This document shows positions 1 to 64,000 of a DNA stretch of 64,000 nucleotides, piece after piece. Source of the DNA: Comamonas sp. BIGb0152 (GTDB lineage Bacteria > Pseudomonadota > Gammaproteobacteria > Burkholderiales > Burkholderiaceae_C); the NCBI RefSeq assembly GCF_024809975.1, contig NZ_JANUDY010000002.1, positions 62,001-126,000 on the forward strand, read 5' to 3'. The notes beneath the pieces were generated by a model. That model was not told the DNA's origin. It searched no databases and was given only the letters and a program-made list of their open reading frames with translations. Position 1 is the first letter of the stretch. Each line of letters begins with the position of its first letter. The translations under genes and the position numbers were made by a program.

Positions 1-2
1 AC

Positions 3-965
3 ACACCGTTCCGCAGCTTTTGCCAGCGGCGCGGCGCCAGCCCGCGCACGGTCAAGACCTGGAGCGATATTCCCGCCGTGCCCATCGATGCCTTCAAGGC
101 GCTGGAGCTGCGCAGCGAGCCACCGTCGCCCACCGAGCGTGTGTTTATGACCAGCGGCACCACCGGCCGCGCGGCACGGGGCCGGCATTTTCATCCGGCC
201 TTGCAGGTCTATGACCTGTCGATGCAGCAGCATTTCGCCACCCGTTTTATGCAGGGCACCGCGCGCATGCCGATGGGCATCTTGTTCCCCGATGAAGCGG
301 CTATGCCCAACTCGTCGCTGGCGCATTACCTGGCGCTGGCCAAGTCGAGCTTTGGTACACCGGAGAGCCGTTATTTTCTGGGGCCGGAGGGCCTGGATAT
401 GGACGGGCTCTGCGCCGTGCTGGAAGCGGCCGAGCGCAAGGGCGAGCCCTATGCGCTGCTGGGCGCCAGCTTTAGCCTTGTGCACGTGATGGATGCGCTG
501 CGCGCCCAGGGCCGCCGCTTTGCGCTGCCAGCGGGCAGCCGCATCTTGGATACCGGCGGCTACAAGGGCCAGTCGCGCGAGCTGCCGCTGGCCGACTTTT
601 ATGCCGGCCTGACCGAGCTGCTGGGCGTGCCGCCCGAGCTGTGCATCAACATGTATGGCATGACGGAGCTGAGCACCCAGTTCTACGACAACGGCAATGC
701 CACCCTGCCATCCGTCAAATCGGGGCCGCACTGGATTCGCTCGCGCCTGGTGGAGCCCGTCAGCGGCCGCAGTGTGGCGCCGGGTGAGCGCGGCATTCTG
801 GTGCACTGCGACCTGGCCAACTACAACGCCGTCAGCACCATCCTGACGGAGGACGTGGGCCTGTGGGCCGATGGCGGCTTTTTGCTGCTGGGCCGGGCCG
901 AAGGGGCCGCTGCCAAAGGCTGCTCGCTGGCCGTTGACGAGTTTGTGCAAGCGGCGCGCGCATGA
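3..965 (+). CDS. LuxE-like acyl-protein synthetase (5' end outside window)
   Basis: The frame is open from base 3 through an internal GTG at 78, so the gene begins upstream of the window; 320 residues are visible against about 370 for the LuxE family. Seen: the adenylate-forming motif TSGTTG, the later motif MYGMTELSTQFYD, and a C-terminal KGCSL segment whose Cys (codon at 921) matches the position of the acyl-accepting Cys of LuxE. Family knowledge: LuxE activates a fatty acid with ATP and passes the acyl group to LuxC for reduction to the aldehyde. The next gene overlaps by 4 bp and encodes LuxC, which supports the call. No luciferase genes are in view, so the acyl substrate and purpose are unknown. 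Confidence 0.85.
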   Translation, partial: TPFRSFCQRRGASPRTVKTWSDIPAVPIDAFKALELRSEPPSPTERVFMTSGTTGRAARGRHFHPALQVYDLSMQQHFATRFMQGTARMPMGILFPDEAAMPNSSLAHYLALAKSSFGTPESRYFLGPEGLDMDGLCAVLEAAERKGEPYALLGASFSLVHVMDALRAQGRRFALPAGSRILDTGGYKGQSRELPLADFYAGLTELLGVPPELCINMYGMTELSTQFYDNGNATLPSVKSGPHWIRSRLVEPVSGRSVAPGERGILVHCDLANYNAVSTILTEDVGLWADGGFLLLGRAEGAAAKGCSLAVDEFVQAARA

Positions 966-2452
966 TGCCGCAAACCGCTGAACGCATACGGGCCGGCTAC
1001 TTGCCGGGCCTCGATGCAAACCAGCTGCGCTGGCAGGTGCTGGTGTTTGAGCGTGCGGGCCAGCGGCTGGAGGTCGAGGTGCCCGTGCTGAGCGGCGCGC
1101 AGATGCAGGCCCTCACCGAGCGCGTGCGTGCGGCCGCGCAGCGCCAGCTGCAGCCGATGCCGCTGACTGAGATCGTCGCCGCTATTGACCGCGCCATTGC
1201 CCGCCTGCTGGACCCGGCCGACCCGTATCGCCGCCAGATCGATGCCTGCCTGCCCCTTGTCTGCGGCTATGACGCGGCGATGGTGCGCCTGGGGCTCAAC
1301 GGCCTGTTCAAGACCTTTCGGGCGCCCCAGCTGTGGCGCTTTGTCGGCGAGGATTTTGCCAACCCTGGTGTGCTGGACGGCTTTGTGCCCGCCGCCAAGG
1401 GCGGTGCGGTGCGCGCCTATGGCCCGGGCCTGCTGCTGCACAGCTGGGCGGGCAATGTGCCTGCGCTGTCGCTGTGGAGTCTGGTTTGCGGCCTGCTCGT
1501 CAAAGCGCCCAGCGTGGGCAAGCTGGCCAGTGCCGAGCCGCTGTTTGCCGGCTGGTTTGCGCGCTTGCTGGCAGAAGTACATCCACCGCTGGCCGACTGC
1601 CTGGCGGTGGTCTGGTGGCCCGGCGGCGCGCAAACGGGCGACAGCGCCGAAGGCGCGCAGGTGCTCTACGCCGAGGCCGATACGGTGATGGCTTACGGCA
1701 GCAACCAGACCCTGGCCGCGCTGCGCCAGCAGCTGCCGGTAACCACCCGCTTTTTGCCCCATGGCCACAAGCTGGGCTTTGGCATGGTGGGCGCTGCGGC
1801 GCTGGATGCCGTCAAAGCCCCAGCCACCGCCCGGCTGGCGGCCTGGGATGTCATGCGCTATGACCAGCAAGGCTGCTACTCACCCCATGTGTTTTATATA
1901 GAGCGGGGCGCTACCGTCTCACCCCGCGCCTTTGCCGATTACCTGGCCGCCGAGCTGGCCAACCTGCAGCAGCGCTTTGCGCGCCGGCCGCTGGATCTGG
2001 AAGAGGGCGCCGGCCTGGCGCGCTGGCAGCAGTCGCTGGAGTGGCGCGCGCCTGCCGATGATGGCGCGCTCCCACAGCTGATTGGCCCGGCCGATGCGCC
2101 CTGGAGCGTGGCCTATAGCGACAGCCTGGAGCCGCTGGCGCCGACGGCGCTGTACCGCAGCATCGTGGTGGTGGCCGTGGACCGCCTGGACCAGGTTGTG
2201 CCCTTGGTGGCAGTCCAGCGCGACTACCTGCAGACCGCAGGCCTGGCGGTAGGCCCCGAGGATTTGTACCGTTTGGCGGGCCTGCTGGGCGCCGCTGGCG
2301 TCACCCGCATCAGCGCGCTGGGTGCCATGGGCGTGCCCGAAGCCGGTTGGCACCACGATGGGCGCTTTAGCCTGCTCGACCTGGTGCGGATGACCGAGAT
2401 CGATGCCGCAGCCGAGGCCGCTGCGCAGCCGCTGGCGCGCTACGCAGACTGA
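962..2452 (+). CDS. LuxC-like fatty acyl-CoA/acyl-protein reductase
   Basis: A 496-residue protein of the LuxC family, which reduces an enzyme-bound acyl thioester to an aldehyde with NADPH. Seen: LLLHSWAGNVPALSLWS and KAPSVGKLASAEP, typical of the aldehyde-dehydrogenase-like fold, and QQGCYSPH with the probable catalytic Cys at residue 305. The ATG lies inside the stop region of the LuxE-like gene (4-bp overlap), implying translational coupling. It is followed after 10 bp by an ABC transporter ATPase. LuxC is normally found with luxDABE in luminous bacteria; here it is with an importer and an SDR, so the aldehyde probably feeds another product. That last point is inference. Confidence 0.88.
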   Translation: MMPQTAERIRAGYLPGLDANQLRWQVLVFERAGQRLEVEVPVLSGAQMQALTERVRAAAQRQLQPMPLTEIVAAIDRAIARLLDPADPYRRQIDACLPLVCGYDAAMVRLGLNGLFKTFRAPQLWRFVGEDFANPGVLDGFVPAAKGGAVRAYGPGLLLHSWAGNVPALSLWSLVCGLLVKAPSVGKLASAEPLFAGWFARLLAEVHPPLADCLAVVWWPGGAQTGDSAEGAQVLYAEADTVMAYGSNQTLAALRQQLPVTTRFLPHGHKLGFGMVGAAALDAVKAPATARLAAWDVMRYDQQGCYSPHVFYIERGATVSPRAFADYLAAELANLQQRFARRPLDLEEGAGLARWQQSLEWRAPADDGALPQLIGPADAPWSVAYSDSLEPLAPTALYRSIVVVAVDRLDQVVPLVAVQRDYLQTAGLAVGPEDLYRLAGLLGAAGVTRISALGAMGVPEAGWHHDGRFSLLDLVRMTEIDAAAEAAAQPLARYAD

Positions 2453-2462
2453 AGGCGGCGCG

Positions 2463-3205
<743 letters not shown>

Positions 3206-3209
<4 letters not shown>

Positions 3210-3991
3210 ACCCGATCCTGAAAGCCCGGCTGGGGGCCGCCGCGCTGCTGGTGCTGCTGCTGGCGGGCTGGGAGAGCGCAGGGCGCTTGGGCGGGGTTTC
3301 GGCCCTGGTGCTGCCGGTGCCGTCGGCGGTGCTGCAGGCCTTGTGGTCGGGGCTCGCGTCCGGCTACTTTTGGCCGCACTTGCTGGCTACCGTGCAAGCG
3401 GTGCTGTTGGGGCTGGCAGCGGGTGCCTCCTTTGGGCTGCTGGTAGGCATGGTCTTGGCCGAATCGGTGCTGCTGGAGCGGGTGCTCAAGCCCTATGTGG
3501 TTGTCAGCCAGGTGGTGCCCAAGCTGGCGCTGGCGCCGTTGTTTGTGCTGTGGTTTGGCTTTGGCATGCTGCCCACGGTGCTGATCACGGCCTTGGTTTG
3601 CTTTTTCCCGCTGATGGAAAACACCTTGACGGGCCTGCGCCAGGTCGATGCCCAGCGGCTGCAGCTGTTTCGCATGCTGGGGGCCAGCCGCTTGCAGACC
3701 TTGCTGCGGCTCAAGCTGCCCACGGGGTTGCCCGCCATTTTGGCGGGCCTGCGCGTGGCCGTGGTGCTGGCGCTGGTGGGCGCCGTCGTCGCAGAGTTCA
3801 TGGGTGCCAGCCAGGGGCTGGGCGCGGTGGTGATCGCCTCCCAGGGAATGATGGACACCAGCTTGATGTTTGCCGCGCTGCTGCTGATTGCGGCGCTGGG
3901 CCTGCTGCTATACCAGGCCTGCATGCTGCTGGAGCGCAGATTGCTGCGTGGCCATGCGGTGGCTGCTGCCCCGGCAGGCCCACGTCATTGA
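3206..3991 (+). CDS. ABC transporter permease, SsuC/TauC type
   Basis: A 261-residue inner-membrane protein with about six hydrophobic segments, beginning with LGAAALLVLLLAGW near the N-terminus. The binding-protein-dependent permease motif is visible in the block from about residue 150 (RMLGASRLQTLLRLKLPTGL), the EAA loop that contacts the ATPase. Its start overlaps the ATPase stop. The substrate-binding protein gene follows after 41 bp. Family knowledge places it in the nitrate/sulfonate/taurine permease group. Confidence 0.87.
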
Positions 3992-4032
3992 CTTTTTTGG
4001 TATTTGCTTGATTGCTTTTGGAGGGACCGCTG

Positions 4033-5070
4033 ATGTCTGCACCTTTTCTGACCTATCCCGTATCGCGCCGCCGCTGGCTGGGCGCGTCTGCCAGCCTGCT
4101 GGGGCTGGGGCTGGCGGGCAGCGGCATGGCTGCGGGCGCTGCAAGTCCCGTCAGCGGCAAAATCCGCTTGGCCGGCTGGAGCAAGCCGATCAGCGAAATC
4201 ACCAATATCCTGGCCGAGCCGGACAAGGGCTTTTTCAAGGCCCAAGGGGTGGACCTGACTTACCTGCCTGGCGCAGGGGGCGGTGACGCGATCCGCAATA
4301 TCCTGAGCGGCCAGGGCGATGTGGCCTTTACCGATCCGGGCTCGTTCTTTATGGCGCTGGACAAGGGCGAGAAGCTGGTCGCCATCTATGATATCTACCC
4401 GCAAAACGTGTTCAATGTCGTCTCGCTGCGCTCCAGCGGCATCCGTACACCGGCGGATCTGAAGGGCAAGACCATTGGCGTCTATAGCCTGGCCAGCGGA
4501 ACGCGCCAGAACCTGCTGGTGATGCTGCACCAGGCAGGCCTCAAGGAATCGGATGTGCGCATTGTGGTGACCGGCCTGTTGAACTTTGCACCGCTGATGC
4601 AGGGCCAGGTCGATGCAACCGCCGCCACCGACACCGGCCTGGCCGTAGGTCTGCGCAAGGGCATGGGCGAGGTGCAGGTGATGCCCGTGCGCGACTACCT
4701 GAATATGTCCAGCGATATGTTTGTGGTGCGCCGGCAGATGCTGGAGCAGCAACCGGCACTGCTCCAGGCCTTTTTGCGCGGCTACCGCGACAGCGCGGCC
4801 TGGATGATGGCCCAGCCCGAGGAGGCTGCGACCTTGGCCACCAAGCGCGCCATCGATGGCACCCAGCGCGATATCAACCTCGATGTGATCGGCCTGCGCA
4901 ATGCCTCCGCCCAGCCGACCTTGCGGGTGCAGGGCAAGGTTGCGCCGCTGGGCAGTTTTGACCTGGCTGCGCTGCAAAAGGGCGCTGATGCCTACCATGC
5001 GCTGGGCATGGTGCAGCAGCCCATCCAGGTGGCCGATGTGGTGGACAGCCGTTGGCTGCCAGGGGCCTGA
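4033..5070 (+). CDS. ABC transporter substrate-binding protein, SsuA/NrtA-like
   Basis: A 345-residue exported protein. I chose ATG 4033, preceded by a GGAGGG ribosome site at about 4019-4024, over an upstream TTG. The N-terminus SRRRWLGAS followed by a hydrophobic stretch and an Ala-rich end looks like a Tat-type or long Sec signal. The mature part has the NMT1/SsuA-like pattern: FFKAQGVDLTYLPG, AFTDPGSFF, a LKGKTIGVYSLASGT hinge segment and GLLNFAPLMQGQVDA. It delivers an unidentified small anion or precursor to the permease encoded just upstream. Confidence 0.85.
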   Translation: MSAPFLTYPVSRRRWLGASASLLGLGLAGSGMAAGAASPVSGKIRLAGWSKPISEITNILAEPDKGFFKAQGVDLTYLPGAGGGDAIRNILSGQGDVAFTDPGSFFMALDKGEKLVAIYDIYPQNVFNVVSLRSSGIRTPADLKGKTIGVYSLASGTRQNLLVMLHQAGLKESDVRIVVTGLLNFAPLMQGQVDATAATDTGLAVGLRKGMGEVQVMPVRDYLNMSSDMFVVRRQMLEQQPALLQAFLRGYRDSAAWMMAQPEEAATLATKRAIDGTQRDINLDVIGLRNASAQPTLRVQGKVAPLGSFDLAALQKGADAYHALGMVQQPIQVADVVDSRWLPGA

Positions 5071-5071
5071 G

Positions 5072-5857
5072 ATGGTGGAGAGCAGTGCTTTGAATCTGCG
5101 CGGCAAGGTGGTGCTGGTAACGGGCGCCAGCCGGGGCATAGGTGCCGCCATTGCCCAGGCCTTTGCCCGCGAAGGCGCCACGGTGGCGGTGAACTACCTG
5201 GCCAACGAGGCAGCAGCCGCCCAGACCGTCGCCGCCTGCCAGGCCGCTGGCGGCAATGCCTGGGCGGTGCAGGCCGACGTGGGCAACCCGGCAGCGGTGG
5301 ACGCCATGGCCCAGGCCATTGCGCAAGAGGCCGGGCCCATCGACATCGTCGTGAACAACGCCTTGTGCCCCTATGCCTTTGACCCCGAGCGCCGACAGCC
5401 ACTGGATGCGCTGGCCTGGAGCGACTACCAGGCGCAGTTCGATGCGGCCGTGGGCGGCGCCTTCCATGTCTGCCGCGCGGTGCTGCCCCAAATGCGCCAG
5501 CGCGCCCGGGGCAGCATCGTCAATATCAGCAGCAATCTGGTGGATCACCCTGTCGTTGCGTACCACGACTACAGCACGGCCAAGGCCTCGCTGGTGGGCT
5601 TTAGCCGCAACCTGGCCAGCGAGCTGGGGCCCTTTGGCATACGGGTCAACTGCGTCGCCCCGGGCCTGGTCTACCCCACGCAGGGCAGCGCGCAAACCCG
5701 CGAATCCTTCCGCGAATCACTGATGGCCGCCACCCCGCTGCGCCGCCTGGCCAGCCCCGAGGATGTGGCCGGCCCGGTGCTGTTTTTGGCATCGGACCTG
5801 AGCCGGTTTATGACGGGGCAGGTGTTGCTGGTGGATGGGGGCTTGGTGATGCGGTGA
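5072..5857 (+). CDS. SDR-family oxidoreductase (FabG-like)
   Basis: A 261-residue short-chain dehydrogenase. Cofactor motif TGASRGIG is at residues 17-24, NNA at 95-97, catalytic Ser in NISS at about 153, and YSTAK gives Tyr167 and Lys171. The C-terminus GQVLLVDGG is typical of 3-oxoacyl-ACP reductase-like SDRs. ATG 5072 overlaps the stop of the binding-protein gene by one base, so it is the last gene of the LuxE-LuxC-ABC operon. By inference it could reduce or oxidise the aldehyde or a precursor; its substrate is not defined by sequence. Confidence 0.85.
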   Translation: MVESSALNLRGKVVLVTGASRGIGAAIAQAFAREGATVAVNYLANEAAAAQTVAACQAAGGNAWAVQADVGNPAAVDAMAQAIAQEAGPIDIVVNNALCPYAFDPERRQPLDALAWSDYQAQFDAAVGGAFHVCRAVLPQMRQRARGSIVNISSNLVDHPVVAYHDYSTAKASLVGFSRNLASELGPFGIRVNCVAPGLVYPTQGSAQTRESFRESLMAATPLRRLASPEDVAGPVLFLASDLSRFMTGQVLLVDGGLVMR

Positions 5858-6016
5858 ACGCGAACGGCAGCGGAGGCGAGATGACGGGACCTTCTCTGGC
5901 ACTCTGCGCTGCCACGGCGAGGCACAATGGCGCACCGGAGGCGGTCTGCGATGGCTTGGCCATTTCCACCCATGCCTCGGGCATCCAGAAAAAGTTAGAA
6001 CAGGAACCCCTCCACC

Positions 6017-7474
6017 ATGGCCAGCCGCGCCCTGGTATGGATACGCCGCGATTTGCGCTGCGACGACCATGCCGCTCTCTACCATGCCTTGCACCGCTTT
6101 GAGCAGGTGTACTGCGTCTTCGTTTTTGACACCGACATCCTGGATCTGCTGCCTACCCGAGAGGACAGGCGGCTGGACTTTATCCATGCCAGCGTGCTGG
6201 CACTGGACGAAGACTTGCGCCAGCTGGCGGCGGACCGTGGTGCGCCAGGCTCGGGGCTGCTGGTGCGCCATGGCTCGGCTGCGCAAGAGGTGGTGCAACT
6301 GGCGCGGGCGCTGGGTGTGCAAGAGGTGTTGACCAACCGCGACTACGAGCCCGAGGCCATCGCCCGGGATGCGCGGGTGGCCGGCGATCTGCAAGCGGCT
6401 GGCATTGCCTTTAGCGATTACAAGGACCAGGTGCTGCTGGACCGCGACGAGGTGCTGACCCAGCAAGGCCAGCCCTACAGCGTGTTCACCCCCTACAAGC
6501 GCGCCTGGCTGCAAAAGCTCGATGCCTTCCAGTGCAAGGCCTACCCGGTAGCGCGTTATGCCCGGCATTTGGCGGCGCTGCCAGCGGGCGAGGCAATACC
6601 GTCGCTGGCCGCTCTGGGCTTTAGGCCCAGCAATCTGGCATCGCTCAAGATCCCGACCGGCAGCCAGGGCGCTCAGCAATTGCTCAAAGATTTTTTGCCG
6701 CGCATGGCGGGCTACCAAGACGCGCGGGATTTTCCGGCGGTCAAAGGTGTCTCTTACCTGTCGGTGCATTTGCGTTTTGGTACGGTGTCCATCCGCCAGC
6801 TGGCGGGCCTGGCGGTGGCACAGGCGCGCACTGGTTGCGAGGGCGCGCAGACCTGGCTGTCCGAGCTGGCCTGGCGTGACTTCTACGCGATGATTCTTTG
6901 GCAGCACCCGCAGGTGGTGACCCAGTCGTTCCGCCCTATCTACGACCGGGTGCAGTGGGACGACGCCCCCGAGCTGTGGCAGGCCTGGTGCGAGGCCCGC
7001 ACCGGCTACCCGCTGGTGGATGCTGCCATGCGCCAGTTGCTGCAGACCGGCTATATGCACAACCGCCTGCGCATGGTGGTGGCCAGCTTCTTGACCAAGG
7101 ACCTGGGCATTGACTGGCGGGCGGGTGAGCGGTTTTTTGCCCAGCACCTCAACGACTATGACCTGTCATCCAACAACGGCGGCTGGCAGTGGGCGGCATC
7201 TACAGGCTGCGACGCCCAGCCTTGGTTTCGCATCTTCAACCCCATCACCCAGTCCGAGCGCTTTGACACGGACGGCAAGTTCATTCGCCGCTACCTGCCC
7301 GAGCTGGCCAAGGTGCCCGACCGGTATATCCACTTTCCGGCCGCGATGAAGCCGCTGGAGCAGCAGGCCTGCGGTTTGCAGCTGGGGCGCGATTACCCGC
7401 AGCCGGTGGTGGACCACGCCAGGGCGCGCGAGCGGACCTTGATGCGGTTTCACTTTATGAAAAACCCGGATTGA
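6017..7474 (+). CDS. phrB: Deoxyribodipyrimidine photolyase (class I CPD)
   Basis: A 485-residue photolyase that uses blue light, FADH- and an antenna pigment to split cyclobutane pyrimidine dimers. The N-terminal photolyase domain begins ALVWIRRDLRCDDH; the FAD domain shows LAWRDFYAMI at about residue 285 and SSNNGGWQWAASTGCDAQ at about 380-395, including the conserved Asn/Trp positions of CPD photolyases. Length matches E. coli PhrB. It stands alone: 159 bp separate it from the SDR gene upstream and 271 bp of apparently non-coding DNA follow. Confidence 0.93.
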   Translation: MASRALVWIRRDLRCDDHAALYHALHRFEQVYCVFVFDTDILDLLPTREDRRLDFIHASVLALDEDLRQLAADRGAPGSGLLVRHGSAAQEVVQLARALGVQEVLTNRDYEPEAIARDARVAGDLQAAGIAFSDYKDQVLLDRDEVLTQQGQPYSVFTPYKRAWLQKLDAFQCKAYPVARYARHLAALPAGEAIPSLAALGFRPSNLASLKIPTGSQGAQQLLKDFLPRMAGYQDARDFPAVKGVSYLSVHLRFGTVSIRQLAGLAVAQARTGCEGAQTWLSELAWRDFYAMILWQHPQVVTQSFRPIYDRVQWDDAPELWQAWCEARTGYPLVDAAMRQLLQTGYMHNRLRMVVASFLTKDLGIDWRAGERFFAQHLNDYDLSSNNGGWQWAASTGCDAQPWFRIFNPITQSERFDTDGKFIRRYLPELAKVPDRYIHFPAAMKPLEQQACGLQLGRDYPQPVVDHARARERTLMRFHFMKNPD

Positions 7475-7745
7475 CCGGGCAGACGCAGGCATAGGCAGCC
7501 TTAGGCAGTCACCAAGAGAACGACGGGGAGCCCCTGGTTCCCCAAAGCGGTCATCGGTTCAAAAACAGCTTGATGGCAGTCTGAGACTTGCCGCGGGATA
7601 GCCCTGTCCTTGCCTGCTGGTCAGCGATTGGCTGCCGAGTTGAGGATCGCCGGGTGTCGCGGGCATATCTATACTTGGATGTTCAGACAGGCGTCCGTTT
7701 TTAAAATCAGTGTCCAGAATATCCGCAGCTATTGCGGCTAGCACC

Positions 7746-8234
7746 ATGACCATCCCCTCACACGTTCTGACTATGTGGTCTGCATTCTCTTTGGAGGAAG
7801 GCGGAATCCAAGACGAAAGATTCTACGAAGCGTTTGGCTTCGGGGACTCGCCGTCTATGGCCGATGAACTCGGCCAACTCGTGCTGGCGGGCATTAAGTG
7901 CGCCACTGCCGGATCCGTCTGGTCCTACGAGTCGAGCGGCAAAGGCGTACCCAAGCCCGGCGACTTGAGCGTGGTAACTGATGCCAATGACATCCCTCTG
8001 TGCATCATCGAAACCGTGCAAGTCGATGTCATGCCGTTCAGTGCCGTGTCCGAGGAGTTTGCGGCTACGGAAGGAGAAGGGGATGGCTCCCTTGACTACT
8101 GGCGCAAAGTCCATGTCGACTTCTTCACACGCGAATGCGAAAGCTCAGGCCGCAGGTTCAGCCAAGACATGCTGCTCGCATGCGAGCGATTCCGGGTGGT
8201 CTATCCGCGAGAGGCAGGTACCAGGACAGCCTAA
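7746..8234 (+). CDS. ASCH domain-containing protein
   Basis: A protein of 162 residues from ATG 7746; GTG 7710 and ATG 7773 are possible alternatives because no clear ribosome site decides. The ASCH (PUA-like, predicted RNA-binding) pattern is clear: FGFGDSPSMADELGQLVLAG, KGVPKPGDLSVVTDAND, PLCIIETVQVDVMPF, and EGEGDGSLDYWRKVHVDFF. Some ASCH proteins are ribonucleases or amidohydrolases, but the role of this one is unknown. A degenerate copy of the window's short repeat lies 65 bp downstream. Confidence 0.8.
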   Translation: MTIPSHVLTMWSAFSLEEGGIQDERFYEAFGFGDSPSMADELGQLVLAGIKCATAGSVWSYESSGKGVPKPGDLSVVTDANDIPLCIIETVQVDVMPFSAVSEEFAATEGEGDGSLDYWRKVHVDFFTRECESSGRRFSQDMLLACERFRVVYPREAGTRTA

Positions 8235-8298
8235 GCCCTCGCGCAAGCGGTGCGCCAACGGCGCCACCTTGCGCCTGGCTTGCGTTCTGAGACCTCCG

Positions 8299-8342
8299 CG
8301 TTCAGACCAGGGAAGGGACGGGAGTTTTACAGCGGGTCCCTA
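8299..8342. repeat. Short repeat element, degenerate terminal fragment (copy 1 of 5)
   Basis: The segment from GTTCAGACCAGGG to GGGTCCCTA resembles the GTTCAG...CCTCCCTA end of the full element at 13674-13838, with several mismatches. Its terminal CCCTA reads TAGGG on the minus strand and its TAG is the stop codon of the histidine kinase gene. Only one end of the element is recognisable. Confidence 0.55.
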
Positions 8343-9572
8343 GGCTGCGGGGCGCATGTTCAGCATAAAGCGGCAACCTTTTTCCGAGCTTTCGACCGCC
8401 ATGTGCCAGTTCAGGTGCTCCACGATGCGTTGCACGATGGACAAGCCAAGCCCTTCACCACTGAGGCGTGCGCTGGCTGAAAAGCGCTGAAATTGCTGCG
8501 GATCGATGCTGGACGGCAGGCCCGGTCCGGAGTCAGAGATGACCAGCATGGTGTCGTAGAGGGCGATGCGCACTTCGCCTGCTTCCGTGTATTGGCAGGC
8601 GTTGCGCAGCAGATTCCAGATCACGCTGCGCGCCAGTTCGGCGTTGGTATGCGCGTGGGTGTTTTGCGGCGCATCCAGAACCACGGCCACCGTTTTTTTG
8701 GCCAGCCAGGGTTGGCATCGTGTAATGCATTCCTCGATCAAGGGACGCAAAGGCACATCGGCCCGGGCCAAGGTGTGTGGATCGCGTGAGAGCAGCAACA
8801 GACACGTCAGCTGGCGTTGCATTTCCTGCGTGGTGCGCACGATGCGCTCTGCACTTGGAACCAGGTGGCTTTCTGCAGGCAATTGGTGCACGATGGTTTC
8901 CGCCGCACCGGCAATGATGGCCAGCGGCGTGCGCAATTCATGGCTGGCATCTCCGACAAAGCACTGTTCGCGCTGCAGGAACTGTTCGAGCTCATCGCTG
9001 TGCTGCGCAAAGGCGCGCGCCAGCACGCCGATTTCATCATGCGCATCCTGGAAGGGGAAGGGCTTTTGCTTGCGCTCAACGGCTCGCGCCAAGCGGGTAA
9101 TGGGGGCGGTAACGCGTGCCGACGTCAGTCTCCCGATCCAAAACGCGCCCAGCACACACAGCAAGATGACCAGCGGCCCGAAACCGTCAATCATGTATTC
9201 CAGATACGCGTGGTTCCCACCATTTTGGAGGAGGTAGTAGCGCTGGTCGTTGATCTCAAACACCAGCAGGTGCCAGTTTCGGGGTTCTTTCAAGCTGTGG
9301 AAGCCTGGCGCGTATTGGCGCAGCGCATCGGGCACGGTCTTGGCGTCATAGAGCTGCTGGCCTTCAGGCGCGGTGGGGGGGATGCCTTGGGCAATATCGG
9401 CCTGTAGCCGAGGCAGCTCGTTGTGCAGACTTTGGGAGGCCACATGCGCTCTCAGCTCGTCGTAGTCAAGTTGCTCCGCCACGACCACGATCCCCATGAC
9501 GGCCACCATCAGCAGCACGAACGAGACCGTAATGCGCGTCCTGAGAGTCATCCGCTGGTAGATGGATTTCAT
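8340..9572 (-). CDS. Sensor histidine kinase (OmpR-partner type)
   Basis: A 410-residue membrane kinase. I chose ATG 9572 (MKSIYQRMTLRTR), 25 bp after the response-regulator stop, rather than an upstream start inside that gene. TM1 is at about 16-34, a periplasmic sensor of roughly 95 residues follows, TM2 is at 133-150, then HAMP, the dimerisation box DASHELRTP with His211, the N box WNLLRNACQYT and a G box SGEGLGLSIV. It presumably phosphorylates the response regulator encoded immediately upstream in the same operon. The signal is unknown. Its stop codon lies in the end of a short repeat element. Confidence 0.88.
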   Translation of the reverse strand: MKSIYQRMTLRTRITVSFVLLMVAVMGIVVVAEQLDYDELRAHVASQSLHNELPRLQADIAQGIPPTAPEGQQLYDAKTVPDALRQYAPGFHSLKEPRNWHLLVFEINDQRYYLLQNGGNHAYLEYMIDGFGPLVILLCVLGAFWIGRLTSARVTAPITRLARAVERKQKPFPFQDAHDEIGVLARAFAQHSDELEQFLQREQCFVGDASHELRTPLAIIAGAAETIVHQLPAESHLVPSAERIVRTTQEMQRQLTCLLLLSRDPHTLARADVPLRPLIEECITRCQPWLAKKTVAVVLDAPQNTHAHTNAELARSVIWNLLRNACQYTEAGEVRIALYDTMLVISDSGPGLPSSIDPQQFQRFSASARLSGEGLGLSIVQRIVEHLNWHMAVESSEKGCRFMLNMRPAA

Positions 9573-9597
9573 GAGGCTTGTTCTGTTCTTTGCGAGA

Positions 9598-10293
9598 TTA
9601 TTCCGGCACAACCACCCCGGGTTCACGCAGGCGCCAACCGATGCCATGCACCGTTTCTATGAGCGCGCATGTGAAATTTTTGTCAATCTGCTGGCGCAAG
9701 TCATGGATGTGCGTGCGCAAGGCACCGCTTTCGGGCGGATCATCGCCCCAGAGCAGGTATTCCATGGCCTGCTTTTTGACGACTGCAGGTGCGGCGCGCA
9801 TCAGACATAGCAGCAATTTATGGGTGGTTGGTGTCAGCCGGATAGCCTGGCCCTGTCGCGATGCCTGTGGCGCCAGGGCTTCCACCCGCAGATCTTCCCA
9901 GACCAGCGCGCCTTGCACTTGTCGGCCTTGGGCCCGGCGCACCAAGGCCTTGATGCGTGCGTCGAGCTCTTTCAGTGAAAAGGGTTTGACCAGATAATCG
10001 TCCGCCCCCAGCGCAAAGCCTTGCACGCGGTCATCGACCGGATCGCGCGCGGTCAGCATCAGCACCGGAACGGGATTCTGAAACTCCTGGCGGAGTTTGT
10101 GGCACAGCGCCATGCCATCCAGGCGCGGCAGCATCAGATCCAACAAGATGACGTCGTAATCGTTTTGCGTTGCCATACGCAGGCCCGTGGCGCCATCGCG
10201 CGCATCTTCCAGTACATAGCCTAGTGGCTCGAAAAAATCGTAGAGGTTGGCCACCAACTCGGGGTTGTCTTCGATGATGAGCAGGCGTGTCAT
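9598..10293 (-). CDS. Response regulator, OmpR/PhoB family
   Basis: A 231-residue DNA-binding regulator. The receiver domain (about 1-115) has the acidic pair in IIEDN, phospho-acceptor Asp52 in LLDLMLP and Lys103 in YLVKPFS. The C-terminal winged helix ends HDLRQQIDKNF and ETVHGIGWRL, typical of the OmpR class. It is the first gene of the pair with the kinase downstream. About 400 bp of non-coding DNA upstream carries its promoter and a deleted repeat copy. Confidence 0.9.
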   Translation of the reverse strand: MTRLLIIEDNPELVANLYDFFEPLGYVLEDARDGATGLRMATQNDYDVILLDLMLPRLDGMALCHKLRQEFQNPVPVLMLTARDPVDDRVQGFALGADDYLVKPFSLKELDARIKALVRRAQGRQVQGALVWEDLRVEALAPQASRQGQAIRLTPTTHKLLLCLMRAAPAVVKKQAMEYLLWGDDPPESGALRTHIHDLRQQIDKNFTCALIETVHGIGWRLREPGVVVPE

Positions 10294-10694
10294 AGATGGT
10301 TCGGATCTTAAAGTCTTGTGTAGCAGCCTCCCGAACTATAAATAAGCTTTGGCTGAAAAAAGCACGGGGCAGGGCGGCCGACTTAATGGCGGCATCTTGT
10401 GCGGCAGAGTGCGGAAGATCACCCCATGGGATGGACGCCGATCGCCCGAGCCCGCTTTCAGGCCATGGCAGGGAGTTTTGCAGAGGGTGCTGCAGGCTTG
10501 GCGTTCGACTTTCGGCAGCGAAGGGCAAGCCATCGCAGAAGGTGGCATAGGCTGCATAAGTGAGTAGGGCGGCGGCGCCTGCCATGGCGTGGGGGCTGTC
10601 ACGGTCTCTTCTGGATTCGGGCAACAAAGCCCTATCATCTCCAACCCACACTGCAGGCTTTGGTGAACATCCGTCTCCATATACCGGCTAGCAG
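10294..10694. other. Intergenic region, divergent promoters, no gene seen
   Basis: Four hundred bases between the divergent response regulator and dehydratase genes. Open frames here have no recognisable protein and overlap each other on both strands. The only structured content I recognise is a deleted repeat copy at about 10416-10490. Confidence 0.5.
10416..10490. repeat. Short repeat element, internally deleted (copy 2 of 5)
   Basis: From ATGGGATGGACGC the sequence jumps directly to CGATCGCCCGAGCCC and continues through GGCAGGGAGTTTTGCAGAGGGTGC. In the full-length element these two blocks lie about 65 bases apart, each beside a GATCG. The missing piece includes the central palindrome. This looks like a deletion between short direct repeats. 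Confidence 0.6.
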
Positions 10695-11684
10695 ATGAAC
10701 ACGGCGAACTCGCTCGCCTCCAAGATCCCAACGCAAAAAACCCTCTCTCATTGGTGCCAAAAAATGCCTCTCCATATTGAAACGCCTCTCGTCCGTTCCC
10801 AACCGCTGAGTTTGCTGAGCGAGAAGGAAATATGGCTCAAGCTCGATGCGCTCCAGCCATGCGGTTCATTCAAGCTCCGAGGGGTGGGAATGGTCTGTGA
10901 CGAACATGCGCGCCAGGGCAAGAAGCGCTTCATCTCTTCCTCGGGTGGCAACGCTGGAATTGCGGTGGCTTATAGCGGCCGGCAGTTGGGCATTCCCGTG
11001 ACCGTGTTTGTGCCGGAGACCACCACGAGCCGCGCCAAGGAACTCATCGAGCAAGAAGGTGCTGCGGTGGTGGTGTATGGATCGTCCTGGCAAGAGGCGA
11101 ATGAGCTGGCACTGTCTCGCCTCGATGATGAAACGGCGTTCATCCACCCATTCGATGAAGAAGGGCTCTGGCGTGGGCACTCGACGATGGTGGACGAGAT
11201 AGTCAAGTCTGGGGTGGGTTTCGATGCCATCGTGTTGTCGGTGGGCGGTGGCGGCCTTCTGTCTGGTGTCGTTGAGGGCCTCAAGCGCCACGGGCTATCG
11301 ACGCCCGTGATTGCGATGGAGACCTACGGCGCTGACTCTTTGAATCAAGCAGTCACCGCAGGCAAGCTGGTGGCGCTTCCCGCCATTACCAGCATTGCGA
11401 CTTCGCTGGGTGCTAAACAAGTCTGCAACAACGCTTTCCAGGCCACTGCGACGCACGATATTCGCTGCGGCCAAGTGAGCGACTTGAAAGCCATCGAAGC
11501 ATGTGAACGCTTTCTGCTTGATCACCGCATTTTGGTAGAGCCCGCCTGCGGTGCGTCGTTGGCCGCGATCTACGATGCCAGAGCGGACCTGCTTGGCAGC
11601 TTTAGAGCGCCACTCGTGATCGTTTGCGGCGGCGCGACGGCGACACCTGCACAGCTTGCGACCTGGAGAAATAGCCTGGTTTGA
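10695..11684 (+). CDS. PLP-dependent serine/threonine dehydratase
   Basis: A fold-type II PLP enzyme of 329 residues from ATG 10695; ATG 10764 (MPLHIETPLVRS) fits the usual family start better. The PLP lysine is in CGSFKLRG (Lys60 of the long form), the phosphate or substrate loop is SSSGGNAGIA, and the glycine-rich PLP phosphate loop is SVGGGGLLSG. It resembles eukaryote-type L-serine dehydratase/threonine deaminase, which makes pyruvate or 2-oxobutyrate and ammonia. There is no ACT domain, so feedback-regulated IlvA is unlikely. It converges on the MocR gene. Confidence 0.85.
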   Translation: MNTANSLASKIPTQKTLSHWCQKMPLHIETPLVRSQPLSLLSEKEIWLKLDALQPCGSFKLRGVGMVCDEHARQGKKRFISSSGGNAGIAVAYSGRQLGIPVTVFVPETTTSRAKELIEQEGAAVVVYGSSWQEANELALSRLDDETAFIHPFDEEGLWRGHSTMVDEIVKSGVGFDAIVLSVGGGGLLSGVVEGLKRHGLSTPVIAMETYGADSLNQAVTAGKLVALPAITSIATSLGAKQVCNNAFQATATHDIRCGQVSDLKAIEACERFLLDHRILVEPACGASLAAIYDARADLLGSFRAPLVIVCGGATATPAQLATWRNSLV

Positions 11685-11773
11685 CCGCGTATTGGCGTTG
11701 GCCATGTTGAGGAACTGCGTCCGATCTCCGGTCCCGATGGTGAAGCGGCCACGGGCCTTGTGCTCGCCTAGCG

Positions 11774-13129
11774 TCAGGCCCGCTCCTTGAGCAAGCTTGC
11801 CAACATGGCCAAAGCTTCATTCAGCGCTTCCCAGCTGGCGCCGCCCAGGCAGATTCGCAGGCCGCTCGCACTATCAGCAGGCCTGACCATGGTGCTTTGC
11901 GGCGGGGTCAGCTTCACCCCCAGGTCCATGGCGGCGGACGCGACGCCATCGGCGGCATCGCGGTTCATCGGCAGCCAGGCGTGATAGGCATCAGGGTGCC
12001 AGACGAGACCGCGTGTCCCCAGGAATGAGGCGGCCAGTTGGGACCGTCGCCGGGCCTCATGGCGGAGGTCTTGTTGGATCGAAGCAATCACACCAGTGGC
12101 CAGCCAGTCATCGACCACGGCGCACGACAGGGCGGACGGGGCCATGGGCAGCTCACGCAGCAAGTCCTGCGCGGCATCGCACAGACTGGGGGGCAGCGCC
12201 AGCATACCCATCTGCAGACCCGGGCCCAGCGACTTGGACAGTCCGTTCACGTGCAGGGCGATCTCGGGCGCGAGTGTCGCCAGCTGGGGCAACCCTGGAG
12301 GTGAGGCAGCATACACCCCATCTTCAATGATCCAGGCACCCGCTTGGCGACAGATCTGCGCAATGGCCTGCCTTCGTGCAACCCCCATGGTGGCGGTCGT
12401 CGGATTGTGCAGCGTTGGGGTGAGGTAAACCGCTGTCCCTTCTATGCCCTTGATGGCCTTGATGCCTGCGAGTGCACCGGCGAGCGCCTGCGGCACCATC
12501 CCCTCGGAATCGATCTCGACCCCTTGAATCCGGTACCCTTTGCGCCGGGCCAGCGCGATAGCACCGGGATAGGTGATCCGCTCCGTCAGAATCACCCCGT
12601 GCCGCCCGCACACCAGATCAAAAGCCAAGGCCAATGCCTGGCGGGCACCGCTGGTCAGCACCAGCTGCGACGGCTCCACCCCCAGGCCGAGCGTACCCAG
12701 CCAGCGCGCGAGCACGCGACGGTGTTCAAGATGCCCACCGGGGGGCGCATACAGATTGAAGTGATCTGCATCGATCTTGCGCGCGATCCCTGTCAAGGTT
12801 CGCGCCAAAAGCCGCGCGCCCAGCACTGCCGGCGGCGCATTGGCTGAAAGATCGATCTGCCGACTGCCATGGGCCTGGAGGATGGCCACAAAGGTTCCCC
12901 GCCCTTTGACGCTGCGCGTCAGGCCTCGGCGCTCCAGGATGGCATAAGCCTTGGTCACCGTGCCCAGGCCGATCTGCAATGTCTTGGCCAGATCCCGGTG
13001 CGCGGGCAGACGATCGCCTCCCGCCAGCCGGCCTTCGATGATGTCGCCGGCCAAAGCCAGCGACAGCCGTTCGGCCACGTTCGCGCCTGTGCTGGCCAGA
13101 TGGGGAATCCAGGGTGATGGAAGGAGCAC
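11774..13129 (-). CDS. MocR-type regulator (GntR HTH plus aminotransferase-like domain)
   Basis: A 451-residue regulator. A GntR-type winged helix covers about residues 15-85 (GDRLPAHRDLAKTLQIGLGT is the recognition region). A fold-type I aminotransferase domain follows, with Asp270 and the PLP Lys299 in HVNGLSKSLGPG. Family knowledge: MocR proteins sense PLP, amino acids or derivatives and control adjacent divergent genes. It is divergent from the VOC-LysE-PhzF-DinB row, with a perfect inverted repeat in the 130-bp gap, so that row is the likely target. Confidence 0.9.
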   Translation of the reverse strand: MLLPSPWIPHLASTGANVAERLSLALAGDIIEGRLAGGDRLPAHRDLAKTLQIGLGTVTKAYAILERRGLTRSVKGRGTFVAILQAHGSRQIDLSANAPPAVLGARLLARTLTGIARKIDADHFNLYAPPGGHLEHRRVLARWLGTLGLGVEPSQLVLTSGARQALALAFDLVCGRHGVILTERITYPGAIALARRKGYRIQGVEIDSEGMVPQALAGALAGIKAIKGIEGTAVYLTPTLHNPTTATMGVARRQAIAQICRQAGAWIIEDGVYAASPPGLPQLATLAPEIALHVNGLSKSLGPGLQMGMLALPPSLCDAAQDLLRELPMAPSALSCAVVDDWLATGVIASIQQDLRHEARRRSQLAASFLGTRGLVWHPDAYHAWLPMNRDAADGVASAAMDLGVKLTPPQSTMVRPADSASGLRICLGGASWEALNEALAMLASLLKERA

Positions 13130-13157
13130 GCTCGCGGCCTCAGAAATATAAGTGTCT

Positions 13158-13191
13158 CGTTACACTATTTAAATACTTCAATAGTGTAACG
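13158..13191. promoter_or_regulatory. Perfect 11-bp inverted repeat, candidate MocR operator
   Basis: CGTTACACTAT at 13158-13168 is followed after 12 AT-rich bases by ATAGTGTAACG at 13181-13191, an exact inverted repeat. It lies 28 bp upstream of the MocR start and about 70 bp upstream of the divergent VOC gene, in locally AT-rich DNA. The position between a MocR regulator and a divergent operon suggests autoregulation and control of both genes. Confidence 0.6.
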
Positions 13192-13259
13192 TTCATGCCG
13201 GTGCTTCTGGAACGCAGTTTCCCCTTGTGAAAAGCGCCTGACCGCGATGCGGGGAAGGG

Positions 13260-13676
13260 ATGGAGACGGGTATGTTGAGCCACATTACTGTCGGCGCCAG
13301 CGAGCTTGGGCGAGCGGGTCGCTTTTACGATGCGCTGCTCACACCGCTTGGATTGAAGCGCAGAATCGTCTCGCCCGATGGCGGGCCTGAAGCGCTGTGC
13401 TGGGTTGCCACACCTGCCAGCTTGCCGCGCTTTTATGTCTACCGCCCCTTCAACGGCGAACCGGCAACCGCTGGCAACGGCAGCATGGTGGCCTTTCTTG
13501 CTCCATCGATAGCGGCCGTGAACACTGCCTATGCCGATGGACTGGCGCATGGCGGCCGCGATGACGGCGCGCCAGGGCCCCGCCCGCGCTACGGCGACGG
13601 CTATTACGGCGCTTACCTGCGGGACCCCGATGGCAACAAGGTTCATATCGTCCATCGCGCAGACCTGCAGCCTTAG
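13260..13676 (+). CDS. VOC-family (glyoxalase/bleomycin-resistance fold) protein
   Basis: A 138-residue protein; ATG 13260 follows a GGGAAGGG stretch, and ATG 13272 (MLSHITVGAS) is also possible. The vicinal oxygen chelate pattern is visible: SHITVGASELGRAGRFYDA at the N-terminus and GYYGAYLRDPDGNKVHIVH at the C-terminus, with metal-ligand-like His and Glu/Asp positions. The function within this broad family is unknown. It is the first gene divergent from MocR. Its stop codon TAG (13674-13676) is made by the terminus of the adjoining short repeat element. Confidence 0.82.
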   Translation: METGMLSHITVGASELGRAGRFYDALLTPLGLKRRIVSPDGGPEALCWVATPASLPRFYVYRPFNGEPATAGNGSMVAFLAPSIAAVNTAYADGLAHGGRDDGAPGPRPRYGDGYYGAYLRDPDGNKVHIVHRADLQP

Positions 13677-13838
13677 GGAGGCTCTGCAAAACGCCCTGCC
13701 GTGGGCTGAACGTGGGCTTGGGCGATCCGCTGCGTTGTCTTCCTTGTCAATAGCTCGCTATTGACTGCAAAAGACGCCTTGCGCCTCATCCCGATCCGCA
13801 TCCATCCCATTTGGCGAGGGTGATGCAGAGCCTCCCTA
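13674..13838. mobile_element. MITE-like repeat, full-length copy (copy 3 of 5)
   Basis: A 165-bp non-coding element bounded by perfect 15-bp inverted repeats TAGGGAGGCTCTGCA (13674-13688) and TGCAGAGCCTCCCTA (13824-13838). The outer TA may be a 2-bp target duplication. A 20-bp internal palindrome, GTCAATAGC TC GCTATTGAC, sits in the middle. There is no transposase inside, so it would need one in trans. Four other partial copies occur in this window. The element lies exactly between the VOC stop and the LysE gene. Confidence 0.85.
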
Positions 13839-13876
13839 GCGCAGCTCGCGCAACATAATTTCTGGAGCACGCCTTC

Positions 13877-14506
13877 ATGACCGCCAGCCAGTTCGCACTT
13901 GTCTACGGCACCTATCTCATCGCCACGGCCAGCCCTGGGCCGAGCAATATGGCCATCATGGGCACGGCGATGCGTGACGGACGCCGCCCCGCGCTCGCAT
14001 TGGCGGCGGGTGTCGTCACCGGCTCGCTTTTCTGGGCGATCCTGGCAGCCACCGGCGTTTCTGCCGTATTGACCGCCTATGCACAGGCGCTTGTCGCCCT
14101 CAAAATCGCTGGCGGTCTCTATCTGCTCTGGCTGGCCTTCCGCGCAGGCAAATCGGCCATGCAGCAGAGCCACAACACCGCTGGGCTGAGCGTGCCAGGC
14201 AGGGCGCTACGCTATCGCTCGCGCTACCGGCAGGGCGTTCTCATGCACATCGGCAATCCCAAGGCCATCCTGTCCTGGGTCGCCATCATTTCGCTGGGCG
14301 TCCGCCACAACACCCCTGCCCAAGAGGTAGCGGTGGTTGTGGGGGGCTGTGTGCTCCTCGGGATGGGGGTGTTCGGCGGCTATGCCGTCGTCTTCTCCAC
14401 CGCCTCGATGATTGCCCTGTATGCGCGGTTGCGGCGATGGATCGAAGGCCTGCTCTCGGCGGTGTTTGCAGTCGCGGGGTTAAAGCTGCTGGCTGTGCGC
14501 AGTTGA
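13877..14506 (+). CDS. LysE/RhtB-family amino-acid exporter
   Basis: A 209-residue membrane protein with about six hydrophobic segments. The family N-terminal motif is seen in TASPGPSNMAIMGTAMRDGR (residues about 18-37), and GNPKAILSWVAI matches the conserved mid-protein segment. LysE/RhtB proteins export amino acids or homoserine-lactone-like compounds by proton exchange. Its place in a MocR-controlled row suggests efflux of an amino-acid-like molecule, which is inference. The MITE-like repeat lies 38 bp upstream and could affect its transcription. Confidence 0.88.
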   Translation: MTASQFALVYGTYLIATASPGPSNMAIMGTAMRDGRRPALALAAGVVTGSLFWAILAATGVSAVLTAYAQALVALKIAGGLYLLWLAFRAGKSAMQQSHNTAGLSVPGRALRYRSRYRQGVLMHIGNPKAILSWVAIISLGVRHNTPAQEVAVVVGGCVLLGMGVFGGYAVVFSTASMIALYARLRRWIEGLLSAVFAVAGLKLLAVRS

Positions 14507-14564
14507 AGCCCTGGCCCCTGCACCGCTCCTTCCCCCCTTTGTTACCACGTACAGGACCCCCACC

Positions 14565-15410
14565 ATGACCATCGCTATCCATATGGTTGACGTTTTCGGC
14601 ACAGGCGCGCTTTCTGGCAATCCGCTGGCTGTCGTCACCGGTGCCGATACGCTGAGCACACACGACATGCAGCGGCTGACGCAATGGCTCAATCTTTCTG
14701 AAACGGCATTTGTGTTCGCCCCCACGCATCCGGGGGCGGACTACCGGGTCAGAATTTTCAGCTTGGACAGGGAGATGCCTTTTGCAGGGCACCCGACCCT
14801 CGGAAGCTGTCACGTCTGGTTGTCCACCGATAGCCGCCTTGAACACAAAGCGACGATCGTCCAGGAGTGCGGTGCAGGTCTGGTCCAGATCCGGCGCGAT
14901 CGAGGGCGGCTTGCATTCGCTGCGCCAGCGCTGATCCGCTCTGGCCCGCCAACCCCATCCGAGTTGGACGAAGCGCGGCAATTGCTTGGCATTGACGCCA
15001 GCGACATTCTGGACGCCGCCTGGATCGATAATGGCCCAGGGTGGCTGGGAATCAGGTTGATGTCAGCGGAGAAAGTGCTGTCACTCGACCCCGCCAGGCG
15101 ATGGCACACCCGCGTCGATATCGGCGTGATTGGCCCGCACACCCATGGCGGTGATGCTGGTTTCGAAGTTCGGGCCTTCTTCACAGACCATCTGGGAGCC
15201 ATCGTCGAAGACCCGGTTACCGGAAGCCTCAATGCCTCGTTTGCGCAATGGCTGTTCGCAACCGGGGTCGCCCATGGCGACTACATCGCCGCTCAAGGCA
15301 CCTGCCTGGGCCGACAAGGTCGCATTTACCTGACCCGCGACGCTGCCAATCAGGTCTGGGTAGGCGGCGAAACACGCACCCATATAGAGGGGGTATTGCG
15401 TGGCCTTTAA
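14565..15410 (+). CDS. PhzF-family isomerase/epimerase-like protein
   Basis: A 281-residue protein of the PhzF fold (two-domain diaminopimelate-epimerase-like). Seen: VDVFGTGALSGNPLAVV at the N-terminus, LSETAFVF with the catalytic-type Glu, PFAGHPTLGS, and EDPVTGSLNASFAQWL near the C-terminus. These are the diagnostic PhzF blocks. No other phenazine genes are present, so a phenazine role is unlikely; many PhzF homologues have unknown substrates. It sits between LysE and DinB genes in the same direction. Confidence 0.88.
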   Translation: MTIAIHMVDVFGTGALSGNPLAVVTGADTLSTHDMQRLTQWLNLSETAFVFAPTHPGADYRVRIFSLDREMPFAGHPTLGSCHVWLSTDSRLEHKATIVQECGAGLVQIRRDRGRLAFAAPALIRSGPPTPSELDEARQLLGIDASDILDAAWIDNGPGWLGIRLMSAEKVLSLDPARRWHTRVDIGVIGPHTHGGDAGFEVRAFFTDHLGAIVEDPVTGSLNASFAQWLFATGVAHGDYIAAQGTCLGRQGRIYLTRDAANQVWVGGETRTHIEGVLRGL

Positions 15411-15419
15411 CAACATAGG

Positions 15420-16007
15420 ATGAGTTCAAACATGCCGACAACCACACAGGGTGCAACCACCCCCAACCGCGCCTGCGATAGCGCCACACCATCCGCCTCG
15501 GCGATCAACACCTTGAAAATGCTGGTGCGCTACAAGCGTTGGGCGAATGGCCTGACGTTCAAGGATGTCCTGGAGCTACCCGAGGGTGAGGCCCTGCGCC
15601 AAAGGCCAACGCGATTTGGCAGCATGATGCACACCTTGAACCATGTGTATGTGGTGGACGATATCTTCAGACACCATCTGCAAGGCAAGAAGCATGGCTA
15701 CACTGCGCGCAATACCGAGCACACGCCCACCGCGGGCGCTTTATGGGAAGCCGTGCAGGAAATGGATCGCTGGTATATCGATCTGGTCGACACATGGTTG
15801 GATGACGACCTCACGAAAGTCGTCCATTTTGAATTCATTGGCGGTGGGCAAGGCGCCATGACCCGTGAGCAAATCGTGCTGCACATCGTCAATCACGGCA
15901 GCTACCACCGCGGCTTTGTCGGCGACCTGATGTACCAGGTGCCCTTTATGCCAACGGCCAACGATCTGCCCGTCTTCATCCGGGATCAATACGGCGGCGG
16001 ACACTGA
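15420..16007 (+). CDS. DinB-family protein (putative metal-dependent)
   Basis: A 195-residue protein from ATG 15420; ATG 15432 is an alternative. The four-helix DinB/YfiT pattern shows in KMLVRYKRWAN, SMMHTLNHVYVVDDIFRHH and EQIVLHIVNHGSYHRGFV, giving the three-His metal site (one His in the second block, two in the third). Family members include thiol transferases using mycothiol or bacillithiol as well as proteins of unknown function. It is the last gene of the MocR-divergent row, 9 bp after phzF-like. Confidence 0.82.
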   Translation: MSSNMPTTTQGATTPNRACDSATPSASAINTLKMLVRYKRWANGLTFKDVLELPEGEALRQRPTRFGSMMHTLNHVYVVDDIFRHHLQGKKHGYTARNTEHTPTAGALWEAVQEMDRWYIDLVDTWLDDDLTKVVHFEFIGGGQGAMTREQIVLHIVNHGSYHRGFVGDLMYQVPFMPTANDLPVFIRDQYGGGH

Positions 16008-16448
16008 AAATTCCCAGGACGAGCGAGGATATCGGCGACGGTTTCGCCATCCTTGCTACGGCTTGGGCAGTGGCCAGTATCAAAGACACCTTGCGAAGCG
16101 AAAGATGAAAACCGCAGCTGATTTTTGGCAAAAACCAAGAAGCCCCCTTTGGCGCAAGGGCGCGACTGACTTGTGCGCGGCTGACTTGTATTGGCTTGAT
16201 GCGACCGCTCGTCAATAAGTGGGAATTGCAGCGGTTGTTCCCACGCATGCCCGCATCGTGAGCCATCGGTCACAATCGCATAGCGGACATCCGAGCACCA
16301 CGGCTCAAGCCGGCCCAGCGACGGGTTTCAGGTGAGTCGCCGGCGGTGATCCAGGGAACTCCTAGAAGTCTGCTAATGCGGCCCATGAATTGGCGCGGCC
16401 GACCCATTGCAGCCGCGCGCTGCCGCGCGAGCCGGCGTGGCCTGAAGC
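16008..16448. other. Intergenic region, no gene seen
   Basis: About 440 bases between convergent DinB-family and hypothetical genes. Small open frames on the minus strand here have no recognisable family. It contains an imperfect 15-bp tandem pair (GCGCGACTGACTTGT and GCGCGGCTGACTTGT near 16161-16190). I see no terminator with a clear T-run. Confidence 0.5.
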
Positions 16449-16940
16449 TCAGTCCTCGGCAGGACGCGGATAGCCTGCATCTGCCCAACGTTGCGCAGAC
16501 GCTCGGGTGAGGCTGTGGTCCGGCCTGACCCGAACCTTGGCCAACTCGCTGCCGTTCCCTGCAGTGGCGGTGAGGGTCGCGGAGGGATTGTCCTCATCGG
16601 GCTCAATATCGAGAGAGATGGTCACGCGCGATCCGTTCACCTCGATCTGGATGTCCTTGTGCAACTGCGCTGCCAGGTGCTGCTCATGCCGACGCATGAC
16701 TTCGTGGGCAGTCTTTACCAGTGTGTTGAAGGCAGAAACGTCAAGTGGCTTGGGGCTTTTCTTGTCGCGGCCCATGGTCCATGGGCCGACCAGGCTTGGC
16801 TCAACTTGGCCGTCCTGGGTCATTGCGACGGCCCAGCCATCGTCATCTTCATTCTTGATGACGCGGGCCTCCCAGCCGTTGTGATGCCAATAGCGGTCTT
16901 CGAAGACTGAGGCAGCTTCTTGTTCGAGCTCTCCGGACAT
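16449..16940 (-). CDS. Hypothetical acidic protein
   Basis: A 163-residue soluble protein with no family I recognise. The N-terminal part contains WHHNGWEARVIKNEDDDGWA and a short basic segment GRDKKSPKPLDV; the middle is helix-like (TLVKTAHEVMRRHEQHLAAQ) and the C-terminus ends SAQRWADAGYPRPAED. Composition is that of a genuine folded protein rather than a shadow frame. It has no obvious operon partner. Confidence 0.6.
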   Translation of the reverse strand: MSGELEQEAASVFEDRYWHHNGWEARVIKNEDDDGWAVAMTQDGQVEPSLVGPWTMGRDKKSPKPLDVSAFNTLVKTAHEVMRRHEQHLAAQLHKDIQIEVNGSRVTISLDIEPDEDNPSATLTATAGNGSELAKVRVRPDHSLTRASAQRWADAGYPRPAED

Positions 16941-17018
16941 TTCTAGACCTTTGTGAAAACAATCAAGGTCGAAATTTTACTGTTTATTCATACAGGTTCG
17001 CGTAGATGGGTCTTTTCT

Positions 17019-17177
17019 GAAGTGGCGCTGCACGGGGTATTGCGCACAGACGTCAACATGCAGAACTCCCAAGCGGTTGGCTTCTATCAACGGATGGGGT
17101 TCGTTGAAACTGGACGCTCGCCGGTGGATTCACAGGGGCGCCCTTATCCCCTTATTCACCTGCGTTACCAGAGCTAG
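17019..17177 (+). pseudogene. GNAT acetyltransferase, C-terminal remnant
   Basis: The frame encodes MQNSQAVGFYQRMGFVETG followed by a short tail ending LRYQS, the characteristic C-terminal half of a GNAT N-acetyltransferase (acetyl-CoA-binding end and beta-strand pair). Upstream codons do not continue the family, and no ribosome site precedes it, so only about 50 residues of an ancestral protein of roughly 150 remain. Probably non-functional. Confidence 0.6.
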
Positions 17178-17341
17178 CTGAACGCGGGCTGTGCTGGTCA
17201 CGGTAGGGATAGTTGCGTGATATCTGCTCTTTGTGTTGCACGAGCTAGCCGGTGTTAGCTCAGCTTAGCCATAGCCGCATCATGGAAGGCGGGAGCGACG
17301 ATAGGCCTTGATGAACCAGATGCGCTCTAAAGGTGTAATAA

Positions 17342-17357
17342 TGATAATTCATTATCA
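17342..17357. promoter_or_regulatory. Fur box
   Basis: TGATAAT TC ATTATCA is a perfect 7-2-7 inverted repeat inside AATAATGATAATTCATTATCAA, very close to the Fur consensus. It precedes the DUF2946-like gene and the TonB-dependent receptor, so iron repression of the whole locus is the natural reading. It lies only 12 bases from the first ATG, so it would cover the promoter or the transcript start. Confidence 0.8.
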
Positions 17358-17368
17358 ATTGGTCAAAC

Positions 17369-17734
17369 ATGCTTGCGCTTAGCCAATCTGCTTCACGCTG
17401 GATACTTGCCACCATCATGGCTTGTGTCTTGCTCGCGTGGCCGTTGCACCAAGTACAGCATGCCAGTGAGCCCATAGGCAAGGCGACTACGATAGCCCAG
17501 GGGATTGAGTCAGCCGTCTCCAACTTGGACGGAGCTGCATCAAGCCACGAAGAAAGCACGAAGGATTCATGCCTATGGTGCATGTTCCATGCGAGCCACT
17601 TGGAGGCTTTGCCCGTCTTTTTTCAGTTCTGCGCGCATGCTGAAGCCAGTCCTCCACCAGTGCTGCTGTGGGCAGGGTTGCCCTCTGCGCACAGCCCACT
17701 TGCGGCTCATCCGCGTGGCCCACCTACGGCCTGA
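17369..17734 (+). CDS. DUF2946-like small protein of a TonB locus
   Basis: A 121-residue protein starting 12 bp after the Fur box, with no clear ribosome site (possibly a leaderless or later start at ATG 17417). A hydrophobic N-terminal segment (WILATIMACVLLAWPLHQVQHA) looks like a signal or anchor, followed by the CLWCMFHASHLEAL segment with a C-x-x-C pair typical of DUF2946 proteins that accompany TonB receptors. The role is unknown; metal handling is a reasonable guess. Confidence 0.65.
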   Translation: MLALSQSASRWILATIMACVLLAWPLHQVQHASEPIGKATTIAQGIESAVSNLDGAASSHEESTKDSCLWCMFHASHLEALPVFFQFCAHAEASPPPVLLWAGLPSAHSPLAAHPRGPPTA

Positions 17735-17966
17735 ATCAGTCAGACGGCATTCCCGCGCTGCCTCTCTAGCTGCCGTTTGAATCTCCAGCTCGCAATGAGC
17801 AAGGTACCGCCTTCTCATTCCATGAAAAGATTTGGCGATGGGCGGTCCAGCCGTGTCGGGACGGTGTGTTCTAAACCCGGTCTTTCACTATGTGCTCATG
17901 TGGGCAGGCCTTAGTGCGCCTGTCACGTGGTCGTATGCGTTTTCACAAGAACCTTCTCCAAGTTTT

Positions 17967-20126
17967 ATGTCTTCCTTCTATCCCCTCGGCCTTTTGAACA
18001 CGAAGCGGCGCTGGCCCACTGCGAAGCTCAGCGCTGTTGCACTGGCGGTTTCGCTCCTTCCTGGCGTCCATGCGCAGACTTCTGAACAAAGCGCTTCCGA
18101 TTCTTCCGTGTCCCAAGGCGCTACAGCCGAAGTCACACTTCCGTCCGTGGAAGTGCTTGAAAGCGCCGGCTCAGCCAGGCGCGCGCTGGGAGACCGTGCA
18201 GCAGTCTCGCTGAAGGCAACCGCCTTGCCAACCACGGTGCAAGAGCTGACACCAGACGATATCGCCAGCACAAACGTAGGGCGCGACATCTCCAACGTGT
18301 TCCGCCGGGTGCCGGGGGTGCTTGCCAACAATATTGACCAGGGCGAGACTGGCAACGGATTTCGGATGCGCGGATTTGCCACACAAGGAACCCATGGTGC
18401 CGACACTGCAGTCTATGTCGATGGCGTCCCACAAAACATTCCATCCAGCCAAGGCGGCGCGGGCCACGGGCCAGTTTTCTTGGAGTGGCTGCACCCCGAC
18501 CTGATTGATGGCATCGATGTCATCAAAGGACCTATCTCGGCGCTCTATGGTGACCAAAATCGTGCAGGGGCAGTCGGGATTCGAACCAAGAACGGCGGCA
18601 GCGCCACCCCTTCGAGCATCAGCGTGAGTGCGGAGCGATACGGTATGCGTCGTTCGACGCTGCTCCTGTCCAACAGCTTCTCGGACATCGACTCTTTGTT
18701 CCTGGCCGATGTGTACCGCAACGACGGCTATCGCTACGACTCGTCGACGGACCGAGACAGCTTCTCGTGGAAGCTTTCCACCAAACATGATGGGGCCCTC
18801 TACAGTCTTCGTTTAACCCGTTATGTGGCTGACTTCACTGCCTCGGGCTATCTCCTCCTTCCTCAAATCGAGGCAGGGCTGGACCCGCGCTCGACCCAGG
18901 CTAACAATCCGGGCTTTGGCAATGCACGCCGCACCAGCATCGTCTTCAATCGCGCGCCCGCGTATGGTGAGGACGGATGGTATGCAACAGCCTATGCCGA
19001 GGACTTCGAACGGACACGAGGAATTACCTCCAACGCCACGACCCACACAGTAGGTGTTGACAACCGTGATATCTATGGCGTGCGCCTGTTGAACAACGCC
19101 ACGTTTGACCATGCCGCATTGGCATTGGGTGCCGAGCTGCGCAAAGACCGGGGTGACGCTTACCGCCAGATGTACGTCAATCGGATTCCGACGGCGAACT
19201 ATGTGAACGCACAGTCTTTGGACTTGCTCACCTACGGAGTTTTCGCGCAAGGTCAATGGAAAGCTACGGAGACGCTGAAGCTGAGCGCCGGCGCGCGCTA
19301 TGACCGATTTGATTACGACATCGACAATCTCAAGCTGCCTGCGGCCAGTACCTCGTACAACAAGGGGAGCTTCACACCCAAGCTTGGAGCATCGTGGTCA
19401 GTGCTGCCCAAGCTGGAGCTGTTTGCCAACGTCGCCGAAGGTATGCGCTCACCAGCGGCGGAACAAATCAGCAGCAGTGGATCAACCGGGCCGCTTGGCG
19501 CGGCGGGGGGTGTCATCAGCCATGTGGCACCCAGCAAGGTACGTTCTTACGATTTGGGATTCACGGCGGCCCCCGCTGATGGTTGGACCTTGTCTGGCGC
19601 CGCTTACTACATCTTGAACACCGATGAAATTGTCAGCCAGGCAGACGGCTCCTTCAAATCTGTCGGGGATACCACGCGAAAGGGCTATGAGCTTGACGCA
19701 CGTTGGCGGGTAAGTCCGTCAACAAGCATGTATGCCAGCATCGGCAAGATTCTGATGGCCAAGGTGAACAACCCTGCTGCCAATGCAGGTGCCAAGCTTT
19801 CTATCCCGGCCACGCAACTTAAGGCTGGAGCGCAGCACAAACTCCGTTGGGGCTCAGGGCAGCTTACGCTGAATGCCGATGCCTATCTGATATCGGATAT
19901 CCCGTATTACGTTGGAACGCCCACGACGCAGGAGCGGACCATGCCGATGTATACCCGGTACGACTTGCGCGGCACCTACGCCCTGGGCCAAACACAATTT
20001 TCGCTGTATGCATCATTCCAGCCTCACCGCTATGGAACCGAGATTGCCTATGGCAGCGCTGCTGGTCTGATGGTCTCGTCTGTCCCTCGCACTACGTTTG
20101 GCGCGACTGTCCGCTACTTTTTCTGA
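17967..20126 (+). CDS. TonB-dependent outer-membrane receptor
   Basis: A 719-residue receptor. I chose ATG 17967 because it puts a signal peptide (KLSAVALAVSLLPGVHAQ) at the N-terminus; a longer frame begins at 17832. The plug domain covers about residues 75-200 (PTTVQELTPDDIAS, NVFRRVPGVLANN, MRGFATQGTHGADTAVYVDG). The beta-barrel follows and ends in an aromatic residue, TVRYFF. A Fur box lies about 600 bp upstream. It presumably imports a ferric siderophore, but the ligand is unknown. Its stop overlaps the start of the ABC ATPase gene, linking receptor and transporter in one operon. Confidence 0.92.
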   Translation: MSSFYPLGLLNTKRRWPTAKLSAVALAVSLLPGVHAQTSEQSASDSSVSQGATAEVTLPSVEVLESAGSARRALGDRAAVSLKATALPTTVQELTPDDIASTNVGRDISNVFRRVPGVLANNIDQGETGNGFRMRGFATQGTHGADTAVYVDGVPQNIPSSQGGAGHGPVFLEWLHPDLIDGIDVIKGPISALYGDQNRAGAVGIRTKNGGSATPSSISVSAERYGMRRSTLLLSNSFSDIDSLFLADVYRNDGYRYDSSTDRDSFSWKLSTKHDGALYSLRLTRYVADFTASGYLLLPQIEAGLDPRSTQANNPGFGNARRTSIVFNRAPAYGEDGWYATAYAEDFERTRGITSNATTHTVGVDNRDIYGVRLLNNATFDHAALALGAELRKDRGDAYRQMYVNRIPTANYVNAQSLDLLTYGVFAQGQWKATETLKLSAGARYDRFDYDIDNLKLPAASTSYNKGSFTPKLGASWSVLPKLELFANVAEGMRSPAAEQISSSGSTGPLGAAGGVISHVAPSKVRSYDLGFTAAPADGWTLSGAAYYILNTDEIVSQADGSFKSVGDTTRKGYELDARWRVSPSTSMYASIGKILMAKVNNPAANAGAKLSIPATQLKAGAQHKLRWGSGQLTLNADAYLISDIPYYVGTPTTQERTMPMYTRYDLRGTYALGQTQFSLYASFQPHRYGTEIAYGSAAGLMVSSVPRTTFGATVRYFF

Positions 20127-20866
20127 TGTCCAACAACCTCATTCTTGAGGCTCGCGACCTCACTATCCAACGCGACAGCAGAACCACTCTCAAGAACTTG
20201 AATCTAGGCATAGCGTCAGGCACGGTCTACGCATTGCTGGGAGGCAATGGAGCTGGCAAGACAACCACCTTGAACGCCTTTTTGGGCTTCGTCAAAGCAT
20301 TCTCTGGTCAGGCTTTGGTGGATGGCATCAACGCTTCGGTGCATTCACAAGACGCTCGCTCCAGGCTGGCGTACCTTCCAGAAAATGTTGCACTCTATCC
20401 CTACCTGTCAGGGGTAGAGAACTTGCGCTATTTCTGCATGATTTCCAAGTTGCCATTGACCAAAGACGGAGCACATGAACTATTGATGAGTTCTGGTTTG
20501 GCCGCAGATGCCCATGACCGCAAAGTTGCTGGATATTCGAAGGGCATGCGCCAGAAGGTAGGCCTTGCCATCGCCACAGCACGGCATGCCCACGCCATGC
20601 TGCTGGACGAGCCCACCTCTGGACTTGACCCGGCTGCCGCCAATGAGTTCGCTCAAAGCGTGTTAGTGGCCAAACACGCAGGCATGGCCATCCTCATGGC
20701 AACGCATGATCTGCACAACGTCCTCCAGGTGGCGGACCGTATTGGCATTTTGCGCGAAGGACAGCTTGTATCTGAGTTCGACGCGAAACGTGTCGACCAT
20801 TACATGCTGGAGCGCATCTACCTTGAACACGCAGGCGCAAGGCGTATGGAGGTGGCTGTCTCATGA
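20126..20866 (+). CDS. ABC transporter ATP-binding protein (ABC-2 type)
   Basis: A 246-residue ATPase whose ATG overlaps the receptor stop (TGATG). Walker A GGNGAGKTT is at about 39-47, the degenerate signature YSKGMRQ at 137-143, Walker B MLLDEPTSGLD from 158, and the H-loop in MATHDLH. The signature resembles CcmA/NosF/Nat-type exporters rather than siderophore importers of the FecE class. Its partners are the two ABC-2 permeases downstream. Coupling such an ATPase to a TonB receptor is the odd feature of the locus. Confidence 0.88.
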   Translation: MSNNLILEARDLTIQRDSRTTLKNLNLGIASGTVYALLGGNGAGKTTTLNAFLGFVKAFSGQALVDGINASVHSQDARSRLAYLPENVALYPYLSGVENLRYFCMISKLPLTKDGAHELLMSSGLAADAHDRKVAGYSKGMRQKVGLAIATARHAHAMLLDEPTSGLDPAAANEFAQSVLVAKHAGMAILMATHDLHNVLQVADRIGILREGQLVSEFDAKRVDHYMLERIYLEHAGARRMEVAVS

Positions 20867-22266
20867 TGGCTTCCATTGCTCTGAAGGAGGCTCGCTCGTT
20901 GCTACGGGATGGGCGGCTCTGGACACTGGGTCTCGTCCTGGTTCTGCTGTTTGTGGCGATGCTGACCACGGCTTCCATTCAACGTAACGCCGCCGAACGA
21001 GAACGCTCTCAAGTCGAGAGAGTTGCCCGCCAGCAATGGGATAACCAAGGAGACAAGAACCCGCACCGCGCTGCCCACTTCGGCATGTACGCTTTCAAGC
21101 CCCAGTCCTTGCTGTCCAGCGTAGACCCTGGTGTCGATAGCTATGTTGGACAAGCGATGTGGTTAGAGCCGCACAAGCGCAACATGGCTCTTTTCTCGCC
21201 CGCAGCGGATGCCACGCCTTCCATCGGCTTGGGGCCATTCACTCCCGCATTTGTGTTGCTGGTGTTGGTCCCGCTGCTCATTGCGGTGCTGGGGCACAGC
21301 ACCATCACCCAAGAGCGTGAATCTGGCACCTTGAGAATGCTGCACGCTTGCGGGATGGACGGCCGCTCGTTGCTGGTTGGCAAATGGATTGGCATAACGC
21401 TGGCTCTTTTTATCGTCCTCTTGCCAATCAGCCTGGTGAGCACCTGGATGCTTTCGAATGAGCACTACGGTGGTGCTCTTGCTGCTTTGGGTCTAGCGCT
21501 CCTTGCCTACTACATCATTTGGGTAGGCGCAACGGTACTTGTCTCCGTGCACTGCAATAGTTCACGGATGGCGCTGCTTGTTCTAACTGCTCTGTGGGTC
21601 GCCTGGGTCTTTCTCGTTCCACGGATCTCCGCATCAGTGGTCGATCGTTGGGCCCCGTTGCCAACCGGTACGGCCTTCTGGCAAGGCATTGGCCATGACA
21701 TCCAAAATGGCCTGCCGGGTGATGGCTCAGCCGCTGACCGCATGAAAGCCTTTGACGCAAAACTTATGGTGGACAACGGCGTGTCAAGGCTTGAGGACTT
21801 GCCCTTCGGTGCGAACGCCAAGCGCCGACTCTACCGAGACAGCTATTCGACCAAAGTCCATCAACTGCATTTCAAGCGGCTATGGTCCGCGCAATTCCAC
21901 CAACAGAAGCTGCTTAACTGGATGAGCTTCATCAGTCCCTACGGACCGATGGGAACTATCAGCACCGCGATGGCGGGCACGGATTTGGCGCACCGACAGC
22001 ATTTTGAGATGGCTGCAGAGGCCTATCGCGAAAAGTTCACCACCAGGATGGACGAGTGGGACCTTGCCTCAACCAAGGGAGTGACATCGTTCGAAGATAA
22101 ATATGCTGGCAATGCGCAGTGGCAGGCTATTCCCGAATGGCGCTACCAGGCGCCGGGGACTGGATTTGCCATCGAAGCGAGCGCTCTGGCTTGGGCGCAA
22201 CTGCTGGCGTGGTTCACAGCAGTTGCTGGTTGCCTTTGGCTCAGCGCGCGGAGGCTCAATCCATGA
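20863..22266 (+). CDS. ABC-2 type permease, first of two (DUF3526-like)
   Basis: A 467-residue membrane protein. One TM is at the N-terminus (about 22-39), a large soluble loop of roughly 90 residues follows, then a cluster of TMs (FVLLVLVPLLIAVLGHSTI, ALFIVLLPISLVSTWML, LAALGLALLAYYIIWVGATV, LLVLTALWVAWVFLV), a second large loop and a final TM near residue 440. The ERESGTLRMLHACG motif after the second TM is the ABC-2 coupling segment. Its start overlaps the ATPase stop, and it is paralogous in layout to the next gene. Confidence 0.82.
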   Translation: MMASIALKEARSLLRDGRLWTLGLVLVLLFVAMLTTASIQRNAAERERSQVERVARQQWDNQGDKNPHRAAHFGMYAFKPQSLLSSVDPGVDSYVGQAMWLEPHKRNMALFSPAADATPSIGLGPFTPAFVLLVLVPLLIAVLGHSTITQERESGTLRMLHACGMDGRSLLVGKWIGITLALFIVLLPISLVSTWMLSNEHYGGALAALGLALLAYYIIWVGATVLVSVHCNSSRMALLVLTALWVAWVFLVPRISASVVDRWAPLPTGTAFWQGIGHDIQNGLPGDGSAADRMKAFDAKLMVDNGVSRLEDLPFGANAKRRLYRDSYSTKVHQLHFKRLWSAQFHQQKLLNWMSFISPYGPMGTISTAMAGTDLAHRQHFEMAAEAYREKFTTRMDEWDLASTKGVTSFEDKYAGNAQWQAIPEWRYQAPGTGFAIEASALAWAQLLAWFTAVAGCLWLSARRLNP

Positions 22267-23585
22267 ATTCCCTGTTTGAAGTGCACTACTGGCGTGCAGA
22301 AGCAAGTAAATTTGCGCGGCAGCCCTCAATGTGGGTGTGCCTGGCTGCGCTGCTGCTCGTATCAATGTTTACGTCCATTTCCGCGGGCCTGGACGCAAGA
22401 GCATGGCGAGCTGCCGCTGCAAACGATGAGTCGCTTCGCGCGCAGAGGTTGGATGCTGTGATTGAGTCGGCGCACAAAGCCGGTGCTTCGGGGCCTGCGT
22501 TGGCGACCGCCACCTATCAAGCTGGGCGCGGAGAATTGGGCTCAACCCGAATGCCGGTGAAAGATGGGCTAGTTCTTGGCGTTCAGAGCCTCCGCAGGTT
22601 GCCCTCAGAGTTAAAGGTTTCTCTTGAAAATAGCCAGGTCGACGCACGGGAGCCGGGCCCTATCAAGAATCCTCTGCTCAGTGTGGCAAGCTTGCCGGGT
22701 ATTCCTGCGATGACAGCCTTGCTGCTGCCCCTCGTTGCACTGATTCTTTGTGCGGGACTGATGCAAGAAGAGCGCGAACAGGGCCGGCTCAGTCTTCTTC
22801 GCGTGCAATCTAGCCAAGGTATAGGCGGTTTAATGCGCGCAGCGCTTGCTTGGCGATTTATTGCGCTTTGGATGGTGGCCTTTGTATCCACCCTGCCTGC
22901 ATTCGCTTTGGACCCCGGTTCAAGCCCGAGTGCCGCACTGGGTTGGCTATGGTCCCTGGCTGTTTTCACCTTCATATGGGTTGTTATTGGAGGCTTGCTG
23001 TCTTATGCACCCATTTCCGGCGCAGCCAGTATGCTCTCCGCTCTGGGCATTTGGCTCGCGCTGACCTTCGTCGTTCCCGCGGCCATTGTGCAGGGCGCCC
23101 AAATGCATTCTCCAATGCCTTCAAGGCTGTCCTCGATTGTGAAAATTCGAGATGTGCAGCAGGAGAGCGAAGCGCATGAGCAAGAGCTCGCCCAAACTTG
23201 GTATGCAAAGCATCCGGACATTCCTGTCCACCTGCCCGCAGTCTGGCCAGCGAGCTTTGTCGTTAGGGCATTACAGCAAGAGCAGGAATTGCGTGCTGAG
23301 CTGAAGAGCTTCGAAGATGCGCGCCAAGCCCAGTCAGCGTTTGTGGAGCATTGGTCTTGGCTTTCTCCGGGTTTGAACTTGGTTCTGGCCGGCGAGCGAC
23401 TCGCTGGAGTGGATGTGCAAAGCCACCTTGCCTACATGCACCAAGTAGATTCCTTCAGGGAACGGTGGAGAGAATTCCTGGTTCCCCGGGTTATGGATCG
23501 AAAAGGCTTGGCGCCCGATGCCTGGTCGGGCGCACCTTGCTTTTGTGAGCGTGTTTACGATCTTCGGAGAGGTGAATCGAGATAG
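22263..23585 (+). CDS. ABC-2 type permease, second of two (DUF3526-like)
   Basis: A 440-residue membrane protein with the same architecture as the preceding permease: N-terminal TM, soluble loop, central TM cluster and C-terminal loop. The EEREQGRLSLLRVQSS segment corresponds to the ABC-2 coupling motif. I chose ATG 22263, which overlaps the previous stop by 4 bp, over an upstream in-frame start. Together the two permeases probably form a heterodimer driven by the ATPase. No periplasmic binding protein is encoded, which argues for export or an extracting function. Confidence 0.8.
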   Translation: MNSLFEVHYWRAEASKFARQPSMWVCLAALLLVSMFTSISAGLDARAWRAAAANDESLRAQRLDAVIESAHKAGASGPALATATYQAGRGELGSTRMPVKDGLVLGVQSLRRLPSELKVSLENSQVDAREPGPIKNPLLSVASLPGIPAMTALLLPLVALILCAGLMQEEREQGRLSLLRVQSSQGIGGLMRAALAWRFIALWMVAFVSTLPAFALDPGSSPSAALGWLWSLAVFTFIWVVIGGLLSYAPISGAASMLSALGIWLALTFVVPAAIVQGAQMHSPMPSRLSSIVKIRDVQQESEAHEQELAQTWYAKHPDIPVHLPAVWPASFVVRALQQEQELRAELKSFEDARQAQSAFVEHWSWLSPGLNLVLAGERLAGVDVQSHLAYMHQVDSFRERWREFLVPRVMDRKGLAPDAWSGAPCFCERVYDLRRGESR

Positions 23586-23972
23586 GCCCAATGAACGAAC
23601 TGCAAGGTGGTGTTCAACCACTGCTCGCAGTTGTTCCACAGTTTTCGACTCTTTTCAAATCAAGCAAGGCAGCGCTCCACCATGTGGTCCAAGCAGATGA
23701 ATGACGGAGTTGCTGTTCAATGAAGTCGCTCAAGACCCAGTCACTCACCAAGCCAGTGACGACCAAAGGCCGGTGGCTAAGCAGAGCTTGCTGTTTGCGC
23801 CTCAGTCCACCAACGGCTCAATAGTGTCTAGCAAAGCCGGTGCGATTCAGTCCACGTTATAGACGGTTTCGTCACATGAAGGCGGATAACTTAGAGGTAA
23901 CGATGCCCTCATAACGCATTGTAAAACAATGTCATTTTTCAAATTACGTCAAAATGACAAACGCATTTGTTA

Positions 23973-23987
23973 TGTTATAAAGTAACA
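23973..23987. promoter_or_regulatory. Zur-box-like palindrome
   Basis: TGTTATAAAGTAACA pairs TGTTA with TAACA around five bases and resembles the Zur consensus TGTTATANTATAACA with two mismatches. It lies about 30 bases upstream of the small membrane frame at 24018. A chance match in AT-rich DNA is possible. Confidence 0.3.
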
Positions 23988-24017
23988 TCGCTGCACTTGG
24001 TTGCGTATAGTTTTAGC

Positions 24018-24173
24018 ATGTTCGTCTTTGCCTTCCTTCTGATCTTTTTTGCCATCGCAATGTTGGCAGTTGTTTTCACTCATGCGGCAGCTATGCCCAA
24101 TGGAGAACCCTCTGCTACAGCAGTCAACAAATTAGACCCTTACGTAAATGCACAAGGAATTAGATTAGTTTAA
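24018..24173 (+). CDS. Possible small membrane protein
   Basis: A 51-residue frame, MFVFAFLLIFFAIAM followed by LAVVFTHAAA and a polar tail ending NAQGIRLV. It would be one transmembrane helix or a signal peptide plus a short mature peptide. No ribosome site is obvious, and a longer in-frame start lies at 23967. The amphipathic layout and the palindrome upstream are the only supports, so this is uncertain. Confidence 0.35.
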   Translation: MFVFAFLLIFFAIAMLAVVFTHAAAMPNGEPSATAVNKLDPYVNAQGIRLV

Positions 24174-24175
24174 TC

Positions 24176-24391
24176 ATGCTCCTGCTGCTGGATAACAACC
24201 ACTCCAAAACTGAAATCGCAATTACAAAATCTTGGCTTTCAAGAGTGCAACACTCACGTGGTGCAAAACATAAAGATATCTAGAAAAAACTCGGCCTAGA
24301 AGGTATAAATGGTGTGGCAGCAATATCGGTAAGTAGCATTCACGAAAAGCTTCGCTTGCACTGGAGCGGCCTGCAAGATACGGTTTGTTAG
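24176..24391 (+). pseudogene. Decayed ORF of unknown family with one premature stop
   Basis: The frame from ATG 24176 reads coherently (KTEIAITKSWLSRVQHSRGA, then KHKDI), meets TAG at 24281 and continues (KKLGLEGINGVAAISVSSIH, EKLRLHWSGLQD) to a second stop. The amphipathic helix-like composition continues across the first stop, as if a Trp or Gln codon had mutated. I do not recognise the family. Confidence 0.35.
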
Positions 24392-24870
24392 GATTTTGCG
24401 TGTTGGATGGTTAACGGTTATTAAATACAGGAGCTTAGAAAATCAATCGATATTATTCAATGATGCAGCGCTCAGAGGGTGAAATTAATAGGTATGACTG
24501 GTGTGTTGATGCGATGATAAAAAAGCATGTACAGCCTATTGAGTAGGCGCTGCACCTACGTAGTGCAGAATAGAAGCTAGACAAAACTAAGTCAATTATA
24601 TTAGCATTCAAATCCCTCCCAATATCAAATTTGGAATATTAATAAATTATCATCTGCATGATATTGCCAATATCTATGGGATTCAGAAAATCTCAGCATG
24701 TGAAAAAGCAATAGAATTCAATGAGCAGAAAGGAGAAGCAGTATGCGCTAATTCACGACATCAAATCTCAAGCAATCAAATCAAATATAGTGTATTTATA
24801 CAGATCTAGTAATTCAATAAAGCTAAAGGCTTTTGTAAAATTCAAAATGTCATTCTCAAATAGAGAGATT

Positions 24871-25974
24871 ATGAAATTAATTCCAGTAAATTTATTTAAT
24901 GGTCTTCGTGTCAATATAAAAGGTACACTTGCCGTAATTGCAACTCTTTTTATCAGCTCGAACGCACCGGCTGAAACTACATATGTGTATGTTGGTCAAC
25001 CATTTACATCCGTTCGCGAAGCTAATCGAGAGGAGGTTATTAATAGTTCTTACGACTCTATGCGCATTACAAAGGTGCCCGCTCCATATACTTCATCCAT
25101 GCGCGTGATAGGACGATTCACCACCAGCAGTCCGCTTCCATCAAATTTGCTGTCATTTACAGATATCGGCCCTGACGGATTAAATTTGATTAAAGACTGG
25201 AGTTTTTCTGATGGGCTAATAAACTACACCTCCAGCAACAGTACTCTTACTGCTCGGCTGGAGCTTGCTGGGCCAAATATCACTGGTTCAACGGTTATAA
25301 CCGATGGCCTCGGAAATATTGCCTCGAGCATATTTTGGCCTATCTCTCAAACCCGACCCTTCAAAGTAGGCGAGCGCATGGATGCGCTATTGATACTTTC
25401 AACTCCGGAAAATCCCGTGAATGATTCAGGAGAATACATCATGGCTAACGGAGTCTGCAAAGCAGATAGCCCTGGAGTAGACGATCGCTGTATTAGCGAT
25501 TTCTCGCCAGAGATATCATTTCTTAATTTATCCCCAGCTAATTGGTCCACCATTGATATAAACAACAACTCAGGAGAAGCAGTCTCTGGAGTCGCATCTT
25601 CAGCGATTTCAAACATTGCTGCTAACAATAGCATTAATGGGGCGAAAGCCAAAATTGGCATAGGTGGCAATGCGGAAGTGTCAATGGAAGGTTTATGGCC
25701 CAAAGGCTTCTCACTAGATGAAATTACCGGTGCGGTACTGGTATCGGCGTCCACTAAGGCGGGAGAATATGAATTAGGCTATAAAATCTGTGATAGAAGT
25801 TCTCCAATTGCATGCGCATCATCAACAGCCAACGTAACCGTAAAGCCGGCCCCTTTCGCTGCCACTGTCGCCCCAACACCCGTACCTAGTCTAAGCCAGT
25901 GGGGGGTCATCATGATAACCATCATACTGGGAATTTTCGGATGTGGATGGATGCATAAACGCAAGGGTAATTGA
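24871..25974 (+). CDS. IPTL-CTERM sorted secreted protein
   Basis: A 367-residue exported protein in AT-rich DNA. ATG 24871 has a GAGAG ribosome site and gives a signal peptide (GTLAVIATLFISSNAPA); an in-frame ATG at 24721 lies upstream. The mature region is Ser/Asn/Thr-rich and beta-like with a few Cys. The C-terminus, VPSLSQWGVIMITIILG followed by FGCGWMHKRKG, is the IPTL-CTERM tripartite sorting signal: motif, membrane helix, basic tail. Family knowledge: such tails are processed by an exosortase-type enzyme, which must be encoded elsewhere. Composition suggests horizontal acquisition. Confidence 0.82.
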   Translation: MKLIPVNLFNGLRVNIKGTLAVIATLFISSNAPAETTYVYVGQPFTSVREANREEVINSSYDSMRITKVPAPYTSSMRVIGRFTTSSPLPSNLLSFTDIGPDGLNLIKDWSFSDGLINYTSSNSTLTARLELAGPNITGSTVITDGLGNIASSIFWPISQTRPFKVGERMDALLILSTPENPVNDSGEYIMANGVCKADSPGVDDRCISDFSPEISFLNLSPANWSTIDINNNSGEAVSGVASSAISNIAANNSINGAKAKIGIGGNAEVSMEGLWPKGFSLDEITGAVLVSASTKAGEYELGYKICDRSSPIACASSTANVTVKPAPFAATVAPTPVPSLSQWGVIMITIILGIFGCGWMHKRKGN

Positions 25975-26228
25975 AATATACGTAATTTCATCTTGAATTC
26001 AATTTAATTTAATTTAATAGAAAAACAAAAAATCATATAGATAAATTACAGTCCATTCTAGTATTAAATACAACACGCTTGGACGTTTTAGGCATTATTT
26101 GGTTCCCGTATTGTCCGAAAACATCGCATATATTGTCACCATGTATATGCAAGCTGCTGACACTCATTCGCAAGCCATTCATAACTTACAGCGCCTTTTA
26201 TTCAGATGGATATCAACATGCTATTTTT
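25975..26228. other. AT-rich spacer, no gene seen
   Basis: AT-rich bases between the IPTL-CTERM gene and transposase debris. It contains runs such as ATTTAATTTAATTTAATAG and no frame with recognisable content. Confidence 0.4.
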
Positions 26229-26376
26229 ATGTTGATTTTCAAATGGAAGAAGTGCAGAAGCGTAAAAGACCGCTCTCGTACCGCTCATCAGTTACAAACG
26301 CAGCTCACGCCTGCGCAAGAGATTGCGGTGGTAAATCTTCGCAGTGCCCTGCTGCCCCTGCTCGATGACTTGCTAG
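26229..26376 (+). pseudogene. IS481-type transposase, N-terminal remnant
   Basis: The frame encodes WKKCRSVKDRSRTAHQLQTQ then LTPAQEIAVVNLRSALLPLL and DDLL, matching the N-terminal helix-turn-helix and linker of IS481-family transposases (DRS-x-x-H...LTPAQE...LLLPLDDLL). The match stops exactly where the short repeat element begins at 26374, and no catalytic DDE domain follows. About 50 residues of an ancestral protein of more than 300 remain. Confidence 0.65.
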
Positions 26377-26508
26377 GGACGCTCTGCAAAACCCTCGCCA
26401 AGCGGGATGGACGCAGATCGGGATGAGGCGCAAGGCGTCTTTTGCAGTCAATAGCGAGCTATTGACAAGGAAGACAACGCGGCGGATCGCCCGAGACCGC
26501 GTTCAGAC
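26374..26508. mobile_element. MITE-like repeat, 3'-truncated copy (copy 4 of 5)
   Basis: Starts TAGGGACGCTCTGCA (one mismatch to the full-length terminus), includes the central palindrome and runs to GTTCAGAC, where similarity stops about 30 bases short of the other terminus. It is in the opposite orientation to the copy at 13674-13838. It interrupts the IS481-type remnant and lies about 50 bp upstream of the nucleotidyltransferase gene. Confidence 0.8.
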
Positions 26509-26557
26509 TGTGAATTCAACCGATCGACGCAATCGCTCGAATTCAGGAGAAACACGC

Positions 26558-27217
26558 ATGCGTGAGCAAACGTTGGTCGCAAAAATCGGCGTCGAGTTAA
26601 ACGGCTATATCTGCATGATTCCGACAGGTCCCAATCAGTCGACCTTTCTTGCGGTGGTTGATGACCTTCGCAGCATGCTCTGTTGCCCCCTTGGGCAGCG
26701 AGTCGACAGCGCCTATCTTTATGGGAGTGTGGCGCGCAGCGAAGCGGTACTGGGGCGCTCGGATCTGGACGTAGTACTAGTGCTTTCTGGCAAACCCGTC
26801 TTGCAAGACGACATAGACATTGATGCCGCACGGAAGGCGCTGGAGACCCGCCATTCTGAGGTCTTGAAGGTCGACTTCGACGCCGTAAACGGAGACTTCT
26901 ACGAAGTGCTGGGCGGGTACGCGCGGCGCATCAGTACGGAGTCCGACTCGGCCGTTATCGCCCGCCTAGCAAGAGAGGCCTCCAGAAAGCGGATTCGTGC
27001 GACCAACGTGCTTCGGCCCGACGTATCCAGCTCTTGGCCGCAATCACTGGAAGACCACCCTGCCTTGTTTATAGACGCATATCCGCAGATGGAACAGGAG
27101 ACAGCGTTTTTCCGTTTGTTCGCTGCGTCATCACAGAGCGGACGGCCGCAGGTAGTTGCCGCTGACTTCGTTGAGCGCCTGCGGGCCTTCTCGGAATGGA
27201 TGCGGCAAGAGCTTTGA
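26558..27217 (+). CDS. Nucleotidyltransferase-domain protein (aminoglycoside-adenylyltransferase-like fold)
   Basis: A 219-residue protein; ATG 26558 has an AGGAGA site at about 26544. A longer frame from 26423 would translate the repeat element, so I reject it. The Pol-beta-type nucleotidyltransferase motif is seen in LYGSVARSEAVLGRSDLDVV, with Gly56-Ser57 and Asp69 and Asp71 as metal ligands, and a third acidic strand in LKVDFDAV. Such domains occur in antibiotic adenylyltransferases, in MNT-type antitoxins and in proteins of unknown role. No HEPN partner is adjacent. It is surrounded by mobile debris, suggesting acquisition. Confidence 0.75.
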   Translation: MREQTLVAKIGVELNGYICMIPTGPNQSTFLAVVDDLRSMLCCPLGQRVDSAYLYGSVARSEAVLGRSDLDVVLVLSGKPVLQDDIDIDAARKALETRHSEVLKVDFDAVNGDFYEVLGGYARRISTESDSAVIARLAREASRKRIRATNVLRPDVSSSWPQSLEDHPALFIDAYPQMEQETAFFRLFAASSQSGRPQVVAADFVERLRAFSEWMRQEL

Positions 27218-27799
27218 CGAGGCGTCATCGCCAACCGTCGGCTTTCCGCACAGCTGGACTTGCGCTTGGCGTCGGTAGCGCCTATTCACGCACGGCGATA
27301 GCGGACATCTAGCAGAGTCACTTGGACTGCCTGATGGTCAGCATCAACTGCTGCCCTGAAAGCCGTTACAGGGTCGACTCGAACATCGGTGCGCGGATGA
27401 CGGCTATGCGGTTGTGATCGAACTCGCGCGATGAGACCATGGGTGGCAGCAACCGCTGTGCAGCAGACATTGCTATCAAAGGTGTGAATCACAGCAGCGG
27501 GTCGATAGCACCATTTCAGATTTCTTGAAGGCGGTCCTTCGGTCAGGATCCAGTTCAGAAGCCTGCTTTCGGTTGTAGAGCAGACGTGCAAAGCAGATTC
27601 ACTGCGAAGACAGCTTTTGGTGGCTTGAGTCATTGAGTCTGTTAGGTTGACCGACTGCAATCAGCCTTGAACGGACATCGTTTTCTTGGAAGTCAGCTGC
27701 GCAGCGATTGCCGTCATTCATACAGCCAAGTCCTCCGACCACCTCATGACACTCCTAGTCCGCTCGAGCCTGCGACTAGGATCTCTGCGGGGCGCGCGC
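27218..27799. other. Intergenic region, no gene seen
   Basis: About 580 bases with short frames on both strands but none with recognisable content or a ribosome site. It has the look of decayed sequence next to mobile remnants. Confidence 0.45.
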
Positions 27800-28255
27800 T
27801 CAAACCTTGGCGAGGAAGGCCGCCGCATCACCGGCTTCACACTTCCAGTCTGCGAAGACCCCAACCAGATTGCATTCCACGCAGTGGCAAGCGATGTAGT
27901 ACCAGCGCACATCATGTGTGCCCTTGTACACGGAGACGCCGGACACCAGCTCGAACACCTCGTTCTCGCACACGCACACGTGCCCGTCGGGGTTGGCCTG
28001 TTCAATGTAGTCCGCGCTGTCGCCCATCAGGTGTTCCTGCCCGCAGTCGGTGCAGGTGCGGATTGCCACGCCGGCTTCTTCATCGGACTGCAGCGCAAAA
28101 GTCCGGCACTCGCAATCGCATTTGGACGAGGCAAACCGGACGGCCTCATGGCCATTCGCAACGCTGTAGCTGCGCAGCTCGGCTTGGGTGTCGCCAGACG
28201 TCGTCCCGTACATGAACTCGCCCTTTTTCGTCAGTGCCATTTGATGTTGTTCCAT
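27800..28255 (-). CDS. Cysteine-rich hypothetical protein, putative zinc ribbon
   Basis: A 151-residue protein; ATG 28240 (MALTKKGEFMYG) is an equally good start. About ten Cys residues occur in pairs: KCDCECRTF, RTCTDCGQEH, VCVCENEVF and ACHCVECNLVG, the spacing expected of one or two zinc-binding ribbons. There are also GDSADYIEQANPDGH and YKGTHDVRWYY segments. I do not recognise the family. It is a single gene between decayed regions. Confidence 0.6.
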   Translation of the reverse strand: MEQHQMALTKKGEFMYGTTSGDTQAELRSYSVANGHEAVRFASSKCDCECRTFALQSDEEAGVAIRTCTDCGQEHLMGDSADYIEQANPDGHVCVCENEVFELVSGVSVYKGTHDVRWYYIACHCVECNLVGVFADWKCEAGDAAAFLAKV

Positions 28256-28776
28256 TCTTCAAGGTGGGCTTCCCGGCAGACCTGACGCCAGGCTGCCCCA
28301 ATCCTCTGGATTTTGCCTGAATGCACGGTGACTCGTCGTCAACAGGGCGGGGTCGGGGTGGTCGCCGACAAGGGCTGCGGAAATCCTTGAATGCCGATTC
28401 TTGGAGATGGCAGCCACAGACCGTCAAGTTCAGCGGTTGATGGCCGCCGACATTCGATGTTGAAGCGCTTATGTCAGCGCTTAACCTGAAGCCATCGCTC
28501 ACAAGTCCGTAGCGGATAACAGCTGCCGGCCGTAAGCCTCAGGTCGAGTGCAGATCGCGCACTTTCGGCCAGCTGCCTGGCAGCTGGCCCCAAGGCTTGG
28601 CTGCGCAGCTGTCCGGGGATGGACTGCGCATGCGCAGCTCGGGTAGATCAAGCCGCAGCGAAACCACCCACTTCACGCTGAGCATATGGGACAGCAGGCC
28701 CAACGGTGATGGATAGCCGCCCAGATGGCGCGGAGCCAGTCACGCAGACTGGCTCCGCGCACCTCCACGCCAAGAA
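28256..28776. other. Intergenic region, no gene seen
   Basis: About 520 bases. No frame has recognisable content. It includes an inverted pair TTGAAGCGCTTATGTCAGCGCTTAA near 28453-28477. A short GCGGCTGGCT-type run near 28735-28760 could be part of a terminator for the Bug gene (GGAGCCAGTCACGCAGACTGGCTCC forms a 10-bp stem). Confidence 0.4.
28735..28760 (-). terminator. Stem-loop after the Bug receptor gene
   Basis: GGAGCCAGTC and GACTGGCTCC pair over 10 bp around the loop ACGCA, 17 bases beyond the stop of the minus-strand Bug gene. There is no strong T-run after it on the minus strand, so it is a candidate rather than a clear intrinsic terminator. Confidence 0.5.
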
Positions 28777-29781
28777 TCAATCAATCTTCAGCCCAATAGC
28801 GCTGATGACCGAGCCATAACGGTCCAGCTCGGCCTTGGTGAACTTGCCCAGGTCGTCGGGCGTGCTGGCTTTGCTGCGCACGCCGAGCTTGGTCAGGCGT
28901 TCTTTGGCATCGGCCTCGTTCAGGGCTTCTTGCAGCACCCGGTTCAGTTTGGCGACCACCTCAGGGCTGGTTTTGGCGGGGGCGTACAGGGCGTACCAGG
29001 CGTTCACCACAAAGTTGGGGTAGCCGCTTTCGGCAAAGGTGGGCACATTGGGCAGCTCGGGCAGGCGTTCGGTGCTGGCCACGGCCAGGGGGCGTACCTT
29101 GCCCGATGTGATCAGTGGCGTGGCACTGGTGAGGGTGTCGAAGATCATGTCGATGCGGCCACCCATCAGGTCCATGGTGTGCGCATTGCCGCCCTTGTAG
29201 GGGACATGGGTCATGTCCACGTTGGCTGCGCGCTTGAAGAGCTCCGCACTCAGGTGCAGTGGCGAGCCGTTGCCTGCGGAGCCATAGGTGAGCGTTGCGG
29301 GTTTCTTTTTGGCCTGCTCAACGATCTGCTTGACGTCCTTGAAAGGGGAGTCGGTGGCCACTTCGAGCACGATGGGGGCCTCGCCGATCATGCCGACGGG
29401 CGCAAAGTCCTTGATCGCGTCATAGCCGGGCTGGCGGTACAGGTGCGGGCTGATCGCATGGCTGGAGAGCGAGCCCAGCACCAAGGTGTAGCCGTCGGCC
29501 GGGGCCTTGGCCGCGAGCGCGGTGCCGATGGTGGTGCCTGCGCCGGCGCGGTTGTCAACGATGACGGACTGCTTGAGGATCTCCCCCATCTTCTGCCCCA
29601 CGATGCGGCCCACGGCATCGTTGGCGCCGCCTGCCGGGTAGGGCACGATCAAGGTGATGGGTTTGCTGGGGAATGCAGCATCTGCCGCCTGGCCCGCCAG
29701 CGGGGCGAGGCCCAGCAGCAGGCTGCTGGCAAGGAGTAGGCGGCGCCGTGCGAGGGCAGGGGATGGTCGGGAAGCGAACAT
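28777..29781 (-). CDS. Bug-family (TctC) periplasmic solute receptor
   Basis: A 334-residue exported protein from ATG 29781 (GGAGA site just upstream); the longer frame is not needed. Signal peptide: basic RRRLLLAS then hydrophobic residues to AGQA. Bug-family blocks are FPSKPITLIVPYPAGGANDA, LVLGSLSSHAISPHLY, YGSAGNGSPLHLSAELF and THVPYKGGNAHTMDLMGGRI. Bug receptors bind carboxylates and usually pair with TctAB, not seen here. It is divergent from the sugar-acid catabolic genes, so a sugar acid or related carboxylate is the likely ligand. Confidence 0.9.
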   Translation of the reverse strand: MFASRPSPALARRRLLLASSLLLGLAPLAGQAADAAFPSKPITLIVPYPAGGANDAVGRIVGQKMGEILKQSVIVDNRAGAGTTIGTALAAKAPADGYTLVLGSLSSHAISPHLYRQPGYDAIKDFAPVGMIGEAPIVLEVATDSPFKDVKQIVEQAKKKPATLTYGSAGNGSPLHLSAELFKRAANVDMTHVPYKGGNAHTMDLMGGRIDMIFDTLTSATPLITSGKVRPLAVASTERLPELPNVPTFAESGYPNFVVNAWYALYAPAKTSPEVVAKLNRVLQEALNEADAKERLTKLGVRSKASTPDDLGKFTKAELDRYGSVISAIGLKID

Positions 29782-30174
29782 GTATGTCTCCTGAATGGCT
29801 GTTTGTTGGTATGGATGCATAGGCGCTCGACGCAGCAGGGCGCAAGCGCTGTGGGTCGTTATTTGATCAAAACAATCAAAATTGATAATTTTTTGAACGA
29901 CTCGATCAGAACTCTTTTTATAAAAGTCTCCAATCAGGACTTTCCCCAGGATGGTGCAGGCAGCCTGCTGCAGATTTGTGGCCGGGGAATCGATGAAGAC
30001 ATGCGCTTGCTGCACGAGTTTGGACAGGGTTTATCGTTATAAACGATCAATTCGATCATTATTTCTAGCATATAAACAGGGTTAACCCTTGTTTTTTATA
30101 AATTGGAATGAATTATGATTGAATCAATCAATTTATAGGCGCAGCTCTGTGACTGAGTCGCCCGAAAGCCCTGC
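29782..30174. promoter_or_regulatory. Divergent control region with palindromes
   Basis: About 390 bases between the Bug receptor and DUF1537 kinase genes, AT-rich relative to flanks. It contains the perfect palindrome AGGGTTAACCCT (30078-30089) and the 7-1-7 palindrome TGATTGAATCAATCA (30116-30130), plus several GATCAA/GATAAT repeats. These are candidate operators for the DeoR-family regulator encoded at the far end of the cluster. Confidence 0.5.
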
Positions 30175-31506
30175 ATGCGTCCCCGTTCTCTCCCGCCTTA
30201 CCTTGTCATCGCTGACGACCTCTCCGGCGCAGCCGACTGTGCTGCGGGCTTTGCGAGCGCCGGTCTTTCCACCAGCGTGGTGCTGGACGCGCAGGCCAGT
30301 GGCAGTGCCCGGCGCGATGTGGATGTGCTCACCGTCGACACCAACAGCCGGCGCGATACGGCAGAGGTGGCCGCTGCCAAGCTGCAGGCGCTGCTGGCAG
30401 CGCCGACGTCCCATGGTCGCCGGGTGCTCAAGAAAATCGATTCCACCTTGCGGGGCGGCTGGGCGCAGGAAGTCGCGGTGCTACAAGCTGCGCTGAATGC
30501 GATTGCGCTGGTAGCGCCTGCGTTTCCGCAGATGGGCCGCACCATGCAGGGTGGCGTTGTGCATGTGCATGGTGTGCGCCTGGCCGATACCGATACCTGG
30601 CGGCTGGAGCATGCGGGCCAAGATGACCGAGCGGAGCAGCAATTGCAGGCAGTCGGACTCCGTTGTGAAAACCTGCCGGCCAGCGTGCTCGATGCGGGCG
30701 CAGAGGCTGTCGCACTCACCATTGCCCAAGCGCAAGATCGCGGCGTGCAGGCGCTGGTCTTTGATGTGCTCCATGACGGCCATCTGCAGACGCTGGCCCA
30801 GGCCAGCTTGCAAATTGACCAGGCATTTTGCGTCTGCTCTGCGGGGCTGTCCCATGCGCTGGCGCAGCGGGTGCGGCAGTCGCCAGCACCAGTTGCAGCT
30901 TTTGACTTGCCCCAGGCTGCAGGGCGCTTGCCCAGCGTAGTCACCGTTGTCGGCAGCATGTCCGCCATCGCGCATCAGCAGCTCGCGTATTTGGCAGAGC
31001 AGCCACGGACCCGGCTGCATGGGATTGCGCCCGCTTGGTTGCGCAGCGATGAACAGACGCCTGAGCGCCAGGCCCTGCAGCAAACGGTGTGCCGCGAGGT
31101 GGCGCAGGGCCTGGATGTCGTTATCAGCCTGGGCGTGGACGCGCATCCAGACCCGGCCGAGGGGCCCATGCTGGCGCGGCAGCTGGCGCGCTTTCTGCGC
31201 GAGCCCCTGGCAGCCGCCGCAGGGCTGGTCATCACCGGTGGTGAGACGGCCCGGGCCGTGCTCGAAGAGCTCCAACTGCGCAGCCTGCGTGTGCATTCAG
31301 AAAGCGAGCCCGGCGTGGTGCTGTGCATTAGCGACGCTCATGAAGCCTGCCACCCCGCCCAGCGGCAGTGGATTGCCACCAAGGCCGGCGCCTTTGGCCA
31401 TGCCGCATCGCTGCACCGCGCAAGCGCCGCAATCCATTCATTGCTGGCAGCCGCAGACAGCGGCCTCAGCACCGACCTACTCCCTACAGAAAGCAAGCAA
31501 AGATGA
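30175..31506 (+). CDS. Four-carbon acid sugar kinase family protein (DUF1537)
   Basis: A 443-residue kinase. The N-terminal domain starts VIADDLSGAADCAAGFASAG, the family hallmark, with KKIDSTLRGGWAQE further on; the C-terminal nucleotide domain has LVITGGETARAVLEEL. Family knowledge: these enzymes phosphorylate D-threonate, L-threonate, D-erythronate or related acids at O4. Its start follows the palindromic control region, and it overlaps the PdxA2-like gene by 4 bp, the usual partner that oxidises the phosphorylated acid. The exact substrate is not fixed by sequence. Confidence 0.85.
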   Translation: MRPRSLPPYLVIADDLSGAADCAAGFASAGLSTSVVLDAQASGSARRDVDVLTVDTNSRRDTAEVAAAKLQALLAAPTSHGRRVLKKIDSTLRGGWAQEVAVLQAALNAIALVAPAFPQMGRTMQGGVVHVHGVRLADTDTWRLEHAGQDDRAEQQLQAVGLRCENLPASVLDAGAEAVALTIAQAQDRGVQALVFDVLHDGHLQTLAQASLQIDQAFCVCSAGLSHALAQRVRQSPAPVAAFDLPQAAGRLPSVVTVVGSMSAIAHQQLAYLAEQPRTRLHGIAPAWLRSDEQTPERQALQQTVCREVAQGLDVVISLGVDAHPDPAEGPMLARQLARFLREPLAAAAGLVITGGETARAVLEELQLRSLRVHSESEPGVVLCISDAHEACHPAQRQWIATKAGAFGHAASLHRASAAIHSLLAAADSGLSTDLLPTESKQR

Positions 31507-32501
31507 GCAACACTCTGCCCGTCATCGGAATCACCATGGGAGACGCAGCAGGCGTGGGCCCGGAAATCATTGTCAAGAGCTTTGCCAACGACAGCCTGTA
31601 CCAGATGGCGCAAGCCATGGTGGTGGGAGATGCAAGGCGGCTGGAACAAGCCAATGCGCTGCTGGGCACCGGTGTGCGCGTGCGGGCGATTGCCGATATC
31701 GCGGAAGCCAAGTTTGAGCGCGGTGTGATTGACTGCATTGATCTGCAGCTGATTCCGGAGGATTTGCCGTTTGGCAAGCTCTCGCCGGTTGCCGGAGACG
31801 CCGCATTCCGCTTTATCGAGCGCGCGGTGGAGCTGGCCAAGGCCAGGCAGATCGATGCCATCTGCACCGCGCCGCTGAACAAGGAAGCGCTGCATGCAGG
31901 CGGCCACAAGTTCCCGGGCCACACAGAGATGCTGGCACACCTCACGGGGGTGGAGGAGGTGTCGATGATGCTGGTGGCGCCCAACCTGCGGGTGATCCAT
32001 GTGACCACGCACATCGGCTTGCTCGACGCCATCCGCAAGATCGAGCCCGGCCTGGTCGAGCGCACCATCCAGCGCGGCTACGACACTTTGCGCAAGGCGA
32101 ATATCGCCAACCCGCGCATAGCGGTATGCGGCATCAACCCGCATGCCGGCGAGAACGGCCTGTTCGGCTATGGCGAGGAAGAGGAGAAGATCATCCCCGC
32201 TGTCCTCAAACTGCGCGACAAGGGCATGGACATTGAAGGCCCGCTGCCGGCGGACACGCTGTTCTTCCGTGCCGGGCGCGGTGATTTTGACCTGGTGGTT
32301 GCCATGTACCACGACCAGGGCCATGGCCCCGTCAAGGTGCTGGGCCTGGAGGCGGGCGTGAACATTACCGTGGGCCTGGATGTGATCCGTACCTCGGTCG
32401 ACCACGGCACCGCGTTTGACATTGCGGGCAAGGGCATCGCCGATGAGCGCAGCCTGCTGGAAGCGCTGCGCCAGGGCGCAGAGCTGGCTACCCGCCGCTA
32501 A
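31503..32501 (+). CDS. PdxA2-like 4-phospho-sugar-acid dehydrogenase
   Basis: A 332-residue protein of the 4-hydroxythreonine-4-phosphate dehydrogenase family. ATG 31503 overlaps the kinase stop. Seen: GITMGDAAGVGPEIIVKSF at the N-terminus, GGHKFPGHTEMLAHLTG, a His-containing VIHVTTHIGLLDAI metal-site block and MYHDQGHGPVKVLGLE. In PdxA2 the product is a 3-keto acid that decarboxylates to dihydroxyacetone phosphate. Linkage to a DUF1537 kinase indicates the catabolic paralogue rather than pyridoxal-phosphate synthesis. Confidence 0.88.
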   Translation: MSNTLPVIGITMGDAAGVGPEIIVKSFANDSLYQMAQAMVVGDARRLEQANALLGTGVRVRAIADIAEAKFERGVIDCIDLQLIPEDLPFGKLSPVAGDAAFRFIERAVELAKARQIDAICTAPLNKEALHAGGHKFPGHTEMLAHLTGVEEVSMMLVAPNLRVIHVTTHIGLLDAIRKIEPGLVERTIQRGYDTLRKANIANPRIAVCGINPHAGENGLFGYGEEEEKIIPAVLKLRDKGMDIEGPLPADTLFFRAGRGDFDLVVAMYHDQGHGPVKVLGLEAGVNITVGLDVIRTSVDHGTAFDIAGKGIADERSLLEALRQGAELATRR

Positions 32502-32523
32502 AAAAGCCAAGGAGACAAAAAAC

Positions 32524-33660
32524 ATGCACATCCATAGCACCGTTCTGAGCGGCCATAGAGTCCTGGACGACATCGCGTATCTGGTCAGCGGCAAGCACAA
32601 GCTGCTGTTTGTCAGCGACAAGAACATCATCGGCATCGCCGGCGTGCAGGCGCTGCTGCACCAGCTGCGGCGCGCGGCCACCGAGGTGCTGGTGATCGAC
32701 GATGTGCCGCCGGAGCCATCGGATGCCGATGTGGAGGGCATCCTGCAAGCGCGCGATCTTCGTGGCGTGGACTTTGTCGTCGGGGTGGGCGGCGGCAGCG
32801 TGCTGGATGTGGCCAAGCTGCTCTCGGCGCTGGCGCATCCGCAATCGCCCACGCTTGCAGCGCTGCTGGGCGGCAGCAAGGTCACGCACCGGGTCAAGGC
32901 GCTGATGGTGCCGACAACGGCAGGCACCGGCTCGGAGGCCACGCCCAATGCCATCTTGGCCATCCCCGCGCGGGAAACCAAGCAAGGCATCATCTCGCCC
33001 GTACTGCTGCCCGACTATGTGGCGCTGGTGCCTGAGCTGACGGTGACCATGCCGCAGAAGATTGCGGCCTCCACCGGTGTGGATGCGCTTTGCCACCTGA
33101 TCGAGTGCTTTACCGCCAGCATTGCCAACCCGGTCGCCGACAACTACGCGGTCATCGGCATGAAAAAGCTGTTCGAGAGCCTTGAGCAGTCGGTGGCCGA
33201 GCCGGACAACCTCGAAGCCAAGCTCAACATGCTTTGGGCCTCGTACTACGGCGGCGCCTGCATAGCGCATGCGGGCACGCACCTGGTGCATGCCATGTCC
33301 TACCCGCTGGGCGGCAAGTACCACATTCCGCATGGCGTCGCCAATGCCATCTTGCTCGCGCCATGCTTTGAATGGCTGCGCCCGCTGTGCGTCGCCAAGC
33401 TGGCGCGCGCTTATGAGCTGGTGCCCGGTGCCGATCTGGCGCTGGACGACGAAGCCAAATCCCATGCGCTGGTCGCCTACTTTGCGGAGCTGGTCCAACG
33501 CCTGCGTCTGCCGGCCAGCCTGCAAGAACTGGGCATTGGCCGCGACCACCTGCCTGAGCTGGTGAAGGCCGCGCTTGATGTGCAGCGCCTCATCAAGAAC
33601 GTGCCGGGGCCCGTCACGGGCGCCGATATCGAAAAGGTCTACCTGAAGCTGTTTAACTGA
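32524..33660 (+). CDS. Iron-containing alcohol dehydrogenase
   Basis: A 378-residue Fe-dependent ADH (family III). ATG 32524 has an AAGGAGA site. The NAD-binding loop is GVGGGSVLDVAKLLSAL, followed by VPTTAGTGSEATPNAIL. Metal ligands are expected in STGVDALCHLIECF and in the block with HLVHAMSYPLGGKYHIPHG. It lies 22 bp after the PdxA2-like gene and 9 bp before the DapA-family gene. A role in oxidising a hydroxy acid or reducing an aldehyde product of the lyase is inferred. Confidence 0.88.
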   Translation: MHIHSTVLSGHRVLDDIAYLVSGKHKLLFVSDKNIIGIAGVQALLHQLRRAATEVLVIDDVPPEPSDADVEGILQARDLRGVDFVVGVGGGSVLDVAKLLSALAHPQSPTLAALLGGSKVTHRVKALMVPTTAGTGSEATPNAILAIPARETKQGIISPVLLPDYVALVPELTVTMPQKIAASTGVDALCHLIECFTASIANPVADNYAVIGMKKLFESLEQSVAEPDNLEAKLNMLWASYYGGACIAHAGTHLVHAMSYPLGGKYHIPHGVANAILLAPCFEWLRPLCVAKLARAYELVPGADLALDDEAKSHALVAYFAELVQRLRLPASLQELGIGRDHLPELVKAALDVQRLIKNVPGPVTGADIEKVYLKLFN

Positions 33661-33669
33661 GACAACCCC

Positions 33670-34566
33670 ATGGCAAACAAGCAAAAACTCCAAGGCATCC
33701 TGACGGCCATCATCACCCCCATGGACGCGCAGGACCGGTTTGCAGAGGCGCCGTTCCGCGAGCAGATCGATCGCCAGGTGAACGCGGGCAACGGCATCTT
33801 TTGTGGCGGCACGAATGGCGAATTCTTTGCGCTGACCGAGGGCGAGAAGCGCCGCGTGGCCGAGGTAGCGATGGAGCAAGTCGCTGGGCGCGCCAGCGTG
33901 GTGGGCCATGTGGGCGAAGTGTCCACCGCCGAATGCATTCGCGCAGGCCGCGACATCGCCCGCCTGGGTGTGGATGCGGTGGCCGCCATCACGCCCTGGT
34001 TTGTGCCGCTGTCGCAAGATGAGCTGCACTGGCATTTCAGCGCCATTGCCGATGCGCTGGAGGTGCCCGTCTACCTCTACAACATTCCCGCGCGCACCGG
34101 CAACACCATCGCACCCGAGACCGCCAAGCGCCTGGCCGCGCACCCCAATATCGCCGGCATCAAGGACAGCGCGGGCAGCCATGAAAGCCTCAGCGGCTTT
34201 TTGAAAGTGGCGAAGGAGGTGCCGGATTTTGTGGTGTTCAATGGGCCGGACAGCTTGATCCACCAAGGCTTTGTCGAAGGCTGCGTCGGCGCAGTATCGG
34301 GCCTGGCCAATGCCGCGCCGCGTGAGATCAATGCCATCTGGACGCGCTTTGCAGCCGGCGACATCGAGGGTTCGCGCCAGCAGCAAGAGACCGTCACCAG
34401 CCTGCGCGAGACGCTCTACAAGGTCTGCTTTGCGCCGGCGGCCGTCAAGCGCGCGGTGCAGCTGCTGGGCTACAACGTGGGCAACAGCAAATACCCCGTG
34501 CGCATCAGCGCCGAGCAGGAGGCGCAGATGCGCGACATCCTGGCAGCCCACGGTATTTCGGGTTGA
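33670..34566 (+). CDS. DapA-family (dihydrodipicolinate synthase/NAL) aldolase or dehydratase
   Basis: A 298-residue TIM-barrel class I lyase. Seen: GILTAIITPMDAQDRF at the N-terminus, GGTNGEFFALTEGEK substrate loop, YLYNIPARTGNTI with the catalytic Tyr, and IAGIKDSAGS with the Schiff-base Lys. DapA family members cleave or dehydrate 2-keto acids. The biosynthetic DapA is unlikely because the gene is embedded in a sugar-acid cluster. It may act on a 2-keto-3-deoxy acid; this is inference. Confidence 0.87.
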   Translation: MANKQKLQGILTAIITPMDAQDRFAEAPFREQIDRQVNAGNGIFCGGTNGEFFALTEGEKRRVAEVAMEQVAGRASVVGHVGEVSTAECIRAGRDIARLGVDAVAAITPWFVPLSQDELHWHFSAIADALEVPVYLYNIPARTGNTIAPETAKRLAAHPNIAGIKDSAGSHESLSGFLKVAKEVPDFVVFNGPDSLIHQGFVEGCVGAVSGLANAAPREINAIWTRFAAGDIEGSRQQQETVTSLRETLYKVCFAPAAVKRAVQLLGYNVGNSKYPVRISAEQEAQMRDILAAHGISG

Positions 34567-34632
34567 GGGATCGCTGACTCGGTTAAGCTCCTACCCGTTA
34601 TCGCTATTGCGCTGTAGCCAGCCACGCATCCC

Positions 34633-35397
34633 ATGAAGGTCACCAACCGCAGAGCGTCTATTCTCCAGGCCGTGCATTCGGGCATGACCGATGTGGCTGC
34701 GCTGTGCGCGCGGTTTGACATCTCCGAAGCCACCGTGCGCCGTGACCTGCAGGCGCTGCAGCAAGATGGCCGCCTGCTGCGCGTGTACGGCGGCGCCGTG
34801 GCTGCACCCATCCGCCATGAGCCCGAGGAATCGCTGGAGCTGCGCAAGGTGCACGACGGCGAAGGCAAGGCGGCCATTGCCCGCCAGGCCTTGCGCTTTA
34901 TCGAGCCGGGCGACACCATCTTTATCGACGGCGGCACCACCACCGATGCGCTGGCCCGCCACCTGCCCAAGGACGATTCGCTGCGCATCATCACCAACAG
35001 CCTGCTGGCGCTCAACACGCTGAGCGCACGCGACCTGCGCGTGACCCTGCTCGGTGGCGACCTGCGCCCCGGCAGCATGAGCGTTTACGGCCCGCTGGCC
35101 GACATGGCGCTCGAACGCCTCACCTTTGACAAGGTGTTCTCCAGCGCCGACGGCATCGACGCGGAATTCGGGGTGTGCGAAGGCTCGATCGAGCAGGCCT
35201 GGTTCAAGGAAAAGCTGTTCCGCCGCACGCGCGAGGTCTACATGCTCGCCACCGCCGAGAAGCTGGGCCGCAAATCACAGATGAACTGGTCGCCCATCCA
35301 CCGCCCCTGGACCCTGATCACCGACGCAGCACCCGGTAGCCACGCAGTGCAGGCATTTGGCAACCATCCGTTTGTGACGGTGGTGCCGGTCACCTGA
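34633..35397 (+). CDS. DeoR/GlpR-family transcriptional regulator
   Basis: A 254-residue regulator with an N-terminal DeoR helix-turn-helix (MTDVAALCARFDISEATVRR, residues about 17-36, then DLQAL) and a C-terminal ISOCOT sugar-phosphate-sensing domain (GDTIFIDGGTTTDALARHLP, TNSLLALNTL, LLGGDLRPGSMSVYG). It is the last gene of the sugar-acid cluster, 66 bp after the DapA-family gene, and probably represses the cluster until a phosphorylated intermediate accumulates. Candidate operators lie in the 29.8-30.2 kb control region. Confidence 0.9.
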   Translation: MKVTNRRASILQAVHSGMTDVAALCARFDISEATVRRDLQALQQDGRLLRVYGGAVAAPIRHEPEESLELRKVHDGEGKAAIARQALRFIEPGDTIFIDGGTTTDALARHLPKDDSLRIITNSLLALNTLSARDLRVTLLGGDLRPGSMSVYGPLADMALERLTFDKVFSSADGIDAEFGVCEGSIEQAWFKEKLFRRTREVYMLATAEKLGRKSQMNWSPIHRPWTLITDAAPGSHAVQAFGNHPFVTVVPVT

Positions 35398-35423
35398 ACG
35401 CGTAGCTTTCTAAGAAGTGCCGT

Positions 35424-36382
35424 TCAAGGCTTGAGCAACACCTTGCGCTTGCGGCCCGATTGCAGGCTGGCCGTTGCGGCTTGGGCAGCATCGCCCAGGT
35501 CGTAGATGGCCTCGGTCGGCAGCTTCAGCTCCGCACCCAGAACGCGCTGGATCAGCTCGCCGATCAGGTGCCGTTTTTCTTGGGCGGGCATCGCCTCACT
35601 CAGCTTGCTGCCCCAAAAGCCTTTGACGATGGCCTGTTTGAAGATCATGGCGCCTGAATCAATTTGCATCGGCTCGCCCGCCATGGTGCCAAACGCCACC
35701 AGGGTGCCGCCTTGGCCCAGCAGGGCCAGCAGCGCGGCACTGGCAGCGCCACTAATCGAATCGACCGCAGCATAGGCACCGCTGGCGCCCAGCAGCGCGC
35801 TGGTGTGGTGCTGCCAGTCTGCTTGCGCGGTGGACAAGACGTTAGCAATACCCAAGTCCGCCAGCTCCTACACCGCCTCATCGCGGCGCAACAGGTTGAG
35901 CGCGTGCAAGCCACGCGCACCGGCCAGCATGGCCAGCGTTTTGCCCACGGCGCCGTTGGCGGTGTTCTGCGCAATCCATTGCCCCGGCTTGATGTTGAGA
36001 AGCTCCAGCAGCATCAAGGCGCTGAGCGGCATGGCGATGAGCTGGGCGACGACCTCGTCGGGAATCGCATCGGGCACGGGCGCCAGGAAGTACTCGGCCC
36101 AGGTGCCGTGGACGCCGGCGGCCGCGACGCGCTGGCCGCTGCTGGCGCTGTCAACGTCCGGCCCCACGGCCTCCACCACGCCAATGGCCTCGCTGCCGCC
36201 AATCGCTGGCGGCGTGGGCTTGTAACCATAGCGGCCGCGCACGGTCCAGAGGTCATGGTTGAGGTTGGGGTCAGCAAGGTTTTGATACGGACCTCGCCTG
36301 TTGCCGGTTGGGGGATGGGCTGGTCGCCCAAGCCCAGCACCTCGGCGGGTTCGCCAAAGCTGGTGTGGATCGCACTGCGCAT
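35424..36382 (-). pseudogene. Zinc-type alcohol dehydrogenase/quinone reductase family pseudogene
   Basis: Three reading-frame blocks form one MDR-family protein. The N-terminal block (MRSAIHTSFGEPAEVLGLGD) shifts frame by one base near 36265-36275. The middle block (IGGSEAIGVVEAVGPDVDSA, then NTANGAVGKTLAMLAGARGL) runs to an in-frame TAG at 35868-35870. The C-terminal block continues ELADLGIANVLSTAQADW and GQGGTLVAFGTMAGEPM to the end. The reader of the family is clear (2-enoyl thioester reductase/ADH-like) but two lesions make it inactive. It converges on the DeoR gene. Confidence 0.8.
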
Positions 36383-36452
36383 GGTTGCGAAAGCGTGGTA
36401 ACTCCAGTTTCCCAGACCTGTCCGCTTGAATAACTTATTGAGACGTCACACC

Positions 36453-36535
36453 TAGGCACCCTCTGCAAAACTCCCTGCCGTGGTCTGAACGCGGTCTCGG
36501 GCGATCCGCTGCGTTGTCTTCCTTGTCAATAGCTA
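36453..36535. mobile_element. MITE-like repeat, truncated copy (copy 5 of 5)
   Basis: TAGGCACCCTCTGCA then AAACTCCCTGCCGTGGTCTG, GGGCGATCCGCTGCG and TTGTCTTCCTTGTCAATAGC match the full element in the same orientation and stop in the middle of the central palindrome. About half of the element is missing. It marks the boundary between the ADH pseudogene and the AT-rich toxin-like segment. Confidence 0.75.
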
Positions 36536-36547
36536 CTGACCACAGGG

Positions 36548-36586
36548 AATACCTCAAGAGAGGATGTAAGCCATTCTTGAGGTATT
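36548..36586. repeat. 12-bp inverted repeat
   Basis: AATACCTCAAGA (36548-36559) and TCTTGAGGTATT (36575-36586) are exact inverse copies around a 15-base loop. It lies directly after the truncated repeat and about 150 bases beyond the stop of the minus-strand lipoprotein gene. It could form a stem-loop in RNA, but no T-run follows on either strand. Confidence 0.5.
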
Positions 36587-36739
36587 TTGGTTTGGTACTC
36601 GATAAGATATTTTCCCATTTCATAAAAAATATTAATGACACTCGCCTAGCTGCATGCGAAAGCTGATGCTGCTGGAAAAACAAAAAACACTTATCAGTCG
36701 TGCAAGGATAATTAAAATTACGAATAGAATATATAATAA

Positions 36740-37180
36740 TTACATTCTATCGCCGCCACCGCAGCAAGAGTCGGTTTCTGCGCACTTTGGTTGAATGCCA
36801 ACATTAACAACATTCAAAAAATAAGATTGCGCTTCTTTTGCTGAATTTTCAAGCGGTGCGTCGCCATATTTAATCTCAATGGTGCCATTTCTCAATGGTT
36901 CTAGCAAGAAAAGAATGTTCTTTAAACGAGCATCAGATAGATTACGTGTTTTTTGATTATCTTTAAGTGAGTTGGTGTAAGCATAGGTATAGCTTATTCC
37001 AAGGCGATTCCGTCGATCAATGAACCACTCTACCAGTTCCCGTGCCTCTTTAGCCCCTAATTCTGCGCTGTTCGGACTGAATTTGACTGTATGCTGTAAC
37101 CCTCCAAGGCTGCATGCAGAAGCAGCAAAGGCTAAACAGGATAAGCCAGTAATAAGTATTTTGAATATTTTTATTGTCAT
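36740..37180 (-). CDS. Small lipoprotein, candidate immunity partner of the M35 protease
   Basis: A 146-residue protein with an N-terminal hydrophobic segment and a lipobox-like ASAC placing the acylated Cys at 23. The mature domain (VKFSPNSAELGAKEARELVE, SDARLKNILFLLEPL) resembles an OmpA-like alpha/beta fold; the C-terminus is Cys-rich (AETDSCCGGGD). Its ATG overlaps the protease stop by 4 bp, so the two are translationally coupled. A periplasm-facing lipoprotein immediately downstream of a protease gene is a common immunity layout, but the pairing is inferred. GC content is low. Confidence 0.65.
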   Translation of the reverse strand: MTIKIFKILITGLSCLAFAASACSLGGLQHTVKFSPNSAELGAKEARELVEWFIDRRNRLGISYTYAYTNSLKDNQKTRNLSDARLKNILFLLEPLRNGTIEIKYGDAPLENSAKEAQSYFLNVVNVGIQPKCAETDSCCGGGDRM

Positions 37181-38031
37181 ACATGCTCCACTTGATACGG
37201 CACCGTTATGTCCATCCCAAGAATGTAAGATGCCAAACTATCTGCATTCATTCTAGCTTTGGGCTGTTTGGCATGAGCTAACGCATTACCTGCTCCGTAA
37301 TACGGATCTTTTGAGCCGGCTACATCATTGAAGTGAGTGACTTCGTGAATTAGTGATAGTAGTTGAGAGTCTTTGCCGTTGAACGTATTCGTTCCGTAGG
37401 TCATCCCTCTTTTGGGAATCTCAAAGAATATCATGTTTATTAGAATTCTGTGCCGCTTTGTATCTGCCGCACATACTGAAGCAACAACCCCTTCTTGCCC
37501 CAGTCCCTTTCCAGGCAAACATCCAGCATCTACATTGTTTTCAGCAGTGTCATAATCAAAGCTATCTGGCGTTAGTTCTCGTAAAACTCGAATGATAGAA
37601 TCAATTCTTGGCAATAAATAATCGCGAATTTCTTGTTCTGAACTATTGAACCATTTCATTGTTCTTGCTTTAGCTTTTTCATCCCATCTCAGCAATTCAG
37701 CACGTCTATTCTGCGCATAGGTCACTGCCTCGTCGCGCAAGCCCATCATCATCTTGCCGAACTCTTCACTCTTCACATTGAAGCAAGTCAATGTGTCGTC
37801 AGACCATGGCTCCTCTACTGACTGCGAAACACTAGTCTGAGACTTCTTATAAGCAAGTGGTTGACGGCTGGGGGAAGGGAATTCACGCTCATCCGGGAGC
37901 TCACCGTTCCACGGGTTAGCAGGAGCCTGGTGTTTGAAAAAGCTATCACCTGATACTCCACTACCTGCAGTCAACCTTGCTATCTCATCTGGTCGTGTGC
38001 CAATTGGGCCTGGAATTTTAAAAAACACCAT
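37177..38031 (-). CDS. M35-type (aspzincin) metalloendopeptidase, candidate secreted toxin
   Basis: A 284-residue protein with no signal peptide. The catalytic end shows LIHEVTHFNDVAGSKDPYYG: His229, Glu230 and His233 of HExxH, followed by GSKDPYYG with Asp242, the aspzincin pattern GTxDxxYG of M35 peptidases. A Met/Ala-rich NADSLASYI block follows, usual in this family. The N-terminal 80 residues are Pro/Ser-rich and disordered-like, as in secreted effectors. It precedes a coupled lipoprotein gene. By analogy with type VI-associated M35 effectors, it may be an antibacterial toxin, although no VgrG, PAAR or Hcp gene is in view. Confidence 0.72.
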   Translation of the reverse strand: MVFFKIPGPIGTRPDEIARLTAGSGVSGDSFFKHQAPANPWNGELPDEREFPSPSRQPLAYKKSQTSVSQSVEEPWSDDTLTCFNVKSEEFGKMMMGLRDEAVTYAQNRRAELLRWDEKAKARTMKWFNSSEQEIRDYLLPRIDSIIRVLRELTPDSFDYDTAENNVDAGCLPGKGLGQEGVVASVCAADTKRHRILINMIFFEIPKRGMTYGTNTFNGKDSQLLSLIHEVTHFNDVAGSKDPYYGAGNALAHAKQPKARMNADSLASYILGMDITVPYQVEHV

Positions 38032-38065
38032 TTTCTCATCCCCTTCAGAAATTACAGATTTTTTG

Positions 38066-38519
38066 TCAATGCAGCATGCTTTGAAGCTGGGCTTTCATTT
38101 TTGTGGGTACCGATCGCCATTCTGGGGTGTCCACGCTCCACATCACTGCTGTTTGTTTCGCACCGAGAAGCGTGCGGATTTTCCCGTTCCAACCAGCGCT
38201 TTTGTAGATTGGATCAGCCTCACAGAATGTGACTTCTTGCCAGCCCACGAGGGGGCGGAGACTTGCCGGGTGGTATTCGAAAAATCGGATCGTGGCGGGT
38301 TCTGCCCCACGCAGGTCGCTCTAGCACCTTGCTTGCCAGGTCTTCAATCACGTTTGTGGTGGGGATCTGTATGCGTGCACTTTGCTCAAAAATCACAACT
38401 TGCTGCTCGTCAATCTCTGCAATTGGGTAGCGGTAGAAGCTGGCTTTGTTGGTGAGCCCCATGTGTTTCATTGTTTTCATCAATGTACTAGCGAAAGCAA
38501 ATAGCAATTTCGGTTGCAT
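38066..38519 (-). pseudogene. Frameshifted gene of unknown family upstream of the M35 gene
   Basis: An N-terminal frame (MQPKLLFAFASTLMKTMKHM, SFYRYPIAEIDEQQVVIFEQ, NVIEDLASKVLE) continues in another frame (DLRGAEPATIRFFEYHPASL, GWQEVTFCEADPIYKSAGWN, LLGAKQTAVMWSVDTPEWRS) after a one-base shift near 38320. Together they give about 150 coherent residues. I do not recognise the family. It sits 34 bp upstream of the protease gene and could be its former partner or adaptor. Confidence 0.5.
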
Positions 38520-38650
38520 TGTACGACCTAGTCTGACGATTGGCGAACCTCTCACGATCTCGAATTTCTCGTGCAAGATGAGTGAAGGTGAGTCGGCTGC
38601 TTAAGCCGCGCACGTTGAAGCCACACAGAGCATTTTGACCAGTTTGACGC

Positions 38651-39130
38651 TCAATCTCCTGCTTGCAGACGCACTTGGTTCTTTGAGGGTCGGGTCTTGA
38701 AGAAGGGACGCACGCATTCATCCAAGAAGGGGGCTAGACGCTTGGATATGTAGCAAGCAGCCATCATCGTCATGGTCGCCGTTGCTCGGGCCTGTCCGAT
38801 CAAGCGTACGAACTTGCCTTCATGTGGAAAATGCCTGCGCACACCTGCTCGATCTTGGCCTATCTCTTGGAAATTCGCTGTTGGCGTCTTTCCTGGCATT
38901 CACTCAGCGGCTTGCCCTTGTGTGCCCTGCGTTGAATACCAAATTTAAAGCCTACTGCCGCAATCATTTTCTGGCGCTGCGCGCTCGGCTACGCCTTTTC
39001 GGCATTGACCTCTTTGCCCGTGTTGCGCTGGTCTAGCACCACGTCAAAGTGATACCCATCGTGCTTGATCGCGGTGCCCGTGGGCATGCCCCGGATGAAT
39101 CCATGTTTATGAACCACGCTCGCACGCCAC
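38651..39130 (-). pseudogene. IS5-family transposase remnant
   Basis: Pieces of an IS5-type DDE transposase are scattered over three frames: HKHGFIRGMPTGTAIKHDGY with HFDVVLDQRNTGKEVNAEKA, then NLVFN/RRAHKGKPLSECQER-like residues, and an intact C-terminal block GKFVRLIGQARATATMTMMA with ACYISKRLAPFLDE. Stops and frameshifts separate them. No complete catalytic domain or terminal inverted repeats were found. Confidence 0.65.
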
Positions 39131-39420
39131 CATCACCCCGGAGGGATAAACCAAGAGTCTGCCTTTAGCGCGGGCAGCGCGGTGCTGCAGGTGATCGACC
39201 AACGCGGCGAGTTAGGCGAAATTTTTACATGCTCCCTTCCTGACTTGGTTGGAAAGTGTCAGCCATCGCCGCGATTGCAGATCCTCAGCGGGTGCATATG
39301 AAACAAGAGGCTGTAGCTATGTTATGTTTCATCCAGTTTCAGGGTGACACGTACAGCCGGTCGGAGGGCTGTTCGCGCAGACCTGATTTTTCATTGCGAT
39401 ACGCCCACAGAGGAGTCCGT
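39131..39420. other. Non-coding bases, transposase-adjacent debris
   Basis: Sequence between the IS5 remnant and the 84-residue gene. An in-frame extension of the latter starts at 39256 but has no ribosome site or recognisable content. Confidence 0.35.
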
Positions 39421-39675
39421 ATGAGATCCCGTGCAAAGTCTTTGTCGGAACTACAAATCACCGTCGTCACTCCAGACCAGACCAATTTATTCAAGATGGC
39501 CTATTTGGCTGGCATCACCGATGCGGCTGCCATCTTCAAGGTGGACGCCGAGACCGCTGCCAGCGATGAAGTGGCGCAGCGCGTTACCGCCGCACTGGCG
39601 CAGGCCGTGGCGGCGTTTGAGGACGATTGCCTCTCGGTGAGCCCTTGTCCTCTGGCACCGGAGGCGGACACCTGA
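39421..39675 (+). CDS. Hypothetical 84-residue protein
   Basis: ATG 39421 follows a GGAG stretch (AGAGGAGTCCGT). The protein is mostly helical: ELQITVVTPDQTNLFKMAYL, AGITDAAAIFKVDAETAASD, EVAQRVTAALAQAVAAFED. No family is recognised. A strong intrinsic terminator 23 bp after the stop supports a real, separately transcribed gene. It stands between IS debris and the ChrB gene. Confidence 0.6.
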   Translation: MRSRAKSLSELQITVVTPDQTNLFKMAYLAGITDAAAIFKVDAETAASDEVAQRVTAALAQAVAAFEDDCLSVSPCPLAPEADT

Positions 39676-39697
39676 CGGAGAGGGACGCCAGCAGCGC

Positions 39698-39720
39698 AGC
39701 CCCGTACGCGGGGCTTTTTT
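39698..39720 (+). terminator. Intrinsic terminator
   Basis: AGCCCCG and CGGGGCT pair over 7 bp around TACG and run directly into TTTTTT. It closes the 84-residue gene. Confidence 0.85.
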
Positions 39721-39837
39721 GCGTCTGTGCAACGGGTTGGCGGTGCCGGGGCGCGTTTTAAAAACGCCTGCACCACCGCTGGAATGGATCAGGCATTCAG
39801 AATAAAATGAAACGGTCGTCACAAATTTTGATGATCG

Positions 39838-40380
39838 ATGGATGCTATTAAATGGTTGCTGCTGACCTATAAGGTCCCCGCCGAGCCCACCGCCAAACGC
39901 ATGGCGCTGTGGCGGCGCCTCAAGGCCCTGGGGGCCGTGTATCTGCAAAACGGCGTGTGCCTGCTGCCCAAGACCGATGACCATGTGCGCCGTCTTAAGG
40001 TGCTGGAAAACGACATCGCCGCCATGGACGGTGACTGCGTGCTGCTCGAGACCATTGCGCTCGACCGCCTGCAGGAGGACAAGGTCATCACCCGCTTCAA
40101 GGCCGACCGCGACGACCAGTACCGCGAGCTGCTGGGCCGCTGCCAGGATTTCGAGGCCGAGATTGCCAAGGAGATCGCGATCGAGAAGTTCACTTATGCC
40201 GAGCTGGACGAGGAAGAGACCGATCTGAAAAAACTGCAGACCTGGTACGAGAAGATCCGCAAGCTGGACTTCTACGACGCACCGCTGGCAGTCACTGCGG
40301 CCGAGCGCCTGCAGCACTGCGAATCCTTGCTGGAGGCCTACGCCCAACGGGTGTATGAGGCGCATGACGAAAACCGCTGA
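39838..40380 (+). CDS. ChrB N-terminal-domain protein (chromate-resistance family)
   Basis: A 180-residue protein matching the N-terminal ChrB domain: KWLLLTYKVPAEPTAKRMAL, LKALGAVYLQNGVCLLPK, and a helical C-terminal part (DFEAEIAKEIAIEKFTYAEL). Full ChrB regulators are about 300 residues, so only one domain is present. ChrB senses chromate and usually precedes chrA; here the next gene, overlapping by 26 bp, is an MFS transporter and no chrA is in view. A function in sensing or sequestration is inferred. Confidence 0.78.
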   Translation: MDAIKWLLLTYKVPAEPTAKRMALWRRLKALGAVYLQNGVCLLPKTDDHVRRLKVLENDIAAMDGDCVLLETIALDRLQEDKVITRFKADRDDQYRELLGRCQDFEAEIAKEIAIEKFTYAELDEEETDLKKLQTWYEKIRKLDFYDAPLAVTAAERLQHCESLLEAYAQRVYEAHDENR

Positions 40381-41584
40381 CACCCCCCATCCCGCTGCCG
40401 AGGGCGCCCTGCAGCGCGGCGCAGGTGCGGTGCCGCGCAGTGTCTGGGCGCTGGGCTTTGTCTCGATGCTGATGGATATCTCATCCGAGATGGTCCATGC
40501 GCTGCTGCCCCTCTATATGGTGGCGGTGCTGGGCACCTCGGTGTTGGCGGTGGGCCTGATCGAGGGCATGGCCGAGGCCACGGCCTCCATCGTCAAGGTG
40601 TTCTCCGGCGCGATCAGCGACCGCTTTGGCAAGCGCAAGCTGCTGGCCGTGCTGGGCTATGGCCTGGGGGCCCTGACCAAGCCGGTGTTCCCGCTGGCGG
40701 GCGGGCTGGAATGGCTGGTGGGTGCGCGCTTTGTGGACCGGGTCGGCAAAGGGATTCGCGGCGCGCCGCGTGATGCGCTGGTGGCCGATGTGACGCCACC
40801 GCATTTGCGCGGCACCGCCTACGGCCTGCGCCAGACCTTGGACACCATTGGCGCCTTTACCGGCCCCTTGCTGGCCATCGGCTTGATGTGGTGGACGGCA
40901 GACAACTACCAGCTGGTGTTTTGGCTGGCGGTGCTGCCGGCGTTTGCGGCGGTGGCGGTTCTGGTGTTTTTTGTGAAAGAGCCCGCAACACCCGTGGCGC
41001 AAAGGCCGCGCCAACTGCCCTTGCGCAAAAGCGAGCTGCAGCGCTTGCCCCGGGCTTACTGGATGGTGGTCGGCCTGGGCCTGGTGTTCACCCTGGCGCG
41101 TTTTAGCGAGGCATTTTTGATCCTGCGCGCGCAGTCGGCCGGCCTGCCGCCCATGTGGGCGCCTGCGGTACTGGTGGTCATGGGCCTGGCCTATGCGCTG
41201 TCGGCCTATCCGGCCGGGGTGCTGTCCGACCGCCGGCCCCGGCAGGATGTGCTGCTGGCCGGCCTGGGCTTGCTGGTCGCTGCCGATCTGGTGCTGGCCT
41301 TTGTGCCTGGTGTGCTGGGCCTGGGGCTGGGGGTAGCGCTGTGGGGCCTGCACATGGGTTTTAGCCAAGGCCTGTTCAACGCCATGATTGCCGACAGCGC
41401 CCCGGCCGCGCTGCGCGGCACTGCGTTTGGCATCTTCCATCTGCTCACGGGCGTGGCCTTGCTGCTGGCCAGCGTGATCGCCGGGCTGCTGTGGGATGCC
41501 ATTGGCTACCAGGCCACCTTTGTTTGCGGCGCCGGCTTTGCGCTGCTGGCGGCGCTGGGGCTGCTGCAGCGCGCGCGGGGCTGA
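40355..41584 (+). CDS. MFS transporter in a ChrB operon
   Basis: A 409-residue major facilitator protein with 12 predicted hydrophobic segments; ATG 40355 or 40364 both fit. The family loop 2-3 motif appears as GAISDRFGKRK and a second half-repeat in AGVLSDRRPRQDV. ARFVDRVGKGIRGAPRDALV is the loop typical of this MFS subgroup. It overlaps the ChrB-like gene, so coexpression is certain on layout. Efflux of chromate or another oxyanion is suggested by the neighbour only. Confidence 0.85.
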   Translation: MRRMTKTADTPHPAAEGALQRGAGAVPRSVWALGFVSMLMDISSEMVHALLPLYMVAVLGTSVLAVGLIEGMAEATASIVKVFSGAISDRFGKRKLLAVLGYGLGALTKPVFPLAGGLEWLVGARFVDRVGKGIRGAPRDALVADVTPPHLRGTAYGLRQTLDTIGAFTGPLLAIGLMWWTADNYQLVFWLAVLPAFAAVAVLVFFVKEPATPVAQRPRQLPLRKSELQRLPRAYWMVVGLGLVFTLARFSEAFLILRAQSAGLPPMWAPAVLVVMGLAYALSAYPAGVLSDRRPRQDVLLAGLGLLVAADLVLAFVPGVLGLGLGVALWGLHMGFSQGLFNAMIADSAPAALRGTAFGIFHLLTGVALLLASVIAGLLWDAIGYQATFVCGAGFALLAALGLLQRARG

Positions 41585-41717
41585 TTGCCCCGTTGGCGAT
41601 GACGACACAGCGGCTGAAGCGGCCCTTGCTGGCCGTTCTTTTGCATTTTTAGGGCCTTGCACCCAGATTTCTGGCCATCGGTGCTGCTTGGCGGATGCCG
41701 CAATAATTGCCGGCCAG

Positions 41718-41743
41718 AATGATTATCAAGACTCATTCTCATT
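41718..41743. promoter_or_regulatory. Fur-box-like site
   Basis: AATGATTATCAAGACTCATT followed by CTCATT contains two overlapping half-sites close to the Fur consensus (TGATTATCA and TCATTCTCATT). It lies about 100 bp upstream of the DUF3649-PepSY-DUF3325 genes, families generally linked to iron uptake. A stem-loop CCATGCCT/AGGCATGG sits between the site and the start. Confidence 0.6.
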
Positions 41744-41839
41744 TAAAATACCGCGCGGCGCAGCCATGCCTTGCCAGGCATGGGCCATGCGCCTCGGGGT
41801 CCTACCACCGTGGTGGGCCCTGTTCACAGGATTGTCTAG

Positions 41840-42166
41840 ATGCAAACAGCCGAAAACCACCCACCAGCAGCGGGGCTGTTGGGCTATCGCGCGCGGGTCG
41901 CCTCGCGGGCCATCGCCGCCATTGGGGGCGGCTATGCCTTGGCAGCAGCCTCTGCCGCAGCGGGGGCCGTGGGCTTTCAGTACCTGGGCATGGCTCGGGT
42001 GGATGCGACGATGGCGGCCACGATGCTGGCCTTTGTGGTCTACGCCGTGGCGGCGATGTGGGCCTTTGGCTGCGCGACTGCCTTGCGTGCCTGGCTGGGC
42101 ATTGCGCTGCCGGCGGGCGCGCTGGCGCTGCTGGCCTGGGTACTGGCGCCGGGGGCCGTGGCATGA
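41840..42166 (+). CDS. DUF3649-type small membrane protein
   Basis: A 108-residue protein with three hydrophobic segments (AIAAIGGGYALAAASAAAGA, MAATMLAFVVYAVAAMWAFG, IALPAGALALLAWVLAPGAV). The layout matches DUF3649 proteins encoded ahead of PepSY iron-uptake genes. It overlaps the next gene by 4 bp. Function unknown; probably an inner-membrane accessory for iron acquisition. Confidence 0.72.
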   Translation: MQTAENHPPAAGLLGYRARVASRAIAAIGGGYALAAASAAAGAVGFQYLGMARVDATMAATMLAFVVYAVAAMWAFGCATALRAWLGIALPAGALALLAWVLAPGAVA

Positions 42167-43878
42167 GGGTCGATGGCAAACCCGAGGGCCTGCGGCAATC
42201 GATGTCGTGGTTGCATACCTGGAGCGGGCTGCTGCTGGGCTGGCTGCTGTATGCGGTGTTCTTTACCGGCACTTTGAGTTTTTTCCGTGCCGAGATCACG
42301 GACTGGATGCGGCCCGAGCTGCACCAGTCGGTGCCGGATGCGGGCACCGCGCAGCGCGGGCTGGATGCCATGCAGGCGATTGCGCCCAAGGCCAGCAGCT
42401 GGACTTTGTCGCTGCCCAATGAGCGCCAGACGGCCATCGAGGCCTCCTGGCGCGAGCCCGGGGCCGCCGCCGGGCGGGCGGGCACGCAGCGCAGCACCCT
42501 GGATGCAGGCACTGGCGAGCAGCTCCAGCCGCGCGAGACGCGGGGCGGCGGCTTTCTCTACCGCTTCCATTTCGAGCTTTACGCCATGCCGCGTATCTGG
42601 GGCCGCTGGATTGTGGGCTTTGCCACCATGCTGATGCTGGTGGCCATCATCAGCGGCGTCATCACCCATAAGAAAATCTTCAGCGATTTCTTCACCTTCC
42701 GCCCGCGCAAGGGCCAGCGCTCCTGGCTGGATGCCCACAATGCCACCGCCGTGCTGGCGCTGCCTTTTCATCTCGTGATCACCTTTAGCGGCCTGGTGCT
42801 GCTGATGAACATACTGATGCCCTGGGGTGTGCAGACCGCTTACAGCGGTGACAGCAATGCCTACTTCTCTGAGCTGCGCGGCAACCGCCAGGCGCAGCCC
42901 GGCGCTGCAAATGCCAATGGCCCGCGCGAAGGCGGCCGCGCAAGCCGCCAGGCCGAGGCAGATACCGATGCGCCAGTGGCGTTGGCGCCCGTGGGCCCGA
43001 TGCTGGCCGCAGCCATGGCGCAATGGCCTGCGCATGGCGTGGGCAGCATCACGGTCAACGCGCCGGGCACGGCCCGCGCCACGGTGGAGTTGCGCGAGGG
43101 TGGGGGATCGAGCCTGGTCAACCGGGGTGCGGGATCGACCTTGTTGTTTGATGGCGTCACGGGCGAGCCGCGCCCAGCGCCTGAGGCAGCGGCCATCTCT
43201 TGGCCGCGTGCCACCAGCAATGTGCTGGCCAGCGTGCACCTGGGCCGCTTTGCCGAGCCGCTGGTGCGCTGGTTGCTGTTTTTGAGCGGGGTGGTGGGCA
43301 CCATCATGGCCGCCACCGGCATGGTGATCTGGGTGGTCAAGCGCTTGCCCGAGCGGCGCAAGCTGGGCCGCACGCCCCATGGCCACCGGCTGGTGGAGGT
43401 GCTCAATGTGGGCGCCATTGCCGGCCTGTCCGTGGCAACGGCTTCGTTCTTCTGGTTCAACCGCTTGCTGCCCGCTGAGCTGGCCGGCCGCAGTGACTGG
43501 GAGATTCGCGGCTTCTTTACCGTATGGGCGCTGTGCCTGCTGCACCCGCTGCTGCGCCCGCACCGCCAAGCCTGGCGTGAGCAAATGCTGGCAGCGACCC
43601 TGCTGTTTGCCTTGCTGCCACTGCTCAACGGCCTGAGCGGAGGCGCTTGGCTGACCCAAAGCCTGGCCCAGTCGCAGTGGAGCATTGCGGGTTTTGATGT
43701 GATGATGCTGGCCCTGGCAGCACTGCATGGCTGGGTGGTGTGGTGGTTGGCGCGCAGCAAGCAGACGGCAAGCCCTGCCGCACGCAAGGCGGTAGCGCCC
43801 GCCAAGGCCGCTGCAGCGGATGCCGGCCTGCTGGCGCCCCAGCCTGCCGTGGCCACGGCGATGGAGCAGCAGCCATGA
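42163..43878 (+). CDS. PepSY-domain transmembrane protein (PiuB-like)
   Basis: A 571-residue inner-membrane protein from ATG 42163, which overlaps the previous stop; a longer frame from 41707 would read through the Fur-like site. It begins with the PepSY_TM pattern SWLHTWSGLLLGWLLYAVFF, continues with a periplasmic domain, FELYAMPRIWGRWIVGFATM, and more TM helices to the C-terminus, with conserved His residues (HTWSG, HNATAVLALPFHLVITFSG) that could bind haem. Such proteins are thought to reduce ferric siderophores at the inner membrane. Confidence 0.83.
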   Translation: MRVDGKPEGLRQSMSWLHTWSGLLLGWLLYAVFFTGTLSFFRAEITDWMRPELHQSVPDAGTAQRGLDAMQAIAPKASSWTLSLPNERQTAIEASWREPGAAAGRAGTQRSTLDAGTGEQLQPRETRGGGFLYRFHFELYAMPRIWGRWIVGFATMLMLVAIISGVITHKKIFSDFFTFRPRKGQRSWLDAHNATAVLALPFHLVITFSGLVLLMNILMPWGVQTAYSGDSNAYFSELRGNRQAQPGAANANGPREGGRASRQAEADTDAPVALAPVGPMLAAAMAQWPAHGVGSITVNAPGTARATVELREGGGSSLVNRGAGSTLLFDGVTGEPRPAPEAAAISWPRATSNVLASVHLGRFAEPLVRWLLFLSGVVGTIMAATGMVIWVVKRLPERRKLGRTPHGHRLVEVLNVGAIAGLSVATASFFWFNRLLPAELAGRSDWEIRGFFTVWALCLLHPLLRPHRQAWREQMLAATLLFALLPLLNGLSGGAWLTQSLAQSQWSIAGFDVMMLALAALHGWVVWWLARSKQTASPAARKAVAPAKAAAADAGLLAPQPAVATAMEQQP

Positions 43879-44207
43879 TGGCCATCGCCAGTCTGCTATG
43901 GGCGTTTGCAGGTTTTGCGGCACTGGCTGCGGCGATGGACCGCCATGAAGACCAGCTGGGCACCGCCACCCTGGCCGCCACGCAGCGCCATCTGTGGCAG
44001 GTGGCCGGCACGGGTTTGCTGCTGGTGTCGCTGGTGTTTTGCTTGCAGCGCTGGCACACCTCGGTGGGGATAGCCGCATGGCTGGGTCTGCTGACCTTGG
44101 CGGCATTGGCCTGGGGCCTGGTGTTGACCTATATACCCCAACGCGCGCGCAAGCTGGCGCTGGGGGCTGCAGGGCTGGGCCTGCTGGCGGGAGCCTTGAC
44201 GTACTGA
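43875..44207 (+). CDS. DUF3325-type small membrane protein
   Basis: A 110-residue protein starting with MMAIASLLWAFAGFAALAAA, three to four hydrophobic segments and a MDRHEDQL turn. The start overlaps the PepSY stop. DUF3325 genes are regular companions of PepSY genes in iron-regulated operons. Function unknown. A perfect 13-bp stem-loop closes the operon just after the stop. Confidence 0.72.
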   Translation: MMAIASLLWAFAGFAALAAAMDRHEDQLGTATLAATQRHLWQVAGTGLLLVSLVFCLQRWHTSVGIAAWLGLLTLAALAWGLVLTYIPQRARKLALGAAGLGLLAGALTY

Positions 44208-44215
44208 ATGCCAAA

Positions 44216-44245
44216 CGCCGCCCCAGGCAATAGCCTGGGGCGGCG
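44216..44245. terminator. Strong convergent stem-loop
   Basis: CGCCGCCCCAGGC (44216-44228) and GCCTGGGGCGGCG (44233-44245) pair perfectly over 13 bp around AATA. It lies between two converging genes, 8 bp after DUF3325 and 21 bp from the glycine-zipper stop, and could stop transcription in both directions. No T-run follows. Confidence 0.75.
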
Positions 44246-44266
44246 CGCGTTCAGACGCTAAACGTT

Positions 44267-44761
44267 TCAGCCTTGATTGCTCTGCTTGTACGCGCGATTG
44301 GCACGCTCCCAGGCGGCCTTCACAGCGGGCTCGGCCTGCGGCCAGCCCAGGCGGCTTTGCGCACGGTCTGCCTGCCAGCGGCTTTCCCAGTCGCTGCGCG
44401 CAGCTTCCCAGTCCAGATGGCCATCGCGCACCGACTGGTAGCCGGCGCGGTAGGCCGGCGCATAGTCGTCATAGGTATAGCCTTGGGCGAAGTAGGGCTC
44501 ACGCTGGTAGGTATCCGCCCAGTAGGCGTCTTCGGCCGTGGGGTTGACGGCCTCAGCAGCGCCCTTGCCAGCCAAACCACCGATCACCGCGCCAACGACA
44601 CCGCCAACGGCGGTACCAATAGGCCCGGCCACCGAGCCTGCGGCTGCGCCGGTGAGGGCACCGCCGGCTGCGCCAATGCCCGTGCCGATAGGGTGGGCAC
44701 CGGGTTCATCGGTGATCGGATCGGGGTTGAGTTTGCCGTGGGGGTCTTGGGGATGGGTCAT
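44267..44761 (-). CDS. Glycine-zipper protein of unknown function
   Basis: A 164-residue protein. Residues about 26-65 are a Gly/Ala repeat (GIGAAGGALTGAAAGSVAGP, IGTAVGGVVGAVIGGLAGKG) typical of glycine-zipper membrane or envelope-stress proteins. The C-terminal half is Tyr/Trp-rich (YAPAYRAGYQSVRDGHLDWE, then AARSDWESRW). A GGAG site precedes ATG 44761. No signal peptide is visible. Probable stress-related protein, function unknown. Confidence 0.78.
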   Translation of the reverse strand: MTHPQDPHGKLNPDPITDEPGAHPIGTGIGAAGGALTGAAAGSVAGPIGTAVGGVVGAVIGGLAGKGAAEAVNPTAEDAYWADTYQREPYFAQGYTYDDYAPAYRAGYQSVRDGHLDWEAARSDWESRWQADRAQSRLGWPQAEPAVKAAWERANRAYKQSNQG

Positions 44762-45115
44762 GTGCTACTCCTTGGTTGTGGCTTGGGGATGGCGGTCTCC
44801 AGGGGGCCCGTTTGTGCGGTCTGTTGGGGATCCGTCCTCGCCACTCCATGGTGCTGCGCGGCCCCGGCGGCGGCCGTAGGACAAGCGCAGCAGCGCCAGT
44901 CCGACAGGCCTGCGCCGCCTTGTCAACCCAGGCGGGCGCTGGGTTGCCGGGGACCACAAGCGTGCAGGGCATTTGCCTGACAGACGGCGTTGGCATGCGG
45001 GTGCACACTGGTGTAAGCGCAGCCTTAGCCCCCTAGATGCGGGCTGGCGGCTCTCTGTATGGAAGGGGCCGCCAGCCAGGAATATTCCTCGACGACGTCC
45101 CAAAGGCCCCACGCC
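44762..45115. other. Intergenic region, divergent promoters, no gene seen
   Basis: About 350 bases between the glycine-zipper and transglutaminase genes. Frames here are GC-driven shadows. I see no clear sigma-70 boxes. Confidence 0.45.
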
Positions 45116-45979
45116 ATGATTCGACTGCAGTTCTCTTTGGAGCTTGCCTATACGGTGCTGACGCCGAGCGCCGATTTTTTCTTTAACTTCCATCCTGCCT
45201 ACACACCCCACCAGACCGTGATGCTGGAGAACCTGAATGTGAGCCAGGCCGCTGCCACCTGGACGATGCAGCAGGACGCCAGCGGCCAGCGCAGCTTGCG
45301 GCTGCAGGCGCAGGCCGGTCCGCTCAAGCTCAACTACCAAGCGACGGTGGAGATCGCGCACTACCGCGATGATCCCTCGCAGATTCCGGAGGTGCCTGTC
45401 TACCAGTTGCCGCTGGAGGCCTTGCACTACATCTACCCCAGCCGCTACTGCCAGTCGGACCGGCTGGCCGCCTACGCCTATGCGCTGTTTGGGGACCTGC
45501 CCCAGGGCTATGCGCGCGCGCAGGCAGTGTGTGACTGGGTGCAGCAGCATGTGAAGTTCCGCTCCAACAGCAGCAGTGGCACCACTTCCGCCGTCGATAC
45601 CTTGGTGGAATGCGTGGGCGTCTGCCGCGATTTTGCCCACCTGATGATTGCCATGTGCCGCGCCATCAACTTGCCGGCGCGGTTTGTGACTGGCACCGAC
45701 TACGGCGCCGACCCCGCCTTAGGGCCGCCGGATTTTCATGCCTATGTGGAGGTGTATCTGGGCGGTCGCTGGTACTTGTTTGACCCCTCCGGCACGGCCA
45801 TCCCCATGGGCATGATGCGACTGGCGACCGGACGGGACGCCGCAGACGCAGCATTTGCCACCATTTTTGGCGGGGTGTACAGCGAGCCCCCGCGCATTGA
45901 GGTGGTGGCCGAGCAGAACGGTTTGCAGTGGCAGCTGCCGGTGCATACCGCACAAGGCTTGTCGACGGCGCTGGTCTGA
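45116..45979 (+). CDS. Transglutaminase-like (protease-fold) family protein
   Basis: A 287-residue protein from ATG 45116. The N-terminal beta domain includes LELAYTVLTPSADFFF. The catalytic core shows VGVCRDFAHLMIAMCRA with Cys170, PDFHAYVEVYLGGRWYLFD with His208 and Asp223: the Cys-His-Asp triad of the transglutaminase/NlpC-like superfamily. No signal peptide, so probably cytoplasmic. Bacterial members act as peptidases; the substrate is unknown. Confidence 0.87.
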   Translation: MIRLQFSLELAYTVLTPSADFFFNFHPAYTPHQTVMLENLNVSQAAATWTMQQDASGQRSLRLQAQAGPLKLNYQATVEIAHYRDDPSQIPEVPVYQLPLEALHYIYPSRYCQSDRLAAYAYALFGDLPQGYARAQAVCDWVQQHVKFRSNSSSGTTSAVDTLVECVGVCRDFAHLMIAMCRAINLPARFVTGTDYGADPALGPPDFHAYVEVYLGGRWYLFDPSGTAIPMGMMRLATGRDAADAAFATIFGGVYSEPPRIEVVAEQNGLQWQLPVHTAQGLSTALV

Positions 45980-46029
45980 GCGCTGGCGGCTGCGCATGGT
46001 GCCGCCCTGTGGGGTGCAGCCTGGCGCCC

Positions 46030-46056
46030 AAAAAAATACCGCCCCCAAGGGGGCGG
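46030..46056 (-). terminator. Intrinsic terminator (minus strand)
   Basis: CCGCCCCC and GGGGGCGG pair over 8 bp around AA (46039-46056). On the minus strand the stem is followed by TATTTTTTTGG. It may end a minus-strand transcript arising in this interval or the plus-strand transglutaminase mRNA. Confidence 0.65.
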
Positions 46057-46219
46057 CAGTGGATACAAGAAGAAGGCCGATCCTGAAATTCAGGGCGTTC
46101 ATGCAAATTAAGAGAGGGAGGGAGGGTACGCACAAACTCGGCAAAACTGTTGCTTAAATTCTAGGCCGGGCTCGGGCGGGATGTTGTCAGTCCTCACAGC
46201 GCAATCGTCAGCAATTGAC

Positions 46220-46294
46220 AAAAAAAGAGCCCGCATCGCTGCGGGCTCCAAGGTCGTGTTCCTTTTCTTCTACTTCTACCTCCCTCCAGAGGAA
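46220..46294 (-). ncRNA. Candidate small RNA ending in an intrinsic terminator
   Basis: On the minus strand a sigma-70-like promoter (TTGCCT, 16-bp spacer, TATCAT at 46305-46300) is followed by about 45 bases with the purine run GGAGGGAGG and then the terminator: GAGCCCGCA/TGCGGGCTC, 9 bp, loop GCGA on this strand, followed by seven T. The resulting RNA would be about 75 nt. The stem may instead terminate read-through from the Bug gene. No reading frame of note is present. Confidence 0.4.
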
Positions 46295-46737
46295 TCCGTA
46301 TGATATGTCAAAGCTATGAAAAGGCAATGGTCATAAATTCAACAAATGTCAGCATGTTGCAAGCTTGAAAGTGCGCAAGCACCCTGGCCCCTATGAGAGG
46401 CTGTTTCTTCCAAGCGATAGATTGTTTGTCTGCGCAAGATTGCGGGGCGTCTTTCCCCGGGGACTTGCAGAGGACCGCGCAGGCACTCTGCAGGCAAGGC
46501 CGGTAAATGCGCTGTTAAACCGTTACGGGATGCTGCCAAATGCCTCGCTTACAGGGGGCAATCAAACGTTGCCAATGCAACATTATGCGGGGGTTTGGGC
46601 CCTGCGTAAGGCTGAGCACGGGCCATGGGTTGGCAAAAACTGGGCCGACAAACCGAACAGCCGGCGTGCTGCAGCAGCGCCGGCTGTGTTGCGGCAGGCC
46701 GCCCGCTTTTAGCCGCCTGCCATGGTTTGCCTTGTGG

Positions 46738-47745
46738 TCAGGCCAGCGGTTTGCGGCCCACGGTGCGAATGAGCTCACCCACCCGCTGCAGGTACTGGTC
46801 AAAGGTCTGGTTGGCGGCGGCCTGGCTGTCGGTGGGCTGGGCTACGGTGCGGCCTTCGGCCTCCAAGCGGGCACGTATCTCGGGGTTGAGCAGGGCGGCG
46901 CCAATGGCATTGCGCAAGATAGTGACGCGATCAGCCGGGCAGCCTTGTTTGACAAAGTAGCCGCCGCTGATGGTGTAGGCGAAGTCGGGCACCAGCTTGC
47001 TTTGCGTGATCAGCGGAATATGGGCCAAGGGAGTGGGCAGCTCTTTGGAGAAGCTGGTCAGCACCTTGAGCCGGCCCTGGGCCTGCATGGCATCAAAGCT
47101 GGTCTGGTAGGCCAGGATGGCCAGATCCACCTCGCCGCCTGCTACGCCTTGCAGCGCCGGTGCGCCGCCTTTGTAGGGCACATGCAGCAGGGGGGCGCCA
47201 ACACGGGTCGCCAGCGCATCGCCCATCAGGTGGTAGATCGAGTCAATGCCCACGGTGGCATAGGTCAGCGGCTTGGCGCCGCTTTGCTTGGCCAGTGCGA
47301 TCAGTTTGTCCAGCGAGTCCACCTGCAGCCCGTTGCGCGCCAGCAGCACGATATGGGCCTCGCTGATCGGGGCGACCAGGCTGAAATCCTTGGGTGTGTA
47401 GCGGGCCGAGGGGTTGAGCATGGGGGCCAGAAAGACCTCGTTGATGGAGCCATGGAAGAAGGTGTAGCCATCGGCCTGCGCGCTCAAGACCTTGTTGGCG
47501 CCGATCAGGCCGGTGCCGCCGCCATAGTTCTCGACGACGACCTGCTGCTTGACGCTCTTGCCGATGGACTCGCCAAAGATGCGGGCAGCGGTATCACTGG
47601 CGCCGCCTGCCGGGTAGGGCACGACCAGGGACAGCGGCTTGGTCGGGTAGGCATCGGCTGCCCAGGCCTGCTGCGTGGCCAGCCAGGGGGCGCCCGCCAG
47701 CAGGCTGGCGTATTGAAGAAATTGGCGGCGATGGGTTGCGGTCAT
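46738..47745 (-). CDS. Bug-family (TctC) periplasmic solute receptor
   Basis: A 335-residue exported protein. The signal peptide begins TATHRRQFLQYASLLAGAPW (Tat-like RRQFL) and ends near AWA. Bug blocks: YPTKPLSLVVPYPAGGASD, FHGSINEVFLAPMLNPSARY, LTYATVGIDSIYHLMGDALA, HVPYKGGAPALQGVAGGEVD. It is transcribed in the same direction as the M20 amidohydrolase gene, 20 bp downstream of it, so it probably binds an N-acyl amino acid or related carboxylate. TctAB are not encoded here. Confidence 0.9.
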   Translation of the reverse strand: MTATHRRQFLQYASLLAGAPWLATQQAWAADAYPTKPLSLVVPYPAGGASDTAARIFGESIGKSVKQQVVVENYGGGTGLIGANKVLSAQADGYTFFHGSINEVFLAPMLNPSARYTPKDFSLVAPISEAHIVLLARNGLQVDSLDKLIALAKQSGAKPLTYATVGIDSIYHLMGDALATRVGAPLLHVPYKGGAPALQGVAGGEVDLAILAYQTSFDAMQAQGRLKVLTSFSKELPTPLAHIPLITQSKLVPDFAYTISGGYFVKQGCPADRVTILRNAIGAALLNPEIRARLEAEGRTVAQPTDSQAAANQTFDQYLQRVGELIRTVGRKPLA

Positions 47746-47765
47746 GGTGCTCTCGCTAGGTGGGT

Positions 47766-48947
47766 TTATTGCAGATAGCTTTGTGCCAGGCTGGCCCAGA
47801 AGGCCGCCCCGATGGGCAGGGCTTTGTCATTGAAGTCATACAGCGGGTTGTGCACCATGCAGCCGCCGTCTTGCCCCAGGCCATTGCCTAGCCGCACATA
47901 GGAGCCGGGGCGGTGTTCGAGCATGTAGGCAAAGTCTTCGCTGCCCATCACCGGGCCCCGGGTGACCACGTTGTCAGCACCCAGCAGCTGCGTGGCCACT
48001 TCGCGGGCGCGCTCGGTTTGGGCGGCATGGTTGACGAGGACCGGGTACTTGCGCTCGTACAGCACATCGGCCTGCAGCTGGTAGCTCTGGGCCTGGGCAC
48101 TGACAAAGTCGCGCAGCCGGGTTTCGATCTGGCGGCGCACCTCGGGGTTGAGCGCACGGATGCCGATCTTGATCGTGGCGCTTTCGGGCACGATGTTGTA
48201 GGTGGCGCCGGCCTGGATGGAGCCGACGGTGATGACGGCCGATTTGAGGGCATCGACCTCGCGGCTGACCAGCGACTGCAGGCCCAGCACGATGCTGGCC
48301 GCTGCCTGCATCACATCGATGCCGTGGTGGGGCATGGCGCCGTGTGCTGAGCGCCCGGTCAAGGTGACGGTGGCGCGGTCGAACGAGGCCATCGCAGGGC
48401 CGGCAATCACGCCGATCTGGCCCACGGGCAGGCCTGGCGTGTTGTGCAGCGCGTAGATTTCGTCGCAGGGGAACTGCTCGAATAGGCCGTCATCGACCAT
48501 GCGCAGCGCACCGCCTTCGTTCTCTTCGGCCGGCTGAAAAATCAGGTTCAAGGTGCCGCTGTAATCGACGGACTCGGCCAGGTAACGGGCCGCGCACAGC
48601 AAGATGGCTGTGTGGCCATCGTGGCCGCAGGCATGCATCTTGCCGCTCAAGGTGCTGGCATAGGGCAGGCCGGTTTTCTCCTGGATGGGCAGGGCATCCA
48701 TGTCCGCACGAATGCCCAGGCTGCGGCTGCCCTGGCCTTTTTTGAGGCGACCTACCACACCGGTACTGCCCAGGCCCCGGTGCACTTCATAGCCCCAGGC
48801 TTGCAGGCGCTCGGCCACCAGGTCGCTGGTGCGAAGCTCTTCAAACGCCAGCTCCGGGAAGGCATGGATCTGGTGGCGAATGCCGACAAACTCAGGCGCA
48901 AGGGCCTGTACGGCAGATAGCAAGGAGGGGTGGATAGCTGCGTTCAT
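47766..48947 (-). CDS. M20-family amidohydrolase (hippurate hydrolase-like)
   Basis: A 393-residue metallohydrolase. Metal-site motifs: GIRADMDALPIQEKTGLPYA, HACGHDGHTAILLCAARYL and LIFQPAEENEGGALRMVDDG; the dimerisation domain includes LTGRSAHGAMPHHGIDVMQA, and the last His block is MGSEDFAYMLEHRPGSYVRL. Family knowledge: hydrolysis of N-acyl amino acids such as hippurate. It is first in an operon with the Bug receptor and divergent from a LysR regulator, a typical uptake-plus-hydrolysis module. Confidence 0.9.
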   Translation of the reverse strand: MNAAIHPSLLSAVQALAPEFVGIRHQIHAFPELAFEELRTSDLVAERLQAWGYEVHRGLGSTGVVGRLKKGQGSRSLGIRADMDALPIQEKTGLPYASTLSGKMHACGHDGHTAILLCAARYLAESVDYSGTLNLIFQPAEENEGGALRMVDDGLFEQFPCDEIYALHNTPGLPVGQIGVIAGPAMASFDRATVTLTGRSAHGAMPHHGIDVMQAAASIVLGLQSLVSREVDALKSAVITVGSIQAGATYNIVPESATIKIGIRALNPEVRRQIETRLRDFVSAQAQSYQLQADVLYERKYPVLVNHAAQTERAREVATQLLGADNVVTRGPVMGSEDFAYMLEHRPGSYVRLGNGLGQDGGCMVHNPLYDFNDKALPIGAAFWASLAQSYLQ

Positions 48948-49060
48948 GGTGGGGCCGTCATAAAAAAGTCAAACCATTATCGAAAGCGCGATCCGTCGCG
49001 TCCATGACAACGGACGCAATCAAACGTTGCAAGAATCGCAACAATTGCCGGAGGCGAACG

Positions 49061-49984
49061 ATGTTGAACCTGGGAATGGACGATGTGCTGGACCGCAAGC
49101 GGGCCCTGTGCCTGCTGCAGATCATGGAAACCGGCTCGGTGCGCGGCGCAGCCGATGTACTGGCGGTGGACCCGTCGATGGTCAGCCGCACGGTGGCGCG
49201 GCTGGAGCAGGACACGGGCCTGGTACTGCTGGAGCGGCGCGGCAGGGGCGTGGTAGTGACCGATGCCGGCCGCATGCTGGCGCTGTTTGCCCGCCGCCAG
49301 CAGGACCTGCACGACACCTTTGTCGCCGAGGTCAACAGCCTCAAGAACGGCCAATCTGGCCACTTGGACTTGGTGCTGGGCGAGGGCACCCTGGACATGG
49401 TGATGGGCCCGGTGCTACAGGATTTTGTGAAAGCCCATGGTGATGTGCGCTACCACATCCGGGTGGCCGGCACCGAAGAGGCCGTGCAGTGCATTTTGGA
49501 AGACCGGGCGCATATCGGCCTGGTCTTCCAGCCCCCGATGGATGCGCGCCTGCGCTCCCACCATGCCAGGCTGGCCCCCGTGCGTGTGCATGTGCACAAG
49601 GGCCACCCATTGGCCAGCCACAGCGGCCCCTTGAGCCTGGCCGACCTGGCGCCATACCCCGGCGCGGCGCTGGAGGAATCCTTTGGCGTGCGCAAACACA
49701 TCCAGGCCGCTGAGCTGGAGGAGAACATCCGCCTGCAACCCATGCTGACCACCAACTCCTTCAAGGTGCTGTGGGACTTTGCGGTCATGGGCCTGGGTTA
49801 CATCATGACGCCGCGCTCCATCCCGCTGCAGGGTGTGGCGCTGGATACCTTGGTGTCCCTGCCGCTGGCCAGTCCGGTGCTTAACCACAGCCAGCTGCAT
49901 GTGGTGACGCGAGCGGGCAGGCCGCTGTCGCCAGTCGCTTCGCAGTTGTTGCGCCAGATGGTGGCGGCGTTTTCGGCGGCTTGA
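49061..49984 (+). CDS. LysR-family transcriptional regulator
   Basis: A 307-residue regulator from ATG 49061 (GGAGG site at about 49050); an in-frame ATG at 49004 is less likely. The winged helix-turn-helix spans about residues 12-70 (GSVRGAADVLAVDPSMVSRT, then VARLEQDTGLVLLERRG). The effector domain follows. It is divergent from the M20 amidohydrolase-Bug operon across a 113-bp gap and is its likely regulator. Confidence 0.9.
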   Translation: MLNLGMDDVLDRKRALCLLQIMETGSVRGAADVLAVDPSMVSRTVARLEQDTGLVLLERRGRGVVVTDAGRMLALFARRQQDLHDTFVAEVNSLKNGQSGHLDLVLGEGTLDMVMGPVLQDFVKAHGDVRYHIRVAGTEEAVQCILEDRAHIGLVFQPPMDARLRSHHARLAPVRVHVHKGHPLASHSGPLSLADLAPYPGAALEESFGVRKHIQAAELEENIRLQPMLTTNSFKVLWDFAVMGLGYIMTPRSIPLQGVALDTLVSLPLASPVLNHSQLHVVTRAGRPLSPVASQLLRQMVAAFSAA

Positions 49985-50025
49985 TGTCTCCCCGAAGGGA
50001 GCGGCTACCAACCGTCATACACGAT

Positions 50026-50652
50026 TTAACCTGGCCGCCGTGCCAGCAGCGCCCAGACCCCGGCGGCCGACAGCAGGCCACCCCCTGCCATGTTGAACCA
50101 GCGCAGCGACCTGGGTGAGGACAGCAGCTTTCTGGCAGACGATGCAAAGGCAGCATAGAGCGTGGCGTTGAGGGTGGCCATCACCACAAAGGTCAGGGCC
50201 AGAATCCAGAGCTGGCGCCCAAGCGGTGCCTCGGCGCTGATGAACTGCGGCAGAAACGCCACGAAGAACACAATGCCTTTGGGGTTGAGCGCCGTGACCA
50301 GGTAGGTATTGGCAAACAGCTTCCAGCGGGAGACCGGAACGGCAGTGGGCACCAAGGCAGACGCAGAGACGCCAGCGCGCAAGAGCTTGATGCCCAGGTA
50401 GAGCAGGTAGAGGCCGCCTGCCCATTTGACGACGGTGAACCACAAGGCCGATGCCGCCAAGAGTGCCCCCAGTCCCAACAGCGACACCACCAGCGCCGTC
50501 GAATCGCCCAGCGCCACTGCCGCGACAAGCGGTATATTGGCGCGGCGCCCCTGGGCCAGGGAATAGCTGATGACGGTGAGAATGGTCGGTCCAGGGATGA
50601 TGAGCAGCACCGCAGATGCTGCGACAAAGGAAAGCCAAAGTTCTATGGGCAT
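50026..50652 (-). CDS. LysE/RhtB-family exporter
   Basis: A 208-residue membrane protein with six hydrophobic segments. The family N-terminus appears as LLIIPGPTILTVISYSLAQG and the mid-segment as TALNPKGIVFFVAFLPQFIS. It probably exports an amino acid or derivative. It lies 45 bp beyond the stop of the downstream-oriented sensor kinase gene and may be its own unit. Substrate unknown. Confidence 0.88.
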   Translation of the reverse strand: MPIELWLSFVAASAVLLIIPGPTILTVISYSLAQGRRANIPLVAAVALGDSTALVVSLLGLGALLAASALWFTVVKWAGGLYLLYLGIKLLRAGVSASALVPTAVPVSRWKLFANTYLVTALNPKGIVFFVAFLPQFISAEAPLGRQLWILALTFVVMATLNATLYAAFASSARKLLSSPRSLRWFNMAGGGLLSAAGVWALLARRPG

Positions 50653-50696
50653 GGACGCTCCTGGTGGTTGAAGAAAATTGCCGGATCATTCCCGCG

Positions 50697-52178
50697 CTAG
50701 CGCGCAGCGCGTGCAAAGCGCACGCTGATGCGCAGGCCCGGGCCGAAGGGCGGGGTGGGGCGGTGATGGGCATCGGCCAGCGCCAAGCGGGCGCCTGTGG
50801 CGCGTGCCACTTCTTGCACAATCGCCAGGCCCAGGCCGGTGCCGGGTGTGTCATGGGCCAGGCGGTAAAAGCGCTCCAGCACCCGGTCGCGGCTTTGGGC
50901 GGGGATTCCGGGGCCATTGTCTGCAACAAACAAAAGCAGGCTGTCCGCACTGGCGTGCAAACCCAGGGTGACCTGGCCTTGGGCAGGGGTGTAGCGGATG
51001 GCGTTGTCCACCAGGTTGGCAACCAGCTCGGGCAGTAGGCGGCTGCTGGTGTACAGGCAATAGACATGGGGGTCGGGGTTGGCGGCTGCTAGCCCGGGCT
51101 CTGGGGCATGGGGCTCTTGGGTTTCCTCCCATCCCAGGTCGATGTGCTTGAGGTCTGCCGCCGGCGCCATGGCTTCCAGGCACTGCAGGCACAGGGCGCG
51201 CAGGTCCACCCACTGCGGGGTGTGGGCGGCATGCGCTGCGCTGCCGGCTTCGGCCTGGGCCAGGGTGAGCAGCTGGTTGGCCACATTCAGCAATTGCTGG
51301 TTGCTGCGCTGCAGCCGCTGCAAGACGGCCAGGCGCTGCGCGACGGAGAGGGCGGCCAGCTCGGCCTGCGTTTGGCCCAGGGCCTGCTCCAAGGTATGGG
51401 CCTGGATGGCCAGGGGCGTGCGCAGCTGGTGCGCCGCATCCGAGATGAACTGGCGCTGGCGCGCCACCTGGGCGCGGATGGTGCGGGCAAACTGGTTGAC
51501 GGTGTCGGCCAGCGGCCGCAGCTCCTGGTGCAGCTGGCGCGAGTCGAGATGAAAATCCACATCCTTTGCCGGCCGCTGCGCCAGCTGGCGTGCCATGCGC
51601 AGCAGCGGGCGCAGCTCCAAGGTCAATGCCGTGGCGCTTACCAGCACGGCCACGGCAAGGGCCCAGAGCAGGTATTCCAGCGTCGGCCACCACAAGGTCT
51701 GCACCATGTTGTCGCGGCTGTGGGTGGTTTTGCCGACCAGGATGGTGATCTCGCGGGCGCCCGCCACGTCGTACATGGCCCGGCGGGTGATGACGGCGCG
51801 TATCGGTTGGCCCTGCCACACCGCGTCATACCACTGGGCGTTGTCGCTGCCGCTCAGTTGCAGCTTTTGCGGTTGCGGAAAATCCTGCTGGCCCGCCAGC
51901 AGCTGGCCTTGGGCATCCATCACGCTCAGGTAGACATGGTCGCGCGCGGGCGACATGAACAGGCTGAGCGCCGAGGGCGGCACGCTGGCGCGCACATCGC
52001 CGTCCTCCCAGATCAGCCGGTCGGCCAGGATCTTGGCCGATGACAGCAGGTCGTGGTCTTGCACATAGTCGGCCGCGTCCTCGGCGTGCTCATGGGCAAA
52101 CCAGCCGCAGACTGCGACCAGCACGGCCAGCGGCAGCAGCAGCCACAAGGCCAGGCGGGCGCGCAGGCTGTGCAGCAT
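50697..52178 (-). CDS. Sensor histidine kinase, TctE-like
   Basis: A 493-residue kinase. TM1 is at about residues 10-27; the periplasmic domain (DYVQDHDLLSSAKILADRLI, a 2CSK_N-like start) extends to about 165; TM2 is at 168-186; HAMP, then DAAHQLRTPLAIQ with His250, NLVDNAIRYTPAQG and GTGLGLAIVQEV. These features match TctE, the sensor for tricarboxylate uptake. Its start abuts the stop of the response regulator. Confidence 0.88.
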   Translation of the reverse strand: MLHSLRARLALWLLLPLAVLVAVCGWFAHEHAEDAADYVQDHDLLSSAKILADRLIWEDGDVRASVPPSALSLFMSPARDHVYLSVMDAQGQLLAGQQDFPQPQKLQLSGSDNAQWYDAVWQGQPIRAVITRRAMYDVAGAREITILVGKTTHSRDNMVQTLWWPTLEYLLWALAVAVLVSATALTLELRPLLRMARQLAQRPAKDVDFHLDSRQLHQELRPLADTVNQFARTIRAQVARQRQFISDAAHQLRTPLAIQAHTLEQALGQTQAELAALSVAQRLAVLQRLQRSNQQLLNVANQLLTLAQAEAGSAAHAAHTPQWVDLRALCLQCLEAMAPAADLKHIDLGWEETQEPHAPEPGLAAANPDPHVYCLYTSSRLLPELVANLVDNAIRYTPAQGQVTLGLHASADSLLLFVADNGPGIPAQSRDRVLERFYRLAHDTPGTGLGLAIVQEVARATGARLALADAHHRPTPPFGPGLRISVRFARAAR

Positions 52179-52859
52179 TTATTCGGTACCCGCGAGCTTT
52201 TGCTTGAGCAGGTAGCCCACGCCGCGCAAGGTCATGATCGTGGTGTCGCTGGCCTGCAGCTTCTTGCGCAGGCGGTGCACATACAGGTCGACCGCATCGG
52301 CGCTGGCCTCTTCGTCCATGCCGTAGATCACATCCATCAGCCGTTGTTTGGACAGTGCGCTGCCGTTTTGCAGCATCAAGGCTTCGAGCATGCTGCGCTC
52401 GCGCGGGGGCAGGGCCAGTTCTTCGCCCGCCACGCTGAACAGGCGCGTGCGCAAGTCAAGCTGCAGATTGCCGCAGCGCACCTGGTTGTCGCGCCCAGGC
52501 ATCTGGCGCCGCGCAATGGCCTGCATGCGCGCGAGCAGCTCGCGCACTTCCACCGGTTTGACCAGGTAGTCATCGGCGCCAATCTCCAGGCACAGCACCT
52601 TTTGGTCGAGCGAGTCGCTGGCCGTCAGCACGATCACCGGCAGGCTGTCGCCCCGCTCGCGCAGGCGACGCAGCAAGGCCTTGCCGCTGAGCTGGGGCAG
52701 GTTCAGGTCCAGCAGCAGCAAGTCGTAGTGCGATTGGCTGAGCAGCTGGTCGGCCGCATCGCCACGGTCCACATGGTCCACCACAAAGGCATGCTGGCGC
52801 AGCAGCTCGGCCAGGGACTGGGCCAGTTCCAGGTTGTCTTCGACCAGAAGAATCTTCAT
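52179..52859 (-). CDS. Response regulator, TctD-like (OmpR family)
   Basis: A 226-residue regulator: receiver domain with LLVEDN and Asp51 in LLLLDLNLPQ, then a winged helix ending DLYVHRLRKKLQAS and TLRGVGYLLKQ. It is immediately upstream of the TctE-like kinase. Its promoter region is shared with the divergent SsuABC-type importer at 53044, which suggests that importer is a regulatory target rather than a TctABC system. Confidence 0.9.
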   Translation of the reverse strand: MKILLVEDNLELAQSLAELLRQHAFVVDHVDRGDAADQLLSQSHYDLLLLDLNLPQLSGKALLRRLRERGDSLPVIVLTASDSLDQKVLCLEIGADDYLVKPVEVRELLARMQAIARRQMPGRDNQVRCGNLQLDLRTRLFSVAGEELALPPRERSMLEALMLQNGSALSKQRLMDVIYGMDEEASADAVDLYVHRLRKKLQASDTTIMTLRGVGYLLKQKLAGTE

Positions 52860-53043
52860 CGGAGGAGGTGGGACGCCGGGCGCCCGTAAATAGATCAGGG
52901 ATAACCACTAAAAATGCTGCAGTGCAGCGAAAGCGCACTGAAAGGGTGCAGTTTCTAGACTCTGTTCCTATCCGGTGCATTATGCGGTCGCCCAGTGCGA
53001 CGCTACTGCAGGTGCCGGGACAACAACCTCAAGGAGACACCGC

Positions 53044-54066
53044 ATGACCACGTTCCACGCTTCTCGCCGCAACGCCCTGGCTGCCATCGCCGCAGCTGCT
53101 GTCTGCTGCATGGCCAGCACGGCTGCGCAGGCGGCAGACGACACCGTCACCATCATGGTGGGCGGCATCAACAAGATCATCTATTTACCCGCCAAGCTGG
53201 CCGAGTCGCTGGGCTACTTCAAGGAAGAGGGCCTGAAGGTCGAGCTGCAATCGCAACCCGCTGGCGTGGATGCAGAAAACCAGCTGATCGCCGGTGCCGT
53301 GCAAGGCGTGGTGGGTTTTTACGACCACACCATCGACTTGCAAGCCAAGGGCAAGGAGATCCAGGCCATTGCGGTGTTCTGCAAGGTGCCCGGTGAGGTG
53401 GAGCTGGTGTCCACCAAGGCAGCCGCAGGCGGCTTTAAATCGATGGCCGATGCCAAGGGCAAGACCCTGGGCGTCACCGGCCTGGGCTCGTCCACCGAGT
53501 TCCTGACCCGCTACCTGGTCGACAAGGAAGGTGTGGCCAGCAAGGACTACTCGCTGCTGCCCGTGGGCGCTGGCAACTCCTTTATCGCCGGCATGAAGCA
53601 GGACCGCATCCAGGCCGGCATGACCACCGAGCCGACCGTCTCGCAAATGCTCAAGACCGGCGATGCCAAGGTGCTCGTCGACATGCGCAGCGAAGAGGGC
53701 ACCAAGGCGGCACTGGGCGGCCTCTACCCCGCCGCCAGCCTGTACGTGCGCAATGAATGGGCCGCCAGCCACAAGGAGCAAGCCAGCAAGCTGGCGCGTG
53801 CCTTTGGCAAGACCATGCAATACATCAGCAGCCACAGCGCCGAAGAGATTGCCGAGAAGATGCCCAAGGACTACTACGGCAATGACAAGGAGCTGTATGT
53901 GGCAGCGCTCAAAGCCTCGCTGCCCATGTACACCAAGGACGGCAAGATGCCCGAGGGCGGCCCCGAGACCGTGCTCCGGGTGCTGTCGGCCTACAAGCCC
54001 AATGTGAAGAGCGCACACATTGACCTGGCCAAGACCTATTCCAACGCCTACTTGAGCGCCCAGTAA
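53044..54066 (+). CDS. ABC transporter substrate-binding protein, SsuA/TauA-like
   Basis: A 340-residue protein from ATG 53044, which has an AAGGAGA site. The signal peptide has a basic start (HASRRNALAAIAAAAVCCMA) and ends STAAQA. The mature domain has the NMT1/SsuA pattern: NKIIYLPAKLAESLGYFKEE, ENQLIAGAVQGVVGFYDHTI, AKGKTLGVTGLGSSTEFLTR. It is divergent from TctD/E-like genes and 81 bp ahead of its ATPase. Sulfonates, taurine or another small anion are likely ligands. Confidence 0.9.
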   Translation: MTTFHASRRNALAAIAAAAVCCMASTAAQAADDTVTIMVGGINKIIYLPAKLAESLGYFKEEGLKVELQSQPAGVDAENQLIAGAVQGVVGFYDHTIDLQAKGKEIQAIAVFCKVPGEVELVSTKAAAGGFKSMADAKGKTLGVTGLGSSTEFLTRYLVDKEGVASKDYSLLPVGAGNSFIAGMKQDRIQAGMTTEPTVSQMLKTGDAKVLVDMRSEEGTKAALGGLYPAASLYVRNEWAASHKEQASKLARAFGKTMQYISSHSAEEIAEKMPKDYYGNDKELYVAALKASLPMYTKDGKMPEGGPETVLRVLSAYKPNVKSAHIDLAKTYSNAYLSAQ

Positions 54067-54147
54067 AAATCGGCGCGACCGGCCCAGCAGCGCGGCATGC
54101 CGTGCTGCAGTTGGCGCACAAACCCCAGCCCTTTCGGGAGACTCCCC

Positions 54148-55008
54148 ATGTCCTATGCCACCCAGGCGGTTGCCAGCCAGCAACCGTCCAGCCCCTTGCA
54201 GCCCAAAAATACCGCAGCCTCTGCGCAGCAAACCGATGCGGCCATCGAATTTGACAAGGTATCGCTGCGCTTTATCGCGCCGGACGGCACGGCCACCTTG
54301 GCGCTGCGCAACTTTTCTATGAGCGTGGCCAAAGGCGAATTCATCGCCATCGTCGGCCCCACCGGCAGCGGCAAATCCACCACCTTGAACCTGATCACCA
54401 GCTTGCTGCAGCCCACGGTAGGCGAGGTGCGTGTGATGGGCAAGAAGGTCGAGCAGATCGATCCGCGCATCGGCTTTGTGTTCCAGGCCGATGCCGTCTT
54501 CCCCTGGAAATCGGTGCGCGACAACGTCGCGGCCGGCCCCATCTTCCGCGGTACACCGCGTGCGCAAGCACTCAAGCTGGCCGACGAGTGGATCCACCGC
54601 GTGGGCCTGGCCAACTTTGGCAACCACTACCCGCACCAGCTCTCGGGCGGCATGCGCAAGCGCGTGGCGCTGGCGCAGACCTTTATCAACCAGCCGGAAA
54701 TCCTGCTGATGGACGAGCCCTTCTCTGCCCTGGACATGCAGACCCGCACCTTGATGCAAGACGAGCTGCTGCGCCTGTGGTCGGCCTCGGGCGGTTCGGT
54801 GGTGTTTGTGACGCATGACCTGGAGGAAGCCATTGCGCTGGCCGACCGTGTCTTTGTGCTGACGGCCCGCCCCGCCACCTTGAAGCGCGTGTACGAGATC
54901 GACCTGCCACGTCCCCGCGTGATGAGCGAGGTGCGCTATGACCCGCAGTTCATCGACCTGTCCAAGCGCATCTGGGATGACCTGCGCGAAGAAGTCCATA
55001 TCCAGTAA
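54148..55008 (+). CDS. ABC transporter ATP-binding protein, SsuB/TauB-like
   Basis: A 286-residue ATPase from ATG 54148 with a GGGAG site. An N-terminal Ser/Gln-rich extension of about 30 residues precedes the fold. Walker A GPTGSGKST, signature LSGGMRKRVALAQT, Walker B ILLMDEPFSALD and VFVTHDLEEAI are all present. The Q-loop FVFQADAVFPWKS is typical of the nitrate/sulfonate group. Operon with the permease 20 bp downstream. Confidence 0.92.
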   Translation: MSYATQAVASQQPSSPLQPKNTAASAQQTDAAIEFDKVSLRFIAPDGTATLALRNFSMSVAKGEFIAIVGPTGSGKSTTLNLITSLLQPTVGEVRVMGKKVEQIDPRIGFVFQADAVFPWKSVRDNVAAGPIFRGTPRAQALKLADEWIHRVGLANFGNHYPHQLSGGMRKRVALAQTFINQPEILLMDEPFSALDMQTRTLMQDELLRLWSASGGSVVFVTHDLEEAIALADRVFVLTARPATLKRVYEIDLPRPRVMSEVRYDPQFIDLSKRIWDDLREEVHIQ

Positions 55009-55028
55009 ACCAAGGCAAGGAACACACC

Positions 55029-55925
55029 ATGTCTGAACTCACCATGAACCCTCGAATCTCCCCCGCGCAGGCAGCGGCAGACCACACCCCCGCTGCCGTA
55101 AGCGATGCCGCGCTGGCGCAGGAATCCATCGCCGCGCAAGCAGCCATCCAGCGCCGCAAGGCCCTGATCCTCGGCCTGCGCCTCTTGGTGCTGGTGTTTG
55201 TGCTTGGCGGCTGGGAGCTGTCTGCCCGCATGCAGTGGATCGACCCCTTCTTCTATTCCATGCCCTCGATGATCTGGAACCAGATTGTCGAATGGATGCG
55301 CGACGGCACCTCGCAAGGCCCGCTGTGGCAGCAGGTACTGGTCACGTTGGAAGAAACGGTGATCGGCTTTCTGATCGGCTCCATCGCCGGCGTGATCTGC
55401 GGCATTGTGCTAGGCCGCAACAAGCTGCTGTCCGATGTGTTTGCGATCTATATCCAGATTGCCAACTCCATCCCCCGCGTGGTGCTGGGCTCCGTGTTTG
55501 TGATTGCACTGGGCCTGGGCATGGCCTCCAAGGTGGCGCTGGCGGTGGTGATGGTCTTCTTTGTGGTGTTTGCCAACGCCTTCCAGGGTGTGCGTGAGGC
55601 CGACAAATACATGATCGCCAATGCGCAGATCCTGGGCGCATCGCCGCGCCAGGTGACCCTGTCGGTGGTCATTCCATCGGCCATGTCCTGGATTTTGGCC
55701 AGCCTGCATGTGAGCTTTGGCTTTGCGCTGGTGGGCGCCGTGGTGGGTGAGTTTCTGGGTGCCAAAGAGGGCATTGGCCTGTTGATCTCCACCGCGCAGG
55801 GCGCTTTCAATGCCAGTGGCGTATTTGCCGCAATGATTGTGCTGGCGGTGGTGGCCCTGGGCGCCGACTTTTTGCTGACCCGGCTGGAAAAGCGCTTGCT
55901 CAAATGGCGCCCTGCGGCTTTTTAA
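55029..55925 (+). CDS. ABC transporter permease, SsuC/TauC-like
   Basis: A 298-residue inner-membrane protein with six TM segments and an N-terminal soluble extension of about 45 residues. The EAA-loop region is NAQILGASPRQVTLSVVIPS. The last TM includes ASGVFAAMIVLAVVALGADF. It completes a binding-protein, ATPase, permease operon and is followed by an intrinsic terminator. Confidence 0.9.
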   Translation: MSELTMNPRISPAQAAADHTPAAVSDAALAQESIAAQAAIQRRKALILGLRLLVLVFVLGGWELSARMQWIDPFFYSMPSMIWNQIVEWMRDGTSQGPLWQQVLVTLEETVIGFLIGSIAGVICGIVLGRNKLLSDVFAIYIQIANSIPRVVLGSVFVIALGLGMASKVALAVVMVFFVVFANAFQGVREADKYMIANAQILGASPRQVTLSVVIPSAMSWILASLHVSFGFALVGAVVGEFLGAKEGIGLLISTAQGAFNASGVFAAMIVLAVVALGADFLLTRLEKRLLKWRPAAF

Positions 55926-56014
55926 GGCCGTGATGGCCGAATAAGGCGGGCCCAAGGGACTATTTCAAATCTCCCCTGCCGGTCGTACAAGCACTCCACG
56001 CTGACCGGCTTTTT

Positions 56015-56046
56015 GCCACCTCTGCCAACCGAGGTGGCATTTTTTT
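56015..56046 (+). terminator. Intrinsic terminator of the SsuABC-type operon
   Basis: GCCACCTC and GAGGTGGC pair over 8 bp around TGCCAACC and are followed by ATTTTTTT. It lies about 90 bases after the permease stop and in front of the minus-strand small membrane gene. Confidence 0.85.
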
Positions 56047-56141
56047 GCCGGGCAGCTGGGCGTTGCACACGGGCATTGCGCTGCGGGTGTCCCCGGCAAG
56101 CGTTCAGCCGCCTGGCGATGCCCGCCAGGCCATCCTGGCCA

Positions 56142-56381
56142 TCAGGGAAATTGCAAGTCCAAGCCCAGCGTTCTGACCAGGCCAAAGGTGACCAGCCCCA
56201 GGCCCATGAGCGACAGCACAAAGAGGGTGGCCACCATGCCGCCTGCGCGCAGCACCGTGCGCAGGTCCTTGCCCTTGCCCTTTTTGCCTTGGTCGTAATG
56301 CCATTTGATGGCAAAGAACATGCAAGTGCTGAACATGGCCAGCTTGAAGATGACGAAGACTACCGGGATCCAATCGATCAT
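56142..56381 (-). CDS. Small two-TM membrane protein
   Basis: A 79-residue protein from ATG 56381; the much longer open frame continuing upstream to 58076 is antisense to the MocR gene and rejected. Two hydrophobic segments (WIPVVFVIFKLAMFSTCMFF and MVATLFVLSLMGLGLVTFGL) flank a basic loop (HYDQGKKGKGKD). No known family was recognised. It is divergent from the MocR gene with a gap of about 160 bp, so MocR could control it. Confidence 0.65.
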   Translation of the reverse strand: MIDWIPVVFVIFKLAMFSTCMFFAIKWHYDQGKKGKGKDLRTVLRAGGMVATLFVLSLMGLGLVTFGLVRTLGLDLQFP

Positions 56382-56540
56382 TTTGAGAATTTCCAGCCAA
56401 TGAATTGGCACTGTCGTTTGCAGGCAATACCAGCGCCCCGATGTGCGGGAAAAAAACCCCTGCGACGGCCATACAAGGATAAGGGTGCTGCCTGTTATGG
56501 GGCATAGTACGCAAAAGCAATTTCCATACATGAGGACAAA

Positions 56541-57941
56541 ATGTCCCAGTCTGAAACCATACAAGATGAGCCCTTGTACCGCTGGCTCCCGCGCCTGGCC
56601 CAGCATGGTGGGCCACGGTTTTTGCAGATTGCCGATGCCTTGGAGGCCGCGCTGGCCGCTGGATCGCTCCAACCCGGTGACCGCTTGCCGCCGCAGCGCC
56701 TGCTGGCCGCGCAGCTGGGCGTGGACCTGACCACCGTCACGCGCGCCTACGACGAAGCCAGGCGCCGCCACCTGTTGGAGGGGCGCGGCGCCCGGGGCAC
56801 CTATGTGGCGGCGCCCAAAGTGGAACTGGCCTCGGTCATCGACATGAGCATGAACACCCCGCCACCCCCCGATGGCCTGGATTTTGACGACCTGCTCAAG
56901 CAAGGCCTGTCTCAGGTGCTGATGCGGGCAGATGCCCAGTTGCTGATGACCTACCACCTGGGCGGGGGGAGTGACTCCGACCGCCAGGCGGGCGCCCAAT
57001 GGCTCGAGCCGATGTTGGGGCCGCTGGATGCGGGGCAGGTTGTCGTCTGCCCGGGCGCGCAAGCGGCGATTGCCGCCTTGATTTTGGCGCTGACAGCGCC
57101 TGGCGATGTGATCCTGGCCGAGCCCCTGGCTTACCCCGGCTTGCGTACCGCAGCGAGCCAATTGGGGCGGCGCATCGTGGCGGTGAAGGCGGACCAGCAT
57201 GGCATGCTGCCCGAGCTGCTGGAACAGGCCTGCCGCCAGCACAAGCCTGGGCTGGTCTACCTCAATCCAACGCTGCAGAACCCGACCGCCATCACCATGC
57301 CGGAGCGCAGGCGCCAGGAGCTGGCAAGCATTGCCAAGCGCTGTGAAGTGCCCATCGTTGAAGACGACCCCTACTGGCTGCTGGCCGATGCGCCGCCGCC
57401 GCCCATTGCCAGCTTTGCCCCGCAGCAGAGCTACTACATCTCCACCCTGTCCAAATGCCTGACCCCCGGCTTGCGCGTCGCCTTCGTCCGGGTGCCCGAC
57501 GCGCAGGAGCGCGAACGCCTGTTGGTCGCGCTCAGATCCTTTGCGCTGATGGTGGCGCCGCTGACAGCGGCCCTGGCCACGCAATGGATCTTTGATGGTT
57601 CGGCCCAAAGCTTGATGGAGGGCGTGCGCAAGGAGGCACGCCTGCGCCACCGGATGGCCCGGGATGTGCTGGCGGGCCGCTACAGCGGCGCTGGCGACGG
57701 CCTGCATGTATGGCTGGAATTGCCCGGGTACTGGAGCCCCTCGCAGCTCGCCCGCGCCGCCGACAGCGAGGGGATCGCCATCACGCCGGCAGAGGCGTTT
57801 GCCACCGGCGGCAAAGCCCCGAACGCCATCCGCATCTCTTTGGGCAGCATCCGCGACAGGAGCCGCTTGAAGGCGGGCCTGCAGCGGCTGTCCCATCTGC
57901 TGGCGCGGCGGCCGGAGACGATCAGCGCTGCGGTGGTGTGA
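56541..57941 (+). CDS. MocR-type regulator (GntR HTH plus aminotransferase-like domain)
   Basis: A 466-residue protein. The GntR helix-turn-helix covers about residues 28-95 (DRLPPQRLLAAQLGVDLTTV is the recognition part). The fold-type I aminotransferase domain has VYLNPTLQNPTAITMPERRR and the PLP Lys305 in STLSKCLTPGLRVAF. Second MocR protein of the window. Its targets are unknown; the divergent small membrane gene is the nearest candidate. True aminotransferase activity is possible but less likely. Confidence 0.88.
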   Translation: MSQSETIQDEPLYRWLPRLAQHGGPRFLQIADALEAALAAGSLQPGDRLPPQRLLAAQLGVDLTTVTRAYDEARRRHLLEGRGARGTYVAAPKVELASVIDMSMNTPPPPDGLDFDDLLKQGLSQVLMRADAQLLMTYHLGGGSDSDRQAGAQWLEPMLGPLDAGQVVVCPGAQAAIAALILALTAPGDVILAEPLAYPGLRTAASQLGRRIVAVKADQHGMLPELLEQACRQHKPGLVYLNPTLQNPTAITMPERRRQELASIAKRCEVPIVEDDPYWLLADAPPPPIASFAPQQSYYISTLSKCLTPGLRVAFVRVPDAQERERLLVALRSFALMVAPLTAALATQWIFDGSAQSLMEGVRKEARLRHRMARDVLAGRYSGAGDGLHVWLELPGYWSPSQLARAADSEGIAITPAEAFATGGKAPNAIRISLGSIRDRSRLKAGLQRLSHLLARRPETISAAVV

Positions 57942-58044
57942 CTGGGCTGTGGGGAGGGTGCGTTCCCAGGGCGTTCTTTTAAGGCGGGCCAGGTGTAAGT
58001 CAGCGTGGCAAGGCGATGTGCTGCGCGTCAGCCCCGTTAGCCCG

Positions 58045-59823
58045 TTAGCCAAACGTAAACGCATACCCCTGCGCACCCGGATTCAGAAACTCGATCTCCA
58101 GCGTCCGCTCCTTCACTGTGCCTTGCTGGCGAACCAGCTGGTACAGCCGCGTGGCATCCACCTGGCCGTAGCCTTGGGCGTCGACATCGCTGCCGTGGTG
58201 GATGCCCGGGGGCTGGCCGTCGATGGTGATCCGGAACCGCAAGGGGCCAGCACCGGCAGCGCCCAGCACCAGATTGGCGTCACGGGCCTCAAAGCGCAAC
58301 GCCAAGCGCCCGCCCGCCTCATTGGCTTGCACCAACTCGGGCATCAAGGTCCAGTTGCCCTGCAAGGTCCAGGTGTTGAGGCGCAGCGACGCTGGCTGGT
58401 AGTTGGCGGGCTTGTCGGGCGCGGGGCGGCCTGCCAGGCGCAGGCTGCCACCTTTGTCGTAGCCCAGGTAGATCTCCGGGCTGCGCAGGCTGGCAGTGTC
58501 GGCGGCCAGGCCCAGGCCCTGGGTGTCGGGGGTGGCGTTGGCATTGGGGTTGTTGGCAGGCGCGTTAGCAGCTGATGGCGCCTGCGCTTCACGCAGCAGC
58601 TCTTGCAGCGCGCGCTCCGTTGCCGCATAGCCGCCTTCGCCAAACTGGTGGTGGCGCACCCGCCCTTGGGCGTCGACCAGGTAGAGGGCAGGCCAGTACT
58701 GGTTGTTGAAGGCGCGCCAGATGCGAAATGCGTTGTCCTGTACCACTGGGTAGCTGATTTTCAGCTGCTGCAAGGCCTTCTCGACATTGCTGCGGTCCTT
58801 CTCAAAGGCGAACTCGGGCGCATGTACCCCCACCACGACCAGGCTGCTATCGGCATACTTTTGCGCCCAGGATTTGACATACGGCAGGGTGCGCAGGCAA
58901 TTGACGCAGGAGTAGGTCCAGAAATTGACCAGCACCACCTTGCCGCGTAGCGCGGGGATGGACTGCGGCTCGGCATTCAGCCATTGCGTGCCACCCTCCA
59001 GGCTGGGGCGGGTCGATTCCACCGGCAGCGGGCTGATGTAAGGGGCGCTGCCGGCTGCTTGCGCCGGGTTGCTGCCAGCCAGCTCCGCCGCTTGGGCCGA
59101 GGGCATGGCCGCTTGCAGCAGGCTGCTCTCCAACCCGTTGCCATTAAGAAGTCCGCCCAGTCCGCCCGATTGTGCGAGCAGGCGGCTATCCAGCCCGGTG
59201 GCCACGGCCAGCACCGCCGCCAGCATCGCGGCGCCTGCGGCACGGCGGCCGCGCTCGCCCGGCAGCCAATGCGCACGCAGGCGAGCCAGGGTGCCGGCGC
59301 TGATGCGCAAAGCGGCCCACAAAGCCAGGCCGGCACCGGCCGCATAGCACAGCAGCAGCGCGCTGGTGGCGGTGTCCGGCCCCGCCAGTGCGGCACCGGA
59401 CAGCAGCAGGCCCAGCACCGGGCCGGCGCAGGGCGACCAGATCAGGCCGGTGGCAACGCCCAGCAGTGCGGAATGCAGCCAGCGGTTCTGGGTTTGCTGG
59501 GCGGCCAGCTTTACACCCATCTGCACCAGCGGCCGGCTCCACCAGGCGGCCAAGCTGGGGAACAACAGGGATGCTGCAAAAACGCCCAAGGCCAGCAGCG
59601 CCAGGCCCCGGCTCCACTGGCTCAGCTGCACCGCCCAGGCGCCGGCGGCAGCGGCCAGCGATGCGGCTGCCGCAAAGGCCACCGCCATACCGATCAGCAG
59701 CGGCAGGTTGCCGTGGCGGCTGGGCTGGCCCTGGCGTGCAAAGACAAAGGGCAGAACGGGGAGGATGCAGGGGCTCAGCACGCTGAGCACCCCGGCAGCA
59801 AAGGCAACAAGGTACAAGGCCAT
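58045..59823 (-). CDS. DipZ-type thiol:disulfide reductase (CcdA-like plus thioredoxin domain)
   Basis: A 592-residue fusion. Residues about 1-230 form a CcdA/DsbD-like transmembrane domain with Cys19 in LSPCILP and Cys132 in WSPCAGP. A periplasmic thioredoxin-like domain follows, with FWTYSCVNCLRTLPYVKSWA placing CxxC at 306 and 309. A C-terminal domain of about 150 residues is of the DipZ type. It moves reducing power from the cytoplasm to the periplasm for cytochrome or disulfide repair. It stands alone, 52 bp downstream of the hydrolase gene. Confidence 0.87.
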   Translation of the reverse strand: MALYLVAFAAGVLSVLSPCILPVLPFVFARQGQPSRHGNLPLLIGMAVAFAAAASLAAAAGAWAVQLSQWSRGLALLALGVFAASLLFPSLAAWWSRPLVQMGVKLAAQQTQNRWLHSALLGVATGLIWSPCAGPVLGLLLSGAALAGPDTATSALLLCYAAGAGLALWAALRISAGTLARLRAHWLPGERGRRAAGAAMLAAVLAVATGLDSRLLAQSGGLGGLLNGNGLESSLLQAAMPSAQAAELAGSNPAQAAGSAPYISPLPVESTRPSLEGGTQWLNAEPQSIPALRGKVVLVNFWTYSCVNCLRTLPYVKSWAQKYADSSLVVVGVHAPEFAFEKDRSNVEKALQQLKISYPVVQDNAFRIWRAFNNQYWPALYLVDAQGRVRHHQFGEGGYAATERALQELLREAQAPSAANAPANNPNANATPDTQGLGLAADTASLRSPEIYLGYDKGGSLRLAGRPAPDKPANYQPASLRLNTWTLQGNWTLMPELVQANEAGGRLALRFEARDANLVLGAAGAGPLRFRITIDGQPPGIHHGSDVDAQGYGQVDATRLYQLVRQQGTVKERTLEIEFLNPGAQGYAFTFG

Positions 59824-59875
59824 GGCAGCTCCATTGGTGGCTGGTTGTGGGGTGGTTTGGGGTGGCGATGGGGGG

Positions 59876-60898
59876 TTACAAGCGGGTCACGTCAATCACG
59901 GCCTGGGCAAAGGCCGCCGGCGCCTCCTGGGGCAGGTTGTGGCCTATGCCGCCGTCCAAATTGCGGTGCTGGTAGGGGCCGCTGAACTTGGCGGCATAGG
60001 CGGCAGGCGCGGGGTGTGGCGCGCCGTTGGCATCGCCCTCCATCGTGATGCTGGGCACGGTGATGTGGGGCGCGCTGGCCAGCCGGGCCTCCAGTGCATC
60101 AAAGCGTGATTCGCCTTGTGCCAGTGCAATGCGCCAGCGGTAGTTGTGCACCACGATGGCGACATGGTCCGGGTTGTCAAAGGCCTGGGCGCTGCGCTGG
60201 TAGGTGGCATCGTCAAACCGCCATTGCGGGGAGGCCTGTTGCCAGATAAAGCGGTTGAAGGCGGCGGGGTTGGCGGCATAGCCGTCGCGGCCCCGGTCGG
60301 TGGCGAGGTAAGACTGGTACCACCAGGCGTATTCGGCAGCAGGCGCCTGGGGCTTGGCATTGGCCTGGGGGTTGCCGATCAGGTAGCCGCTCACCGACAC
60401 CAGGCCGCGCACCCGCTCAGGCCAGATCGCCGCCATGATGCAGGCGGTGCGCGCACCCCAGTCAAAGGCCCCCAGCACCGCCTGGCGCACGCCCAGCGCA
60501 TCCATCAGCGCAATGATGTCCTGCGCAACCGCGCCTTGCTGGCCATTGCGTACTGTGCTGGCCGACAGAAAACGCGTGCCACCGTAACCACGCAAGTACG
60601 GCACGATGACGCGGTAGCCCGCTGCCGCCAGGCGCGGCGCCACATCGACAAAAGCATGGATGTCATAAGGCCAGCCATGCAGCAGGATGGCGACGGGGCC
60701 GTTGGCGGGGCCCGCTTCGGCGTATTCCACCCGCAGGTCGCCGGCATCGATCTGCTTGAGCGGGCCAAAGCTGGTGGCGCCTGCCGGGCTGGCTGCGCGC
60801 GCGCTGCTGGCCAGCAAGCTGCCCATAGGCGCCAAGGCCAGGCCCAGGGCGGCGTTGCCCAAAAAGCTGCGGCGGGAGGAGGGGGTGATCGGGTTCAT
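59876..60898 (-). CDS. Tat-exported alpha/beta hydrolase (epoxide hydrolase-like)
   Basis: A 340-residue hydrolase from ATG 60898. The N-terminus SSRRSFLGNAALGLALAPMG is a twin-arginine signal. The core has the oxyanion motif LLHGWPYD (74-77), nucleophile Asp146 in GAFDWGARTACI and a late His in GGIGHNLPQEAP. An Asp nucleophile matches epoxide hydrolase or haloalkane dehalogenase rather than esterase. Substrate unknown. It lies upstream of dipZ in the same direction. Confidence 0.85.
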   Translation of the reverse strand: MNPITPSSRRSFLGNAALGLALAPMGSLLASSARAASPAGATSFGPLKQIDAGDLRVEYAEAGPANGPVAILLHGWPYDIHAFVDVAPRLAAAGYRVIVPYLRGYGGTRFLSASTVRNGQQGAVAQDIIALMDALGVRQAVLGAFDWGARTACIMAAIWPERVRGLVSVSGYLIGNPQANAKPQAPAAEYAWWYQSYLATDRGRDGYAANPAAFNRFIWQQASPQWRFDDATYQRSAQAFDNPDHVAIVVHNYRWRIALAQGESRFDALEARLASAPHITVPSITMEGDANGAPHPAPAAYAAKFSGPYQHRNLDGGIGHNLPQEAPAAFAQAVIDVTRL

Positions 60899-61274
60899 GG
60901 AGGGCCTTTGCATGATGAAGATGGTTGGGGTGCTGAGTGCCGAAACTTGTTTGTCTTGGCTGTTAGCTAGTAGACCGCCGCCATGTATGTGGCATGTGTC
61001 ATGTGCACCCCCCAAATGCATGGCCGTGTAGCGCTTGGGCCGGGCTGGTACACGGCGATACAAAGCGATGATTGCGAGCCCCGAAAATGCCACCGCCACC
61101 TCAAAGGTGGCGGTGTTGGGGGTGGTGGGGGTTGCTCGGGCGTTTTAAGCGCGGGGCTCGCGTTTGCGTAGCAGGGTGCTGCTGGCCAAGGGGCAGGGGC
61201 GGCCAGCGGGCGAGGCGATCTCAGCGGCGGCGCAACCCAGCAAAAACATAAAGGCATACAGCCATTTGCGAACC
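60899..61274. other. Intergenic region, no confident gene
   Basis: About 375 bases between the response regulator stop and the hydrolase start. A minus-strand frame of 45 residues ending at 61145 (MFRVRKWLYAFMFLLGCAAA plus a basic tail) overlaps the regulator stop and could be a small signal-anchored protein, but support is weak. A stem-loop is listed separately. Confidence 0.4.
61091..61115 (-). terminator. Stem-loop terminator of the two-component operon
   Basis: CACCGCCACCT (61091-61101) and AGGTGGCGGTG (61105-61115) pair exactly over 11 bp around CAA. On the minus strand the stem is followed by GCATTTTCG, a short T-run, about 160 bases beyond the regulator stop. Confidence 0.6.
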
Positions 61275-62024
61275 CTAAACATCCTGGGCCTCCACCTGAG
61301 CGGCAAACACATAGCCCTCGCTGCGGACGGTCTTGATATAGCGCGGCTCGCGGGCATCGTCATTCAGGCACTTGCGCAGGCGGCTGATCATCAGGTCGAT
61401 GGAGCGCTCAAACAGCTCGGCCTCGCGCCCTTGGGTGATGGACAGGATCTGGTCGCGGCTGAGCACCTTTTGCGGATGGTCCACCAGCACGCGCAGCAGC
61501 CGGTATTCGGCGCCGCTCAGCGACACCATCACGCCTTCCTGGTCCAGCAGCACGCGCTCGGCGGTATCGAGCCGCCATTCGCCAAAGGCCAGAAAGCGCG
61601 CCTCCTCGCTGCTGCGCATATTGGGCGGCAGCATGCGGGTGCGCCGCAGCACTGATTTGATGCGGGCGAGCAGCTCCCGCGCGGCAAACGGCTTGGGCAT
61701 GTAGTCATCGGCACCCATCTCCAGGCCTAGCACCCGGTCGGTCTCGTCGCCGCGCGCCGTCAGCATGATGATCGGCGTGGTCTTGAACTTGCCGGCGCGC
61801 AGGTCGCGGCACAGGGTGAGCCCGTCCTCGCCGGGCAGCATCAGGTCGAGGATGATGAGGTCAAACGGCCCGGCGGTCTCCAGCAGCTGCCGCATATGCC
61901 GGCCGGTGGGCGCGGTGGTCACGCGCAGGCCATTTTTTTCCAGGTAGGCGCTGACCAGGTCGCGGATATCCCGGTCGTCATCCACCAAAAGAACGTGGTC
62001 GCTGGCGGGGGAGGTGGTTGTCAT
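61275..62024 (-). CDS. Response regulator, OmpR family
   Basis: A 249-residue regulator: receiver with LLVDDDRDIRDLVSAYL, Asp60 in LIILDLMLPGED and Lys in YMPKPFAARE; winged helix ending SIDLMISRLRKCLNDD and VRSEGYVFAAQ. It is downstream of its kinase gene? No: on this strand it is downstream of the kinase at 62084-63397 by transcription order, 59 bp after it. Target genes cannot be read from the sequence. Confidence 0.9.
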   Translation of the reverse strand: MTTTSPASDHVLLVDDDRDIRDLVSAYLEKNGLRVTTAPTGRHMRQLLETAGPFDLIILDLMLPGEDGLTLCRDLRAGKFKTTPIIMLTARGDETDRVLGLEMGADDYMPKPFAARELLARIKSVLRRTRMLPPNMRSSEEARFLAFGEWRLDTAERVLLDQEGVMVSLSGAEYRLLRVLVDHPQKVLSRDQILSITQGREAELFERSIDLMISRLRKCLNDDAREPRYIKTVRSEGYVFAAQVEAQDV

Positions 62025-62083
62025 GGCAGAAGGTGGCGGTGGTGTCAGTGGATGTCAGTGGATATCAGGTGATATGGGTGGTA

Positions 62084-63397
62084 TCAGCTGGTGGCCGGCA
62101 ACTGCAGGCTGGCGCGCAGGCCGCCTTCGGGGCGGTTGTGCAGGCGCAGCGTGCCGCCCAGCGACAGGCTCAGTTGGTGGGCAATGGCCAGGCCCAGGCC
62201 GGAGCCGCCGGTGTCGCGGTTGCGCGAGGCCTCCACCCGGTAAAAGGGCTGTAGCACAGCTGCAAGCTGTTCCTCGGGGATGCCGGGCCCGGTATCGCAG
62301 ACATCGATGTAGCAATGGCCCGCTTGCAGGCGCAGATGCACATCGGCGCGCTGGCCGTACTTGAGGGCGTTGTCGATCAGGTTGCCCAGAATGCGGCGCA
62401 GCGCATGGGGGCGGGTGCGGATGGGCTGGCCCGCAGCGCCCTCCAGCGTGACGGGGCTGCCGGTGTCGGCATAGTCATTGACGATGCTGCGCAGCAGCGC
62501 ATCCAGATCCAGGCGCCGCACTTTTTCGTCGGAGCCTTGCAGGGTCTTGGCGTAGTTGACACCTTCGTGCACCAGGCTGCGCATGGCCTCCAGGTCCTGG
62601 CGAAACTTGTCGGCATCGGGCATATCGTCCATCAGGTCCACCCGCAGGCGCATGCGCGTGATGGGGGTCTGCAGATCGTGCGAGATCGCCGCGAGGATCT
62701 GCATGCGCTCGTTCAGGTAGCCGGCAATGCGCTGCTGCATGGCGTTAAAGGCACGCGCTGCGCGCACCACTTCGGCCGGGCCCGCTTCGGCGACGACGAC
62801 GGGCTGCAGGTCCGGCCCCAACTGGTCGGCCGCCGCTGCCAGGCGCGCCAAAGGACGGGTGACCAGGCGCACCGCCAGCCAGGCCAGGCCTGCCAGCACC
62901 AGCAGCTGGCCCGCGAGCAGCCAGGTGACCCAGCCCGACACGGGCATAGGCACGCGGCGCGCCACGATGTACAGCGGCGAGCCATCGCTTAGCCGCAGCT
63001 GCATGCGCACGGCATCGGGCCGGTCGCCCAGCTGGCCCATCGCCAGCACCGGAAAAGGCTGCAAGGCATCGGCTACCACCTGCGCAAAGCGGGCCAGCGC
63101 CGGGTCGGTGGGGGCGGCGCTGCCAACCGTGCCCTCCAGAGAAAAACTGTAGTTGGGCCGCTCGAGCTTGGGGAACCAGTCCTGGCGCTCGCCCGCCGGC
63201 AGCCGGTCGATCAGCGCCACCGAGCTGGCGATATCGCGCTCGACCCCGCTGATCATCAGCCGCATCAGCGCCTGCTCACGTTCATGGCGAATGGCCATAT
63301 AGGTGAGCAGCTGGGCCACCCCCATGCCCAGCATCACCAGCAAGGCGACGCGCGCCAGCAGGGTGGAAGGGACAAGCCGTTGAAGAATGCTGCGCAT
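62084..63397 (-). CDS. Sensor histidine kinase
   Basis: A 437-residue kinase from ATG 63397 (GGAGG ends just ahead, in TTGACCTCCATG read on the minus strand); a TTG three codons upstream is also open. TM1 is at about 15-33, the periplasmic part at 34-155, TM2 at 156-177, then HAMP, LAAISHDLQTPITRMRLRVD with His240, NLIDNALKYGQRA and GGSGLGLAIAHQL. EnvZ-like H-box. It is transcribed ahead of the response regulator. Imperfect GTCAGTGGAT repeats lie between the two genes. Confidence 0.88.
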   Translation of the reverse strand: MRSILQRLVPSTLLARVALLVMLGMGVAQLLTYMAIRHEREQALMRLMISGVERDIASSVALIDRLPAGERQDWFPKLERPNYSFSLEGTVGSAAPTDPALARFAQVVADALQPFPVLAMGQLGDRPDAVRMQLRLSDGSPLYIVARRVPMPVSGWVTWLLAGQLLVLAGLAWLAVRLVTRPLARLAAAADQLGPDLQPVVVAEAGPAEVVRAARAFNAMQQRIAGYLNERMQILAAISHDLQTPITRMRLRVDLMDDMPDADKFRQDLEAMRSLVHEGVNYAKTLQGSDEKVRRLDLDALLRSIVNDYADTGSPVTLEGAAGQPIRTRPHALRRILGNLIDNALKYGQRADVHLRLQAGHCYIDVCDTGPGIPEEQLAAVLQPFYRVEASRNRDTGGSGLGLAIAHQLSLSLGGTLRLHNRPEGGLRASLQLPATS

Positions 63398-63430
63398 GGA
63401 GGTCAAGCCGGGTGGGGAGCCAAGGGGCGA

Positions 63431-63850
63431 TCAGGCCACGGAAAGATCGACCTGGATATTGCCGCGTGTCGCCTTGGAGTACGGGCAGATCTGGTGCGCC
63501 GCCTGCACCACAGCGAGCGCCTGGTCGTGTGCCACGCCGGGCACCTTGACGTTCAGGCGCGCCGCCAGTGCAAAGCCCTCGGCGTTTTGCACCAGGTCCA
63601 CCTCGGCATCTACCGCCAGGTCTACCGGCAGCTGGACGCCCAGCGGCTGCGCCGCGCGTGCCATCGCCCCCATAAAGCAGGCCGACCAGCCCGCCGCAAA
63701 CAGCTGCTCGGGGTTGGTGCCCGTGCCCGCCGTACCAAACTGGGTCAGGCGAATGTCCAGATGCCCGTCATCGCTGCGCGATGCGCCGGAGCGGCCGCCG
63801 GTGGTGGTCGTGCGGCCGGTGTAGAGAACCTTGTCTTGTGCTGCGCTCAT
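63431..63850 (-). CDS. ohr: Organic hydroperoxide resistance protein
   Basis: A 139-residue Ohr/OsmC peroxidase from ATG 63850; the frame extends upstream without a better start. Catalytic Cys58 is in GWSACFMGAM and Cys122 in HQICPYSKATRGN, the two Cys residues that reduce organic peroxides with lipoyl electrons. VLYTGRTTTTGGRSG at the N-terminus is the Ohr hallmark (OsmC proper differs). It is 33 bp from the kinase gene but is probably an independent unit controlled from the upstream region. Confidence 0.93.
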   Translation of the reverse strand: MSAAQDKVLYTGRTTTTGGRSGASRSDDGHLDIRLTQFGTAGTGTNPEQLFAAGWSACFMGAMARAAQPLGVQLPVDLAVDAEVDLVQNAEGFALAARLNVKVPGVAHDQALAVVQAAHQICPYSKATRGNIQVDLSVA

Positions 63851-64000
63851 GGTCAAATCCTTGTGGAGCTGTTGTTTTGTCAAACTGACGGAGCGATTGT
63901 TCAAGCCAGCGGCGCTTTGGCAAAGGGGTTGTCTGACCGAATGTAGCCCTGGGAGAGGCAGTGTACAAAACTATACAAAAGTCTTTGTTCGAGCGCATCG
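63851..64000. promoter_or_regulatory. Ohr upstream region with candidate operator
   Basis: The last 150 bases contain the direct repeat TACAAAA CTA TACAAAA (63964-63980), spaced 10 bp apart, one helical turn. OhrR-type regulators bind TACAATT-like sites, so this is a candidate operator for ohr or for a gene outside the window. The exact promoter is not certain. Confidence 0.4.

What the first reader, a model, noticed from the sequence alone, without database searches (positions are those of the whole stretch)
3..5857. LuxE-LuxC pair operonic with an SsuABC-type importer and an SDR, without luciferase
Seen: six genes in one direction with gaps of 41 bp or less, including LuxE and LuxC with intact catalytic Cys motifs. 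Known: LuxC and LuxE make fatty aldehyde for luciferase. Here no luxA, luxB or luxD is in the visible part; an importer and a reductase take their place. Inference: the pathway makes an aldehyde or alcohol from an imported or activated acyl precursor, possibly a signal, pigment or lipid. It could be an undescribed system.
Basis: partly seen in the sequence, partly recalled or inferred. Interest (0 to 1): 0.72.

Follow-up and report, generated by a model that had tools for sequence, protein, structure and literature searches.

The report
Lux-type enzymes salvaging vitamin B1 pyrimidine
A six-gene operon that looks like the aldehyde-making half of a bacterial light-emission system sits behind a vitamin B1 riboswitch and most likely imports an oxidised fragment of vitamin B1 and reduces it back to a usable building block, a salvage route we did not find described.

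Summary
The six-gene operon is real and complete; luxE begins 117 bases left of the window, with no luciferase gene in the 12 kb upstream. The decisive feature lies just outside the window: a TPP (vitamin B1) riboswitch before luxE. A model built from nine of these riboswitches finds one before the operon in 87 of 90 loci examined (the other three contigs start inside luxE), from proteobacteria to Bacillus relatives and lactobacilli; Rfam's own model agrees at the same place in 20 of 20 tested. In 14 Ramlibacter-type loci the kinase ThiD, which phosphorylates the B1 pyrimidine HMP, sits between riboswitch and luxE; 11 of those 14 genomes lack thiC, the de novo HMP synthase. The 11 thiC-less operon genomes tested for ThiG, the thiazole synthase, all have it. 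The substrate-binding protein's predicted fold is closest to ThiY, which binds a B1 pyrimidine. Best reading: the importer brings in 4-amino-2-methylpyrimidine-5-carboxylate, LuxE activates it, LuxC reduces it to the aldehyde, the SDR to HMP, and ThiD phosphorylates it. The B1 link and HMP as product are well supported; the exact acid is inferred.

The parts
1..965 (+). luxE-like acyl-protein synthetase; true start 117 bases left of the window (G000:C2:61883). Its leader, also left of the window, holds the TPP riboswitch RF00059 at G000:C2:61727-61818 (182 to 273 bases left of window base 0)
   Evidence: profile of relatives matches LuxE of the LuxC-LuxE complex 7xc6, E 1.1e-32; C-terminal Cys347 invariant in 31 sequences and aligned with lux LuxE. 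Riboswitch: 50.2 bits (gathering score 54.3), E 8e-9 in a 701-base search, E 1.4e-8 in the whole genome, one of three TPP matches there, none of which reaches the gathering score
962..2452 (+). luxC-like acyl thioester reductase, Cys305 in YDQQGCYS
   Evidence: PF05893 245.6 bits; 7xc6 chain A, E 1.2e-38; Cys305 invariant in six sequences
2463..3209 (+). ABC importer ATPase (SsuB/ThiZ-like); first start in frame is 2403
3206..3991 (+). ABC importer permease (SsuC/ThiX-like)
4012..5070 (+). NMT1/THI5-like substrate-binding protein; possible ATG start 4033
   Evidence: PF09084 168.7 bits; predicted fold closest to ThiY 3ix1
5072..5857 (+). short-chain dehydrogenase/reductase, proposed aldehyde-to-HMP step

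Best explanation
This is a TPP-riboswitch-linked vitamin B1 precursor salvage operon. When TPP is scarce the operon is expressed. The ABC importer takes up the oxidised B1 pyrimidine, 4-amino-2-methylpyrimidine-5-carboxylate. LuxE adenylates the carboxylate and holds it as an acyl thioester on its C-terminal Cys; it passes to the LuxC active-site Cys, where NADPH reduces it to the 5-aldehyde. [quoted passage not shown] ThiD, in the operon in some relatives and elsewhere in this genome, makes HMP-PP for thiamin phosphate synthesis. Shown here: operon, riboswitch, thiD linkage, thiC loss with ThiG kept, conserved cysteines. Inferred: riboswitch function, the exact substrate, the direction and the order of the chemical steps.
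For: TPP riboswitch before the operon: own genome (50.2 bits), above gathering score in Azospirillum (two), Pantoea, Pseudomonas, Niallia and Lactiplantibacillus, 49.0 bits in Priestia. A model built from nine of these finds it before the operon in 87 of 90 loci and once elsewhere in 1.55 Mb, and none in six loci with other LuxC genes. Rfam's own model, run on 20 of these genomes or records, has a match at the operon's riboswitch in 20 of 20, 12 over gathering, 8 at 49.0-54.1 bits. thiD lies between riboswitch and luxE in 14 of 90 loci (two tested, TIGR00097 about 319 bits against a cut-off of 205). thiC is absent in 11 of 14 thiD-operon genomes against 5 of the other 66 (Fisher p 1.2e-7, genomes not independent). 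ThiG is present in 20 of 20 genomes tested, 11 of them thiC-less. thiM is over its cut-off in 0 of 37 genomes of the window's genus and in 8 of 50 operon-bearing isolates; thiamin pyrophosphokinase in 0 of 41 genomes. Binding-protein model: best PDB matches ThiY 3ix1 and a thiamin-bound protein 4nmy. In Niallia and Lactiplantibacillus an NCS2 nucleobase-type permease stands in place of the ABC importer. Catalytic Cys of LuxC and LuxE conserved.
Against: No biochemistry; the acid is deduced from enzyme class and product. 64 of 80 operon genomes also have thiC, so most do not need the route. Three of 14 thiD-operon genomes have thiC, and one thiC-less thiD-operon genome (L102) also has thiM. Niallia has ThiW, a thiamine-precursor (recalled: thiazole) transporter component, in the same riboswitch transcript. 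The fold match to ThiY is only slightly better than to SsuA sulfonate binders, and by sequence ThiY comes third. The LuxE model's best fold matches are acyl-CoA ligases (4r1m, PaaK) and the LuxE chain of 7xc6 is not among the 50 listed. Own-genome riboswitch is just below Rfam's gathering score and its leader folds no better than shuffles.
Confidence: 0.72

Rival explanations
1. B1 pyrimidine salvage, but the LuxE substrate is another pyrimidine acid or a cytoplasmic oxidation product of HMP, and the importer carries a different precursor such as HMP or an amine.
For: Pantoea has riboswitch-luxE-luxC-SDR with no importer; importer type varies.
Against: The ABC importer is part of the operon in 77 of 90 loci, and in Niallia and two lactobacilli a permease gene precedes luxE in the same transcript, which suggests that the imported compound is the substrate.
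Confidence: 0.14
2. Thiazole salvage: a methylthiazole acetic acid is reduced to hydroxyethylthiazole (HET), which ThiM phosphorylates.
For: ThiW in the Niallia transcript; thiazole acids are thiamin catabolites (recalled); thiM in 8 of 50 operon isolates.
Against: thiM over cut-off in 0 of 37 genomes of the genus (two weak matches near 20 bits) and no match at 1e-10 in 42 of 50 operon isolates; the operonic kinase is ThiD, not ThiM; the thiC-less operon genomes tested keep ThiG.
Confidence: 0.07
3. Repair of whole oxidised thiamin (thiamin acetic acid to thiamin).
For: Second-best fold match of the binding protein is a thiamin-bound protein (4nmy); TPP riboswitch.
Against: No thiamin pyrophosphokinase in 41 genomes including this one (ThiK was not tested); thiD, of no use for whole thiamin, is in the operon of 14 loci.
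Confidence: 0.04
4. One reading: fatty aldehyde or alcohol for a signal, pigment or lipid.
For: LuxE/LuxC family membership.
Against: TPP riboswitch before the operon in 87 of 90 loci, thiD in the operon of 14, 22-25% identity to a true LuxC and 21-24% to LuxE, separate clade.
Confidence: 0.03

Closest known systems
Thiamin pyrimidine salvage by ThiXYZ, YlmB and TenA (FAMP to AmMP to HMP)
   Same: Salvage of a damaged B1 pyrimidine, with an NMT1/THI5-type ABC importer (ThiXYZ), ending in HMP and ThiD
   Different: There an amide and an amine are hydrolysed (passages of PMC10470507); here a carboxylate would be reduced by LuxE/LuxC plus an SDR
LuxC-LuxE fatty acid reductase of bioluminescence (structure 7xc6)
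   Same: Both subunits homologous, both catalytic cysteines aligned, neighbouring genes
   Different: 21-25% identity, no luxA, luxB or luxD nearby, TPP riboswitch, a separate clade (99/99 support)
Carboxylic acid reductases (CAR, single-chain; recalled)
   Same: ATP- and NADPH-dependent acid-to-aldehyde reduction
   Different: Unrelated single-chain architecture with a carrier domain
TPP-regulated precursor transporters ThiW, CytX, ThiXYZ (recalled, apart from ThiW)
   Same: Riboswitch-linked uptake of B1 precursors
   Different: Not, as far as recalled, coupled to a carboxylate reductase

Membership tests
TPP riboswitch regulon | RF00059 aptamer in the leader of the operon | tested here: met
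   Own copy 50.2 bits, slightly under the gathering score of 54.3; gathering reached in 6 of 8 loci; Rfam match at the operon in 20 of 20 genomes or records, 12 over gathering
TPP riboswitch regulon | TPP binding and control of expression | not testable with these tools
   Needs in-line probing or a reporter; folding of the leader gave z -0.30, no evidence
LuxC / LuxE protein families (PF05893, PF04443) | Score over Pfam gathering cut-off | tested here: met
   245.6 (cut-off 21) and 54.8 (cut-off 24.9) bits
LuxC / LuxE protein families (PF05893, PF04443) | Catalytic cysteines | tested here: met
   Aligned with the luxCDE set of pOX38; invariant; that these are the catalytic ones is recalled
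Bioluminescence lux operon | luxA and luxB luciferase genes with luxC and luxE | tested here: not met
   None in the 12 kb upstream, none inside the six-gene operon; luciferase was not searched genome-wide nor in the flanks of the other loci
Bioluminescence lux operon | NCBIfam equivalog scores for LuxE and LuxC | tested here: not met
   46.1 of 550 (on the truncated LuxE) and 67.6 of 750 bits
Thiamin pyrimidine (HMP) salvage pathway | Genomic link to HMP kinase ThiD | tested here: met
   thiD inside the operon in 14 of 90 loci; in the own genome thiD is elsewhere
Thiamin pyrimidine (HMP) salvage pathway | Occurs in genomes without thiC that keep the thiazole branch | tested here: met
   16 of 80 operon genomes lack thiC; 11 of these 16 were tested for ThiG, 11 of 11 positive; the own genome has both thiC and ThiG
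Thiamin pyrimidine (HMP) salvage pathway | Enzymatic production of HMP | not testable with these tools
   Needs enzyme assay or growth rescue
ThiY-type B1 pyrimidine binding protein | Closest fold and sequence | tested here: inconclusive
   Foldseek rank 1 3ix1 (E 4.6e-22, TM 0.70), but SsuA close behind (2.2e-19); by sequence 3ix1 third, E 9.5e-10

The most novel reading that the evidence does not exclude
A previously unrecognised branch of vitamin B1 pyrimidine salvage: bacteria from lactobacilli to betaproteobacteria recover the oxidised, supposedly dead-end pyrimidine carboxylate of thiamin by ATP- and NADPH-driven re-reduction with a LuxE-LuxC pair, and some Ramlibacter have given up de novo HMP synthesis and live on it. 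It implies an environmental pool of this acid that acts as a vitamin precursor.
Probability: 0.68. Interest if true: 0.85.

Novelty: new variant of a known kind. Interest (0 to 1): 0.78.

Why it matters
It gives a concrete, quickly testable function to a widespread LuxC/LuxE pair now annotated as 'long-chain fatty acid--CoA ligase' and 'acyl-CoA reductase', and takes Lux-type acid reduction out of lipid metabolism into vitamin salvage. It predicts a B1 vitamer, a pyrimidine carboxylate that is known as a thiamin metabolite in rat urine by the title of a 1964 paper, that microbes could trade. It would explain how thiC-less Ramlibacter obtain their pyrimidine and would change predictions of B1 auxotrophy from genomes.

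Tried and rejected
Luciferase just outside the window: rejected by the frames of the 12 kb upstream. Thiazole, whole-thiamin and fatty-acid substrates: disfavoured, see rivals. A leader hairpin hiding the ribosome site: the fold shows one, but the leader folds no better than shuffles (z -0.30), so it is not used as evidence. Pocket residues of the binding protein were not mapped. The RNA model R1 was built from nine aptamers in eight of the 90 loci it was then run on and holds only 12 base pairs; the Rfam check at 20 places is independent of it. The genome scan kept only the best 80 of 350 relatives, nearly all betaproteobacterial, so the counts describe that group. Ten paper searches and passages of one TPP-regulon survey, PMC3766115, showed no report of this operon; the supplementary operon tables of that survey could not be opened, and RegPrecise (recalled, with a gene name oarX) could list it as an uncharacterised regulon member.
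Full report
Observation. The six + strand genes are present as described. luxE starts 117 bases left of the window (G000:C2:61883), overlaps luxC by 4 bases, and the gaps are about 41 bases or less. Upstream, a class-II aldolase gene runs the other way, so luxE is the first gene. None of the nine longest minus-strand frames in the 12 kb upstream is a luciferase or LuxD.

Conservation. Plasmid records hold the same six-gene order in two Azospirillum and in Priestia megaterium, luxE-luxC-SDR without importer in two Pantoea, and permease-luxE-luxC-SDR in Lactiplantibacillus, Levilactobacillus and Niallia. A scan of named genomes found 350 relatives of LuxC among 385 candidate stretches; the best 80 were kept, nearly all betaproteobacterial by title (one is titled Pantoea, one only Proteobacteria). 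With profiles of the six proteins, 77 of 90 loci (those 80, nine plasmid loci and the own one) have all six genes together: 65 in the printed order exactly, the other 12 differing by split or overlapping frames or an extra weak SDR frame. Of the remaining 13, five are luxE-luxC-SDR, one (Pseudomonas silvicola) is broken into pieces, and seven lie on contigs that end in the operon. Within the window's GTDB genus 30 of 53 genomes have this LuxC (one a fragment at a contig end), plus one genome of another genus of the family; three further matches among the 100 genomes are 27-30% identical and taken as other LuxC proteins.

Riboswitch. An Rfam scan of eight loci gave TPP riboswitches above gathering score before the operon in six of them (Azospirillum twice, Pantoea, Pseudomonas, Lactiplantibacillus, and a tandem pair in Niallia). 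A more sensitive scan found it in the own genome (50.2 bits, E 8e-9) and in Priestia (49.0 bits), both slightly under the gathering score of 54.3. The own genome has three TPP matches, none over that score: this one, one of 52.6 bits before thiC and one of 35.5 bits at thiO in the thiG region, next to thiD. A covariance model built from nine aptamers found 89 matches in 90 loci (1.55 Mb): 88 lie before the operon in 87 loci, one is elsewhere (L114, where a thiO and thiG stretch follows it). The three loci without a match (L063, L101, L116) are contigs that start inside luxE. The model finds nothing in six loci with other LuxC genes. As an independent check, Rfam's family was run on 20 genomes or records behind the loci (20 of the 90); by coordinates it has a match at the operon's riboswitch in 20 of 20, 12 of them over the gathering score and 8 at 49.0-54.1 bits.

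Product. In 14 of 90 loci, mostly titled Ramlibacter, thiD (bifunctional HMP and HMP-P kinase) sits between riboswitch and luxE (two of them checked, TIGR00097 about 319 bits). Two Variovorax loci keep only weak matches to the ends of thiD there (26.2 and 20.2 bits), so operonic thiD may have been lost in that group. Of the 80 genomes behind the scan, 64 have thiC (44 of 50 isolates; 20 of the other 30, mostly metagenome assemblies). Of the 14 with operonic thiD, 11 lack thiC; of the other 66, five do (Fisher p 1.2e-7; related genomes and incomplete assemblies make this optimistic). Among the 50 isolates alone it is five of five against one of 45. ThiG, of the thiazole branch, is present in 20 of 20 genomes tested, which include 11 of the 16 thiC-less ones (in two assemblies as partial genes). 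In six Ramlibacter loci a thiO or thiG stretch lies within the fetched flank of the operon. So the operon accompanies loss of the pyrimidine branch, not of the thiazole branch. The hydroxyethylthiazole kinase ThiM is over its cut-off in 0 of 37 genomes of the window's genus (2 of 61 in all; weak matches near 20 bits in two genomes of the genus) and in 8 of 50 operon isolates, one of which (L102) is thiC-less with operonic thiD. Thiamin pyrophosphokinase was found in 0 of 41 genomes; ThiK was not tested.

Enzymes and transporter. LuxC and LuxE profiles match only the LuxC-LuxE complex 7xc6 among solved structures. Identity to a genuine luxCDE set is 22-25% (LuxC) and 21-24% (LuxE), with the Cys of both aligned. 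In a tree of 36 LuxC the 30 riboswitch-linked ones form one clade (99/99), apart from six others including lux LuxC; the outgroup branches are long and the tool warns that the join of the Niallia and lactobacillus rows towards them may be false. The LuxE model (mean pLDDT 81.7) matches a putative acyl-CoA ligase (4r1m) and PaaK phenylacetate ligases best (E near 1e-9); the LuxE chain of 7xc6 is not among the 50 listed. The binding-protein model (83.4) is closest to ThiY 3ix1, which binds the B1 pyrimidine FAMP, then to a thiamin-bound protein 4nmy, an unknown Bordetella protein, SsuA and the yeast HMP synthase Thi5; by sequence the order is 3qsl, 4nmy, 3ix1. In Niallia and Lactiplantibacillus the permease is of the NCS2 nucleobase family, which fits a pyrimidine. 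Niallia also has ThiW in the transcript, which would fit an organism that salvages both halves, or a thiazole substrate.

Mechanism. From these facts: riboswitch-linked uptake of an oxidised B1 pyrimidine; LuxE activates its carboxylate with ATP and binds it as a thioester; LuxC reduces the thioester to the aldehyde; the SDR reduces that to HMP; ThiD continues. The LuxE and LuxC steps are the established chemistry of the families (recalled); the substrate, 4-amino-2-methylpyrimidine-5-carboxylate, is the acid that would give HMP by this chemistry. [quoted passage not shown] the 1964 paper itself was not seen.

Prior work. The known pyrimidine salvage uses FAMP and AmMP through YlmB and TenA (passages of PMC10470507). 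Ten paper searches (listings) and passages of the TPP-regulon survey PMC3766115 gave no description of a LuxC-LuxE pair in B1 metabolism; the library is open-access only and supplements were not opened.

Noticed in passing
L039 (Pseudomonas silvicola plasmid p1), about 6703-10000: TPP riboswitch followed by luxE, luxC and SDR frames that are each broken in pieces: a decaying copy or sequencing errors. Described only.
   Followed up: no
L084, L085, L094 (Variovorax), between riboswitch and luxE: A longer leader; in L085 and L094 weak matches to the ends of thiD remain, as if operonic thiD had been deleted.
   Followed up: partly
L037 4540-4836 (Niallia taxi megaplasmid): Two TPP riboswitches in tandem before ThiW, an NCS2 permease and luxE-luxC-SDR.
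   Followed up: partly
L046, record titled Pantoea sp. 18069: Carries a Comamonadaceae-like operon (LuxC 77% identical to the window's), so the record's name is doubtful.
   Followed up: no
L156, L158, L159 (Streptomyces, Chloroflexota plasmids): Acyl-protein synthase and LuxC pairs without TPP riboswitch in other contexts (MFS transporter and GNAT; DUF692; alone): other uncharacterised uses of LuxE-LuxC.
   Followed up: no
L003 678-11406 (upstream of the operon, minus strand): A separate divergent set by Pfam: class-II aldolase, dipeptide-type ABC transporter, D-2-hydroxyacid dehydrogenase, class-III aminotransferase, histone-deacetylase-type amidohydrolase and EamA transporter, perhaps amine or amino acid breakdown.
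   Followed up: partly
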